From NCBI GenBank assembly GCA_902560815.1, contig CACENP010000008.1:1-64000 (forward strand): a stretch of DNA of 64,000 bases. Direction: 5' to 3'. Position 1 is the first letter of the stretch. The number at the start of each line of letters is the position of its first letter. This stretch comes from an uncultured Pelagibacteraceae bacterium. Lineage in GTDB: Bacteria > Pseudomonadota > Alphaproteobacteria > Pelagibacterales > Pelagibacteraceae. This document shows positions 1 to 64,000 of the stretch, one piece after another. The notes under the pieces were generated by a model. It did no database searches, had not been told where the DNA came from, and worked only from the letters and a program-made list of their open reading frames with translations. The position numbers and the translations under genes were made by a program.

Positions 1-972
1 CCAATTGATTCCAAAAAGATAAATAAAATAAGATTAATAGCTTGTGGAACAGCATATCATTCATGTTTAATGGCAAAATATTGGATCGAGGAAAATACTT
101 CTATTGATGTTGAAACAGACATAGCATCAGAATTTAGATATAGAAATGTAAAACTAAAGAAAGACGACCTTTATGTTTTTGTTTCACAGTCAGGAGAAAC
201 AGCTGACACACATGCTGCACTTGAAAAATGTAAAAAAAACAATGTCAAGACTTGTGGAATAGTTAATGTTGTAGAAAGCTCAATAGCAAGACTTGCAGAT
301 TTTGTTCTACCAATTCATGCTGGACCTGAAATTGGAGTTGCATCTACCAAAGCATTCTTAGGTCAAATGCTTGTTCTTTATTTGCTAATATTAAAAATAT
401 CAAAAGAAAGAGGAGAAATTGGTCAAGAAAATTATAAAAAACTAATTTTAGATTTAATCAAGTTACCAGATTTAATTAAGCAAACTTTATCAAAACAAAA
501 AGATATACAAGTTGTAGCAAGAGATTTTGTTACTGCCAAAGGGACTATGTATTTGGGTAGAGGATATTCATATCCAATTGCAATGGAAGGAGCTCTTAAA
601 CTAAAAGAACTATCCTACATTCATGCCGAAGGTTATGCCGCTGGTGAAATGAAACATGGGCCGCTTGCATTAATTGAAGATGGTATGCCAGTAATTGTAT
701 TAGCCCCAAAAGATAGATATTTTGAAAAAACTATTTCGAATATGCAGGAGGTAATAGCCAGAGGTGGTAAAGTTATAATGATAACTGATGATACATCGAC
801 AACAATGAGTGAAAATATAAGATTTAAATTCCAAATTCCAAAAACCAACTCAACTCTTAACCCTTTTTTACTAAGTATCCCTCTTCAATTCTTAGCGTAC
901 CATGTAGCATTATTAAAAAATTGTGATATAGACAAACCAAGAAACTTAGCAAAATCAGTAACAGTAGAGTAA
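1..972 (+). CDS. glmS: Glutamine--fructose-6-phosphate aminotransferase (isomerizing), C-terminal SIS-domain part; truncated by window start
   Basis: Frame is open from base 1 (PIDSKKINKIRLIACGTAYHSCLMAKYW...); SIS motifs SQSGETADT and stop end ...LAKSVTVE typical of GlmS. Track ORF 70-972 is an internal Met of the same frame. Confidence 0.97.
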   Translation, partial: PIDSKKINKIRLIACGTAYHSCLMAKYWIEENTSIDVETDIASEFRYRNVKLKKDDLYVFVSQSGETADTHAALEKCKKNNVKTCGIVNVVESSIARLADFVLPIHAGPEIGVASTKAFLGQMLVLYLLILKISKERGEIGQENYKKLILDLIKLPDLIKQTLSKQKDIQVVARDFVTAKGTMYLGRGYSYPIAMEGALKLKELSYIHAEGYAAGEMKHGPLALIEDGMPVIVLAPKDRYFEKTISNMQEVIARGGKVIMITDDTSTTMSENIRFKFQIPKTNSTLNPFLLSIPLQFLAYHVALLKNCDIDKPRNLAKSVTVE

Positions 973-1038
973 TAAATACTTAATAAAAAATAAATTTACA
1001 TTTATAATATCTGATCTATATATACTTTAAGTTGTACT

Positions 1039-2418
1039 ATGAAAAAATGGAAAACAAATAGTTGGAGAAATTATCCAGTTAAACACATTCCTACTTATGA
1101 GGATGAAAAAGAACTTAATATGGTTCTTGGAAAAATAAAAGATTTCCCCCCATTAGTATTTGCTGGAGAAACAAGACACTTGAAACAACAACTAGCTGAT
1201 GTTGTTGATGGAAAAGCTTTCTTATTGCAAGGGGGCGACTGTGCCGAAAGTTTTGCCGAATTTAATCCAGACAATATTAGAGACTATTTCAAAGTTATGT
1301 TGCAAATGTCTTTAGTTTTGACTTATTCAGCATCCTTACCAGTTGTTAAGCTTGGTAGGATAGCTGGACAATTTTCAAAACCTAGAAGTGCACCAACTGA
1401 AAAACAGGGAGATATAGAATTACCCAGCTATCTTGGAGATAATATAAATGGAATAGAGTTTAATGAAAAATCAAGAAAACCTGATCCAAAAAGATTATTT
1501 AAAGCTTATTCACAAGCAGCATCAACACTAAATTTAATTAGAGCTTTTTGCCATGGTGGATTTGCTGATTTAAAGAAAGTTCACTTGTGGAACTTAGGAT
1601 ATATTAAAAAAAGCCCACAAGCCAAGAAATTTAAAGAATTAGAGGATAAAATTGCGGATGCATTAGCATTTATGGATGCGTGTGGGATAAATTCAGATTT
1701 TAATAGAAGATTAAAGACAGTTAACTTTTGGACTTCACACGAAGCTTTGTTGCTTCCATTTGAAGAAAGTATGACAAGAATTGACTCAACAACGGGAGAA
1801 TATCACGATACATCTGCACACTTTGTATGGATAGGAGACAGAACAAGACAATTAGATGGTGGACATGTCGAATTTTGTAGAGGAATTGAAAACCCAATTG
1901 GAATTAAGTGTGGACCAACATCAAAACCGGATGAAATAGTTAAAATTTGTAATGCAATAAATCCTAAAAATGAAAAAGGAAAAATAACTTTAATTTCAAG
2001 GTTTGGTTGTGAAAATGTTGGAAAATTTTTACCAAAGTTGGTAAGAACTATTAAAAAAGAAGGTTTAAATGTTATTTGGTCTTGTGACCCTATGCACGGA
2101 AATACAGTAAAATCTTCTACTGGTTTCAAAACCAGACCATTTAATAATGTTTTAAAAGAAGTAAAAAATGTTTTTGCTGTGCATCAAAGCGAAGGGTCTT
2201 ATGCTGGTGGATTACATATAGAAATGACTGGACAAAATGTTACAGAATGCACGGGTGGTACACAAAAAATTTCTGATAAAGATTTGTCAAGCAGATATCG
2301 TACACACTGTGACCCAAGATTAAATGCAAATCAAGCCTTAGAACTGTCATTTTTAATTTCTGATGAAATAAAAAAAAATTCCATTTATGCAAGAAGTGGA
2401 ATTAGAGCGGTTTCTTAA
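1039..2418 (+). CDS. 3-deoxy-7-phosphoheptulonate synthase, class II
   Basis: 459 aa; LLQGGDCAESF, GRIAGQFSKPRS, HWIGDRTRQLDGGHVEF-like motifs of class II (plant-type) DAHP synthase. Confidence 0.96.
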   Translation: MKKWKTNSWRNYPVKHIPTYEDEKELNMVLGKIKDFPPLVFAGETRHLKQQLADVVDGKAFLLQGGDCAESFAEFNPDNIRDYFKVMLQMSLVLTYSASLPVVKLGRIAGQFSKPRSAPTEKQGDIELPSYLGDNINGIEFNEKSRKPDPKRLFKAYSQAASTLNLIRAFCHGGFADLKKVHLWNLGYIKKSPQAKKFKELEDKIADALAFMDACGINSDFNRRLKTVNFWTSHEALLLPFEESMTRIDSTTGEYHDTSAHFVWIGDRTRQLDGGHVEFCRGIENPIGIKCGPTSKPDEIVKICNAINPKNEKGKITLISRFGCENVGKFLPKLVRTIKKEGLNVIWSCDPMHGNTVKSSTGFKTRPFNNVLKEVKNVFAVHQSEGSYAGGLHIEMTGQNVTECTGGTQKISDKDLSSRYRTHCDPRLNANQALELSFLISDEIKKNSIYARSGIRAVS

Positions 2419-2456
2419 CGCATTTAAAAATAAATCTTTTAGCGTATATTTGAATT

Positions 2457-3194
2457 ATGGAAGTTTCAAAAAAAGTTGAATTTATAAAAGATTGGATATT
2501 GAATTATGTTAATTCAATGCCTTCTAAAGCTCAATCATTAGTTATTGGTATTTCTGGAGGGATAGATTCATCAGTAACCAGCACCTTGTGTGCGATGACT
2601 GGTGTGAAAACTATTGTATTAACAATGCCGATCAAACAAAACAAAGAACAGAACGACCTAAGTCTTTTGCACAAAAAGTGGTTAAGTGAAAAATTTAATA
2701 ATGTAGAATCTCATTCTTTAAAACTTGATAATGTATTTAAAAATTTTGAATATACATTATCAGATTTTAAAAGTGAACATGGTATGGCTAATTCAAGAGC
2801 TAGATTGAGAATGACAACTTTATATCAAGTGGCAGCAGCAAATAAAGGGATTGTAGTTGGTACAGGAAATAAAGTAGAGGATTTTGGTGTAGGTTTTTAT
2901 ACAAAATATGGAGATGGTGGCGTTGATATTTCTCCAATTGCTGATTGTACAAAAACTGAAGTATGGGAACTTGGAAAAGAATTAAAAATACATGAAGAAA
3001 TTATCAAAGCAAAACCCACTGATGGTCTATGGGATGATGGAAGAACTGATGAAAGCCAATTAGGCTTAAAGTATGAAGAAGTAGAAGATGCTATGAAAAA
3101 CCCAGATTCTCCTAATTACGAAAAATACATTAAAATAAGAAAATTAAATCTTCACAAAATGGAGCCAATTCCAGTTTGTAAGATTCCTAAGTAA
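2457..3194 (+). CDS. nadE: NAD(+) synthase, ammonia-dependent type
   Basis: 245 aa; PP-loop SGGIDSSV, GTGNKVEDFGVGFYTKYGDGGVDISPI motif. Confidence 0.95.
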   Translation: MEVSKKVEFIKDWILNYVNSMPSKAQSLVIGISGGIDSSVTSTLCAMTGVKTIVLTMPIKQNKEQNDLSLLHKKWLSEKFNNVESHSLKLDNVFKNFEYTLSDFKSEHGMANSRARLRMTTLYQVAAANKGIVVGTGNKVEDFGVGFYTKYGDGGVDISPIADCTKTEVWELGKELKIHEEIIKAKPTDGLWDDGRTDESQLGLKYEEVEDAMKNPDSPNYEKYIKIRKLNLHKMEPIPVCKIPK

Positions 3195-3239
3195 TCTAAA
3201 AGATTCACAAACATCAAATTAAAGTATATTTCTAGAATA

Positions 3240-4601
3240 ATGAATAAAGATATTTTTTTAACAAATAGCCTTGGCAATAAAAAGGACAAATTTATACCAA
3301 TTGATCCAAAAAAAATTGGTATGTATGTCTGCGGACCAACTGTTTATGACAATCCACACATTGGAAATGCAAGACCTTTGGTTGTATTTGATATTTTGTT
3401 TAAAATTTTAAAATGTAAATATGGAAAAAATTCAGTTAGTTATGTAAGAAATATTACAGATATCGATGATAAAATAATATCTTCATCAATCGAAAAAAAT
3501 ATTTCAATTGGTGACCTTACAAAGAATATTACAAATATTTTTCATCAAGACTGTAAATATTTAAATTGTGAAGTTCCCACTAAAGAACCCAAGGCAACTG
3601 AAAATATTTTATTAATGATTGAAATGATTAATAAACTTATTCAAAATAAATTTGCATATGAGATCAAGAACCATGTTTATTTTGAAGTAAAAAAATTTAA
3701 AGATTATGGAAAATTATCGAACAAAAATCTAGATCAGTTAATTGCAGGAGCAAGGGTTGAGGTGTCAGAAAATAAAAAAAATCCAGCTGATTTCGTATTA
3801 TGGAAGCCATCAACAGAAACAGAGCCTTCATGGGACTCACCGTGGGGAAAGGGAAGGCCTGGTTGGCACCTAGAATGCTCAGTAATGTCAAAAAAATTTT
3901 TAGGTGATAAGTTTGACATTCATGGAGGTGGAATGGATTTAATTTTTCCACATCATGAAAATGAAATTGCACAATCTAGATGTGCAAATGAAAATCAAAC
4001 ATTCGCTAATTATTGGGTTCATAATGGATTTATAACAATCTCAAGTGAAAAAATGTCAAAATCGCAGGGCAACATTTTAAAAATTGGTGACTTTAAAAAA
4101 AAAGTAAGTGGCCAGGTATTAAGACTAGCTTTAATTAGTGCACACTACAAACAACCTTTAGATTGGAATGATAAACTTTTATCTGAGTGTGAAAAAACAA
4201 TTAACAAATGGTATGAAAGCTATACAGATATTAAAAAAAAAGTTTTAATTCCTGAAGACTATCTTTCTCCATTGTATGACGATCTAAATACACCAGGCTA
4301 TATTGCTAATCTTCATAAGTTATTTGAAAAATCTCAAAAAGGTTCAACTAAGGATAAAGAAATCTTTGTTTCAGCTTGTAATTTTATTGGCCTATTAAAT
4401 GAAAGTAAAAATTCATGGGATCAATTTAAGCAAAGAAAATCTAAGATTTCTGAAGAAGAAATAAAACAAAAAATTGCAGCAAGAAATAAAGCTAGAAAAA
4501 ATAAAGATTATAAAGCAGCTGATGAAATCAGGAATGAATTATTAGACAAAGGAGTTTTAATTGAAGACAAAGATGATAAAACCCTTTGGAAATTTAAATG
4601 A
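3240..4601 (+). CDS. cysS: Cysteinyl-tRNA synthetase
   Basis: YVCGPTVYDNPHIGNAR, HGGGMDLIFPHHENE and KMSKSQGN motifs. Confidence 0.98.
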   Translation: MNKDIFLTNSLGNKKDKFIPIDPKKIGMYVCGPTVYDNPHIGNARPLVVFDILFKILKCKYGKNSVSYVRNITDIDDKIISSSIEKNISIGDLTKNITNIFHQDCKYLNCEVPTKEPKATENILLMIEMINKLIQNKFAYEIKNHVYFEVKKFKDYGKLSNKNLDQLIAGARVEVSENKKNPADFVLWKPSTETEPSWDSPWGKGRPGWHLECSVMSKKFLGDKFDIHGGGMDLIFPHHENEIAQSRCANENQTFANYWVHNGFITISSEKMSKSQGNILKIGDFKKKVSGQVLRLALISAHYKQPLDWNDKLLSECEKTINKWYESYTDIKKKVLIPEDYLSPLYDDLNTPGYIANLHKLFEKSQKGSTKDKEIFVSACNFIGLLNESKNSWDQFKQRKSKISEEEIKQKIAARNKARKNKDYKAADEIRNELLDKGVLIEDKDDKTLWKFK

Positions 4602-6199
4602 GCAAAGAAAAAATACATATATTTGACACTACTTTGAGAGATGGGGCACAAACCCAAGGTGTTGATTTTTCAATAGATGATAAATTAAAAATAGCAAAAG
4701 CTTTGGATGATTTAGGAGTCGACTATATAGAAGGAGGATGGCCTGGCGCTAACCCAACTGATACAGAGTTTTTTCAAAAAAAAATTAAATTTAATAATTC
4801 AATATTAACAGCATTTGGCATGACAAAAAGATCTGGTAGAAGCGCTGAAAATGACCCAGGACTTTCGTCAATATTAAATAGCAATACACCAGCAGTATGT
4901 TTAGTTGGTAAATCTTGGGATTTCCATGTTGATGTTGCATTAGGAATATCAAATGAAGAAAATTTAGAAAATATTTCAGAAAGCGCAAAGCTATTTGTGA
5001 AAGAAAAAAAAGAATTTATGTTCGATGCAGAACATTTTTTTGATGGCTTTAAAAATAATAAAGAATATGCACTTTCATGTATAAAATCAGCATATGATAA
5101 TGGAGCAAGATGGGTTGTGCTCTGTGATACAAATGGAGGAACCTTGCCTAATGAAGTTACAGATATTGTAAACGAAGTTACTAAAGCAGTGCCAGGAAAA
5201 AATATTGGTATTCATGCCCATAATGATACAGGAAATGCAGTAGCAAATTCCCTTGCTGCAGTTTTATCAGGCGCTAGACAAATACAAGGAACGATTAATG
5301 GATTAGGCGAAAGATGTGGAAATGCAAATTTAATGTCTGTAATTCCAACTTTATACTTGAAAGAAACTTATTCAAATAGCTATGAAATAAACATTAAAAA
5401 AGAAAATATTGGTAAATTAACTCAGTGCTCTAGATTGCTCGATGAAATATTAAATAGAAAACCTAATCAACATTTACCTTACGTTGGAGCTGCTGCTTTT
5501 TCACATAAAGGTGGCTTACATGTTTCTGCTGTACAAAAAGATCCAAAGACATACGAACATATAAAACCTGAAGATGTAGGAAATGTAAGAAACATTGTTG
5601 TTTCTGATCAATCTGGAAAATCAAACATAGTTTCTAGACTAAAATCTATTGGAATAGATTTTAAACAAGATGATCCAAAAATAAAAAAACTTTTAGAAGA
5701 AGTTAAGGATAGAGAATTTATCGGTTACAGCTATGATGGTGCAGATGCATCTTTTGAACTGCTAGCAAGAAGAATAATGGGAGAAATTCCAAGATACATC
5801 TCAATTAAAGAGTATGATGTTTCTGTAAAAAAGAATAGTTCAGGAAAAATTGTTTCATCTGCAAAAGCCCAGTTAGAAGTTGATAAGAAATTAATTCTTT
5901 GTGAAGGAGAGGGCAATGGTCCTGTCCACGCTCTTGATAATGCAATAAGAAACAATGTAGACAAACTTGCAAAATATTCTCAGTATTTAAAAGATTTAAA
6001 ACTAGTTGACTATAAAGTTAGAATTCTTAATACTGGAACAGAAGCCGTAACTAGAGTTTCAATTGAGAGCACAGATTCAAAAGGTAAGAACTGGTTTACA
6101 ATTGGAGTTTCTCCAAACATTATCGATGCATCATTTAAAGCACTTGTTGATAGTTTAGATTATAAACTGTTTAAGGATAAAGCACCTGCAAGCCTTTAA
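4598..6199 (+). CDS. cimA: (R)-citramalate synthase / alpha-isopropylmalate synthase family
   Basis: 533 aa; IFDTTLRDGAQTQGVDFS, GIHAHNDTGNAVANSLAAV; length and C-terminal LeuA regulatory domain fit CimA. Overlaps cysS by 4 nt. Confidence 0.92.
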   Translation: MSKEKIHIFDTTLRDGAQTQGVDFSIDDKLKIAKALDDLGVDYIEGGWPGANPTDTEFFQKKIKFNNSILTAFGMTKRSGRSAENDPGLSSILNSNTPAVCLVGKSWDFHVDVALGISNEENLENISESAKLFVKEKKEFMFDAEHFFDGFKNNKEYALSCIKSAYDNGARWVVLCDTNGGTLPNEVTDIVNEVTKAVPGKNIGIHAHNDTGNAVANSLAAVLSGARQIQGTINGLGERCGNANLMSVIPTLYLKETYSNSYEINIKKENIGKLTQCSRLLDEILNRKPNQHLPYVGAAAFSHKGGLHVSAVQKDPKTYEHIKPEDVGNVRNIVVSDQSGKSNIVSRLKSIGIDFKQDDPKIKKLLEEVKDREFIGYSYDGADASFELLARRIMGEIPRYISIKEYDVSVKKNSSGKIVSSAKAQLEVDKKLILCEGEGNGPVHALDNAIRNNVDKLAKYSQYLKDLKLVDYKVRILNTGTEAVTRVSIESTDSKGKNWFTIGVSPNIIDASFKALVDSLDYKLFKDKAPASL

Positions 6200-6915
6200 T
6201 GTTTAATAATATTTCTTTCATTTTACACAAACCTCAATTATCAGAAAATATTGGTGCTTGTGCCAGAGCAATGAAAAATTTTAATTTTTCTAAATTAATC
6301 GTAATAAATCCCAAACCGACCTTCCCCAATGATAAAATTGTTGCTACTTCAGTAGGAGCTAACGAAATTATTAAGAAAAGTAAGGTTTATGTGAATTTAG
6401 AACCAGCAATGAAAAATATTGATATTTTGATTTCAACAACCTCAAGATTTAGAAATAAGAATATTAAACACATAAAGTTAAATGAACTAAATAATATAGA
6501 CTTTAGTAAAAAAGTTGCTTTCTTATTTGGACCAGAAGCTTCTGGACTATCAAATAATGAAATAAGCTTTTCTAACTATGTATTACAAATACCCAGTAAT
6601 ACTAAATTTAAATCATTAAATTTATCTCATAGTTTAATAATTGTGGCTCAAACTATTTTTCAATTATTAAATATAAAAAAATCAAAATACTCTAAATCAA
6701 AGAAAATTAAACCTGCTTCAAAAAAAAATATCCAATCTATGACTAATTTATGTATCAAACATCTCGAAGAAATAAATTTTTTTAAACCAAAAGAAAAAAA
6801 ACCTAAAATGCTAGAAAACCTGAGAAGCATATTTTATAAAATGGATTTATCAGAAAAGGAAACACGTATTTTATCAAGTGTATTTGCCAGTTTAGGTAAA
6901 AAAAAGGCTGATTGA
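6199..6915 (+). CDS. TrmH/TrmJ-family (SPOUT) RNA methyltransferase
   Basis: KPQLSENIGACARAMKNF..., FLFGPEASGLSNNE and NLSHSL SPOUT motifs. Confidence 0.9.
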   Translation: MFNNISFILHKPQLSENIGACARAMKNFNFSKLIVINPKPTFPNDKIVATSVGANEIIKKSKVYVNLEPAMKNIDILISTTSRFRNKNIKHIKLNELNNIDFSKKVAFLFGPEASGLSNNEISFSNYVLQIPSNTKFKSLNLSHSLIIVAQTIFQLLNIKKSKYSKSKKIKPASKKNIQSMTNLCIKHLEEINFFKPKEKKPKMLENLRSIFYKMDLSEKETRILSSVFASLGKKKAD

Positions 6916-6939
6916 CAAAATTGATCTTGTGTTTATAAA
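6912..6939 (+). promoter_or_regulatory. Candidate sigma70-type promoter for rpsD
   Basis: TTGACA (6912-6917), 16-nt spacer, TATAAA (6934-6939), just upstream of the rpsD ATG at 6952; the -35 overlaps the upstream stop codon. Confidence 0.45.
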
Positions 6940-6951
6940 GCGTTCTATTAA

Positions 6952-7569
6952 ATGACAAAAAGATTAAACTCTAAACACAAAGTTGATAGAAGGCTAAGAG
7001 TGAATCTATGGGGAAGACCAAAGAGCCCATTTAATACGAGAGCATATCCTCCAGGACAACATGGACAAACAAAATCAGCAAAGCCATCTGATTATGGAAT
7101 TCAATTAAATGCAAAACAAAAATTAAAATCTTATTATGGCAATATGAATGAAAGACAATTCAGAAATGTTTACAAAAAAGCCATAATGAAAAAAGGAGAT
7201 ACTGCTGAAAATTTAATTGGTCTTCTAGAAAGAAGACTTGATGCGGTAATATACAGATCTAAACTTTCAAACACAATATTTTCATCAAGACAACTAATTA
7301 ATCATGGTCACGTAAGAGTTAATGGAAAAAAAGTTAACATCGCAAGCTATCAAGTTAGAGAAGAAGACAGTATAGAGATTAGAGACAAATCAAAACAATT
7401 AGCTTTAATTGATATAGCACTTGCTAACAAGGAAAGAGAAGTTCCAGAATATTTGCAACTAGATGAAAAAAATAAAAAAGTAAAATTTGTAAGAGTACCT
7501 AAGTTCGAAGAGGTTCCATATCCAGTTGTAATGGAACCAAATCTAGTAATTGAATATTATTCTAGATAA
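6952..7569 (+). CDS. rpsD: 30S ribosomal protein S4
   Basis: 205 aa; typical S4 sequence ([12 protein letters not shown]..., S4 RNA-binding domain, C-terminal VIEYYSR). Confidence 0.98.
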
Positions 7570-7902
7570 TTATTTTTTAAAATTAATTCCTTTATCTTCA
7601 AGAACTTTTTTAAGTTCACCATTTTCATACATTTCTTTTACGATATCGCATCCACCAACAAATTCTTTTTTTATATAAAGCTGAGGTATTGTTGGCCAGT
7701 CACTAAATTCTTTTATACCTTGTCTTAATTTTTCATTTTCTAAAACATTAACACCTTTAAAATTTACTTCTAAAATTTTTAACATATTAGTAACAGCCAT
7801 TGAAAAACCGCATTGAGGTGCATCAGGTGTTCCTTTCATAAAAAGACAAACTTCATTACTTTCTATTTCATTGCTAATTAAATCATTTGTTTGTTGATCC
7901 AT
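7570..7902 (-). CDS. grxD: Monothiol glutaredoxin, Grx4 family
   Basis: 110 aa; CLFMKGTPDAPQCGFS (CGFS active site), WPTIPQLYIKKEFVGGCDI. Confidence 0.96.
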   Translation of the reverse strand: MDQQTNDLISNEIESNEVCLFMKGTPDAPQCGFSMAVTNMLKILEVNFKGVNVLENEKLRQGIKEFSDWPTIPQLYIKKEFVGGCDIVKEMYENGELKKVLEDKGINFKK

Positions 7903-7903
7903 C

Positions 7904-8131
7904 TTACTCCTTAGTTTTAATTGCTAGTGCATGTAATTCATTTCCCATTTTACCCTTCAATGAATTATACACCATTTTATGTTGTTCAATTTTACTTTTT
8001 CCAGCAAATGTTGAAGAAGTAACTGTTGCTGAATAGTGATTACCATCACCTGCTAGATCTTGAATTTCAATCTTTGCATCTGGCATTGCTTCTTTAATTA
8101 ATTTTTCTATTTCATTTAAATCCATTGCCAT
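7904..8131 (-). CDS. bolA: BolA family protein
   Basis: 75 aa; DLAGDGNHYSATVTSSTFAGKSKIEQHKMVYNSL; next to CGFS glutaredoxin as is common. Confidence 0.92.
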   Translation of the reverse strand: MAMDLNEIEKLIKEAMPDAKIEIQDLAGDGNHYSATVTSSTFAGKSKIEQHKMVYNSLKGKMGNELHALAIKTKE

Positions 8132-8132
8132 A

Positions 8133-10328
8133 TTATTTATCCATATAATCTTTTAACCAACTCATATTAGATTTAATTAAATCGTCAATATGCAGAATTG
8201 GCTCTTTATCTATTATTATCTCATTTTTAGTTACCAATCCAATATCATCATAATATACTGAATTATCCTTTAAAATTTTTTCTACTTTTGAAAGATTTTT
8301 TCCTTCTATTTCAATTATATACCTTCCTTGATCTTCACCAAAATAGTAATCGAATTTGTTTATTAAAACTTTAAGCTTGTTTAGTTTAAAGCCCTTTTTA
8401 CCCTTTATTGCCATTTTTGAAAGAGCGGTAATTATACCACCCAAAGAGACATCGTGCGCAGAATTTATTAAGCCTTCTTCCATTAATTTTAAAACTGTTT
8501 CACCATTATTTTTTTCGTTAAATAAATTAACTTCTGGTGGAGGTCCTTTTTTTTCATTTAAAATATTTATTGCAAAAATGCTTTGGTCTAAATGACCTTC
8601 TGTCTTTCCAACAACTAAAATTAAATTATTTTCCTTTTTGAGGTCCATAGTGATCATTTTTTTATAATCTTTAATTAAACCAACACCACCAATTGCAGGC
8701 GTAGGTTTAATTCCCTTATCTTTTGTTTCATTATAAAAAGATACGTTACCTGAAACCACTGGATAATCTAAAAATTTACTTGCTTCATTAATACCCTCGA
8801 CACATTCAACAAACTCACCCATATTTTTTTCTTTTTCTGGGTTACCAAAGTTTAAACAATTTGTAATAGCAATTGGTCTAGATCCACATGAAATTAAATT
8901 TCTCCAACTTTCACAAACAACTTGTTTTCCGCCTGTAAGTGGATGGGCGTAACAATACACAGCAGAAGAGTCTACTGATGTTGCAACAGCTTTGTTGGTA
9001 CCATGCACTCTTACAACACCAGAGTCCGAACCAGGTTTTTGGATAGTATCACCCATTACCGTATGATCGTACTGTTGCCAGATCCATTCTTTACTACAAA
9101 TATTTGGCAAGCTTAATATTTTTTTAAGAACTTCAGTAGTTTTTAATTTTTTAAAATCATCTTTATTAAATTTTATTTTTTGTGGAAGTTTTGTTTTTTT
9201 CCATTTTCTATCATAAATGGGTGCATTTTCTGCCAGTATATTTATAGGAATTTCTGCCACTTTATTATTATCAAAAAATAATTCGATTTTTTTTGATTTA
9301 GTAGTCTTTCCTATTACAGCAAAATCTAAATTCCATTTATCAAAAATCTTTTTTGCTTCCGTTTCTTTACCATTTTCTAAAACAATTAACATTCTTTCTT
9401 GACTTTCAGAAAGCATAATTTCGTATGGAGTCATTTTTTCTTCTCGACATGGAACTTTATTTAAATTCAACTCAATACCTAAATTTCCTTTCGAAGCCAT
9501 TTCAATACTAGATGAAGTTAATCCCGCTGCTCCCATATCTTGAATAGATATAATTGATTTTCCTGCCATTAACTCTAAGCAAGCTTCTAATAATAGTTTT
9601 TCTGTAAAAGGATCTCCAACTTGTACTGTTGGCTTTTTTTCTTCAATTTTATCATCAAAAATTGCTGAAGCCATACTTGCGCCATGAATTCCATCTCGAC
9701 CAGTTTTTGAACCCACATATATTACTGGCTTATTGACACCTGCAGCTTTTGAATAAAAAATTTTATTCTTATTTACTAATCCCAAAGTCATTGCATTAAC
9801 TAAAATGTTCCCATTATAAGAATCATCAAAGCTAGTTTGACCACCTACAGTCGGTATACCCATACAATTTCCATAACCACCAATGCCTTTAACCACTCCC
9901 CTTAATAAATTTTTTGTTTTTGGATGTTGTGGAGAGCCAAAGTGAATTGAATTTAAATTTGCAATAGGTCTTGCACCCATTGTAAAAACATCTCTCATTA
10001 TACCACCAACGCCGGTTGCCGCTCCTTGATATGGTTCAATAAATGAAGGGTGATTATGACTTTCTATTTTAAAAACTATCGCATCGTCATCTTCAATATC
10101 AATAACTCCAGCATTTTCTCCTGGACCCTGAATTACTTTTTTTCCTTTTGTGTTAAGTTTTTTTAAATGAAGTCTTGATGACTTGTATGAGCAATGTTCA
10201 TTCCACATTGCTGAAAAAATTCCGAGCTCTGTTAGGTTTGGCGTTCTTTTTAATAAATCACAGATTTTACTAAATTCTTCCTTTTTTAAACCATGATTAA
10301 TTGCAATATGTTCATTAACCTCATTCAT
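8133..10328 (-). CDS. purL: Phosphoribosylformylglycinamidine synthase subunit PurL
   Basis: 731 aa; [45 protein letters not shown]. Confidence 0.98.
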
Positions 10329-11011
10329 TTTAAATTCTCAATTAAATTTTCAAAGAAAAAATTACCGTCATCACTTGAAAGACTTTTATCTATGACTCTT
10401 TCTGGATGAGGCATCATTCCTAATATATTTTTATTTTTATTAAATATTCCAGCAATATTACTTAATGCACCATTTGGGTTATAACGATCTGCTTCCTTGC
10501 CATTTTCATTACAATAAGTAATTGCAATTTGATTATTATTAATTAAAGATTTCAATTCATCATCTGAGCAAAAATAGTTTCCTTCATTGTGTGCAATATG
10601 TAGTTCTAGGACTTCCTTTTTGATATTTTTAAAATATTTATTTTCTTTATCGTTAATTTTTACATGAACATTTTTACATATAAATTTTTGATATTTATTT
10701 TGTAGAAGAACGCCTGGTAATAACCCAGTTTCTGTTAATATTTGAAATCCGTTACATATTCCCAATACCAAGCCTCCTGAATTTGCAAATTCTAAAACTG
10801 ATTTAATTATTTTTGATTTTCCAGCTATACTTCCACACCTTAAATAGTCTCCATAAGAGAAACCACCGGGCAATACTATTAAGTCGCTTTTAGGAATTTC
10901 CATATCATTGTGCCAAATCATTTGGTTTTTAAATCCAAATTTTTTTAAGGCAACGTCCATATCTCTATCACAGTTTGATCCTGGAAATATTATTACAGCT
11001 GACCTCATCAA
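10325..11011 (-). CDS. purQ: Phosphoribosylformylglycinamidine synthase subunit PurQ
   Basis: 228 aa; [42 protein letters not shown]. Confidence 0.97.
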
Positions 11012-11014
11012 TTT

Positions 11015-11248
11015 TTATAGAATTTTATAATCTTCAATTACTAAATTGGCTAAAAGCTTTTTACACATTTCATCAACTTTAACTTTGGCTTTTTCTTCAT
11101 CGTTGATACTTACTTCAATGTCAAAATATTTACCTTGCCTTACTTCTTTTACTTCAGAAAAACTCATTCCATTTAATGTCTGCTGTATAGCTTTACCTTG
11201 AGGATCAAGCACTCCGTCTTTTAGAGTAACAATTACTTTTACTTTCAT
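11015..11248 (-). CDS. purS: Phosphoribosylformylglycinamidine synthase subunit PurS
   Basis: 77 aa; VIVTLKDGVLDPQGKAIQQTL. Confidence 0.95.
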   Translation of the reverse strand: MKVKVIVTLKDGVLDPQGKAIQQTLNGMSFSEVKEVRQGKYFDIEVSINDEEKAKVKVDEMCKKLLANLVIEDYKIL

Positions 11249-12027
11249 TTACTTTTTTTAATTTTTACTGCAGTTGGTTTTGAGAATTTTATTGGTCTTA
11301 TATTCGATTGCTCATGAAGAATTCCAAGTCTTCTAGCTACTTCTTGGTAGGCCTCTACAACGTTACCCAAATCTTTCCTAAATCTATCTTTATCCAACTT
11401 TTTATCAGTTTCTTGATCCCATAATCTACAAGTATCTGGACTAATTTCGTCTGCAAGAATTATTATTTCGTCTGACTTTGTTTTTCCAAACTCTACTTTA
11501 AAATCAACTAATTTAATTCCTATACCTCTAAACAAGCCTTGAAGATAATCATTTATTCTTAAACATTGATCATTGATCAAGTCTAATTCAATTACATTTA
11601 GCCATTTAAAATTTAAAATATGTTCACGTGAAATTATTGGATCTCCAAGTTTATCATCTTTTAAACAATACTCGATTAACGGATAATCTAAAACTGTCCC
11701 TTCTTCAATTCCCAATCTCTTTGTTAAAGATCCGGTTGCAATATTTCTAATTACAAACTCAATTGGAATTATATTTACCAATTCAACAAGTTGTTCTCTC
11801 ATATTTAATCTTTTAATAAGATGATTTTTAATTCCAATTTCTGAAAGAGATTTTAACAAATGTTCTGAAATCCTATTATTTAGGATTCCCTTTCCATCTA
11901 TATTTGCTTTTTTTTGATTATTAAATGCGGTGGCATCATCCTTAAAATGTTGAATAACAGTATTTTTATCACTTGTAGCAAATATAATCTTTGCTTTACC
12001 TTCATAAAGTTTTTTTCCTTTTTTCAT
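11245..12027 (-). CDS. purC: Phosphoribosylaminoimidazole-succinocarboxamide synthase
   Basis: KLYEGKAKIIF, EFVIRNIATGSL, LVDFKVEFG, DEISPDTCRLWD. Confidence 0.97.
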   Translation of the reverse strand: MKKGKKLYEGKAKIIFATSDKNTVIQHFKDDATAFNNQKKANIDGKGILNNRISEHLLKSLSEIGIKNHLIKRLNMREQLVELVNIIPIEFVIRNIATGSLTKRLGIEEGTVLDYPLIEYCLKDDKLGDPIISREHILNFKWLNVIELDLINDQCLRINDYLQGLFRGIGIKLVDFKVEFGKTKSDEIIILADEISPDTCRLWDQETDKKLDKDRFRKDLGNVVEAYQEVARRLGILHEQSNIRPIKFSKPTAVKIKKSK

Positions 12028-13319
12028 TATTTAAATACTCTTCTAAAAATTAAATTTACATTTTTAAAATGAGATGAGTAATTAAATATCGAATTTAATT
12101 TAGACTTACTAATTTTACTCATTATTAATTTATCTTTTGATATTAAATCAATCAAATTTTTATTTTCCGAGAAACATTTTTTTGAATGAGATTGAACAAT
12201 CTTGTAAGATTTTTCTCTACTCAATCCACTTTTTGTAAGTTCTAGCATTATTTCTTGAGAAAAAATTAAACCTTTTGTTAAATTAATATTTTGAATCATT
12301 TTTTTGGGGTAAATTATCATTTTATCTAAAATATTTGCTAATCTATTTAAAGCAAAATCTAAAGTAATATTTGCATCAGGACCTATATTTCTCTCAACAC
12401 TAGAATGCGAAATGTCTCTCTCGTGCCAAAGTGCTATATTTTCTAGAGCTGGTGTTACATAGCTTCTTACCATTCTTGATAATCCAGTTAAGTTTTCGCT
12501 TAAAATAGGATTTTTTTTATGTGGCATTGCGGAAGATCCTTTTTGATCTTTTGAAAAAAATTCTTGAAGTTCGTAAACCTCAGATCTTTGAAGGTGTCTA
12601 ATTTCAGTTGCTACTCTTTCGACTGATCCAGCTATAATTCCTAAGATAGAGAAATAAAATGCATGTCTATCTCTTGGGATTACTTGGGTTGATATTGGCT
12701 CTATTTTTAAACCAAGTTTTTTTGCAACATGTCTTTCTACATTAGGATTTAAGTTTGCAAAAGTTCCTACAGCTCCTGAAATAGCACAACTAGAAACTTC
12801 ATCTATAGCGTCAATTAATCTTTTTCTATTTCTCTTAAACTCCTCATAAAAAGATGCCAATTTTAATCCAAAAGTAATTGGCTCTGCATGAATTCCATGA
12901 CTTCTACCAATGCAAGCTGTAAACTTATGTTTTTTTGCCTGTCTTTTTAATACTTTTAAAATTAGATCTATATCTTTGAGCAATATATTTCCTGATTGAA
13001 CTAATTGAATATTAAAACTTGTATCCAATACATCTGACGAAGTCATTCCTTGGTGAAGATAACGGGCTTTAATTCCAGCTTTTTCTGTAACAGAAGTTAA
13101 AAATGCAATTACATCATGTTTTACTTTAGCCTCAATATCATGAATTCTTTTTACATTAATTATAGCTTTTTTTCGTACAGTTGAAGAAACTCCTTTAGGA
13201 ATTTGACCTAATTTTTCCATTGCTTGAGCTGCAGCTATTTCTACATCAAGCCAAATTTTATACTTGTTCTCCTCAGACCAAATTGTTTTAAGTTCTTTTC
13301 TTGAATATCTAGCAATCAT
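12027..13319 (-). CDS. purB: Adenylosuccinate lyase
   Basis: 430 aa; GMTSSDVLDTS, GRSHGIHAEPITFG, SSAMPHKKNPI signature. Confidence 0.97.
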   Translation of the reverse strand: MIARYSRKELKTIWSEENKYKIWLDVEIAAAQAMEKLGQIPKGVSSTVRKKAIINVKRIHDIEAKVKHDVIAFLTSVTEKAGIKARYLHQGMTSSDVLDTSFNIQLVQSGNILLKDIDLILKVLKRQAKKHKFTACIGRSHGIHAEPITFGLKLASFYEEFKRNRKRLIDAIDEVSSCAISGAVGTFANLNPNVERHVAKKLGLKIEPISTQVIPRDRHAFYFSILGIIAGSVERVATEIRHLQRSEVYELQEFFSKDQKGSSAMPHKKNPILSENLTGLSRMVRSYVTPALENIALWHERDISHSSVERNIGPDANITLDFALNRLANILDKMIIYPKKMIQNINLTKGLIFSQEIMLELTKSGLSREKSYKIVQSHSKKCFSENKNLIDLISKDKLIMSKISKSKLNSIFNYSSHFKNVNLIFRRVFK

Positions 13320-13322
13320 TAA

Positions 13323-14096
13323 TTATTTGTATGGGGGCTTAGAATAACCTTTAGCAGATTCTGTAAAGATTTCATATCCATTTTCAGTAATTCCTACTGT
13401 ATGCTCGAACTGAGCTGATAGCGATTTATCCCTTGTAACAGCTGTCCAACCATCATTTAGTAGTTTTACATCATATTTTCCAGAATTAATCATTGGTTCT
13501 ATTGTAAAAGTCATTCCAGGATAAACCTTAATTCCAGTATTTTTTTTTCCGTAGTGTAAAATATTTGGTGGTTCATGAAATATTGTACTTATTCCATGAC
13601 CACAAAAATCTCTTACAACACTAAAACCTTTTTTTTCGACATGTGATTGAATTTCATGGCCAATATCTCCTAAACTTAATCCTGGTTTTAAAATATTAAT
13701 AGCTTTCATCATTGAATCGTAAGTTGCATCAATTAAATTTTTAGATTTGATTGGAACTTCACCAACAGTATACATTCTACTTGTGTCACCATAATGGCCG
13801 TCTAATATTGCTGTTACATCAATATTTATAGCATCACCATCGTTTAAAACTCTATCAGATGGTATTCCATGACAAACAACATGGTTTAATGAAGTACATA
13901 ATGATTTTTTAAAACCTCTATAAAATTGTGGTGCAGAATATGCTCCATGATCTTTTATAAATTCATATCCAAGATTATCTAATTCATCTGTTGATACACC
14001 AGGCTTAATATGATCAGTTAACATATCTAAAGTCCTTGCAGCCAAATATCCAGCAGCACGCATTTTTTCAAATTTTTCTGTATAATTACTCATCAA
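13323..14096 (-). CDS. map: Methionine aminopeptidase type I
   Basis: M24 fold with intact ligands: INIDVTAILDGHYGDTSRMY, GHGISTIFHEPP, FTIEPM, FEHT. Confidence 0.97.
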   Translation of the reverse strand: MMSNYTEKFEKMRAAGYLAARTLDMLTDHIKPGVSTDELDNLGYEFIKDHGAYSAPQFYRGFKKSLCTSLNHVVCHGIPSDRVLNDGDAINIDVTAILDGHYGDTSRMYTVGEVPIKSKNLIDATYDSMMKAINILKPGLSLGDIGHEIQSHVEKKGFSVVRDFCGHGISTIFHEPPNILHYGKKNTGIKVYPGMTFTIEPMINSGKYDVKLLNDGWTAVTRDKSLSAQFEHTVGITENGYEIFTESAKGYSKPPYK

Positions 14097-14784
14097 TAAT
14101 TTTTATTTTTTTATCTATTTTTATTTGTTTAGGTTCAATTTTACATCTATAGGCAAGAAATTGAACTCCAGATTTTTTTGCCATTAAATAATTTTCATAA
14201 TAGTCTTTATCTATATCTTTTGCTATTTTAAAATATTTCATATTTTCAATTTGTACTAAAAATAAAACATAGGATTTAAAGCCTTTTTTTGATGCATCTA
14301 TCAATGTTTTAATATGTTTTGTTCCTCTAGATGTGGGAGCATCAGGAAACTCAGATACTTTATTGTTTCTGAATAAAGTAACATTTTTAACTTCTATAAA
14401 TATCTTTTTATTATTTTTATTTACTAAAAAATCAAAACGAGTTTCTTTGTTATAAAATACTTCTGGTTGAATATTTTTTAAATTATTAAATTCTTTAAAA
14501 AAATTATTTCTAAGCCCTTCAGCAACAATCTTATTTGCTAAATGAGTGTTAACACCAACAAGACTGTTTTTTACCTTAATTATTTCTAATGTGTATTTTA
14601 ACTTTCTTTTTGGATCATCATTTTTAGAAACCCAAACATCATTATTTTGGTCCAATAATCCCATCATTGAACCAGTATTAGGACAATGAGCAGTTATAAT
14701 TTCTTTATTTACTTTAATATCAGTAAAAAATCTTTTATATCTTTTTACAAGTTTGCCTTTAATTAAAGACTTGGTAAATTCCAT
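14086..14784 (-). CDS. sfsA: SfsA family protein (sugar fermentation stimulation homolog)
   Basis: Start placed at MEFTKSLIKGKLVKRYKRF; motifs AHCPNTGSMMGLL and FPDAPTSRGTKH. The longer ORF start (14835) would overlap the divergent gene. Confidence 0.92.
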   Translation of the reverse strand: MEFTKSLIKGKLVKRYKRFFTDIKVNKEIITAHCPNTGSMMGLLDQNNDVWVSKNDDPKRKLKYTLEIIKVKNSLVGVNTHLANKIVAEGLRNNFFKEFNNLKNIQPEVFYNKETRFDFLVNKNNKKIFIEVKNVTLFRNNKVSEFPDAPTSRGTKHIKTLIDASKKGFKSYVLFLVQIENMKYFKIAKDIDKDYYENYLMAKKSGVQFLAYRCKIEPKQIKIDKKIKIIDE

Positions 14785-14804
14785 ATTCAAAATATATATA
14801 AGAA

Positions 14805-15557
14805 ATGTCTGAAAAAACAAAAGTAAATGCAGCAATATTGATCATAGGTAATGAAATTTTATCAGGAAGAACTCAAGATACTAACACAAGCACATTAGCA
14901 TTATGGCTAAATTCTATAGGAGTAAAAGTTCAAGAGGTTAAAGTAATTCCTGACGTTGAAGAAACAATTGTAAATTCAGTTAATTTATTAAGAAAGCAGT
15001 ATGATTATGTTTTTACTACTGGGGGAATAGGTCCTACACATGATGATATTACCGCTGAGTCAATTTCTAAGGCATTTAATCTTAAATACGAGATGCACAA
15101 AGAAGGATATAAGCTTCTTGAAAAATATTACAAACCTGGGGAGTTTAATAAAGGTAGACAAAAAATGATTTGGATGCCAGAAAATGCAAAGTTAATATTA
15201 AATCCAACAAGTGGAGCTCCAGGTTTTAATGTTGAAAATGTTTTTTGCTTACCTGGAGTACCTTCAATTTTAAAATCTATGTTAGGTGGTTTAAAAAATG
15301 ATATAGTAGGGGGCGAACCTATATTAAGCCAAACAATTAATCTCCGTACTGTTGAAAGTGAGATAGCCAATTCTTTAACCAAAGTTCAAGAAAATAATAA
15401 AGATGTTGAGATAGGAAGTTATCCATTTTTCCAAGCAGGTAAATTAGGAGTTTCAATTGTAATTAGATCAGAAAATCAAAATAAAATTGACGATTGTAAT
15501 TCTGAGATATTAGATTTTGTTAAAGAAAAAAATATCGAGATAGTAGATAGAAAATAA
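14805..15557 (+). CDS. CinA-like / MoCF-domain (molybdopterin-binding domain) protein, single-domain form
   Basis: 250 aa; IGNEILSGRTQDTN, FTTGGIGPTHDDIT, GAPGFNVENVFCLPGVP. Confidence 0.9.
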   Translation: MSEKTKVNAAILIIGNEILSGRTQDTNTSTLALWLNSIGVKVQEVKVIPDVEETIVNSVNLLRKQYDYVFTTGGIGPTHDDITAESISKAFNLKYEMHKEGYKLLEKYYKPGEFNKGRQKMIWMPENAKLILNPTSGAPGFNVENVFCLPGVPSILKSMLGGLKNDIVGGEPILSQTINLRTVESEIANSLTKVQENNKDVEIGSYPFFQAGKLGVSIVIRSENQNKIDDCNSEILDFVKEKNIEIVDRK

Positions 15558-15558
15558 T

Positions 15559-16002
15559 ATGCTTTATTTTGCATACGGGAGCAATCTTAATCATCAACAA
15601 ATGGAAAATAGGTGTGATGGAGCTAAATATTTTAAGTCTCATATATTAAAAGGCTATAAACTTTGTTTTAGTCATAAAACTCAAACTTCAGTTTATGGAC
15701 ATGCAAATATTGTTAAAAACAAAACTTCAAAAGTTCCAGGAGCAATTTGGAAAATTACGAAAGCTGATGAAAAAGAATTAGACGGCTACGAAGGAGTAGA
15801 CTACAACTATTATTCAAAGCATTATTTGTCAATAAATGGTAATAAAGTTTTAGTATATATACAAAACATTTATTATTTGCAAAAACCTAGTTCTGCCTAT
15901 TTACATACAATTATAGAAGGTTATAAAAATTGTGGTTTAGATTTAAATTATTTAAAAAGAAAAATTTCAAACTACAGGATAAATTACATTATAAATTGGT
16001 AG
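15559..16002 (+). CDS. Gamma-glutamylcyclotransferase-like (AIG2-like) protein
   Basis: 147 aa; FAYGSNLNHQQMENRC, GAIWKITKADEKELDGYEG. Confidence 0.85.
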   Translation: MLYFAYGSNLNHQQMENRCDGAKYFKSHILKGYKLCFSHKTQTSVYGHANIVKNKTSKVPGAIWKITKADEKELDGYEGVDYNYYSKHYLSINGNKVLVYIQNIYYLQKPSSAYLHTIIEGYKNCGLDLNYLKRKISNYRINYIINW

Positions 16003-16014
16003 AAAAATTCTTTT

Positions 16015-17166
16015 TTAAAGAACGACTAGGTCTAATTTCTTTTTACCCAGTCTTTCACTTCCTGCTTTAGTAACAAGATAAGTTTCACCCAAGTTCATTG
16101 CTAATTGGTTTTCAGAGTCCATTAATATCATGTGCATAAAAAAGACATTGCCCACTTCTATTACATATGGATTATCTGTGTAAAGCATAGGCCAATCCAT
16201 CCAGTTTGGTGAAAAAGTATTACCTAAAGAATACCCACAAGCATTCATCCTTGATTTATTATATCCAAGGTCGTCAAAAGTTTTTGCGTGTACGTCAAAA
16301 ACTTCACCTACATTGTTTCCTGGTTTTAATTTATTTTCACAATTTTTTAATGCTTCAAGGCACGCTTCATGCATTTTATAATGTTTAGAATGCGCTTTTC
16401 CAATAGGGATGGTTCTAAACATTGCTGAATGATAATGTCTATAAGTACCCGCCCATTCAATACTTAATTGATCTGTGTTTTGTAATATTTTTTTCTCCGC
16501 TTGGTACCTGCAGAGTAAAGCATTATCTCCTGAACCAATTATAAATTCGTTTGCAGGATAGTCTCCGCCTCCTTCGAATATAATTCTATTCATTTCAGCT
16601 AATATTTTAGACTCACTAACTCCAGCTTTTGCATGTTTCCAGGCTTCATCCAAAGCTTTATCTGCAAGCTCAGCAGCTTTTCTTACATAAACAATTTCTT
16701 CTTTTGATTTTACTACTCTTAATTTATTAATTAATTCTGATTTATCTTCTATTGAACAGTAATTTTCTAAAGATTTGTTCAATCTTAATGCATTTCGTCC
16801 AGTAAGCCCGTAAGCTTCATACTCAATTCCTATTTTTTTTCCCTTTAGATTTAATTCGTCTAAAATAATTTTAAGATCATTTGTTGGGTTTGATCCATCT
16901 TTATCAACCCATATTCTTATATCTTTTATATTAGATGTATTTTGTGCTTGTCTTAAATCAGGTGCTCTAGTTAATAATACAACATTTCCTTTTTGATCTA
17001 GGATTAAAGTTTGAAAAAAAACATAACCAAATGTGTCATAACCAGTTAACCAATACATAGACTCTTGTCTAAACATGAGTAGGGCGTCAATGTTTTGTTT
17101 TTTCATTGATTTTAAAACTTTTGATTTTCTTGATTCAAATTCTTCTTTTGAAAAATGAAGACCCAT
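16015..17166 (-). CDS. M24-fold (Xaa-Pro peptidase/creatinase-like) protein with degenerate metal site
   Basis: Start placed at MGLHFSKEEFESRK (ORF extended to 17214 in track). N-terminal creatinase_N-like domain (ALLMFRQESMYWLTGYDTFGY) and M24 C-terminal domain; EWAGTYRHYHSAMFRT replaces the usual Asp-containing metal motif. Confidence 0.85.
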   Translation of the reverse strand: MGLHFSKEEFESRKSKVLKSMKKQNIDALLMFRQESMYWLTGYDTFGYVFFQTLILDQKGNVVLLTRAPDLRQAQNTSNIKDIRIWVDKDGSNPTNDLKIILDELNLKGKKIGIEYEAYGLTGRNALRLNKSLENYCSIEDKSELINKLRVVKSKEEIVYVRKAAELADKALDEAWKHAKAGVSESKILAEMNRIIFEGGGDYPANEFIIGSGDNALLCRYQAEKKILQNTDQLSIEWAGTYRHYHSAMFRTIPIGKAHSKHYKMHEACLEALKNCENKLKPGNNVGEVFDVHAKTFDDLGYNKSRMNACGYSLGNTFSPNWMDWPMLYTDNPYVIEVGNVFFMHMILMDSENQLAMNLGETYLVTKAGSERLGKKKLDLVVL

Positions 17167-17972
17167 TAGTTTATATCCAAAACAGTTGCTGGATCTAGTC
17201 TTGTTCCAAACCAATTTAATCTAACATCTAAATGTGGACCTGTAGATCTTCCACTTGAACCAACTGTCCCAATAACTTCTCCTTGTTTTACGATATCACC
17301 TTTTTCAACAAAGATTTCATCTAAATGCATATATAAAGTTGAGATACCATGCCCATGATCAAAAATTAAAGTTGCACCTGTAAAATATAAATCATTTTCC
17401 GCCAATGTGACAATGCCGTCAGCCATGGCTTTTATAGGTGTTCCAAGATCTCCAGCAAAATCAATTCCATAGTGTGGCCAACGTGGTTTGCCATTTAATA
17501 TTCTTTGGCTACCATAGACACCGGTAATTATTGCATTTTCCAATGGTAAAATGAATTTATCCTTAAAAAAATCTAAATCAGAATTTATCTCTCTTGTTTT
17601 AGCGATAAGTTTATTTTCATTTTTAATTCTTTCGTAGACTTCCTCAGGAGGAGTTACTTTTTTTTCTTCAAGTCCATCAATTCTTTGGATGTTATATTTT
17701 CTTTTTTGAACTTTTTTAATAATTTTGTTTGTATTACCATCTTTTTGAATTTTAATTACAACGTCATACTTTCTTTCTCTATCTAGTCCAAATGCAAAAT
17801 ATCCATCTTTAGAAACCTTTACTTTTGTTTTATCTATTGTGACAGTAGAATTTGGATCAGTTTTACCTATGATATAATGTCCTTGGATAAATTTACCATT
17901 AAATTCAACAGCATAAGATTTAAATGAAATAAAAAAAAATAATAAAAAAAATTTAATTATTTTGCAGTCCAT
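17166..17972 (-). CDS. M23-family peptidoglycan endopeptidase (LytM/NlpD-like), secreted
   Basis: N-terminal signal-like segment; WPHYGIDFAGDLGTPI, FDHGHGISTLYMHL, VGSSGRSTGPHLDVRL. Confidence 0.93.
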   Translation of the reverse strand: MDCKIIKFFLLFFFISFKSYAVEFNGKFIQGHYIIGKTDPNSTVTIDKTKVKVSKDGYFAFGLDRERKYDVVIKIQKDGNTNKIIKKVQKRKYNIQRIDGLEEKKVTPPEEVYERIKNENKLIAKTREINSDLDFFKDKFILPLENAIITGVYGSQRILNGKPRWPHYGIDFAGDLGTPIKAMADGIVTLAENDLYFTGATLIFDHGHGISTLYMHLDEIFVEKGDIVKQGEVIGTVGSSGRSTGPHLDVRLNWFGTRLDPATVLDIN

Positions 17973-18724
17973 CCGCCATCTACTAATATAGAAGTTCCAT
18001 GAATCATTGTAGCAGCGTCAGATGCTAAAAAAACAACAGTGGATGCTATTTCTGACATTTCTGCAAATCTACCAAGTGGAATGTTGTTTAAAGTTTCTTT
18101 TTTAAATTTTTTGTTTTTAAGAAATTTTTTTGTCATTGGGGTAACAACAAATGTTGGTGCCACTGCATTTACTCTAATATTGTATTTTGCTAGGTCTATA
18201 GCCATACCTTTTGTTAGACCCTCTAAGCCCCATTTATTCATATTATAGACACTTCTTATTGGTCCTCCAACATGGCCCATTTGGGACGACATGTTAATAA
18301 TTGAACCTCCAACTTTCTTACGATTTTTTAATTTCATCATTTTTATTGCACATAATTGGGCAATATTAAATGTAGCTATGGTATTAACCTTAACAAGATA
18401 TTCCATATTTTTTGTTTTAACTTTTGTAAAATGTTCAGGGATATTATTTCCAGCATTATTAACTAAAATATCAATTCTCGATTGCTTGTTTATTATAGTT
18501 TTGATTTCATTATAATTTGTAACATCACATGTATAAGATTTACATTTTACCTTTAATTTCTTTATAATTTTTGAAACATTATCAAGATCTTTTTTTGTTC
18601 GACTAATAATAATCAAATTACATCCTGCTTCAGCAAGAGCAATAGCACAAGCTCTACCCAAACCTTTGCCAGCTCCCGTTACTAGTGCATATTTATTTTT
18701 TAAATTATATTTTTTTAAATACAT
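17957..18724 (-). CDS. Short-chain dehydrogenase/reductase (SDR), gluconate 5-dehydrogenase-like
   Basis: ALVTGAGKGLGRA, VNNAGNN, YNMNKWGLEGLTKG, LVDGGWTAK. Confidence 0.93.
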   Translation of the reverse strand: MYLKKYNLKNKYALVTGAGKGLGRACAIALAEAGCNLIIISRTKKDLDNVSKIIKKLKVKCKSYTCDVTNYNEIKTIINKQSRIDILVNNAGNNIPEHFTKVKTKNMEYLVKVNTIATFNIAQLCAIKMMKLKNRKKVGGSIINMSSQMGHVGGPIRSVYNMNKWGLEGLTKGMAIDLAKYNIRVNAVAPTFVVTPMTKKFLKNKKFKKETLNNIPLGRFAEMSEIASTVVFLASDAATMIHGTSILVDGGWTAK

Positions 18725-18726
18725 TT

Positions 18727-19302
18727 TTATAAGAATAGTTTTAAATCAGTATAGATCAATTCAATTGCCACTGCTAGTATTGCTAATAATCCAATCCAAC
18801 CTATCCAAGTATATTTTTTAATCCAACCAGATATTAAAGTTGCAGCAGTTGCCATCAAAGCTATAGATAAAACTAGACCAAAAACAAGAAGTCCATAATG
18901 ATCTTTTGCAGCGCCCGCAACTCCCAATACATTATCTAGACTCATTGTAAAATCTGCAATTAAAACTGTCCACATAGCTTTCCAAAAACTAGAATTATCT
19001 ACTTTTATTTTTTCATTATCTTTCGAAGATTTTTTAATTACATCAGTATAAAGTTTATAACAGATATATAACAGTGCTAGACCACCAATTAATCTTATTC
19101 CTGTTATTTGTAATAAATAAGCAGTAAGAAGAGTCAATATAATTCTTAAAATTACAGCTGCACCAATTCCCCAAAATATAATTTTTTTTCTTTGGTCAGG
19201 CGGAAATTGTGAAGCAACCATTCCAATTATAATTGCATTGTCTCCAGCCAAAACTAGATCGATAAATACTATTTGAGAAAAAATAATTATTTGCTCATTC
19301 AT
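18727..19302 (-). CDS. TerC/YjbE-family integral membrane protein
   Basis: 191 aa, multiple TM segments; DLVLAGDNAIIIGM and DFTMSLDNVLGVAG motifs. Confidence 0.93.
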   Translation of the reverse strand: MNEQIIIFSQIVFIDLVLAGDNAIIIGMVASQFPPDQRKKIIFWGIGAAVILRIILTLLTAYLLQITGIRLIGGLALLYICYKLYTDVIKKSSKDNEKIKVDNSSFWKAMWTVLIADFTMSLDNVLGVAGAAKDHYGLLVFGLVLSIALMATAATLISGWIKKYTWIGWIGLLAILAVAIELIYTDLKLFL

Positions 19303-20903
19303 GATTTGCTATCTTCTATTATCATGTCTGCTGCTTTTTCAGCAATCATAATAGTTGGTGCATTAGTATTTCCTGATGTTATGTGAGGCATAACCGATGC
19401 ATCAACAATTCTTAAGTTAGATAGTCCATGTGCAACAAGTCTATCATTTACTACTGCTTTTTCATCTTTTCCCATTCTGCAAGTGCTAACTGGATGAAAT
19501 ATAGTATTAGCAAACTTGCCAGCTTCTGTGGCAAGAGTTTCATTATCAGTAATATTAATACCAGGCCTTAATTCTTCAGGCTCGTATTCTTTATAAGCTT
19601 TTGAATTCATTACGATCTTACGGACAATTTTTAAAGATTTTCCTGCTATCTCTCTATCTTCTTGCGTTGATAAATAATTCATTTTTATTTTTGGCGACAC
19701 TCTTGTATCTGGAGACTTTAATTCAATCGAACCTCTACTTGTTGGTCTTACATTAGTTATAGTTGGAGTAAATGCTGGAAATTTATGAAGCGAAGCTTTT
19801 CCCAATACATCTGTACTTGCTGGAGATATATGAAACTGTAAATTAGGTGTTTCAAGATGAGAGTCACTTTTTATAAAACCACATGCATAACTTGCCCCAA
19901 CTGTTAAAGGTCCTTTTCTAAATAATAAGAATTTTAATCCAGTTAATATTTTTTTTGGAATACTGTAATAAATGTCATTTAATGTTTCTAAATTTTTTAT
20001 TTTATAAACTGGCCTAAGCATTAAATGATCAGTAAGATTTAAACCTACATCAGAATGATCTTTAATTACTTCAATATTATTATCTTTTAAAAGTTTACCA
20101 GGACCAATTCCAGAAGCTTGCAAAATATGAGGTGAGCCAATTGTTCCAGCGCTTAAAATTATTTCTTTGTTTGCTTTAACAGAAAATAATTCGTTATTAA
20201 TCCAATAATTTACATTTATTGCTTTTTTATTTTCAAAATTTATATTTTTAATATGAGCATTAGTAATAATTTTTAAATTTTTTCTATTTTTTACAGGATT
20301 TAAATAACCAACTGCTGTACTACATCTAAAACCATTTTTTACTGTAAAAGGAAAATAACCCATGCCTTCATTATTTCCAGTATTGAAATCTTCAGTTTTT
20401 TTGTATCCAAATTCTTCAGCAGCCTCTAAAAATAAATCTAAAACTTTGAAAGTTGCTCTAATTTTTTCAACTTTTATAGGACCACCAGAACCATGAAATT
20501 CGTTTTCTCCAAACTGAAAATCTTCAGATTTTTTGAAATAAGGTAATACATCATCCCATGACCATCCTATATTTCCTAATTGTCTCCAATAATTATAATC
20601 ATTAGATTGTCCTCTTATATAAAGCATTCCGTTTATTGATGAACTGCCTCCTAATGTTTTTCCTCTTGGATAAACCATTTCTCTATTATTACAATTAGGT
20701 TCTTTTTCAGTATTAAAACACCAGTCTGTATTAGGGTTGTGCATGGTTTTAAAATAACCACCAGGAATATGTATCCAAGGGTTAGTATCTTTTCCTCCTG
20801 CTTCTAGAAGTAAAATTTTATGATTTGGATTGGTTGACAATCTATTAGCTAGTACACAACCTGCAGATCCAGCTCCAATTATTATATAATCAAAATTATC
20901 CAT
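19299..20903 (-). CDS. GMC-family oxidoreductase (choline/alcohol dehydrogenase-like flavoprotein)
   Basis: 534 aa; DYIIIGAGSAGCVLANRLS, PRGKTLGGSSSINGMLYIRG, TIGSPHILQASGIGP, HPVSTCRMG, TSGNTNAPTIMIAEKAAD. Confidence 0.94.
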   Translation of the reverse strand: MDNFDYIIIGAGSAGCVLANRLSTNPNHKILLLEAGGKDTNPWIHIPGGYFKTMHNPNTDWCFNTEKEPNCNNREMVYPRGKTLGGSSSINGMLYIRGQSNDYNYWRQLGNIGWSWDDVLPYFKKSEDFQFGENEFHGSGGPIKVEKIRATFKVLDLFLEAAEEFGYKKTEDFNTGNNEGMGYFPFTVKNGFRCSTAVGYLNPVKNRKNLKIITNAHIKNINFENKKAINVNYWINNELFSVKANKEIILSAGTIGSPHILQASGIGPGKLLKDNNIEVIKDHSDVGLNLTDHLMLRPVYKIKNLETLNDIYYSIPKKILTGLKFLLFRKGPLTVGASYACGFIKSDSHLETPNLQFHISPASTDVLGKASLHKFPAFTPTITNVRPTSRGSIELKSPDTRVSPKIKMNYLSTQEDREIAGKSLKIVRKIVMNSKAYKEYEPEELRPGINITDNETLATEAGKFANTIFHPVSTCRMGKDEKAVVNDRLVAHGLSNLRIVDASVMPHITSGNTNAPTIMIAEKAADMIIEDSKS

Positions 20904-21048
20904 TAGTTTAGAATCTTTATAATGCTTAAAATCAAAAATTCCAGTATTACCAGCAATAATTGAGTTAAGATTTTATATATTTCTACTTGTTTTGAATTTT
21001 TATTTTTGACAAACTCTATTTTTAAAAAAATAACGAGAGGGAAATATA

Positions 21049-22143
21049 ATGAGAAAATTGGTCTCAATGTTATTTGCAGTAACTTTAGCTTTAGGTTTTA
21101 TTACTAATGCAAATGCTGCAAAAACACTTAAATGTCAGACTGTCTTAAATGCAAAAGGCGATGAAGTTATTATGCTTAAAGACTTTACTGATACAGTTAC
21201 TAAATTAACTGGTGGTTCATTAAAATTTGAAATTATGCCTGCAGGAACAGTAGTAGGAGTTAAAGAAACTCTTGATGCAGTTGACAAAGGTTTAATTGAT
21301 TGTGGTTTTGCTTGGACACACTATTGGTCTGGTGAACACCCAGCAGCTATGCTTTTTGGTTCTCCAGTAGCAGGTGCGGGAGTTGGTATTGATAATATCG
21401 CTTTCTTATCTTGGTTCTTATCAGGTGGCGGTGAGCAACTTTATGATCAGCTTTGGAAAGAAATGAATAGAAACATTAAAGGCTTTATGCTTCAACCCGT
21501 TGGACCAGAAGCTTTAGGATGGTTTCCAGAGCCAATCAAAAATATGGATGATTTCAGAAAATTAAAATTCAGAACTCCTCCAGGAATTCCGGGACAAACA
21601 TATAAAGATATCGGTATTGCATCTGTAGCAATGGGAGGTGGAGATATTCTTCCAGCTCTTGAGGCAGGAACAATTGATGCTGCTGAGTGGTGTTGTCCAA
21701 AACCAGATATGGTATTTGGTTTCCAAAAAGTTCTAAAACATTATTACTTGCAAGGTTTACACCAAGTAGTTGTTAATGCAGACTTTTATATTACTGGAAC
21801 TACTTATGAGAAATTCTCTGATCATGAGAAAAACTCTATTAAAGTTGCAGCGGATGCATCATTAATGAAATCTTTAGCAAGAAGAATTCTTGTTAACGGT
21901 GAAGCATTACATGAATTGACTACTAAACATGGTGTTCAACTTCATGATACACCAAAAGATTACTTTGTTGAGTATATGGCAGCAGCTAACGCTACTTTAA
22001 ATAAAAATGCACAAGAGAATGCATTCTTTAAAAAAGTATGGGATTCACAGAAGAAATTTGCTGATACAGCAGTTCCTTTCTGGGCAGGAGCTCAAATGTC
22101 AAATGCGCAGCTAGGAATGGCTCACGCGGCGACATTAAAGTAG
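21049..22143 (+). CDS. TRAP transporter solute-binding protein (DctP-type)
   Basis: 364 aa; signal peptide MRKLVSMLFAVTLALGFITNANA; SBP followed by DctQ and DctM; GTIDAAEWCCPKPDMVFGF corresponds to the conserved TRAP SBP segment. Confidence 0.94.
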   Translation: MRKLVSMLFAVTLALGFITNANAAKTLKCQTVLNAKGDEVIMLKDFTDTVTKLTGGSLKFEIMPAGTVVGVKETLDAVDKGLIDCGFAWTHYWSGEHPAAMLFGSPVAGAGVGIDNIAFLSWFLSGGGEQLYDQLWKEMNRNIKGFMLQPVGPEALGWFPEPIKNMDDFRKLKFRTPPGIPGQTYKDIGIASVAMGGGDILPALEAGTIDAAEWCCPKPDMVFGFQKVLKHYYLQGLHQVVVNADFYITGTTYEKFSDHEKNSIKVAADASLMKSLARRILVNGEALHELTTKHGVQLHDTPKDYFVEYMAAANATLNKNAQENAFFKKVWDSQKKFADTAVPFWAGAQMSNAQLGMAHAATLK

Positions 22144-22164
22144 TAATTAGATAAAAAGAAATAT

Positions 22165-22202
22165 AAAAAGCGGACTTACTCGATTAAGTCCGCTTTTTTT
22201 TT
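22165..22202 (+). terminator. Rho-independent terminator between TRAP SBP and small permease genes
   Basis: GCGGACTTA (22170-22178), loop CTCGAT, TAAGTCCGC (22185-22193), then a run of T; perfect 9-bp stem flanked by A-run/T-run. Confidence 0.9.
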
Positions 22203-22211
22203 AGGAAAATT

Positions 22212-22823
22212 ATGACAGAAGAACCAGGTAGACTAGATATTTCAGATGAAATGATTGCTGAGAGAAGAGGTGGCTCAAGTAAAATGCCCGATGATATGCC
22301 TACTTGGATGTCAAAAACAATTGTTGGAATAGATAAGTTTAGCAAAGTAATTGGTAATATAGTTTGCTGGATAACTATACCATTAATCCTTGGCATGGTT
22401 TACGAAGTATTCGCTAGGAAATTATTTTTATCTCCAACTATTTGGGCCTACGATATGAGTAGGTTTTTATATGGAGCACTTTTTATGTTAGGAGCTGGTT
22501 ATGCTCTTTCAAAAGGTGTTCATATAAGAGCAGATTTTTTATATAGAAATTTTAAAGTTAAAACTCAAGGAACAGTAGATTTTTGGCTTTATCTATTATT
22601 TTATTTTCCAGGTTTGTTAGTATTTCTTTACATGACAATAGGATTTGTCCAGGAATCAATAATGAGAGGTGAAAAAGGAATGGATACTACTTGGATGCCT
22701 TACATGTGGCCTATCAAAACTTGTTTACTAATTGGGATTATATTTTTATTAATTCAAGGAGTCTCAGAAATATTAAAAAGTTTTTATGCTGCCACAAAAG
22801 GTAGATGGCCAGGTCAAGAATGA
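22212..22823 (+). CDS. TRAP transporter small permease (DctQ-like)
   Basis: 203 aa, 4 TM segments; FLYGALFMLGAGYALSKGVHIRADFLY. Confidence 0.92.
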   Translation: MTEEPGRLDISDEMIAERRGGSSKMPDDMPTWMSKTIVGIDKFSKVIGNIVCWITIPLILGMVYEVFARKLFLSPTIWAYDMSRFLYGALFMLGAGYALSKGVHIRADFLYRNFKVKTQGTVDFWLYLLFYFPGLLVFLYMTIGFVQESIMRGEKGMDTTWMPYMWPIKTCLLIGIIFLLIQGVSEILKSFYAATKGRWPGQE

Positions 22824-24154
22824 TCTCTCATTTAATAGATCCAGCTATACTTGGTTTTATTTTAGTTGGAGTAATGCTTTTTGCAATTTTCATCGGATTT
22901 CCAATTTCATTTACTTTAATATTTTTAGGATTTGTTTTTGGATATCTTGGATTCGGAAAACTTGTTTTTTACTTAATGACTTTGCAGTTTTCAATGGTCA
23001 TGACCGAACAGACTCTCGCCGCCGTTCCACTCTTTGTCTTTATGGGTATAATGATGGAACAAGCTGGGTTGATGGAAAGACTGTTCTCAGCATTTCAATT
23101 AATGCTAGCTAAAGTCAGAGGATCTTTATATTACGCGGTACTCTTTGTATCTGTTATATTTGCTGCTGCCACTGGGATTGTTGGAGCATCAGTAACTATC
23201 CTGGGTATTATGGCAGCTAAATCAATGAATAAGTCAAATTATGATGTAAAATTAGCAGCTGGTACAATAACAGCAGGAGGTACTCTGGGTATTTTAATTC
23301 CTCCAAGTATTATGCTTGTGGTTATGGGGCCTATAATGGAAATTCCTGTAACAGATTTGTTTGCAGCAGCAATTTTACCTGGTGTATTACTTGCCTGTTT
23401 ATATGCAGCATACACAACAATTAGATGTATGCTTAATCCTAAACTTGGCCCACCTTTGCCTGAGGAACTTAGAGCGGCAAGCATGAAAGATGTATGGATT
23501 GAATTTTTTATAGGTTTAGTTCCACCAGCGGCATTAGTATTTGCTGCTCTTGGAAGTATTTTATTTGGTTTTGCTACACCAACAGAGGCTGCAGGTTGTG
23601 GTGCAGCTGGTTCTTTAGTTTTAGCTTTAGCATATAGGAAATTAACCATACCTAAATTGCAAGATGCGCTAGTTAAGACTTTAGAAATTACAGCATTAAT
23701 TATGGTTCTAGTTGCAGCATCAAACTTCTTTGGAGCTGTTTTTGCTAGACTAGGCACTCCAATGGTTCTGACAGATTTTTTACTATCTTTAGAGATGAAT
23801 AAATATTTAATTTTAGCAATGGTAATGGTAATGATTTTTCTTTTAGGTTGGCCACTTGAATGGGTTCCAATTGTAATGATTATAGTCCCTATAATCTTAC
23901 CTTTAATTGAAGCTTTAGGTTTTAATTTAACTTGGTTTGCTATACTGGTTGCTGTTAATTTACAAACCGCCTGGCTTTCACCTCCAGTCGCATTGTCCGC
24001 CTATTTTCTTAAAGGAGTTGTTCCAGAATGGGATTTAAAAGATATTTACCTTGGTATGATGCAATTTATGGTTCTTCAGGTAATTGGTCTAGTAATTATA
24101 ATACTATTTCCAAAAATTGTACTATGGTTACCAACTGTCTTGTATGGACAGTAA
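22820..24154 (+). CDS. TRAP transporter large permease (DctM-like)
   Basis: Start placed at ATG 22820 (ATGA overlap with DctQ stop); GIVGASVTILGIMAAKSMNKSNYDVKLAAGTITAGGTLGILIPPSIMLVVMG. Confidence 0.94.
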   Translation: MISHLIDPAILGFILVGVMLFAIFIGFPISFTLIFLGFVFGYLGFGKLVFYLMTLQFSMVMTEQTLAAVPLFVFMGIMMEQAGLMERLFSAFQLMLAKVRGSLYYAVLFVSVIFAAATGIVGASVTILGIMAAKSMNKSNYDVKLAAGTITAGGTLGILIPPSIMLVVMGPIMEIPVTDLFAAAILPGVLLACLYAAYTTIRCMLNPKLGPPLPEELRAASMKDVWIEFFIGLVPPAALVFAALGSILFGFATPTEAAGCGAAGSLVLALAYRKLTIPKLQDALVKTLEITALIMVLVAASNFFGAVFARLGTPMVLTDFLLSLEMNKYLILAMVMVMIFLLGWPLEWVPIVMIIVPIILPLIEALGFNLTWFAILVAVNLQTAWLSPPVALSAYFLKGVVPEWDLKDIYLGMMQFMVLQVIGLVIIILFPKIVLWLPTVLYGQ

Positions 24155-24178
24155 TTTATATTTGTTTAATATAAGCTA

Positions 24179-25636
24179 GTGATTCAACAAAAAGAAACTT
24201 CTAACCTAATGAATTGGGAGCTAGTCTCGGTTAACCCAAATAATAAAATTTGGAACTGGAAAGATTTATTTTGTTTTTGGGGATCAAACATTCAAAGCAT
24301 AATTGGTTTTTCATTAATTGCATCTTTATATTTAGTTTATCAACTGAATTTTTTTATTGTCCTGATCGGATGTATAATCGGTTCAATACTAGTATATATA
24401 TTTTCAAACTTAATTGGAAAACCTTCACAGAAACATGGACTTCCATTTCCAGTTTTTTTGAGACTTTCAATGGGAGTATATGGAGCAAGATATGTAGCCA
24501 CGTTAAGAGGACTAGTTGGAATTTTTATGTTTGGAGTTCAGACATATTTTATTTCAAAATCATTAGGTTACTTAATAAGAATTAGTTTGTTTTCGATAGA
24601 TAGCGCAATTTTAGATAAAGATATTTTTTTACTTTTTTTCATGGGACTAAATATTATTGATGGTTTCGCATTAATATTTGCTATTTGGATTCAATATTTA
24701 TTATTTAGCAATGGTCAAAGATTTATTAAAAGAATTATTAATTTTTCAACTTTATTTGTATATTTTGGGCTAGTTATTTTTTTTATAATTTTAATTAGGG
24801 AAAATTATAATGAAATATTAGAACTAACTAGTATTTTATTTGAAAATAACATTATTTATAGCAAAGAAAATTTAATAGCCTTACTTTCCGTCGCTGGTAC
24901 TTTTTTTGCATATTTTTCAATTATTATTGTCAACTTTGGAGATTTTTCCAGATATGCAAAAAGTGAAAGTGATTTAAACAAAGGTAATTTAAGTTTATTT
25001 TTAAATTTGTTAATTTTTTCATTTTTAGCTATCTCTTTAGTATTAGGGTCTAGTATTGTTTTTGAAAAAAATCTAATTTCTGTTGATAGATTGTTAACAA
25101 ATCCAACAGATATTATCGGTAAGTTTGATAATGCTGTTTTAACATTCATAGCATTATTATTTATATTAGTTGCCTCAACATCAACTAATTTAATTGCAAA
25201 CTATATTCCCTCTCAAAATTCAATTATTAATTTTTTGCCTAACAAATCAAGTTTGAGAAGCTCAGGAATATTAATTATTTTTTTAGGACTTATATTTGCA
25301 GTTTTTTGGGATCCTGTTCTTAGTAAAATTGGAATTTTGTCATTCGTAGATACGCTAGGTTCATTTTTTGGACCGATAGCCGGAATTATGATTGTCGATT
25401 ATTATGTTATTAAAAATAGAAAAGTTATTAATAAAGATATATTTTCTTCAAATAAAGATGGAGCATATCATTACTCTAGCGGATGGCAGATCAAAGCAAT
25501 ATATTCTCTATTTATTGGTTTTATCTTTGCTTCAGCAACTATATGGAATATTGATTTGAGATTTTTACAATCTTTTTCTTGGATTATAGGTGCAGTTTTT
25601 TCTTCAATGACTTATTATCTGTTAGCGAGTAAATAA
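24179..25636 (+). CDS. NCS1-family (cytosine/purine/uracil/allantoin-type) permease
   Basis: 485 aa, GTG start, about 12 TM segments; NWKDLFCFWGSNIQSI, GAIGM/GVYGARYVATLRGLVG, PIAGIMIVDYYVIKNR. Confidence 0.88.
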   Translation: MIQQKETSNLMNWELVSVNPNNKIWNWKDLFCFWGSNIQSIIGFSLIASLYLVYQLNFFIVLIGCIIGSILVYIFSNLIGKPSQKHGLPFPVFLRLSMGVYGARYVATLRGLVGIFMFGVQTYFISKSLGYLIRISLFSIDSAILDKDIFLLFFMGLNIIDGFALIFAIWIQYLLFSNGQRFIKRIINFSTLFVYFGLVIFFIILIRENYNEILELTSILFENNIIYSKENLIALLSVAGTFFAYFSIIIVNFGDFSRYAKSESDLNKGNLSLFLNLLIFSFLAISLVLGSSIVFEKNLISVDRLLTNPTDIIGKFDNAVLTFIALLFILVASTSTNLIANYIPSQNSIINFLPNKSSLRSSGILIIFLGLIFAVFWDPVLSKIGILSFVDTLGSFFGPIAGIMIVDYYVIKNRKVINKDIFSSNKDGAYHYSSGWQIKAIYSLFIGFIFASATIWNIDLRFLQSFSWIIGAVFSSMTYYLLASK

Positions 25637-25643
25637 TACCTAT

Positions 25644-26390
25644 ATGCATCAATTTGACCTTAAAAACAAAACTGCAGTTATTACTGGTGGAGCTCAAGGT
25701 TTTGGACTAGATATAGCAAAAAAATTTTTATCCTCAGGATCTAAAGTTTTCATATGGGACATTGATGAAAAAGAATTATTAAAAGCTACTAAAGAGGTTA
25801 ATAATTCTAATTTAAATTATAATGTTGTTGATGTATCTAATTTTGAACAAGTTCAAAAAGCTGTTAGCGATATAACATTAAAAAATAAAATTGATATATT
25901 GATTAACAACGCAGGTATTACTGGACCAACAGCTGAACTTTGGAATTACAATGTAAAAGATTGGAATTCTATAATTAATATTAATTTACACGGTACTTTT
26001 TATTGTTGTAAATCTATAGTTCCTCACATGATGAAAAATAATTATGGACGAATTGTAAATATAGCTTCTGTTGCAGGCAAAGATGGAAACGCAAATGCTA
26101 GTGCATATAGTTCCGCAAAAGCTGGAGTTATAGGTCTTACTAAATCCTTAGGAAAAGAATTGGCAAAATATAATATAGCCGTAAACGCAATTACACCTGC
26201 TGGTGCAAAAACAAAAATTTTAGATCAAATGTCCAAAGAACATGTTCAATGGATGCTTTCAAAAGTTCCAAGAGGTCGTTTTTTAGAAATTAACGAACTT
26301 TCTTCAATGGTTTGTTGGCTTTCCTCTGAAGAAAACTCTTTTTCAACTGCTGCTGTATTCGATATAAGCGGTGGTAGATCTACTTATTAA
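25644..26390 (+). CDS. SDR oxidoreductase (3-oxoacyl-ACP reductase-like)
   Basis: TAVITGGAQGFGLDIA, INNAGITGP, YSSAKAGVIGLTKSLGKE. Confidence 0.93.
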   Translation: MHQFDLKNKTAVITGGAQGFGLDIAKKFLSSGSKVFIWDIDEKELLKATKEVNNSNLNYNVVDVSNFEQVQKAVSDITLKNKIDILINNAGITGPTAELWNYNVKDWNSIININLHGTFYCCKSIVPHMMKNNYGRIVNIASVAGKDGNANASAYSSAKAGVIGLTKSLGKELAKYNIAVNAITPAGAKTKILDQMSKEHVQWMLSKVPRGRFLEINELSSMVCWLSSEENSFSTAAVFDISGGRSTY

Positions 26391-26404
26391 ATTAATAATA
26401 GTTT

Positions 26405-27058
26405 ATGTTAAAATTTTTAAATTATATTTTAATAATTTTTTTATTTCATTTTAATTTAGCTTTTGCTGAAAAAATTAATATATTTAAATTTACTGAAGAA
26501 GAGTTATCCACTTTAAAGGTTAGAAAAATAAGAGGTGCTAATTCTAAAACGAAATATACTCTAGGAAGTAATGAAAATGGTAAATTTTTAAAAGCAGAAG
26601 CAAATAATTCTGCCTCAGGTCTTGGCAAAGAAATTGAAATTAATTTAAACGAAACTCCATTTCTTAATATTACATGGAAGGTTGAAAAAGATTTACTTGG
26701 AATAGATGAAGAAAGTAAAAAAGGTCATGATTATGCAGCAAGAGTGTTTGTGGTAAAAAAAACAGGTGCAACACCACTTTCAAATAGAGCAATGAATTAT
26801 GTTTTTTCTAGCAACAATAGCGTAAACACGCATCACCCAAGTCCTTTTACCAAAAAATCTATTGACTATGTTTTATCAAGTACAAAAGAAAATTTAAACA
26901 AATGGGTTACAGTAAAGGTTAATGTTAAAGAACATTTCAAAACATTTCATAATTTAGATTTAGATGAAATTAATGGTGTTGCAATTATGTCTGATACAGA
27001 TAATTCTAAATTAAGTTCAATAGCATACTATCAAAATATTTATTTTTCTTCTGATTAG
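26405..27058 (+). CDS. DUF3047-like secreted protein
   Basis: 217 aa, signal peptide; LNITWKVEKDL, DYAARVFVV, GVAIMSDTDNS resemble DUF3047. Confidence 0.75.
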   Translation: MLKFLNYILIIFLFHFNLAFAEKINIFKFTEEELSTLKVRKIRGANSKTKYTLGSNENGKFLKAEANNSASGLGKEIEINLNETPFLNITWKVEKDLLGIDEESKKGHDYAARVFVVKKTGATPLSNRAMNYVFSSNNSVNTHHPSPFTKKSIDYVLSSTKENLNKWVTVKVNVKEHFKTFHNLDLDEINGVAIMSDTDNSKLSSIAYYQNIYFSSD

Positions 27059-27080
27059 ATAAAGTTTTAATTATCATTTC

Positions 27081-27764
27081 TTATTTAAGTTTTATAACTT
27101 TTTTAAATAGAGAAGTCATTTTTTTTTCATTAATTCTTCCAGTATTAACGTTTCTTGGGCTAGGATGATAACAACCAAATAATATTTTTTTATCTGGTAG
27201 TACATATTTAACTCCATGACCAAATATATAATCTTTATTTTTTAATAAATGATTTTCTTTATAAAATTGAATACAAGCATCGAAAGCTATTTTTCCTAAA
27301 GCAATAATTGTTTTTACGTTTTTAAGTAAATCTATTTCTTCTTTAAAATAATTAAAGCAAGTTTTAAGTTCTAAAAGGGTAGGCTTATCACCTGGGGGTA
27401 CACACTTTAATGCTGTAGTGATATAAGAGTTATAAAGTTTTAAACCATCATTTTTATTTTCAGAAGTAGGCTGATTAGATAATTTTGCTTTATTTAGACA
27501 TTTGTATAAAAATTCTGCAGATCTATCACCTGTAAATACTCTACCAGTTCTATTTCCTCCGTGAGCGGCTGGGGCAAGACCAACAAAAAGTATTTTACCT
27601 TTTAAGTCACCAAATCCAGTTATAGGTTTCCCCCAATATTTTTCATTTATATATTGTTTTCTTTTTTGTTTAGCAATTTTTTCTCTAAAATTTTTTAATC
27701 TTTTACATTTTTTACATTTAATGATTCTTTTGTTTAGATTGATAAATTGACTATTTAAAGTCAT
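27081..27764 (-). CDS. Uracil-DNA glycosylase, family 5 (UdgB-like), Fe-S
   Basis: 227 aa; motif A GLAPAAHGGNRTGRVFTGD, motif B HPSPRNVNTGR; Cys residues CKKCK, KCVPPG and KTCF fit an Fe-S site. Confidence 0.88.
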   Translation of the reverse strand: MTLNSQFINLNKRIIKCKKCKRLKNFREKIAKQKRKQYINEKYWGKPITGFGDLKGKILFVGLAPAAHGGNRTGRVFTGDRSAEFLYKCLNKAKLSNQPTSENKNDGLKLYNSYITTALKCVPPGDKPTLLELKTCFNYFKEEIDLLKNVKTIIALGKIAFDACIQFYKENHLLKNKDYIFGHGVKYVLPDKKILFGCYHPSPRNVNTGRINEKKMTSLFKKVIKLK

Positions 27765-27767
27765 CTT

Positions 27768-28016
27768 TTATTTCATATTTCGTTTTTTAAATAACGAAAC
27801 ACCACTTTTTATTTTATGATTATATGATTCATCAAAACTATCTAATTGCCAGCCCTTTAATCGAGTTCTAATTTCTAAAAGATTATTTTTTTTCCAATCA
27901 TCTGTTGTTTTTTCATCTTTCCACATTTGTTTATCATTATTGCTTCTGCCACATCCATAACAATATCCAGTAACAGGGTCTGTCTTACAAATACTTATAC
28001 AAGGTGATACAATCAT
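27768..28016 (-). CDS. DUF1289 family protein
   Basis: 82 aa; SPCISICKTDPVTGYCYGCGR Cys motif. Confidence 0.88.
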   Translation of the reverse strand: MIVSPCISICKTDPVTGYCYGCGRSNNDKQMWKDEKTTDDWKKNNLLEIRTRLKGWQLDSFDESYNHKIKSGVSLFKKRNMK

Positions 28017-28097
28017 TTTTTTTTAATATTTATCATGTTTTACACTATTATTCTAATTGGACAAATGAGATCTATAATATATAAAACCATTTAAATT

Positions 28098-28182
28098 GGG
28101 CGAGTGGCGGAATTGGTAGACGCGTTGGTCTTAGGAACCAATAGTGCAAGCTGTGAAGGTTCGAGTCCTTTCTCGCCTACCA
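28098..28182 (+). tRNA. tRNA-Leu (anticodon TAG)
   Basis: Acceptor GGGCGAG/CTCGCCT, anticodon arm TTGGT-CTTAGGA-ACCAA, variable arm, T-loop GGTTCGAGTCC, encoded CCA. Confidence 0.96.
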
Positions 28183-28191
28183 AAATATTTT

Positions 28192-29625
28192 ATGAAAGTT
28201 ACTGTAGAAAATAAAAAAGGCTTAAACAAAGATTTAAAAGTCTTTATAGAAAAAAAAACTATTTCTTCATATATGGATGAAAAATATGAAGAGGTAAAAA
28301 ATTCAATAACACTCAAAGGTTTTAGACCAGGCAAAGTTCCAAAAGAAATTTTAAAAAAACAATTTGGCCAAGCTATATTTGGAGAGGTTCTTGATAAAGT
28401 TCTAAAAGATACAACCGCAAAAGCTCTTCAAGAAAATAAAATAAAACCTGCTGGGCAACCTAAAATTGATTTAAAAACTTATGGAGAAGATAAAGATTTG
28501 GAATATATAATTTCAGTAACTGAATTACCAAAGATTGATATCAAAAGCTTAGAAAATATTAAATTTGATGAGTTTAAAGTTAAAATTGATGCAAAAGAAA
28601 CAGAAAAAAGAATTCAAGATATAGCCAAATCTCAGAAAAATTTTGAAGATGTAGATCCTGCAAAAGTGGCAAATGAAGGCGACCTAGTTATTTTTGATTA
28701 TAAAGCAACAGTTGAAGGTAAAGAATTTAAAGGCAATGAAGGAAAAAATACACAGTTAGAAATAGGAAAAGACTTATTTATTAAAGGCTTTGATAAGCAA
28801 TTATTAAAAGTTAAAAAAGAAGATGAAGTTAAAGTGGAAGTTAATTTACCAGAAAATTTTCCAGAAAAAGAATTGGTGGGAAAAAAAGCAATTTTTTTAT
28901 GTAAGATTAATGCTGTAAAAAAACCAAAAGATGTAAAGATCGATGATGATTTTGCAAAAAATCTTGGAGCAAAAGATTTAAAAAATTTGAAAGATCTAAT
29001 TACTAAACAAATTAATGATGAATTTAAAAATTCATTAAATACTATTAGTAGCAAACAAATACTAAATGAAATAGATAAAATTAAATTAGATGAAATTCCA
29101 GAAAATCTGAAAGAACAAGAAATTAAAATTCTGTCCCAAGGGATGAAGGAAGAAGAATTAAATAAAAATAAAAAAAATCTAGAAAAAAAAGCATTAAAAA
29201 GAATTAAAACTGGTTTAATACTAAATGAATTTGGTGAACAAAATAAAATCAATGTAACTGAACAAGAAATGCAAACTGAAATACAAAAGCAACTTAGAAT
29301 GATGCCTGGTCAAGAAAAGATGTTGCAAGAATATTACCAGAGTAATCCTAGTGTCTTAGCTAATCTTAGAGGTCAACTCTACGAAGAAAAAATTTTAAAA
29401 GAAATCAAATTAAAAGCAAAAGCAAATTTAAAAGAAATTACAAAAGAGCAGGCTGAAAAAATTTTAAAAGAAGAGAATGATAAGCATATGAGAGAGCATC
29501 ATTCTGAAGACCACGATCATTCGTCTGATAAAAAAAGTGCCTCTTCACAAAAAAAAGTAAACCCTGAAAAAACTAAAACTACAGTAAAGAAAACATCAAA
29601 AGTAAAAAAAGTTAGCAAAAAGTAA
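28192..29625 (+). CDS. tig: Trigger factor (peptidyl-prolyl isomerase chaperone)
   Basis: Start at [10 protein letters not shown]; ribosome-binding [13 protein letters not shown] domain ([14 protein letters not shown]). Confidence 0.96.
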
Positions 29626-29657
29626 TCACAAGTTGTATAAGTATACCGAATCAACTT

Positions 29658-30263
29658 ATGAACAAAATACCTGAACATTTAAATACTCTAATACCTATGG
29701 TTGTTGAACAATCAAGCAGAGGAGAAAGAGCTTATGATATCTATTCAAGATTGCTAAAAGAGAGAATTGTATTTGTAGTTGGTCCAATTAATGACAATGT
29801 TGCATCTTTAGTTACTGCGCAACTTTTGTTTTTAGAATCAGAAGATCCAAAAAAAGAAATTTCTCTTTATATAAATAGTCCAGGAGGTTTGGTCACTGCA
29901 GGTTTGGGAATTTATGATACTATGCAGTACATAAAACCTGATGTATCAACTTTGTGCATTGGGCAAGCAGCAAGCATGGGATCTTTTTTATTGGCAGCCG
30001 GAACTAAAGGAAAAAGATTTTCTCTTCCTAATTCAAGAATAATGGTTCACCAACCCTCAGCAGGATTTCAAGGACAAGCAACTGATATTGAAATTCATGC
30101 TAACGAAGTCTTATCATTAAAAAAAAGATTAAATGAAATTTATTCAAAACATACAAATAAGTCTGTCGATGAAATTAAGTCAGCTCTTGAAAGAGATAAT
30201 TTTATGACACCAGAGAATGCAAAAGATTTTGGTCTTATAGACAAAGTAGTAGTTAACAGATAA
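29658..30263 (+). CDS. clpP: ATP-dependent Clp protease proteolytic subunit
   Basis: [49 protein letters not shown]. Confidence 0.98.
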
Positions 30264-30354
30264 TAAATTACTATATATAGATTTTCCACAACCTATACTT
30301 GATTAGAATGAGTCAAATGTAATAGAGTGAATGAATTGATTCGAAATAAAAATT

Positions 30355-31620
30355 ATGAGCACAAATAATAAAAATATTCTTTACTGTTCTTTCTGCGGAA
30401 AAAGTCAACATGAGGTTAGAAAATTAATAGCTGGGCCAACAGTGTTTATTTGCGACGAATGCGTAGAACTTTGCATGGATATTATTAAGGAAGAAAATAA
30501 AGACACTTTTGTAAAACATCAAGATGGCTTGCCATCTCCGAAAGAAATTTGCAAAGTTCTTGATGATTATGTGATAGGGCAAAAATATGCAAAAAAGGTT
30601 TTGTCTGTTGCAGTTCATAATCATTATAAAAGACTTAATTATGAAAAAAAAACAAGTAGATCAGTTGAACTTGCAAAATCAAATATTTTATTACTTGGAC
30701 CAACCGGATGTGGAAAAACTTTGTTAGCTCAAACATTGGCAAGAATTCTAGATGTACCTTTCACAATGGCTGATGCTACTACTTTAACGGAAGCTGGCTA
30801 TGTAGGCGAAGATGTTGAAAATATAATTTTAAAACTTTTACAAGCTGCAGACTATAATGTTGAAAAAGCTCAAAGAGGAATTGTATATATTGATGAAGTT
30901 GATAAAATTAGCAGAAAATCAGAAAATCCATCAATTACAAGAGATGTATCTGGGGAAGGTGTGCAACAAGCACTTCTAAAAATAATGGAAGGTACGATTG
31001 CGAGTGTCCCACCGCAAGGAGGAAGAAAACACCCTCAACAAGAATTTTTACAAGTAGATACAACAAATATATTATTCTTATGTGGAGGAGCATTTGCAGG
31101 TTTGGATAAAATTATCTCACAAAGAAACAAAGGATCATCAATAGGATTTGGAGCAGAAGTTAAAAGCGTTGCTGATAAAAAAATAGGCGAGTGGATGAAG
31201 GGACTTGAGCCTGAAGATTTATTAAAATATGGTTTAATCCCTGAATTTATCGGAAGACTTCCAATAACAGCAACTTTAGAAGACTTAGATGAAAAATCTT
31301 TAGTTAAAATATTAATTGAACCTAAAAATTCATTAGTAAAACAATATCAAGAGTTATTTAAACTAGAAGGTGTTAAACTTACTTTTAAAGATAATGCGGT
31401 CAAAGAAATAGCTCAAAAAGCTATTTCAAAAAAGACTGGAGCAAGAGGATTAAGGTCAATTTTAGAAAATATTCTTTTAAAAACAATGTTTGATCTGCCC
31501 GGTCAAGACAATATAGAAGAAGTGGTTATAGATGTAGGTACCGTTAAAGGTCAAAGCGATCCTTTAATAATTCATTCAAAAGATGCTAAAACCAAGACAG
31601 AAAAAACATCTGCGGCATAA
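30355..31620 (+). CDS. clpX: ATP-dependent Clp protease ATP-binding subunit ClpX
   Basis: Zinc-binding CSFCGKSQ...CDEC; Walker [17 protein letters not shown]. Confidence 0.98.
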
Positions 31621-31682
31621 ATAAAAGTTAATAAGCCATTTTTTACTATTGCAATATTATATATAATATCCATATTTGCACT

Positions 31683-34070
31683 ATGGAAGTTAAACATACA
31701 TCACCACTATTACCTCTTAGGGATATAGTTGTTTTTCCTAGCATGGTAATTCCTTTATTTGTAGGAAGAGATAAATCTATAACAGCTTTAAATGAAGTAA
31801 TGAAAAATAATAAAAAAATAATTTTAGTTACTCAAAAAAATTCAGAAGTAGATGATCCAAAAAAAACCGATATATTTATGTATGGTTGTGAAAGTTCTAT
31901 TCTTCAACTTCTAAAATTACCAGATGGTACAGTTAAAGTATTGGTGGAAGGTTTAAAAAGAGTAAAAATCACAGATTTTAAAGATGATGAAAAATTTATC
32001 ACATGCTCATATGAATTTAACAATGATATAATTTCTGAAGATGAAGATCTAATGCCTTTGGCTATGACAGCTGTAAGAAGATTAGAAAAACTTACTTCAA
32101 TAAATAAAAAAATCTCATCTGAAACAATATCAAATATTAAAGAGTTAAAAGATCCAGCAAAAATTTCAGATAATATTGCTTCTCATTTAAATTCTACCAT
32201 TTCAGAGAAACAACAAATTTTTGAAACAGTAGATGTTAAAAAAAGATTAAATGGCGTTATTAAAATAATGGAAAATGAAACAAGTATCATTGGTGTTGAA
32301 AAAAGAATTAGAGGAAGAGTTAAAACCCAAATGGAAAAAACTCAAAGAGAATATTACTTAAATGAGCAATTAAAAGCTATTCAAAAAGAATTAGGTGAAA
32401 TTGAAGATGGAAAAGATGAAACTTCAAATTTAAATAAAGCTATACAAAAAGCAAAAATGCCGAAAGAAGTTCAAAAAAAATGCATGTCGGAACTTAAAAA
32501 ATTAAAAAATATGAGTCCAATGTCAGCAGAAGCAACTGTAGTAAGAAATTACCTTGATTGGATGATAGATTTACCTTGGTATAAAAAAGATAAAGTAGAC
32601 ATAGATTTAAACAAAGCTTTAAAAACTTTGGATGAAGATCATTATGGATTGGAAAAAGTAAAAGAAAGAATCATCGAATTTTTAGCCGTACAAAAAAGAA
32701 TGGAAAAAATAAAAGGTCCAATTTTATGTTTGATTGGTCCACCGGGTGTTGGAAAAACCTCACTTGGAAAATCTATTGCTAAAGCAACAAATAGACAATT
32801 TGTAAGAATGTCATTAGGTGGAGTTAGAGACGAAGCAGAAATTAGAGGTCACAGAAGAACATACATTGGATCTTTACCGGGAAAAATTATTCAAATGATG
32901 AAAAAGGCTGGAACAAAAAACCCTTTAATATTACTTGATGAGGTAGATAAAGTTGGGAACGATTATAGAGGCGACCCATCTTCAGCTTTGCTTGAAGCTT
33001 TAGACCCGGAGCAAAATACTACGTTTAACGATCATTACTTAGAAGTTGATTATGATCTTTCAGATGTAATGTTTGTTACTACAGCTAATACATTAAATAT
33101 TTTGCCACCATTATTGGATAGAATGGAAGTAATAAGAATTCCTGGATACACCGAAGATGAAAAAATAAACATTGCAAACAAATATTTATTACCAAAACAA
33201 ATTAAGGAAAATGGAGTTAATAAAGATGAATTAGACTTAGTTGATGGAACTATAAAAGAAATAATTAGAAGTTATACAAGAGAATCAGGAGTGAGAAATT
33301 TAGAAAGAGAAATATCAAAAGTTGCAAGAAAAGTAGTTAAAAAAGTAGTAAGTGGTGAAGAAAAAAAAGTATTAGTTAATGATAAAAATGTTCATGATTT
33401 CCTAGGAGTTAAAAAATTCAAATATGGAGAGGTTGAATCTGAGGATAAAGTAGGGATAGTAACAGGTTTAGCGTGGACTGAATTTGGCGGAGAAATTTTA
33501 AAAATAGAAACTGTGCATATGCCTGGCAAAGGTAGAATGCAAATTACAGGTAAACTTGGTGATGTTATGCAAGAGTCGGTTAAAGCTGCAAAATCTTTTG
33601 TAAGATCAAAAAGTCTTGAATATGGAATTATACCACCAATTTTTGAAAAGAAAGATTTTCATATTCACGTGCCAGAAGGAGCAACACCAAAAGATGGTCC
33701 ATCGGCAGGTATTGCAATGGTTACTTCTATTGTTTCATCAATTACAAATAATCCGGTTCATAAACATATAGCTATGACCGGAGAAGTTACAATTACAGGT
33801 CAAGTTTTACCTATCGGTGGCTTAAAAGAAAAATTGTTAGCTGCACACAGAGCTGGTATTAAGCAAGTTGTTATACCAAAAGAAAATGAAAAAGATTTAG
33901 TTGATATTCCAAAAAAAGTTCGTGAGGATATAAAAATTACAGTTGTTGAAAATGTTGATGAGGTTTTAAAAATAGCCCTTAAGAATGAACTAAAAAGAGT
34001 TGAGTGGACTGAAGTAGAAAATATTTCTAAAGATGATAAAGATCAAAAATCACAAGCTAGTATTCAATAA
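31683..34070 (+). CDS. lon: ATP-dependent protease Lon
   Basis: 795 aa; GPPGVGKTSLGKSIA, catalytic PKDGPSAGIAM. Confidence 0.98.
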   Translation: MEVKHTSPLLPLRDIVVFPSMVIPLFVGRDKSITALNEVMKNNKKIILVTQKNSEVDDPKKTDIFMYGCESSILQLLKLPDGTVKVLVEGLKRVKITDFKDDEKFITCSYEFNNDIISEDEDLMPLAMTAVRRLEKLTSINKKISSETISNIKELKDPAKISDNIASHLNSTISEKQQIFETVDVKKRLNGVIKIMENETSIIGVEKRIRGRVKTQMEKTQREYYLNEQLKAIQKELGEIEDGKDETSNLNKAIQKAKMPKEVQKKCMSELKKLKNMSPMSAEATVVRNYLDWMIDLPWYKKDKVDIDLNKALKTLDEDHYGLEKVKERIIEFLAVQKRMEKIKGPILCLIGPPGVGKTSLGKSIAKATNRQFVRMSLGGVRDEAEIRGHRRTYIGSLPGKIIQMMKKAGTKNPLILLDEVDKVGNDYRGDPSSALLEALDPEQNTTFNDHYLEVDYDLSDVMFVTTANTLNILPPLLDRMEVIRIPGYTEDEKINIANKYLLPKQIKENGVNKDELDLVDGTIKEIIRSYTRESGVRNLEREISKVARKVVKKVVSGEEKKVLVNDKNVHDFLGVKKFKYGEVESEDKVGIVTGLAWTEFGGEILKIETVHMPGKGRMQITGKLGDVMQESVKAAKSFVRSKSLEYGIIPPIFEKKDFHIHVPEGATPKDGPSAGIAMVTSIVSSITNNPVHKHIAMTGEVTITGQVLPIGGLKEKLLAAHRAGIKQVVIPKENEKDLVDIPKKVREDIKITVVENVDEVLKIALKNELKRVEWTEVENISKDDKDQKSQASIQ

Positions 34071-34119
34071 TTAACAATTTACATTAACTCTACCTTGATG
34101 TATTAGTAGCCTGTTTTTC

Positions 34120-34195
34120 GGGCGGTTAGCTCAGTTGGTAGAGCATCTCGTTTACACCGAGGGGGTCAAAGGTTCGAGTCCTTTACTGCCCACCA
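34120..34195 (+). tRNA. tRNA-Val (anticodon TAC)
   Basis: Acceptor GGGCGGT/ACTGCCC, D-arm TAGCTCAGTTGGTAGAGCA, anticodon loop TTTACAC, T-loop GGTTCGAGTCC, CCA. Confidence 0.96.
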
Positions 34196-34201
34196 AAACA
34201 C

Positions 34202-34278
34202 GGGGGTGTAGCTCAGTTGGTTAGAGCGATCGCCTGTCACGCGATAGGTCGAGGGTTCGAGTCCCTTCACTCCCGCCA
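34202..34278 (+). tRNA. tRNA-Asp (anticodon GTC)
   Basis: Acceptor GGGGGTG/CACTCCC, discriminator G, anticodon loop CTGTCAC, GGTTCGAGTCC, CCA. Confidence 0.96.
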
Positions 34279-34374
34279 TTAATTTGATAATTGTTATTAT
34301 TAGTTAAAAATATTCAATAAAATGTGACCTTAACTGCACTTTCATTTAGTTCAAAAGATTATATATAGAAATTG

Positions 34375-34743
34375 ATGCTTGCGGATTTTTTAAAAGATTA
34401 TTTTCCAATTATTATTTTTTTAATAATTGCACTAGGCCTTAGTTGTGCTTTTATTCTACTAAATTTTATAGTGTCACCAAAAAACCCTGACCCTGAGAAA
34501 CTTTCTGCTTATGAATGTGGTTTCGAACCTTTTAACGACTCAAGAATGGAATTTGATATAAGATTCTACTTGGTAGCTATTTTATTTATTATTTTTGATT
34601 TAGAAATTGCTTTTTTATTTCCTTGGGCAATTTCACTTGGCAATATTGGTTTACTAGGATTTGTATCAATGATGATATTTCTGTTTATTTTAACTGTAGG
34701 TTTTGTTTATGAATGGAAAAAAGGTGCATTAGATTGGGAATAA
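34375..34743 (+). CDS. nuoA: NADH-quinone oxidoreductase subunit A
   Basis: [43 protein letters not shown] at 34372 is an in-frame alternative start. Confidence 0.97.
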
Positions 34744-34746
34744 AAA

Positions 34747-35268
34747 ATGGTAATTTCAGAAAAAGAAAAAAAAATACCTGATGAATTTAAACAATTAGCT
34801 AAAGATTTTAGTGAAAATGGATTTATAACAACATCTTTTGATAATTTAGTTAATTGGGCACGAACTGGATCATTGCATTGGATGACCTTTGGATTGGCCT
34901 GTTGTGCAGTTGAAATGATGCATACATCAATGCCCAGATATGATTTAGAAAGATTTGGCGCAGCCCCAAGGGGATCACCTAGACAATCAGACGTGATGAT
35001 AGTAGCTGGAACTTTAACTAACAAAATGGCTCCTGCATTAAGAAAAGTATATGATCAAATGCCAGAACCAAGATATGTTATATCGATGGGTAGTTGTGCT
35101 AATGGTGGAGGTTATTACCATTATTCATACTCTGTTGTTAGAGGCTGTGATCGTATAGTTCCAGTTGACATTTATGTTCCTGGCTGTCCTCCTTCAGCAG
35201 AAGCACTTCTATACGGAATATTACAACTTCAAAAAAAAATAAGAAACAAAGGATCATTAGAAAGATAA
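34747..35268 (+). CDS. nuoB: NADH-quinone oxidoreductase subunit B
   Basis: [22 protein letters not shown]. Confidence 0.98.
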
Positions 35269-35271
35269 ATT

Positions 35272-35868
35272 ATGAAAAATTTGTCTAATTTAGAAAAAAA
35301 AATTAATTCAGAGTTAACTGTGAAGATTAAAAGTTCTAAATTAAATCATAATCAAATTTATTTAAATATAGAAAATGAACATTTGTTAGAGGTTATATTA
35401 TTTTTAAAAAATAATAATGAAATTAAATTTAAGCAATTAATAGATATAACAGCTGTCGATTATCCAGAAAATGAAAGAAGATTTAAAATTGTATATTTGT
35501 TATTAAGCCATGAATTTAATTCTAGAATTATTATTAGTTTTTACATAAATGAAAATGAAATAGTTACATCTTTAACTTCAGTTTTTCCATCTGCAAATTG
35601 GATGGAAAGAGAGGTTTTTGATATGTATGGAATAAAATTTAAAGATCATCCTGATTTAAGAAGAATTTTAACTGATTATAATTTTGAAGGCCATCCTTTA
35701 AGAAAAGACTTTCCATTAACAGGCCATAATGAAGTTAGATATAGCGAAGACAAAAAAAAAGTTATCTATGAACCAGTCAAGCTAGAACAGAATTATAGAA
35801 ACTTTGATTACGAAAGTCCATGGGAAGGAACCGAATACATCAAAAAAGAAGCAAAAAAAAATGAGTAA
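35272..35868 (+). CDS. nuoC: NADH-quinone oxidoreductase subunit C
   Basis: [29 protein letters not shown]. Confidence 0.97.
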
Positions 35869-37036
35869 AGAAAAAAAAACATTAAACCTAAATTTTGGAC
35901 CACAACACCCTGCTGCTCATGGTGTGTTAAGATTAATATTAGAACTTGATGGTGAGGTAGTTGAACATGCTGACCCTCATATTGGACTATTGCATAGAGG
36001 CACAGAGAAATTAATTGAAAATAAAACCTACCTTCAAGCTTTACCATATTTTGACAGACTTGATTATGTAGCTCCAATGAATCAAGAGCATGCATTTGCA
36101 CTTGCGGTTGAAAAAATTTTAAACATTGAAGTTCCTATTAGAGCTCAATTTATAAGAGTTATGTTTTGTGAAATTGGAAGAATATTGAGTCATATTTTAA
36201 ATATAACCACTCAAGCTCTTGACGTTGGTGCATTAACGCCTTCACTATGGGGCTTTGAAGAAAGAGAAACTTTAATGACTTTTTATGAAAGGGTTTCTGG
36301 TTCAAGGCTTCATGCAAATTATTTTAGAACCGGTGGAGTTCATCAAGATTTGCCAAGAGGATTAAACGAAGATATTGCAAAATTTTGCCAAAATTTTCCA
36401 AAGGTTATAAATGATTTAGAAACTCTTTTGACTGATAATAGAATATTTAAACAAAGAAATGTAGATATTGGTATTGTAACAAAACAAGATGCACTGGATT
36501 ATTCATTCTCAGGGGTAATGTTAAGAGGATCGGGAGTACCATGGGACTTAAGAAAATCTCAACCGTATGAATGCTACGATCAATTAGATTTTAAAATTCC
36601 AATTGGAAAAAATGGTGACTGCTACGATAGATACTTATGTAGAATCGAAGAAATGAAAGAAAGTGTAAACATTATAAATCAATGTTTAGTAAAAATGCCA
36701 ACAGGACCAATAAAATCCTTGGATGGAAAAATAAGTCCTCCTCCTAAAAAAGAACTTAAGGAGTCAATGGAAGCTTTAATTCATCATTTTAAATTGTTTA
36801 CAGAAGGTTATAGAGTTAAAAAAGATGAAATTTATGTTGCAGTAGAAGCACCCAAAGGTGAATTTGGAGTTTATTTAATATCAGATGGCTCGAGTAAACC
36901 TTATAAGTGCAAAATAAGAGCACCAGGATTTTCTCATCTTCAAGCAATGGATTATTTAATCAAGGGCCATATGCTAGCAGATGTTCCAGCCGTATTAGGA
37001 TCTATGGATGTTGTTTTTGGAGAAATCGATAGATGA
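35861..37036 (+). CDS. nuoD: NADH-quinone oxidoreductase subunit D
   Basis: Start placed at [37 protein letters not shown]. Confidence 0.98.
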
Positions 37037-37641
37037 GCATAAAAAAAATCTCTAAGGAACAACCATCTAGTTTTGAATTTAATAAAAAAAATTTAGATAA
37101 AGCAAAAAAAATAATAAAAAATTACCCAGATGAAAAGCAGCAAAGTGCAGTTATGCCTTTACTCTATTTAGCACAAAAACAGAATGATAATTGGATACCC
37201 TTAGTCGCTATGAAGTATATTGCTAAATTTCTCAAGATGCCATACATCAAAGTTTATGAAGTAGCTACATTTTATACAATGTATAATTTATCTCCAGTTG
37301 GAAAATATTTTTTTCAGATTTGTACAACCACACCATGTATGATTAGAGGAGCTTATGACATCGTAAATACATGCAAAGAAAAAATATCAAATAAAGAAAA
37401 TCAACTTTCGAAAGACAAAACTTGTTCATGGATAGAAGTAGAGTGTCTTGGAGCCTGTATTAATGCACCTATGATGCAAATTAATGATGACTATTATGAA
37501 GATTTAAATAAAGAAAAAACAGAAAAAATTATAAATCAAATTCAAAATGGAGAAAAACCAATACCTGGTTCTTATAGAGGTAGAAAAAACTCTGAACCAG
37601 AAAACAATAGAAAGACTTTATTAAATATAAAAAATGCTTAA
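37033..37641 (+). CDS. nuoE: NADH-quinone oxidoreductase subunit E
   Basis: [40 protein letters not shown]. Confidence 0.97.
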
Positions 37642-38956
37642 AGACGAAGATAGAATTTTTACAAACTTATATAATGATCTTGGACCAGATATTTCATCTG
37701 CTCAAAATAGAGGGGACTGGCAAAATACCAGTGAAATTATAAAAAAAGGTAAAGAGTGGATAATTAATGAAATTAAATCCTCTGAACTTAGAGGTAGAGG
37801 AGGAGCGGGTTTTCCAACTGGGCTTAAATGGTCATTTGCTCCTAAAGAAATTGGTTCAAGACCCCATTATCTTGTTATTAACGCTGATGAATCAGAACCA
37901 GGAACTTGCAAAGATAGGGATATTTTAAGATTTGAACCTCATAAATTAATCGAAGGTTGTTTATTATCTGCATACGCCGTTAATGCAAATAAATGTTATA
38001 TTTATATAAGAGGAGAATATTTTAATGAAGGTAATAAACTTCAAGAAGCAATAAATGAAGCTTATGAAAAAAAATTAATTGGTACTAATGCTTGTGACAG
38101 TGGATGGGATTTTGACATATATATACATTACGGAGCAGGAGCATATATTTGTGGAGAGGAAACTGCTTTATTAGAAAGTCTTGAAGGAAAGAAAGGCCAA
38201 CCTAGATTAAAACCTCCATTTCCAGCATTAATAGGACTTTATGGATGTCCAACAATTATAAATAATGTTGAAACAATTGCTGTCGTTCCAACTATATTAA
38301 GAAGAGGAGCAAAATGGTTTTCAAGTATTGGTAAACCAAAAAATACGGGAACAAAAATTTATTGTATTTCTGGAAACGTAAACAATCCATGCAATGTTGA
38401 AGAAGAAATGGGAATTCCATTAAAAGAATTAATTGAAAAACATGCAGGTGGTGTTATTGGTGGTTGGGAAAACCTCCAGGCAGTAATACCAGGCGGTTCT
38501 TCCATGCCATTACTACCTAAAAAAATTTGTGAGACAATTAATATGGATTTTGACTCTCTAGTTGAACAAAAAAGTGGATTAGGCACAGCAGGTATTGTCG
38601 TTATAAATAAAGATCAAGATATAATTAAATGTATGGCGAGAATAGCAAGATTTTATAAACACGAGAGCTGTGGGCAATGCACACCATGTAGAGAAGGATC
38701 AGGATGGATGTGGAGAATGCTTGAGAGAATGGCAAAAGGTGAAGCATCAAGAGATGAAGTAAATATGCTAATGGACGTTACAAAACAAATAGAAGGACAT
38801 ACAATTTGTGCATTTGGAGAAGGATCCGCCTGGCCAGTACAAGGTTTACTTAGACATTTTAAAAAAGAAGTGGCTAAAAGAAATAATTTTAATCCATTAA
38901 TTAATAAAAATAAAAAAATACCTTATCTAGTGGATCAGCATTTATTGGAAAAATAA
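37634..38956 (+). CDS. nuoF: NADH-quinone oxidoreductase subunit F
   Basis: [41 protein letters not shown]. Confidence 0.98.
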
Positions 38957-40986
38957 TGATTAAATTAAAAGTGAATGATGTAGATATTGAGGTTGAAGAA
39001 GGACTAACTGTACTTCAAGCATGCGAAAAAGCAGGAGTAGAAATTCCTAGGTTTTGTTACCACGAAAAACTTTCTATAGCCGGTAATTGCAGAATGTGTT
39101 TAGTAGAAATTGAAAAATCGCCTAAACCAGTAGCTTCATGCGCAATGCCAATATCGGAAGGAATGAATATCAAAACTAATACTGAAAAAGTTGAGAAAGC
39201 AAGAAAAGGAGTAATGGAGTTTTTATTGGCAAATCACCCACTAGATTGTCCTGTTTGCGACCAAGGTGGTGAATGTGATTTGCAAGATCAATCAATGTTT
39301 TATGGAATAGATAAATCTAGATACAAAGAAAATAAAAGAGAAGTTCCAGATAAATATATGGGTCCTTTAGTCAAAACCCAAATGACTAGATGTATTCACT
39401 GCACAAGATGTATTAGATTTGCTACAGAGGTAGCAGGAGTTCCAGAACTTGGTGCGATTGGACGAGGTGAAGATATGCAAATTACAACGTACTTAGAAAA
39501 ATCAATGGAATCAGAACTTTCAGCAAATGTTATTGATTTATGTCCTGTAGGAGCATTGACATCAAAACCTTATGTCTTTGAAGCAAGGCCATGGGAACTT
39601 AAAAAAACTGAATCAGTTGACGTTATGGATGCAGTTGGTTCAAATATAAGAATTGACACATATGGATGGGAGGTGAAGAGAGTTTTGCCTATAATAAACG
39701 AAGATATAAATGAAGAGTGGATATCTGACAAAACTAGATACGCGTGTGACGGAATTAAAAATCAAAGAATAGATACACCTTATGTTAAAAACAAAAGAGG
39801 TTTTGAAAAAGTTTCTTGGGATGAGGCTTATAAAATAATTGTCAAAAAAATTAACGAAACATCCTCAGACAAAATCGCTGGATTTACAGGGGATCTTACT
39901 AATATGGAAACTTTATATGTTGCAAAAGAGTTTTTTAACAAAACTATAAAATCTAAATATTTAGATTCAAGAATTAATAACACCTATGTAAACACAAGTA
40001 ATAAAGAAAATTATATTTTTAATTCAAAAATTAACGGTATTGAAGATTCTGATCTAATTGTTCTTATAGGCACAAATCCAAGAATTGAAGCAACAATTCT
40101 AAATTTAAGAATAAGAAAAAGTTATCTTAAAAATAATTTAGAAATTTATTCAATTGGTGATGTTGGCGATTTAACTTATCCTTACGAAATTCTTCCAAAC
40201 GAGACAAAGGTTATTAAGGATATAATAGAAGGAAAGCATAGTTTATCTTCTAAAATTGAAAATTCAAAAAAACCTTTAATAATTATTGGAAATTCAGTGC
40301 TTAATTTAAAATCTGGAAAATATGTATTTGAAGAAATGAGAAAATATTTAACTTCAAAAAATAAAATTTCAAATCAATGGAACTCATTAAACATTTTATC
40401 AAAAGATGCTTCTACAGTAGGTTCTAATGATTTAAAAATTATAAGTTCCTCAGGTTCACAAAATTTAGCTTTAACGAAAACTTTAAATAATGAATTTGAG
40501 GTTTTATTTTTAATTGGCCAGGATAATCTTAAATTTAAAAAGAAAAATGAGTTTGTAATATATATAGGAAGTCATGGTGATTACGGTGCCGAATGTGCAG
40601 ATATTATTTTACCAGGAGCAACTTATGTAGAGCAAGATGGTTATTTTACTAATTTAGAAGGAAAAATTCAAAAAGCTTACAAGGCATCTTATCCTCCTGG
40701 CGAAGCAAAAGAAGATTGGGAAATTATTAATAATTTATCAGAATTACTAAAAAGAAAAAAAGTATTTAAGAATAAAGATGAATTGGAGGATAGTATGTTT
40801 AATTATTTAAATTTGAAAAAAGAAAATATTAATGACGATTTGACGGAAGCAACTTTTTTTGATGAAAAAATTATAGTGGACAATTTTGATTATTATTTTT
40901 CAAATGTTATTGCAAGAGCTTCAAAAACTATGACCGATTGTCATAATGAAAAAATAAAATTAAAAAACACAGGAACAGACGGATAA
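38956..40986 (+). CDS. nuoG: NADH-quinone oxidoreductase subunit G
   Basis: N-terminal 2Fe-2S ferredoxin fold, [15 protein letters not shown], molybdopterin-like domain. Confidence 0.97.
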
Positions 40987-41987
40987 TGATTGAAAATTTA
41001 AATATTTTAATTACTGAAATTTATAAAGTTTTTCTTTTGCTTATTCCAATTTTAACAGCAATAGCAATGATAGTTTGGCTTGATAGAAGAGTATGGGCTT
41101 TTGTTCAAAAAAGAAGAGGGCCAAATGTAGTTGGTCCTTTTGGTTTATTTCAATCTTTAGCTGATGCTTTAAAGTATATTTTTAAAGAAATAATCATTCC
41201 AGCAAGTGCTAATAAAATAATATTTATTCTTGCACCAATCGTAACAATGACATTAGCTTTAATTTCTTGGGCCGTTATTCCATTTAGTGAGGAAATTGTC
41301 CTAGCAAATATCAATGTCGGTATACTATATCTTTTTGCTGTCTCTTCCCTAGGTGTTTATGGAATTATAATGGGTGGTTGGGCTTCAAATTCAAAATATC
41401 CTTTTCTAGGTGCAATAAGATCTGCGGCACAAATGGTATCGTATGAAGTTTCTATAGGAGTAATAATAATAAATGTTTTATTGTGCGTTGGATCATTAAA
41501 TTTGACAGACATTGTCTTGGCTCAAGAAAATTTATGGTTCATAGTTCCTTTATTTCCAATGTTTGTCATCTTTTTTATTTCTGCTCTTGCAGAAACCAAT
41601 AGACCTCCATTTGATTTACCTGAGGCAGAGGCTGAATTGGTAGCTGGGTATCAAACAGAATATTCAGGAATGATGTATGCAATGTTCTGGTTAGGTGAAT
41701 ATGCAAATATTTTACTGATGTGCAGCATGGGATCTATTTTGTTTTTAGGTGGGTGGTTATCACCAATAGATCTTTATCCTTTTACGCTTGTACCAGCTCC
41801 ACTTTGGTTAATACTTAAAATACTATTATTATTTATTTTATTTGCGTTAGTGAAAGCAATTGTTCCAAGATATAGATATGATCAATTAATGAAACTAGGA
41901 TGGAAAATTTTTCTTCCTCTATCATTAACTTGGGTAGTTTTAACAGCAAGTTATTTATTTTATTTTAATCTTTTACCAGTAAATTAA
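40986..41987 (+). CDS. nuoH: NADH-quinone oxidoreductase subunit H
   Basis: [24 protein letters not shown]-type motif, [30 protein letters not shown]. Confidence 0.98.
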
Positions 41988-41989
41988 TT

Positions 41990-42475
41990 ATGAAATTATC
42001 AAGAATTTTAAAAACTGTTTTATTAATAGATTTTATAAATGGATTGATTATTGCTATTAAAGAATCTTTTAAATCTAAAAAAACTTTAAACTATCCATTT
42101 GAAAAAGGTAAAATTAGCCCAAGATTCCGTGGAGAACATGCTTTAAGAAGATATCCTAATGGAGAAGAGAGGTGCATAGCTTGTAAATTGTGTGAAGCAG
42201 TTTGTCCAGCTCAAGCAATTACAATCGAGTCCACTGAAAGAGAAGATGGAAGTAGAAAAACCACAAGATACGATATTGATATGCTTAAATGTATATATTG
42301 TGGGCTGTGTGAAGAGTCTTGTCCAGTAGATGCAATCGTTCAAGGACCTAATTTTGAATTTTCGACAGAGACTAGAGAAGAACTTTATTATAATAAAGAA
42401 AAATTATTAGATAATGGTGATAGATGGGAAAGTTTATTAGCAGCTAATATTAAAGCAGACAATCCTTACAGATAA
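41990..42475 (+). CDS. nuoI: NADH-quinone oxidoreductase subunit I
   Basis: Two 4Fe-4S motifs [12 protein letters not shown] and [12 protein letters not shown]. Confidence 0.98.
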
Positions 42476-42477
42476 AT

Positions 42478-43113
42478 ATGATAATTCATTCTATATTTTT
42501 TTATATTTTTTCTATAATTGCTGTTTTTTCTGCAATCATGGTTACTGTTTCAAGAAATACCGTTCATTCAGTTTTTTTTTTAATATTAGATTTCATAACT
42601 ATTTCTTGCCTATTTATAATGATAGGTGCTGAATTCATAGGAATGATAATGTTAATAGTTTACGTCGGTGCAGTAGCAGTTTTATTTTTATTTGTTGTAA
42701 TGATGCTTAATGTTTCTAAGCAAAAAAATGAATGGCTAGGTGGTGCAAAAAATTCAAATCATATTCCAATTGGTCTGCTAATAAGTGGAGTTATATTTTT
42801 TGAGTTAATTATTGTTGTTGGTGGATGGAAATATAAGCCTGATTTATTAAAGACGTTTTCTTCAATTGGTATAGACCTAAACACCACAAATACTCATGAA
42901 ATAGGTAAAGTTTTGTATACAGATTATATTCACCTCTTTCAGTTAAGTGGAATGGTTCTTTTGGTAGCTATGATCGGAGCTATCGTTTTAACATTTAGAC
43001 AAAGAGAGGGGATTAAAAGACAAAGTTACTTTAAACAAGTATCAAGAGAACGAAATGAAAGTGTTGAATTAGTAGATCCAAAAAATAATGAAGGAGTAAA
43101 AATAGATGTTTGA
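42478..43113 (+). CDS. nuoJ: NADH-quinone oxidoreductase subunit J
   Basis: [25 protein letters not shown]. Confidence 0.96.
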
Positions 43114-43417
43114 AATAACTTTAGGTCATTACCTAGTTCTTGCAGCAACCATTTTTACTATTGGAGTTGTTGGAATTTTTTTAAATAGAAAAAATATTAT
43201 AGTAATTCTAATGAGCATTGAATTGATACTCCTTGCAGTTAATATTAATTTAGTTTCTTTTTCAATTTATATGAATGACTTGGTTGGTCAGATATTTACT
43301 TTATTTATTCTAACAGTTGCAGCAGCTGAAGCGGCTATAGGTTTAGCTATAATAGTAATTTACTATAGAAATTCTGGAACAATTAGAGTTCAAGAAATTG
43401 ATAAATTAAAAGGTTAA
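43106..43417 (+). CDS. nuoK: NADH-quinone oxidoreductase subunit K
   Basis: 103 aa; [32 protein letters not shown]. Confidence 0.97.
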
Positions 43418-43418
43418 A

Positions 43419-45338
43419 ATGGAATTCGAATATCTAATTATTTTTCTGCCATTAGTAGGTGCTATCCTTTCAGGATTTTTTGGAAAATTTCTAGGTTCAA
43501 GAAATTCAGAAATTTTAACTAGTTTGTTTGTTTCAATTTCCTCAATTTTTTCTTTTTTAATTTTTTATAAGGTTTTTAACGATGGTTACACAAATAATTT
43601 AGATATTTTTACCTGGATAAACTCAGGATCATTTAATGTTAATTGGTCAATTAAAATAGATGCTCTTTCATCTGTTATGTTAGTTGTTGTAACATTAGTT
43701 TCCTCCGTTGTTCACATATATTCAATTGGATATATGTCACATGATCCACATAAACAACGTTTCATGTCTTATTTATCATTATTTACATTCTCTATGTTAA
43801 TGCTTGTTACTTCAGATAATTTTTTACAGCTATTTTTTGGTTGGGAAGGTGTAGGACTATGTTCTTATTTTCTAATAGGTTTTTGGTTTAAAAAAGAAAG
43901 TGCTAATGCAGCTGCTATAAAAGCATTTATTGTTAATCGTGTAGGAGATTTTGGATTTGCACTAGGTATATTTTTAATATTTTATTTATTTGGAACAGTT
44001 AATTATGCAGAAGTATTTGAATTAATACCACAGTCTTTAAATATAAATTTAACCTTCTTAGGGTTAAGTTTTAATGCAATTAATTTAATTTGTATTCTTT
44101 TATTTATAGGTGCAATGGGTAAATCTGCACAAATATTTCTACATACATGGTTACCCGACGCAATGGAAGGACCCACTCCTGTATCTGCACTGATCCATGC
44201 TGCGACTATGGTTACAGCTGGTGTATTCTTAATTGTTAGATGTTCGCCCATATATGAATATTCTCCACTTGCATTAAATATTATTACTCTTGTTGGTATG
44301 TCCACAGCCTTTTTTGCAGCAACAATAGCTTTAGCACAAAATGATATCAAAAAAATAATAGCTTATTCAACGTGTAGTCAATTAGGATATATGTTTTTTG
44401 CAGCTGGTGTTGGTGCTTACAATGTTGCCATGTTTCATTTATTTACACACGCTTTTTTTAAAGCTCTACTATTTTTAGGATCTGGTTCAGTAATTCATTC
44501 ATTTAAAGATGAGCAAAATATCAATTTAATGGGAGGAGTTTGGAAAAGACTTCCATACACGTGGATATTAATGATAATTGGAACTCTTGCACTAACTGGA
44601 TTTCCATTTTTATCTGGCTTCTATTCAAAAGATGCAATTATAGAGTTTGCTTACTTGAGAGGTAGTACAACAGGCTATTTTGCAGCTGGAATAGGTGTAT
44701 TTACAGCTCTATTAACTTCAATTTACTCTTGGAGACTGGTGTTTAAAACTTTTCATGGTGACTACAATAATAAAAAATTAAACATATCTAGCATGCATGA
44801 GTCACCTATGGTCATGATAATTCCATTAATAATTCTTGCAATTGGTGCAATATTTTCTGGATTTTTATTTAAAGATTTATTTATTGGAATTGAATCATCA
44901 AGTAATTTCTGGAAAAATTCAATTTTCTTTTTGGAACCATTGAGCCAAGATCATCCACCATCATGGTTTATATTTTTAACACCAATATTGGTAATTTTAT
45001 CTATACCTGCAGCTTATTACATCTTTGTTAAAAACATGAAAATCACAAATGAAATAGTAAATGGAAACTTACCTTTGTATAATTTTTTGAAAAATAAATG
45101 GTATTTTGATGAATTGTATGACTATTTATTTGTTAATCCTTCAAAAAAAATAGGCTTGTATTTTTGGAAAAAAATAGATTTAAGGTTTATTGATAGATTT
45201 GGCCCCGATGGTGTTTCCAATTTAATAAAAAATATTTCTCTATTTACAGTAAAATTTCAAAATGGATTTATATATCATTATGCATTTATAATGTTATTAG
45301 GATTTTCTGCTTTATTAACTTTTTTAATACTTAGATAA
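43419..45338 (+). CDS. nuoL: NADH-quinone oxidoreductase subunit L
   Basis: GWEGVGLCSYFLIGFWF, WLPDAMEGPTPVSALIHAATMVTAG. Confidence 0.98.
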   Translation: MEFEYLIIFLPLVGAILSGFFGKFLGSRNSEILTSLFVSISSIFSFLIFYKVFNDGYTNNLDIFTWINSGSFNVNWSIKIDALSSVMLVVVTLVSSVVHIYSIGYMSHDPHKQRFMSYLSLFTFSMLMLVTSDNFLQLFFGWEGVGLCSYFLIGFWFKKESANAAAIKAFIVNRVGDFGFALGIFLIFYLFGTVNYAEVFELIPQSLNINLTFLGLSFNAINLICILLFIGAMGKSAQIFLHTWLPDAMEGPTPVSALIHAATMVTAGVFLIVRCSPIYEYSPLALNIITLVGMSTAFFAATIALAQNDIKKIIAYSTCSQLGYMFFAAGVGAYNVAMFHLFTHAFFKALLFLGSGSVIHSFKDEQNINLMGGVWKRLPYTWILMIIGTLALTGFPFLSGFYSKDAIIEFAYLRGSTTGYFAAGIGVFTALLTSIYSWRLVFKTFHGDYNNKKLNISSMHESPMVMIIPLIILAIGAIFSGFLFKDLFIGIESSSNFWKNSIFFLEPLSQDHPPSWFIFLTPILVILSIPAAYYIFVKNMKITNEIVNGNLPLYNFLKNKWYFDELYDYLFVNPSKKIGLYFWKKIDLRFIDRFGPDGVSNLIKNISLFTVKFQNGFIYHYAFIMLLGFSALLTFLILR

Positions 45339-46831
45339 TGGATTTTCCTATTTTATCATCATTAATCTTATTGCCATTATTAGGTGCTATATTTATATTT
45401 TTTTCAAAATCAAAATCAAATACCCATCCAACCATTAAATACTTAGCTCTCTTTGTTTCATTTGCTAATTTTATTTTATCTTTATATCTATGGTACTTAT
45501 TTGATCCATCTAATGCTGATTTTCAATTTTTAGAAGAACAATCTTGGATTAAAGGTTTTATAAATTATAAAGTAGGTATAGATGGTATTTCGATTTTATT
45601 TATTATACTAACAGCTTTCATCGCACCACTATGTATTGTTTCAGTAAACAGTACGGTTAAATATAGATTAAAAGATTTTCTTGTTGCAATACTAGTTATG
45701 GAATCTTTAATGATTGGTGTTTTTTGCTCATTAGACTTAGTTATTTTTTATCTTTTTTTTGAAGGAGGTTTAATTCCAATGTTTTTAATAATTGGTATTT
45801 GGGGTGGTGAAAGAAGAGTTTATTCCGCTTTTAAATTTTTTCTATATACACTTCTTGGCTCTGTTCTTATGCTTGTTGCAATTATTTCAATATACTGGAT
45901 TACAGGAAGTACTGATATAACCTATTTATATAATCTTGGAATTGATGAGAAGTACCAGTATTTATTATGGTTAGCGTTTTTCAGTTCGTTTGCTGTTAAA
46001 ACTCCAATGTGGCCTGTTCATACTTGGCTACCAGATGCTCACGTAGAAGCTCCAACAGCAGGCTCGGTTTTATTAGCTGCAATTTTACTAAAAATGGCTG
46101 GTTATGGTTTTATTAGATTTTCAGTTGGCCTTTTTCCTGTAGCTTCTGAATATTTTATTCCTTTGATCTATATTTTAAGTTTAATCGCAATTATTTACAC
46201 CTCACTTGTTGCATTAATGCAAGAAGATATGAAAAAATTGATAGCTTATTCTTCTGTAGCACACATGGGATTTGTGACTTTAGGAATATTTACATTTACA
46301 CAACAAGGATTAGAAGGGAGTATATTTCAAATGATTAGTCATGGTTTAGTTTCGGCGGCACTTTTCTTATCAGTTGGTGTAATTTATGAGAGAATGCACA
46401 CAAGACTAATATCAAATTATGGAGGACTGGTTTCTGTAATGCCTAAATATGCAATTGTTTTAATGGTATTTACTCTTGGTGCAGTAGGTCTTCCAGGAAC
46501 AAGTGGATTTATAGGAGAATTTTTGATTTTGATTGGAGCATTTAAAAAAAGTTTTTTAGTAGCAGCTATAGCAAGTATAGGAGTAATTTTATCTGCAGCT
46601 TACATGCTTTGGCTTTATAAAAGAGTTGTGTTTGGTGAAATTAAGAAAGATGAAATTAAAAAAATACCTGACTTAAATAGAGCAGAAATTTTTATTCTTT
46701 CCGTTCTTGTATTACCAATCATTTTTTTTGGTTTTTATCCAGAACCGTTATTGAATACGACAGAAATTTCTATAGAAAATTTAATTGAAATGTACAACAC
46801 TAACATAAATTCAAATTTAGTAGAAAAATAA
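45338..46831 (+). CDS. nuoM: NADH-quinone oxidoreductase subunit M
   Basis: EGGLIPMFLIIGIWGGERR, WPVHTWLPDAHVEAPTAGSVLLA. Confidence 0.98.
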   Translation: MDFPILSSLILLPLLGAIFIFFSKSKSNTHPTIKYLALFVSFANFILSLYLWYLFDPSNADFQFLEEQSWIKGFINYKVGIDGISILFIILTAFIAPLCIVSVNSTVKYRLKDFLVAILVMESLMIGVFCSLDLVIFYLFFEGGLIPMFLIIGIWGGERRVYSAFKFFLYTLLGSVLMLVAIISIYWITGSTDITYLYNLGIDEKYQYLLWLAFFSSFAVKTPMWPVHTWLPDAHVEAPTAGSVLLAAILLKMAGYGFIRFSVGLFPVASEYFIPLIYILSLIAIIYTSLVALMQEDMKKLIAYSSVAHMGFVTLGIFTFTQQGLEGSIFQMISHGLVSAALFLSVGVIYERMHTRLISNYGGLVSVMPKYAIVLMVFTLGAVGLPGTSGFIGEFLILIGAFKKSFLVAAIASIGVILSAAYMLWLYKRVVFGEIKKDEIKKIPDLNRAEIFILSVLVLPIIFFGFYPEPLLNTTEISIENLIEMYNTNINSNLVEK

Positions 46832-48247
46832 ATGGTTAATTTAAATTTTATTTATTCTGAAATATTTCTTTGTTTAGCCATAATGATCTTATTGATAATA
46901 GGAGTATTTAAAAAAAATAGTTCATATTTAATTTATAATTTAAGTATTTTGTCTTTATTTGGTTGTTTGGCCTTGATTTTAAGCTTTCCAATAAACGCAA
47001 ATGTAGAATTATTTAATAATAGCTACAAAATTGATTATTTATCTACGTATATGAAAATTTTATTAATTCTATCTGGAATTTTTGTATTACTTTCTTCTAG
47101 CAAATACATTCAAATAATTAAAATAAATAAAATTGAATACCCAATCTTAATTTTATCATCAGTAGTAGGAATGATGGTAATGATTAGTTCAAACGATTTA
47201 ATTTTATTTTATATTGGCTTAGAATTACAGTCTCTATCTTTATATGTATTGGCATCATTTAATAGAGATAATATATTATCTTCAGAGTCTGGTTTAAAAT
47301 ATTTTGTTTTAAGTGCATTATCATCTGGTCTTCTTCTTTATGGCTGTTCTTTAATTTATGGATTTTCAGGATCAACAAATTTTAATTTAATTTCAGAAAA
47401 CATTAATCAAGATAGTTATGGACTAACTTTTGGAATAGTTTTTATAATTACTGGTTTAGCATTCAAAATATCTGCTGTTCCATTCCACATGTGGGCTCCT
47501 GATGTTTACGAAGGATCACCAACTTCAGTAACTATTTTTTTTGCAATACTGCCGAAAATCGCAGCATTAACTGTATTTATAAGAATCTTGTATGTTCCAT
47601 TCTTAAATATTATAGATCAATGGCAAATTATTATTGTTTTTCTTTCAATAGCCTCAATGTTATTTGGTGCAATTGCTGCTATCGGTCAAAAAAATCTTAA
47701 AAGATTAATCGCATATAGTTCCATAGGTCATATGGGATATGCATTAGCTGGTTTATCAACTGGAACTAACCTAGGTATACAAAGTTCCATAACTTATATT
47801 TCAATTTACTTATTTATGAATTTAGCATTTTTTTGCTGTCTTTTTATGTTGAGAAGAGATGAAAAATATTTTGAAAATATTGAAGATTTATCAGGTTTGT
47901 CAAAAAATCATCCAATATTGTCATTTTCACTTTTGATTGTACTATTTTCATTGGCAGGCATACCTCCACTGGTCGGCTTTTTTGCAAAATTTTACATTTT
48001 TACTGCTGTAGTTGAACAATCAATGTACGCATTAGCTATAATTGGTTTACTTTCAACAGTTATAGCAGCATTTTATTATTTAAGAATAATAAAGGTAATT
48101 TATTTTGATCCAGAAAAAGAAAAATATGAAAAAAATCATAACATTGGATTAAAAGTATCATTAGCATTTTCAACAATATTTATTCTTTTTTATTTCATAT
48201 ATCCAAGTCCGTTAATTGAAATAATAGAAAAAATTAATATTATTTAA
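46832..48247 (+). CDS. nuoN: NADH-quinone oxidoreductase subunit N
   Basis: FHMWAPDVYEGSPTSVTIFFA, YSSIGHMGYALAG. Confidence 0.97.
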   Translation: MVNLNFIYSEIFLCLAIMILLIIGVFKKNSSYLIYNLSILSLFGCLALILSFPINANVELFNNSYKIDYLSTYMKILLILSGIFVLLSSSKYIQIIKINKIEYPILILSSVVGMMVMISSNDLILFYIGLELQSLSLYVLASFNRDNILSSESGLKYFVLSALSSGLLLYGCSLIYGFSGSTNFNLISENINQDSYGLTFGIVFIITGLAFKISAVPFHMWAPDVYEGSPTSVTIFFAILPKIAALTVFIRILYVPFLNIIDQWQIIIVFLSIASMLFGAIAAIGQKNLKRLIAYSSIGHMGYALAGLSTGTNLGIQSSITYISIYLFMNLAFFCCLFMLRRDEKYFENIEDLSGLSKNHPILSFSLLIVLFSLAGIPPLVGFFAKFYIFTAVVEQSMYALAIIGLLSTVIAAFYYLRIIKVIYFDPEKEKYEKNHNIGLKVSLAFSTIFILFYFIYPSPLIEIIEKINII

Positions 48248-48768
48248 TGAGTTTCAAAAAATTTTTTTATAAAAAAGTAAACAGCACAAATGATTTAGCA
48301 ATTAAAAAAATCAAATTAGGAATTACCAAAGGTATTATTATTGCTGATTATCAAAAAAAGGGTAGAGGCCAGCAAGGAAAAAAATGGTTATCATTCAAAG
48401 GAAATATATTTATGACTATTTTTTTTAAAATAAAAGAAAATATAAGTATTAAGACAATTACTTTTTTAAATTGTAAAATAATAAAAAAAGTATTATTTCA
48501 ATATATTAAAAAGACAATTACAATTAAGCCCCCAAACGATTTATTAGTTGATAAAAAAAAAATATGTGGAATTCTTCAAGAGATAAAATTTAGCCAAAAA
48601 AACAAGTTTATAATAATTGGTATTGGAATTAATTTAATAAAAAATCCAATAATAAAAAATTATCCAACGACTAATATTTTAAAAGAAACTGGGTTTAAAG
48701 TTAAAAAGCTTAATCTTATTAAAAAGATTGAAAAAAATTATATTAAAAATTTAAAACTGTTTGCATAA
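48247..48768 (+). CDS. birA: Biotin--[acetyl-CoA-carboxylase] ligase, catalytic domain only
   Basis: 173 aa; NSTNDLA, QKKGRGQQGKKWLSFKGNIFMT, PPNDLLVDKKKICGILQE, GIGINL. Confidence 0.9.
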   Translation: MSFKKFFYKKVNSTNDLAIKKIKLGITKGIIIADYQKKGRGQQGKKWLSFKGNIFMTIFFKIKENISIKTITFLNCKIIKKVLFQYIKKTITIKPPNDLLVDKKKICGILQEIKFSQKNKFIIIGIGINLIKNPIIKNYPTTNILKETGFKVKKLNLIKKIEKNYIKNLKLFA

Positions 48769-48794
48769 ATAATTGAATTGATTAAGAATATATA

Positions 48795-49538
48795 ATGTAC
48801 GTTATTGGAGATATAGGAAATACTGAGACAAAAATTTGTGTATATTCATCACAAAAAAAAAGTATAAAAAAAATAATTTTAAAGTCTAACTTAATAAGCC
48901 ATTCTTATCTCAAAAAAAAATTATTTTTTATTTTTAAAAAAAAAGCTGATATTAAAAAAGTTATTTTTAGTAGCGTTGTTCCAAAAAAATTTAAATTAAT
49001 AAAAAATTTTCTATTAAAAAACCTAAATTTAAAATCTTTTGAAATAAAAGATCTTAGTATAAAAAAATTAATCAAAATATCAGTTAATAAAAAACAAATT
49101 GGTTCTGATAGACTTTGTAATGCCATTGGAGTTAATGACAATAAAAATAATTATATAATAGTAGACTTTGGAACGGCTACCACCTTTGATGTAATAATTA
49201 AAAATAATTATTTGGGTGGTATTATTGCACCTGGAGTGTCACTTTCGCTTAGTACATTAACATCAAAAGCTTCACTCATTCCATCTATAAAATTAAAAAG
49301 AGTCAAAAATATTTTAGGGAAAACTACTATTTCTGCTGTAAGATCTGGCTTTTATTGGGGTTATATTGGATTAGTAGAAAATATAATTGATAAAATTTCT
49401 AAACATACTAATAAAAAATTTAAATTAATTTTAACAGGTGGTTATTCACATTTATTTATAAAATCTATCAAACAAAAAAGTCACTTAGATAAAGATATAA
49501 CTATTAAAGGCCTTTTAAAAATTACTGAATTATTATGA
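48795..49538 (+). CDS. coaX: Type III pantothenate kinase
   Basis: DIGNTETKICVY, GSDRLCNAIG, IVDFGTATTFDVI, GGIIAPGVSLSL. Confidence 0.93.
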   Translation: MYVIGDIGNTETKICVYSSQKKSIKKIILKSNLISHSYLKKKLFFIFKKKADIKKVIFSSVVPKKFKLIKNFLLKNLNLKSFEIKDLSIKKLIKISVNKKQIGSDRLCNAIGVNDNKNNYIIVDFGTATTFDVIIKNNYLGGIIAPGVSLSLSTLTSKASLIPSIKLKRVKNILGKTTISAVRSGFYWGYIGLVENIIDKISKHTNKKFKLILTGGYSHLFIKSIKQKSHLDKDITIKGLLKITELL

Positions 49539-51193
49539 AAGATGAATTAATTTTTTGTCCACTAGGAGGATCAGGTGAAATTGGCATGAACATGAATCTC
49601 TACGCTTATGGAAAACCTGGTTCTCAAAAATGGATTATTGTTGATGTGGGTGTTACATTTGCTGACGACACTATTCCTGGAGTTGATCTCATTTATGCTG
49701 ATCCTGGTTTTATAGTAGATAAAAAAGATGACTTATTAGGTATTATTTTAACACACGCTCATGAGGATCATATAGGTGCAATAACTTATGTTTGGAAAAG
49801 TTTGAAATGTAAAATTTATGCAACACCATTTACTGCTGCACTTGTAACAGAAAAGTTTAAGGAAAAAAAAATTGATATTATTCCTTATTTAAAAATTATT
49901 GAATTAAACGGAACAATTAATCTTGATCCTTTTAAAATAGATTTTGTAACTCTAACACATTCGATTATTGAACCAAATGGTTTAAAAATAGTCACTCCAG
50001 CTGGTACAATATTTCATACTGGAGATTGGAAAGTTGATCCTAATCCATTAGTTGGAAAAAAAATTAATGAAGATAAACTTAAAAAAATAGGTAACGAAGG
50101 TGTTTTAGCCATGGTGTGCGACTCAACAAATGTCTTCAGTTTAGGTAGAGCTGGTTCAGAAGCAGATGTTAGAAAAAATATTTTAAATGTAATGGAAAGG
50201 CAAAAAAAGAGAATACTAGTGACATCATTTGCTTCCAATGTAGCAAGGATGGAAACAGTTTTTTATTGTTCTGAAAAAATAGGAAGACATATATCTCTAG
50301 TTGGTAGATCTATGCAAAGAATATATAAAGCCGCTAAACAATGTGGTTATCTTCAAAATGTAATTGATCCTTTAGATTCTAGAGATGCAAAAAAAATTCC
50401 TAGAGACAAAATAGTTTATCTTTGCACAGGTAGCCAAGGCGAACCTATGGGAGCCTTAAATAGAATTTCAAATTATACTCATCCTGATGTATTTGTAGAA
50501 AAAGAAGATACAGTTATATTTTCCTCAAAAATTATTCCAGGCAATGTTAGAAAACATTATAATGTTCATAATAAATTGTTAAAGGATGGTATAAACGTAG
50601 TTACCGAAGAAACAGAATTTGTTCATGTTTCAGGACATCCAAATAGAGATGATTTAAAAGACATGTATAAATGGATAAAACCTAAATCACTTATACCTGT
50701 TCATGGTGAACATAGACATATGAAAGAACAAATTAATTTTGCTAATGAAATGAAAGTACCATATCCAGTTCAAGTCGAAAATGGTGACATAGTCAAAATT
50801 TATCCTGGAGAAAAACCTCAAGTTTATGATAAAGCTCCAAGTGGAAGACTTTGTGTTGATGGTGATATTTCAGTAGAAGAGGACTCAGCATTTATTAAGG
50901 AAAGAAAAAACCTAGCAAATAACGGATATATAGACTTAACTTTAATTATTTCAAACAAAGGTACTCTATACAATAAGCCATTTTTAAATATAAAAGGATT
51001 GCCAATTTTTGATAAAGAAGAATTTTTTGATGGCTTGGAAGAAGAAATAATTAAGATTACAAAAACATTTTCTTTAAAAAACACTAAGCAAAATGAAAAT
51101 TTAATTGATGGACTAAAAAAAACATGTAGAAAATATACAAAAGAAAAAACTGGAAAAAAACCAATAACTAACATTAATGTGATAAGAATATAA
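49535..51193 (+). CDS. rnj: Ribonuclease J
   Basis: 552 aa; LGGSGEIGMNMN, THAHEDHIGAI, HTGDWKVDPNP, VSGHPNRDD, PVHGEHRHM. Confidence 0.95.
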   Translation: MKDELIFCPLGGSGEIGMNMNLYAYGKPGSQKWIIVDVGVTFADDTIPGVDLIYADPGFIVDKKDDLLGIILTHAHEDHIGAITYVWKSLKCKIYATPFTAALVTEKFKEKKIDIIPYLKIIELNGTINLDPFKIDFVTLTHSIIEPNGLKIVTPAGTIFHTGDWKVDPNPLVGKKINEDKLKKIGNEGVLAMVCDSTNVFSLGRAGSEADVRKNILNVMERQKKRILVTSFASNVARMETVFYCSEKIGRHISLVGRSMQRIYKAAKQCGYLQNVIDPLDSRDAKKIPRDKIVYLCTGSQGEPMGALNRISNYTHPDVFVEKEDTVIFSSKIIPGNVRKHYNVHNKLLKDGINVVTEETEFVHVSGHPNRDDLKDMYKWIKPKSLIPVHGEHRHMKEQINFANEMKVPYPVQVENGDIVKIYPGEKPQVYDKAPSGRLCVDGDISVEEDSAFIKERKNLANNGYIDLTLIISNKGTLYNKPFLNIKGLPIFDKEEFFDGLEEEIIKITKTFSLKNTKQNENLIDGLKKTCRKYTKEKTGKKPITNINVIRI

Positions 51194-51196
51194 GAA

Positions 51197-52522
51197 ATGC
51201 TTTTTTCAAAATCGTTTATACCAATTTTAAAAAATAATCCTTCGGAAGCTGTTATTAAATCACACCAGCTAATGCTCAGAGTGGGGATGATAAAACAATC
51301 TTCTGCAGGGATATACTCTTGGCTACCTCTTGGTTTTAAAGTTATGAAAAAAATAGAGCAAATAGTAAGAGAAGAGCAGAATAGAATTGGTGTACAGGAA
51401 ATTTTAATGCCCACTATTCAGTCTAGTGAAATTTGGAAAGAGAGTGGAAGATATGAAGATTATGGAGAAGAAATGTTAAGAATTAAAGATAGGCAAAATA
51501 GAGAAATGCTTTATGGACCTACTAACGAAGAATTGATAACTGATATATTTAGAACTAGCATTAAATCTTATAAATCCTTACCTCAGTTGCTTTATCATAT
51601 TCAGTGGAAGTTTCGAGATGAGCTAAGACCCAGATTTGGAATCATGAGGTGTAGAGAATTTTTTATGAAAGATGCATACTCATTTGATTTACTAGATGAA
51701 GATGCTAAATTTTCTTATAATAAATTTTTTCTATCTTATCTAAGAACATTTAAAAGATTACAACTATCTGCAATACCAATGGCAGCAGACACAGGTCCTA
51801 TCGGAGGAAATTTATCGCACGAATTTATCATCTTAGCTGAAACTGGAGAAAGTAAAATTTACACAGATAAAAGAATTTTTGAAGTTAGTAGTGAAAAAAC
51901 AGAATTAAACAAAAAATCGCTAAACGATCTTAGAGAAAAGTATGAAAAATATTATGCCGTAACAGATGAAAAATTTAATAAAAGTGAATTTGAATTAAAT
52001 GTGCCTGAAAAATTTAGGCTCAACACAAAAGGCATAGAAGTAGGACATATTTTTTATTTTGGTGATAAATATTCAAAACCAATGAATGCTTCCGTTGACC
52101 ATCAGGGGAAAAAGGAGTTTGTTAAAATGGGATCTTATGGAGTTGGAGTATCTAGATTGGTTGGTGCCATTATAGAGGCTAAATATGATGATAAAAACGA
52201 GATTATGAATTGGCCAATTTCTGTATCGCCTTATGAATGTGCAATAATTCCACTCATAAATAAGAATGATAGTTCAAATTTAGAAAAAGCGCTTAATATT
52301 TATAAATATTTAAATGAAAGAAATATTGATGTTATAATTGACGATACAGAGGAAAATTTTTCTTCAAAAATAAAAAAGTTTAATTTGATTGGAATACCTT
52401 TTCAAATAATGATTGGCAAAAAATCTGAAGGTGATTTATATGAATTTAACGAAATTGGCAAAGAAGTTAAAATTATATCTATTGAAGAGATAACTAAAAT
52501 TATAATAAATAAAAAAAATTAA
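51197..52522 (+). CDS. proS: Prolyl-tRNA synthetase (short type without large insertion domain)
   Basis: 441 aa; SHQLMLRVGMIKQSSAGIYSWLPLG, GPTNEELITDIFR, FRDELRPRFGIMRCREFFMKDAYSF. Confidence 0.97.
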   Translation: MLFSKSFIPILKNNPSEAVIKSHQLMLRVGMIKQSSAGIYSWLPLGFKVMKKIEQIVREEQNRIGVQEILMPTIQSSEIWKESGRYEDYGEEMLRIKDRQNREMLYGPTNEELITDIFRTSIKSYKSLPQLLYHIQWKFRDELRPRFGIMRCREFFMKDAYSFDLLDEDAKFSYNKFFLSYLRTFKRLQLSAIPMAADTGPIGGNLSHEFIILAETGESKIYTDKRIFEVSSEKTELNKKSLNDLREKYEKYYAVTDEKFNKSEFELNVPEKFRLNTKGIEVGHIFYFGDKYSKPMNASVDHQGKKEFVKMGSYGVGVSRLVGAIIEAKYDDKNEIMNWPISVSPYECAIIPLINKNDSSNLEKALNIYKYLNERNIDVIIDDTEENFSSKIKKFNLIGIPFQIMIGKKSEGDLYEFNEIGKEVKIISIEEITKIIINKKN

Positions 52523-52523
52523 A

Positions 52524-53753
52524 TTGATTTCACAATTAGAAAAAGAAGTAACTTTAAGATATCTGAACACAAGAAAAAAAGATGGTTTTTTAAACATAAT
52601 TTCTATTTTTTCATTCATTGGGATAAGTCTAGGAGTTGCAGTTTTAATTATTGTCATGTCTGTTATGAACGGATTTAGAACTGAACTAATTGAAAAAATC
52701 ATAGGTTTTAATCCACATGTTGTTATAAAACCTTACGAAAAATCAATTAATGAAAATTTATTTGATAACAAAGATTTAAATTCCTTATCTAATACATTTG
52801 TCTACAGTAATAGCGGAGAAGCTGTATTAATAAATAAAAATTATACAAAAGGGCTATTGTTAAGAGGTTATTTACCTGACGATTTTAAAAAATTATCTAT
52901 TGTTAAAAGTGATAAATTTAATGGAAATAAAAAAATAATTCCCAAATTTATTTCTATCGGTAAAGAATTGAGCTTTAGTTATGATATTAAAATTGGCGAT
53001 AAAGTTTTAATAATGTCCCCAACAGGAGTGCAGACAATAGTTGGCAACTTACCTAGACAAGAAACATATATAGTTGATTCAATTTTTGATAGTGAAATTG
53101 CTGATTTTGATCAAAATGTTGCATTTATTAATTTAAGCGATCTAGAAAGTTTATTTGATCTAGAAACTTCTAAAAGAAATTTGGAAATTTATCTAAAAAA
53201 TCCAAAAAATATTGAAATTAACAAAAAAAAATTAGAAAAAATTTTTAAAAATTATTATGTTTATACATGGTCCGATTTAAATAAATCTTTATTTTCTGCT
53301 CTTAAGGTAGAAAGAAATGTGATGTTTATTATTCTTTCATTAATTATTATTGTTGCTGCTTTTAACATTATATCTGGACTAACCATATTAGTAAAAAATA
53401 AAACAAGAGAAATAGCCATACTTAAATCAATTGGAGTTCAAAATAAATCTATAGCAAAAATTTTTTTTATGGTTGGTTTTTTAATTGGTACATTGGCTAC
53501 CTTAAGTGGAATAATTTTAGGAATATTATTTTCTTTTTATATTGAAAATATTCGTGAATTTTTAAGTAATACATTTAATATTAGTCTTTTTCCAGAAGAA
53601 ATATATTTTTTAAGCAATTTACCTTCAGAAATTAATTTTTATTCAATTTTAATAATTGCAATTAGTTCTATATTAGTAACTATTATTGTATCAATTTATC
53701 CTGCTATTAAAGCTTCAAAAATGAATACAGTTACTGCATTAAAATATGAATAA
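52524..53753 (+). CDS. Lipoprotein-releasing ABC transporter permease (LolC/LolE-like)
   Basis: TTG start; EVTLRYLNTRKKDGFLNIISIFSFIGISLGVAVLIIVMSVMNGF; C-terminal FtsX domain. Confidence 0.93.
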   Translation: MISQLEKEVTLRYLNTRKKDGFLNIISIFSFIGISLGVAVLIIVMSVMNGFRTELIEKIIGFNPHVVIKPYEKSINENLFDNKDLNSLSNTFVYSNSGEAVLINKNYTKGLLLRGYLPDDFKKLSIVKSDKFNGNKKIIPKFISIGKELSFSYDIKIGDKVLIMSPTGVQTIVGNLPRQETYIVDSIFDSEIADFDQNVAFINLSDLESLFDLETSKRNLEIYLKNPKNIEINKKKLEKIFKNYYVYTWSDLNKSLFSALKVERNVMFIILSLIIIVAAFNIISGLTILVKNKTREIAILKSIGVQNKSIAKIFFMVGFLIGTLATLSGIILGILFSFYIENIREFLSNTFNISLFPEEIYFLSNLPSEINFYSILIIAISSILVTIIVSIYPAIKASKMNTVTALKYE

Positions 53754-54435
53754 TATGATTGAATTAAAAAATATTGTAAAAATTTATAGCTCTAAAAAGA
53801 AAATTAAAGTTCTAAACAAGTTAAGTTTTTCATTTAAATCTGGAAAAATATATTCATTAGTAGGACCATCAGGTTCAGGAAAATCAACTCTTTTAAATCT
53901 AATTTCTTTAATTGACCCTCCTACATCAGGAAATTTAAAAATATCTAAACAGGTTATAGATTTTTCTGATAAAATAAATAATGACAACCTAAGAGCATCA
54001 AAAATTGGTATTATTTATCAAGATAATAATCTTTTACCTGATTTTACTGCCATAGAAAATATTTATCTAGCCAGATTATCTATAGATGAAAATAAAAATA
54101 AAGCTCTACACGATGCAAAAAAATTAATTAATAAACTAGGAATATCAAACAGATCTAATCACTTATCTTCAGAGCTTTCGGGCGGTGAAATGCAAAGAGT
54201 AGCTATAGCTAGAGCATTAATCAACTCGCCTCAAATTATACTAGCCGATGAACCTACTGGTAGTTTAGATTTTAAAAATGCAAAAGAAGTTTTTAAAATT
54301 TTACTTAGATTAAAAAGTAAAAATAGATTAATTATTTTTGCAACCCATAATAGATTTTTTGCAAATATGGCAGATTGTAAAATTGAGTTAAATAGTGGTA
54401 AAATAAAAAGATCCACTAATGCAAGAATCAAATAA
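53746..54435 (+). CDS. lolD: Lipoprotein-releasing ABC transporter ATP-binding protein
   Basis: Walker A GPSGSGKSTLLN, LSGGEMQRVAIARAL, LADEPTGSLD. Confidence 0.94.
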   Translation: MNNMIELKNIVKIYSSKKKIKVLNKLSFSFKSGKIYSLVGPSGSGKSTLLNLISLIDPPTSGNLKISKQVIDFSDKINNDNLRASKIGIIYQDNNLLPDFTAIENIYLARLSIDENKNKALHDAKKLINKLGISNRSNHLSSELSGGEMQRVAIARALINSPQIILADEPTGSLDFKNAKEVFKILLRLKSKNRLIIFATHNRFFANMADCKIELNSGKIKRSTNARIK

Positions 54436-57400
54436 AAACAAATTCAATCATCTCAAAATTCACACACAGTATTCTATATGTGAAGGTGCAATAAAAATTG
54501 CTGATTTAAAAGATTACTGTCATGATAATAAAATAAAATCTGTTGGTTTATCTGACACATCTAATTTATCCGGTTCTTTAGAATTTTCAGAAAGTTTATC
54601 AAAGTCAGGCACACAACCAATAATTGGAACTCAAATATTATTTAATTTTAAAGGAGACGTAGGTTTATTATCTTTAATTGCAAAATCTGAAAGTGGTTAT
54701 AAAAGAATTGTTGAGCTATCATCCAAATCTTATCTTAATAATGAAAATAATACTGAACCACAATGTAACCTGAAAGATCTTCTTAATAAACCAAAAGATG
54801 TAATATTGCTATCTGGTTCTATTACTGGCTTAATAGGAAAATTATTTAATAAAGGAAAATTTTCTCATATTGAGGAAATTTATAAAGTTTTCAAAGAAAC
54901 CTATAATAATAATTTTTATATTGAGATTCAAAGACATAATGATTTGAACGAAAAATCTTTTGAAAATTATAATTTAAAATTATCGAAAAAATTAAATCTA
55001 CCACTTATCGCTACTCATGAAGTGTACTATTTGGATAAATCGATGCATGATGCGCATGAAGCCTTAATATGCATTGGAAACAAAACTTATCTAAATGATA
55101 AAAATAGAATTTCGTTTTCAGATCAGCATTACTTCAAATCATCAAAAGAAATGTGTGAATTATTTTCTGATCTTCCCGAAGCCTTGGAAAATAATTTTAA
55201 TCTTCCTCTAAGATGTTCTTTCAGACCGATAACTTCAAAACCAATACTACCAAACATAAGCTCTGACAAAGGAGTTGATGCAAATGAAGCTTTAATTTCT
55301 GAGAGTGAATCTGGATTAATAGATAAGTTTATAAATAATTTTAATGTCAAAGAAGAAAATATAAAATCACACCCAAAATATTTAATTTATAAAAAGAGAT
55401 TAGATCATGAATTAAAAATAATTATTGAAATGAAATATCCTAGTTATTTTTTAATTGTTTCTGACTATATAAAATGGGCAAAAAATAATGATATACCTGT
55501 GGGACCAGGTAGAGGATCTGGAGCTGGATCTTTGGTAGCTTGGTGCTTATCGATTACAGATTTAGATCCAATTCAATTTAATTTAATTTTTGAACGATTT
55601 CTTAACCCTGATCGTATATCTATGCCAGATTTTGATATTGATTTTTGTGAAGAAAAACGAGATCTAGTTTTTGAATATTTAAATAAAAAATATCTGGATA
55701 GTGTTGCACATATAATAACATTTGGAAAACTTAAAGCTAGAATGGTAATTAGAGATGTAGGAAGAGTAATTGGGTTATCTTATGGTTATGTTGATAGTAT
55801 ATCGAAGATGATACCTTTTGATCCATCTAGGCCACAAAGTCTAACTGAGTGTATAAACAATGAGCCACGCCTTCAAAAATTAATTAAAGAAGATCCAAAA
55901 GTAAAAAAATTAATTGATTTATCTCTTAAACTCGAAGGCCTGAATAGAAATGTTGCAACACATGCGGCTGGAGTAGTTATTGCAGATAAAAAATTGACCA
56001 ATTCAGTTCCATTATATAAGGATTCATCTTCTGAATTATTGCTTCCTTCCACGCAATTTGACATGTACTCAGCAGAAAATGCGGGATTAATTAAATTTGA
56101 TTTTTTAGGACTTAAAACTTTAACTGTTATTAATAAAACACAAAAGCTAATAAATAAAAAGGATAAATCATTTAAAATAGAAAACATTAAATACGATGAC
56201 CATGAAGTTTTTGAATTACTATCATCAGGAAATACAGTTGGATTGTTTCAATTAGAAAGTTCAGGCATGAGAGATGCTTTAATTAATATGAAACCCAATC
56301 ATCTTGAAGATATTATTGCTTTAGTTGCCCTTTATAGACCTGGTCCAATGAGCAATATACCAACTTATAATGATTGCAAACATGGTAAACTTGAACCAGA
56401 TTATTTACACCCAAATCTAGAAGAAATATTAAAACCGACATATGGAGTTATAATTTATCAAGAACAGGTAATGCAAATAGCTCAAAAACTTTCAGGTTTT
56501 ACAGCTGGTGAAGCTGATATCCTTAGAAGAGCTATGGGAAAAAAGAAGAGATCTGAACTAGAAAAGCAAAAACAAAGATTTATAGAAGGTGCAGTAAAAA
56601 AAGGGATTAAAAAAGAAGTAGCTGCAAGTATATTTTTAAAGATAGAACCATTTGCTGAATATGGTTTTAATAAAAGTCATGCAGCAGCATACGCAATAAT
56701 TGCATATCAAACTGCATATTTAAAAAATTATTTTCCAAATGAATTTTTTGCAGCTTCAATGACAATGGATATTTCAAACCAGAATAAATTGAGTGAATTT
56801 TTTGAAGAACTTAAAAGACTAAATATTAAAATTATTAGACCTGATATTAATGATTGTTATGCTGATTTTAAATCAGTGAATAATAATTTTTATTACGCTA
56901 TGGGAGCTATCAAAAGCGTTGGTTTCGAAGCAATTTCAAATATTGTAAATGAAAGAGAAAAAAATGGAAAATTTAAATCAATAAATGACTTTATAAAAAG
57001 AGTTAATCCTAAAGATATAAACAAACTTCAGTTAGAAGGTTTAGTTAAAGCAGGTGCTTTTGATAAACTAACTAGCAATAGACAATCCATATATAATTCA
57101 ATACCAAATTTAATATTAAAATCTAAAAATATATTTGAAAATAAACAAACTAATCAAATTGATTTATTTGAAATAGACGAATCTGAGTTAAAAAATGATA
57201 ATAATATAATATTAAATATTGATGATTGGAAATTTGAAGAAAGATTATCTAAGGAGTTTGAGGCATTAGGTTTTTTTATTTCCGACCATCCAATAAATCA
57301 ATATAAAGAAATTTTTCATGATTATAAAATTCTTAACTATAATGATTTCTCCAAAGATGAAACAAATAAACAATCAAATATTGCTGCAACACTTTTAAAA

Positions 57401-57841
57401 ATACAAGAAAGAAAAACGTCAAAAGGTAATTCCTACGCAGTTATTAAACTGACTGACCTTTCAAGTGTATTTGAACTTTTTATATTTTCAGAGGTTTTAG
57501 AATTAAACAGGAATATTTTAGTTGAAGGTAATTCATTATTAATCACTTTAAATAAAAATATTTCAAATGATGAAAATAGATTTAAAAGAATAAATGTAAA
57601 TAAAATTATCTTGATAAAAGATCTGTATAATAAACCAATTTCAAAATTAGAATTAACTTTAGATAGGATCGAGCAATTTGCTTCTTTAGATAAATTAGAA
57701 ATCGATGGTAACACCGAAATTATTTTGAATGTAAAAGATAATCAAAAAACATTAAAATTTAAGCTTAATAAAAATAGAAAAGTTGATAGAAATTCGATAA
57801 ATTTGCTTAAAAAAGATGGAATTCGTACACAAATCAATTAA
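54419..57841 (+). CDS. dnaE: DNA polymerase III subunit alpha
   Basis: 1140 aa; PHP domain, GPGRGSGAGSLVAW, PDFDIDFCEEKRD, EYGFNKSHAAAYA. Confidence 0.98.
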   Translation: MQESNKNKFNHLKIHTQYSICEGAIKIADLKDYCHDNKIKSVGLSDTSNLSGSLEFSESLSKSGTQPIIGTQILFNFKGDVGLLSLIAKSESGYKRIVELSSKSYLNNENNTEPQCNLKDLLNKPKDVILLSGSITGLIGKLFNKGKFSHIEEIYKVFKETYNNNFYIEIQRHNDLNEKSFENYNLKLSKKLNLPLIATHEVYYLDKSMHDAHEALICIGNKTYLNDKNRISFSDQHYFKSSKEMCELFSDLPEALENNFNLPLRCSFRPITSKPILPNISSDKGVDANEALISESESGLIDKFINNFNVKEENIKSHPKYLIYKKRLDHELKIIIEMKYPSYFLIVSDYIKWAKNNDIPVGPGRGSGAGSLVAWCLSITDLDPIQFNLIFERFLNPDRISMPDFDIDFCEEKRDLVFEYLNKKYLDSVAHIITFGKLKARMVIRDVGRVIGLSYGYVDSISKMIPFDPSRPQSLTECINNEPRLQKLIKEDPKVKKLIDLSLKLEGLNRNVATHAAGVVIADKKLTNSVPLYKDSSSELLLPSTQFDMYSAENAGLIKFDFLGLKTLTVINKTQKLINKKDKSFKIENIKYDDHEVFELLSSGNTVGLFQLESSGMRDALINMKPNHLEDIIALVALYRPGPMSNIPTYNDCKHGKLEPDYLHPNLEEILKPTYGVIIYQEQVMQIAQKLSGFTAGEADILRRAMGKKKRSELEKQKQRFIEGAVKKGIKKEVAASIFLKIEPFAEYGFNKSHAAAYAIIAYQTAYLKNYFPNEFFAASMTMDISNQNKLSEFFEELKRLNIKIIRPDINDCYADFKSVNNNFYYAMGAIKSVGFEAISNIVNEREKNGKFKSINDFIKRVNPKDINKLQLEGLVKAGAFDKLTSNRQSIYNSIPNLILKSKNIFENKQTNQIDLFEIDESELKNDNNIILNIDDWKFEERLSKEFEALGFFISDHPINQYKEIFHDYKILNYNDFSKDETNKQSNIAATLLKIQERKTSKGNSYAVIKLTDLSSVFELFIFSEVLELNRNILVEGNSLLITLNKNISNDENRFKRINVNKIILIKDLYNKPISKLELTLDRIEQFASLDKLEIDGNTEIILNVKDNQKTLKFKLNKNRKVDRNSINLLKKDGIRTQIN

Positions 57842-57899
57842 AAATAATCCTTGTTTAATTATAAATTAGTTTGTAAATACCAGCATAAATTAATACGCA

Positions 57900-57962
57900 C
57901 ACAATTTTTGGTTTAATAACCCTCCGGTCCTTAATTGGAAATAATTGTGGTGGCATAACCGG
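57900..57962 (+). ncRNA. Candidate structured rpsB leader with pseudoknot
   Basis: By eye: CACAATT (57900-57906) pairs AATTGTG (57943-57949); enclosed hairpin GGTT-TAAT-AACC (57910-57921); CCGGT (57924-57928) pairs ACCGG (57958-57962) just upstream of the rpsB start, giving a pseudoknot topology. Confidence 0.65.
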
Positions 57963-57971
57963 GAAATATAT

Positions 57972-58763
57972 ATGAAAATACCTAGTGTAACTATTCAACA
58001 ATTATTAGAAGCTGGCGTACATCTTGGTCATAAAACTTTACGATGGAACCCAAAAATGAAAAAATATATTTTTGGTAAGAGAGATTCAATTCACATCATT
58101 GATCTAACTCAAACTTTAGAATTAGTTAATGTTGCGCTTACAGAAATTTATAAAGTTATTTCTAACAATGGTAAAATTCTTTTTATATCAACAAAAAAAC
58201 AAGCCTCTGATGCAATTGCTGAAATTGCCAAAGATACAGACCAGTATTTTGTTAACTATCGTTGGTTAGGTGGCATGTTGACTAACTGGGGTACTATTTC
58301 AAACTCAATCAAAAAGCTCGAAAAATTAGATTTAGATTTAGTTTCAGAGAATAGAGGTTTTACAAAAAAAGAACTTTTAAAAATGAGTGTAAAAAGAGAT
58401 AAACTTCAGAAATCACTTGGCGGAATTGCAAAAATGAAAAAAATTCCAGATTTAATTTTTGTAATTGATACAAATTATGAATCATTAGCTATCAAAGAAG
58501 CAATTAAACTCAACATACCTATCATTGCTATTTTAGATACAAATTCTGATCCCGAAGGTATTAACTTTCCTATACCTGGAAATGATGATGCTAGGAGATC
58601 TATTGATTTATATTGTAATTTAATTAAAGAAACAATTGAAAATGCAAAAAAAGAAATTCTAATTACTGATGAAAAATTGCCTAAAAAAAATGAAAGTGTA
58701 GATCAAAAAAAAGTTTCAATAGACATAAAAAAAGAAACAATCAATAAAGAAAAAAAAATTTAA
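57972..58763 (+). CDS. rpsB: 30S ribosomal protein S2
   Basis: Start placed at [39 protein letters not shown]. Confidence 0.97.
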
Positions 58764-58779
58764 TTAACTCTTCAATAAA

Positions 58780-59631
58780 ATGAGTGATTTAGAAAAAATT
58801 AAACAACTAAGACAATCTACAGGTGCTGGGTTTAAAGATTGTAGCGCTGCACTTAAAGAGTCTGGTGGCGATATTGATAAAGCTGTTGAAATTCTTAGAG
58901 TTAAAGGTATTTCGAAGGCATCAAAAAAAATGTCTCGTGATGCAAAAGAAGGTGTAATTGCAATAAGTGGAGATAACGTAAAAACTTCTATTCTTGAGGT
59001 AAATTGCGAAACTGACTTTGTTGCAAAAAACGAAGATTTTATTAATTTTGTCAAAGAATTAAGTGAGATTAATAATAAAGTTAATTCTGATTTAGATAAA
59101 TTAAAGAAAATAAAAATGAAAAATGAAAAAAATGTTGAAGAGAATCTTGTTTCTATGATTGCAAAGATTGGTGAAAAAATAACTTTAGGCAGATCTAAAA
59201 CTTTGGAACATCAAAATTCAAAAAATTATTTTTATTTACACACAGTAGTAAAAGATAATTTATCTAAGCTTGCTGTAATATCATCCTTGAGTTGCGAGGA
59301 AAAATCAGAAAAACTGGACACATTCGGTAAACAATTATCAATGCATATCGCAGCCTCAAACCCAATAGCTATAAATAGCGATGATATAAAAAAAGAAATT
59401 TTAGATAAAGAATATGAGCTAATTACAGAAGAACTTAAAAATTCAGGTAAACCTGAAGATATAGCAAAAAAAATTAGTTCTGGTAAAATGAATAAGTTTA
59501 AAGAAGAAAGTAGCTTAATGACACAACAATGGGTTATGGAACCCAAAAAAAAAGTATCAGATATAATAAAGGAATTAGATCTTAAAGATTTAAAAATTGT
59601 TGATTTTTATAGAATCAAGATTGGTGACTAA
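58780..59631 (+). CDS. tsf: Elongation factor Ts
   Basis: [48 protein letters not shown]. Confidence 0.97.
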
Positions 59632-60182
59632 TGTTTAACGAAAATAATTATTTACAGAAAATGAGTAAAACTTTTGAAGTTTTTACTAAAGAATTATCAT
59701 CATTGCGAACCGGTAGAGCTAATTCAAATATGTTAGATATTGTTAAAGTGGATGTTTATGGTCAAAAAATGCCAATTAGTCAACTTGGAAGTATAACAAC
59801 TCCAGAACCAAGAATGATAAATATACAAGTTTGGGATCAAAATAATGTTTCAATAATAGACTCATCAATTAGAAAATCTGAATTGGGTTTAAATCCCCAA
59901 ATAGATGGTCAACTGATTAGACTCCCAATACCAGATTTAAGCGAAGAAAGAAGAACTGAAATTAAAAAACTTATTAAAGCCATGGGAGAAAAATCTAAAA
60001 TTTCAGTAAGAAATATCAGAAGAGAAGCTAATGATGAATTAAAAAAATTATTAAAATCCAAAGATATTAGTGAAGATGATGAAAAAAAATTTGAAAAAAA
60101 AATTCAAATTATAACAGACGAACAGATAAAAAAAATTGATGAAAAAGTTATTTCTAAAGAAACAGAAATAATGAAAATATGA
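59631..60182 (+). CDS. frr: Ribosome recycling factor
   Basis: 183 aa; LRTGRANSNMLDIVKVDVYG, PIPDLSEERRTEIKKLIK. Confidence 0.97.
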   Translation: MFNENNYLQKMSKTFEVFTKELSSLRTGRANSNMLDIVKVDVYGQKMPISQLGSITTPEPRMINIQVWDQNNVSIIDSSIRKSELGLNPQIDGQLIRLPIPDLSEERRTEIKKLIKAMGEKSKISVRNIRREANDELKKLLKSKDISEDDEKKFEKKIQIITDEQIKKIDEKVISKETEIMKI

Positions 60183-60853
60183 ACCATATTAAACATGTCG
60201 CTATCATTATGGATGGTAACGGTCGTTGGGGAATAAAACATAAAAATTCAAGAAATTTAGGTCACAAAGAAGGTATCAAAACTGTTGAAAAAATTATTAA
60301 ATCAACAATTAAAAACAAAATTAAATATTTAACTTTATATGCTTTTTCTACAGAAAATTGGAAAAGACCAAAAAAAGAAATAAACTTTTTGTTTAATCTT
60401 TTAGAAATTTTTTTAACAAGTAAAATTTCAGAATTTAATAAACAAAAAATTAGATTAAAAATTATTGGAAAAAAAAATTTTTCCAATAAAATAAATAACC
60501 TTCTTAATAAATCAGAAAAAAAAACATTTAATAATAAAAGATTGCAAATAAATTTAGCTTTAAATTATGGATCAAAAAATGAAATAATTAATGCATTTAA
60601 TTTAATTCTAAAAAATAATATTAAAATTACAGAACAAAGTATTAAAAATTCTTTATTTACCAAAAACATACCAGATCCCGATTTATTAATTAGAACAGGA
60701 AATACTAAAAGACTAAGCAACTTTTTATTGTGGCAATTGGCTTATTCTGAGATTTTTTTTGTAAAAAAATTATGGCCAGACTTTAATGAAAAGGATTACA
60801 ATAAAATATTAGTAAAATTTAAGAAGACCAAAAGAAATTTTGGCAATATATGA
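60179..60853 (+). CDS. uppS: Isoprenyl (undecaprenyl) diphosphate synthase
   Basis: HVAIIMDGNGRWG, GHKEGIKTVEKII, YAFSTENWKRPKKE, DLLIRTGNTKRLSNFLLWQLAYSEIFF. Confidence 0.96.
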   Translation: MNHIKHVAIIMDGNGRWGIKHKNSRNLGHKEGIKTVEKIIKSTIKNKIKYLTLYAFSTENWKRPKKEINFLFNLLEIFLTSKISEFNKQKIRLKIIGKKNFSNKINNLLNKSEKKTFNNKRLQINLALNYGSKNEIINAFNLILKNNIKITEQSIKNSLFTKNIPDPDLLIRTGNTKRLSNFLLWQLAYSEIFFVKKLWPDFNEKDYNKILVKFKKTKRNFGNI

Positions 60854-61515
60854 TGAAAGAATTACCAAAAAGAATATTTACTTCAATATTTTTATTGATT
60901 TTATTAATTTCAGCATTCTACAATAAGTATATTTTAATTGTCTTATTAGTCTTTCTATCTATTGCAGCATGGATTGAATTTAATAGTTTAATTTCTAAAA
61001 TTGTAAATAAAAACAATTTTTTAATACTGTTTTTAAATACTATAAGTTTAATTTATTTAGTTTGTTTTTCATCAATAGTATTTGAAGGATTTACAGGAGA
61101 TTACAAGATTTATATGCTGCTAGTATTTTTGATTTGTATATTTTCCGATATAGGAGGATTTGTTTTTGGTAAATTTTTTAAAGGTAGGAAACTTACAAAA
61201 ATTAGCCCCAACAAAACTTTATCAGGGTCAATAGGATCATTTATACTTTCATTATTATTAGTTCCTTTTTTTTATTACAATTTTGAAACTCATGAAATTT
61301 TAAGTAAAAAATTAGAATATTATATTTTTTTTGTAATTCTGATATCTCTAGCATGTCAATTAGGAGATATATTTATTTCTTATTTAAAGCGTAAAGCTAA
61401 AGTTAAAGATACTGGTAATTTGCTACCAGGGCATGGCGGACTTCTAGATAGGATTGATGGAATGCTTTTAGCTATTCCAGTAGGTTTAGTAATAAATTTA
61501 ATGTTACAATTATGA
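60850..61515 (+). CDS. cdsA: Phosphatidate cytidylyltransferase
   Basis: SDIGGFVFGKFFKGRKLTKISPNKTLSGSIGS, LPGHGGLLDRIDGMLLAIP. Confidence 0.95.
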   Translation: MMKELPKRIFTSIFLLILLISAFYNKYILIVLLVFLSIAAWIEFNSLISKIVNKNNFLILFLNTISLIYLVCFSSIVFEGFTGDYKIYMLLVFLICIFSDIGGFVFGKFFKGRKLTKISPNKTLSGSIGSFILSLLLVPFFYYNFETHEILSKKLEYYIFFVILISLACQLGDIFISYLKRKAKVKDTGNLLPGHGGLLDRIDGMLLAIPVGLVINLMLQL

Positions 61516-62690
61516 AAAAAAAAATTGGGATACTTGGGTCAACGGGATCAATAGGTGAAAATACTGTAAAAATTATCCAAAATAATAAAAAAGATTTTGA
61601 TGTTAAATTTTTATCAACAAATAAAAATGTAAAAAAGTTATTAAAACAGTCATCAATTCTTAAACCTAAATGTGTAATAATTTTCGATAAAAAAGAATTT
61701 ATAAAAAATAAAAAAAAATTTATAAATAAAAAAATAAAAGTATTTAATTCATTTGATGAACTTAAAAAAAGTATATTAAAAAAAAAAATAGATTATATTA
61801 TGTGCTCCATAACGGGTTTGGCAGGCCTGGACTCAACAATAAATTGTATTGATGTTACAAAGAATATTGCAATAGCAAATAAGGAGTCAATTATATGTGC
61901 ATGGAATCTTATAGAAAAAAAGTTAATAAAATATAAAACAAAATTTATACCAGTCGATTCAGAGCATTTTTCGATCTGGTCTCTATTGAAAAATGAATCA
62001 ATTAATAATGTTGAAAAAATTATTATTACAGCTTCAGGGGGTCCTTTTTTAAATTATAAATTAAATAAATTAAAAAACGTTAAAGCAAAAGATGCAATTA
62101 AGCACCCAAACTGGCAAATGGGAAAAAAAATCTCTATTGATTCTGCAACATTAATGAATAAGGTTTTTGAAGTAATTGAAGCGCAAAGAATATTTAAAAT
62201 TAATATTAATAAATTTGAAATCCTAATTCATCCAAGTTCATACATTCATTCTATAATTAAATTTAATAACGGCCAGATCAAAATTCTTGCTCACGAAACT
62301 GATATGAAAATTCCAATTTTTAATTCTATTTATCAGCATGGTTTAAAAAAAATTAAAACAAAAAATATCAACATAAATTTGTTAAATAATTTAAAATTAA
62401 TGAAGATTAATTCTTACAAATATCCATCTACTAAAATTTTAAACAAAATTAGTAATATAAATAGCTTATTTGAAACTGTATTAATATCGTCAAATGATGA
62501 GTTGGTTGAATTATATATTCAGAATAAAATCAAATTTTTGCAAATCAACAAAATATTATTAAAAGTTTTAAATATTAAAAAATATTCAAATCTAGTTAAG
62601 AAAAAACCCAAAAAAATATCTGATATTATAAATTTATCTCAAGAAGTAAGGTTGAAAACAAGAAATCTATGTATAAAGTTGTTAATGTAA
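61512..62690 (+). CDS. dxr: 1-deoxy-D-xylulose 5-phosphate reductoisomerase
   Basis: GILGSTGSIGENTV, ANKESIICAW, PVDSEHFSIW, ITASGGPF, HPNWQMGKKISIDSATLMNK. Confidence 0.97.
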   Translation: MKKKIGILGSTGSIGENTVKIIQNNKKDFDVKFLSTNKNVKKLLKQSSILKPKCVIIFDKKEFIKNKKKFINKKIKVFNSFDELKKSILKKKIDYIMCSITGLAGLDSTINCIDVTKNIAIANKESIICAWNLIEKKLIKYKTKFIPVDSEHFSIWSLLKNESINNVEKIIITASGGPFLNYKLNKLKNVKAKDAIKHPNWQMGKKISIDSATLMNKVFEVIEAQRIFKININKFEILIHPSSYIHSIIKFNNGQIKILAHETDMKIPIFNSIYQHGLKKIKTKNININLLNNLKLMKINSYKYPSTKILNKISNINSLFETVLISSNDELVELYIQNKIKFLQINKILLKVLNIKKYSNLVKKKPKKISDIINLSQEVRLKTRNLCIKLLM

Positions 62691-64000
62691 TGAAAATATT
62701 TTTAAAATCAATAATCATACTTTTATTCATTTCAATTCCTTCTTTTTCAGAAATTATCAAGGAAATTAAAGTTAACGGAAATAAAAGAGTTTCAAGTGAT
62801 ACAGTAATAATTTTTAGTGAGGTTAAATTAAATTCTGACTTAAGCAAAAATCAATTAAATAATGTAATTAAAAATCTGTATTCCACTGATTATTTTAAAA
62901 ATGTAAGCATTAATGTTGAAAGTAATATTTTGTATATTTATGTCGAGGAAAGACCAATTATCCAATCGATTGAATTTGAGGGTTTAGAAAACAAAAGAAT
63001 TCTTAAAGTTTTAAATGAACAAATAGAATTAAAAGAAAAAAATTCTTTTATAAAAAATAAAGTAAAAAAGGATGAAAATAAAATTTCAAATATTTTACGA
63101 AATAATGGTTTCTATTTTTCTAAAGTTACAACTAAAATAAAAAATAATAGTAATAACACTATAGACCTTATTTATGAAATTGATCTAGGCGAAAGAGCTT
63201 TCATAAAAAAAATATCTTTTATTGGAGATAAAAAAATAAAAGAAAATAAGTTAAGAAAAGTTATTGTTTCAGAAGAAGCGAAATTTTGGAAATTTATCAG
63301 TAATAAAAAATTTCTTGATATTCAAAGAGTGAGACTTGATCAAAATTTGTTATATAATTTTTATAGAAATAAAGGTTACTATGATGTTTCAATAGAAAGT
63401 TCGTCTGCTAAAATAATTAATGAAACTGATTTTGAGCTAGTGTTTAATATTAACGCAGGAAATAAATATTATTTTGGTAACATTGATCTATTAATACCCC
63501 AAGATTATTCAATCGAAAGTTTTAATAAAATTATTGAAACAATGAACAAACTTGAAGGGGAAGTATATTCTTTAGACCAAGTAAAAAAAATTCTTAATAA
63601 AATTGATGATATTGCATTAACTAAAGAATTTGAGTTTATTAATGCAAAATATGAAGAAACTGCAATTAATAATAAAATTAATTTGATTTTAAAATTAGAA
63701 GAATCAGAAAAATTTTATATTGAAAGAATAAATATTTTTGGAAATTATATTACACAAGAAAATGTAATAAGAAATGCATTATTAGTTGATGAAGGTGATG
63801 CTTATAACGAGATACTTGTAAATAAATCCATTAATGAAGTAAAAGCAAAAAGAATTTTTGGTAATGTAACAAAAAATGTTAACAGTGGATCTAATAATAA
63901 GTTTAAAACAATTGATATAACAGTAGAAGAAAAAGCTACTGGTGAAATTTCTGCTGGTGCAGGAACTGGAACAAGTGGATCTACTCTTGCATTTGCGATT
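62690..64000 (+). CDS. bamA: Outer membrane protein assembly factor BamA, 5' part; runs off window end
   Basis: Not in ORF track because no stop in window. Translation from ATG 62690: MKIFLKSIIILLFISIPSFSEIIKEIKVNGNKRVSSDTV... POTRA repeats; frame open to 64000; overlaps dxr stop by 1 nt. Confidence 0.93.
   Translation, partial: MKIFLKSIIILLFISIPSFSEIIKEIKVNGNKRVSSDTVIIFSEVKLNSDLSKNQLNNVIKNLYSTDYFKNVSINVESNILYIYVEERPIIQSIEFEGLENKRILKVLNEQIELKEKNSFIKNKVKKDENKISNILRNNGFYFSKVTTKIKNNSNNTIDLIYEIDLGERAFIKKISFIGDKKIKENKLRKVIVSEEAKFWKFISNKKFLDIQRVRLDQNLLYNFYRNKGYYDVSIESSSAKIINETDFELVFNINAGNKYYFGNIDLLIPQDYSIESFNKIIETMNKLEGEVYSLDQVKKILNKIDDIALTKEFEFINAKYEETAINNKINLILKLEESEKFYIERINIFGNYITQENVIRNALLVDEGDAYNEILVNKSINEVKAKRIFGNVTKNVNSGSNNKFKTIDITVEEKATGEISAGAGTGTSGSTLAFAI

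Follow-up and report, generated by a model that had tools for sequence, protein, structure and literature searches.

A known rpsB leader RNA in its SAR11 form, with a predicted pseudoknot, in the dnaE-rpsB gap of a Pelagibacteraceae genome

The stretch of DNA analysed here (the window; 64,000 nt from an uncultured Pelagibacteraceae bacterium) carries between dnaE and rpsB an element which, by its sequence and predicted fold, is the SAR11 form of the rpsB leader RNA and as such already known. We give a probability of roughly 0.88 to the whole explanation, namely the known rpsB leader in its SAR11 form, with regulation by ribosomal protein S2 (uS2) inferred. The first-pass annotation of the window had read the gap as a pseudoknotted, likely autoregulatory leader and had suspected that a related motif was perhaps already described. 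This was correct: the rpsB motif was reported in 2009 (Meyer et al.) from the gap between dnaE and rpsB (873155-873283) in 'Ca. Pelagibacter ubique' HTCC1062 (PMC2704228). A pseudoknotted, probably autoregulatory rpsB leader is also the published reading of that P. ubique gap (PMC2704228), which supports the earlier reading, with the regulation in SAR11 itself resting on analogy. Working from raw sequence, the analysis thus confirms a regulatory RNA already published for a group that is among the most abundant of marine bacteria, and adds covariation evidence for the rpsB-leader pseudoknot. The small additions made here are the compaction of the leader towards the start codon and a gap in the Rfam threshold, by which the element is missed across the sampled order.

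The gap spans 57842-57971, the 130 nt originally given for it, and lies in the gene order lolC/E, lolD, dnaE, rpsB, tsf, frr, uppS, cdsA, dxr. The features discussed below are the following.

57850..57879, forward strand: promoter-like CTTG-(17 nt spacer)-TAAATA, a pattern enriched among SAR11-order leaders
57896..57906, forward strand: 5' strand of P1 (3 bp, bulged A57899, 7 bp), compensatory changes in 63 leaders
57910..57921, forward strand: P2 hairpin GGTT-TAAT-AACC, present in all distinct leaders
57924..57928, forward strand: 5' strand of the pseudoknot, CCGGT, in junction J2-3, near-invariant in SAR11 and covarying in other Alphaproteobacteria and in Gammaproteobacteria
57929..57938, forward strand: P3, 2 bp (CC/GG) as in the published P. 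ubique motif, with weak support
57943..57952, forward strand: 3' strand of P1, AATTGTGGTG, compensatory changes in 63 leaders
57958..57962, forward strand: 3' strand of the pseudoknot, ACCGG in 120 of 121 leaders and ACCGA in one
57972..58763, forward strand: rpsB, ribosomal protein S2, 263 aa from ATG (TIGR01011, 315 bits over cut-off)
58780..59631, forward strand: tsf, elongation factor Ts (TIGR00116 over cut-off), presumably co-transcribed with rpsB

An in-frame TTG at 57945 was considered as the start of rpsB and rejected, since in the ATG form the alignment to the S2 model begins at residue 6 and, in every leader read, the ATG lies 14 codons ahead of a conserved motif.

All three pairings of the first-pass annotation were found where it had placed them. 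The inner 7 bp of P1 join CACAATT (57900-57906) with AATTGTG (57943-57949), GGTT (57910-57913) pairs with AACC (57918-57921) in P2, and CCGGT can pair with ACCGG, which ends 9 nt upstream of the ATG at 57972. The outer stem had been given as 7 bp; the pairing stands, and the stem is longer, continuing beyond the bulged A57899 with C57898-G57950, G57897-U57951 and C57896-G57952 to a total of 10 bp. The published motif includes P1, P2, P3 and the J2-3 pseudoknot, with a P3 of 2 bp in P. ubique and room for a short or absent P3 in general (PMC2704228). The window has the same anatomy in the same gap: the element lies directly upstream of rpsB (57896-57962), its long P1 ends in a junction that holds P2 and a P3 of only 2 bp, and J2-3 pairs with a 3' extension after P1.

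An Infernal scan with the Rfam family of the motif (RF01815), a check proposed with the first-pass annotation, finds it at 57896-57980 with 32.5 bits (E 8.9e-5), the sole good match in the genome. A default Rfam scan of the window gave no match, because the score falls short of the family's gathering score (40 bits), which is a cut-off of the database and no feature of the biology. The window and all sampled SAR11 genomes differ from the family in this respect, as RF01815 reached 40 bits in none of the 297 sampled genomes of the order; automatic annotation will therefore miss the element in all 297. Genome G011, of the same genus as the window's, has an RF01815 match of 33.3 bits at 873211-873292, on the interval of Meyer et al. 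A model built from 63 SAR11 leaders (R1) scores 89.5 bits on the window, which belongs to its training set. In 123 of 147 genomes it finds a single strong match of 47-90 bits, with the next best scoring about 22, and the listed genomes that lack an R1 match yielded no S2 gene either. A second weak match to both RF01815 and R1 (18-21 bits), elsewhere at G000:C1:113288-113378, was dismissed as chance.

For comparison within the order, 120 leaders were located through the position of the rpsB gene rather than through an RNA match, giving 121 with the window, and covariation was scored on 63 non-redundant leaders. A conserved fold (P1 with the bulged A, P2, a short P3 and the junction-tail pairing) precedes rpsB in every genome of the order examined. 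The proposed alignment of many SAR11 leaders bears out P1, in which seven of the ten pairs have changed on both sides and 94.0% of cells are paired (63 leaders). The covariation score of the whole structure in this set, 0.242, was equalled by none of 500 shuffles (which give 0.111) and compares with at most 0.092 when the partner strand is slid, a control which corrects for relatedness while the shuffles do not. RNAalifold on A1 recovered six P1 pairs and no more. A P2 hairpin of at least 3 bp is present in 118 of 118 distinct leaders (73% of shuffles) and one of at least 4 bp in 68% of them (36% of shuffles), with stem sequences as different as GGT/ACC, AGGGC/GCCCT and ATAGC/GCTGT. P3 stems of at least 3 bp are not above chance (65% of leaders, 55% of shuffles). 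These comparisons argue strongly for a conserved P1 and lend moderate support to P2. As to the pseudoknot, CCGGT is found in the junction of all 121 leaders and all five pairs can form in 120; the pairs are near-invariant and show no covariation among the 63 leaders, so that inside the order the pseudoknot rests on conservation.

Outside the order the matching pseudoknot strands of the compared sequences change together across classes. CCGGT/ACCGG is usual in other Alphaproteobacteria, among leaders picked by their RF01815 match, a choice that may favour canonical leaders. CTGGT accompanies ACCAG in all four of the parsed leaders that carry the latter, but is missing from 77 of the 78 with ACCGG (Fisher p = 3e-6, uncorrected for relatedness); one more leader, L195, was read directly as CTGGT/ACCAG, and the five span four families. 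In three further leaders the tail reads ACTGG, which can still pair with CCGGT through a G-U. The pair that is C-G in SAR11 thus changes to U-A in these other Alphaproteobacteria and to G-C in Gammaproteobacteria, among them E. coli, where the strands are GGGGT/ACCCC; other Gammaproteobacteria have TGGGT/ACCCG or CGGGT/ACCCG. Taken across classes, this is strong comparative support for the predicted pseudoknot. The first-pass annotation had let its reading depend on compensatory changes in the three helices: these are present in P1 and P2, absent from the pseudoknot within SAR11 and present in the pseudoknot in wider taxa.

Transcription of the leader probably begins within the gap. Since a generic sigma-70 scan gave no promoter, an order-specific pattern was tried, and CTTG followed by TAnnn(T/A) at 15-19 nt spacing is found in 56 of 121 SAR11-order leaders, where 3.3 are expected from base shuffles. 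The CTTG...TAAATA block of the window is accordingly a likely promoter of the rpsB mRNA and, given its presence and the enrichment across the order, the leader RNA probably begins about 15 nt before P1.

The SAR11 leaders also differ from other alphaproteobacterial rpsB leaders in their distance to the start codon. In the 121 SAR11 leaders the median distance from the end of the pseudoknot 3' strand to the start codon is 8 nt, and only five have a Shine-Dalgarno 4-mer after the tail; for 87 leaders of other Alphaproteobacteria the corresponding figures are 17 nt and 79. The placing of the pseudoknot in the ribosome-binding region by the first-pass annotation therefore holds for SAR11 in particular. 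In one family of the order (f2) the sequence ACCGGAG puts a GGAG partly within the pseudoknot strand. The anti-Shine-Dalgarno of the 16S rRNA is intact and keeps CCTCCTTT.

Autorepression by S2 has been established by experiment for the E. coli leader only, and we extend it to SAR11 by analogy. According to a review (PMC10931766), uS2 of E. coli, when it exceeds the 30S subunits, acts via the leader to repress translation of the rpsB-tsf mRNA (Aseev et al. 2008); it requires bS1 as partner, a small deletion in a conserved bulge can abolish control, and the operator reportedly does not include the ribosome-binding site. The E. coli rpsB-tsf leader (RF00127, t44) shares with the window a P1 of CACAC...GTGG type, a junction strand that pairs with the ...AACC tail and a position upstream of rpsB-tsf; it differs in the sequence of its pseudoknot, in longer and unlike inner stems and in a separate Shine-Dalgarno outside the operator. 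RF00127 has no match in the window's genome at E <= 0.01. In E. coli and at 30 further t44 loci, apparent counterparts of the P1 and pseudoknot strands can be seen. The gammaproteobacterial t44 and alphaproteobacterial rpsB families appear to be a single leader that Rfam keeps as two unlinked families. The bulged A57899 may correspond to the conserved bulge of E. coli, and a 579-aa protein with six S1 domains, encoded in the window's genome, makes a bS1 partner available.

By this analogy S2 made in surplus to the 30S subunits, with S1 as its probable partner, would bind the pseudoknotted leader, and the bound leader would block translation of rpsB and hence expression of rpsB-tsf. Because the 3' strand of the SAR11 pseudoknot occupies about -14 to -10, its stabilisation should directly hinder 30S binding; this occlusion step may not carry over from the known system, because the E. 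coli operator leaves the ribosome-binding site free. At somewhat less than even odds, the SAR11 leader may have been shortened, with the pseudoknot 3' strand replacing a lost Shine-Dalgarno and S2 feedback then acting by direct occlusion, unlike in E. coli. The E. coli rpsO and alpha-operon operators (for uS15 and uS4) likewise place a pseudoknot at the ribosome-binding site of a ribosomal-protein mRNA, according to the same review (PMC10931766), but are unrelated to the window in sequence, fold and ligand, and serve as an analogy only. If the shifted pseudoknot truly covers the ribosome-binding site, SAR11 would offer a compact natural version in which to test the unclear mechanism of S2 feedback.

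The fold might also be kept for ribosome loading, as an S1-dependent standby site or enhancer, or for mRNA stability, rather than for S2 feedback. A structured leader could help initiation because the genes of the window show no enrichment of Shine-Dalgarno 4-mers before their starts (6 of 57 ORFs of at least 120 aa, with approximate starts, as against 5.6 in shuffles), and pseudoknots are described as high-affinity bS1 targets in the review (PMC10931766). We nevertheless regard such a role as improbable: in E. coli, S2 represses in vivo a leader with this same anatomy (PMC2704228, PMC10931766), and the element is tied to rpsB. Still less probable is a trans-acting small RNA. Rfam types both RF01815 and t44 as 'Gene; sRNA', despite their cis-leader appearance, and E. 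coli tff/T44 bears the annotation of a putative small RNA; however, the element runs into the start region of rpsB, where no terminator was found, its position before rpsB is kept in all genomes read, and in E. coli the region exerts its effect on rpsB-lacZ in cis (PMC2704228). Chance complementarity in an AT-rich gap, with no conserved RNA behind it, would suit the weak single-sequence evidence (the folding energy of the single sequence is no better than that of shuffles, z = 0.21, and 82% of dinucleotide shuffles of the gap hold some 7-bp Watson-Crick stem, so that one sequence would not prove the fold, with 4.6% also holding a GC-rich crossing 5-mer), but is refuted by the compensatory changes in P1, the covariation of the pseudoknot across classes and the single strong R1 match per genome.

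Downstream of the leader, tsf and frr overlap at 59631, and pyrH (UMP kinase), whose usual place is between these two genes, is absent there. TIGR02075 (pyrH) is over cut-off near rpsB in none of the eight genomes of the window's family, seven of which are at least 99% complete, and is over cut-off close to rpsB in two genomes (G002 and G004) of the sister family f2.
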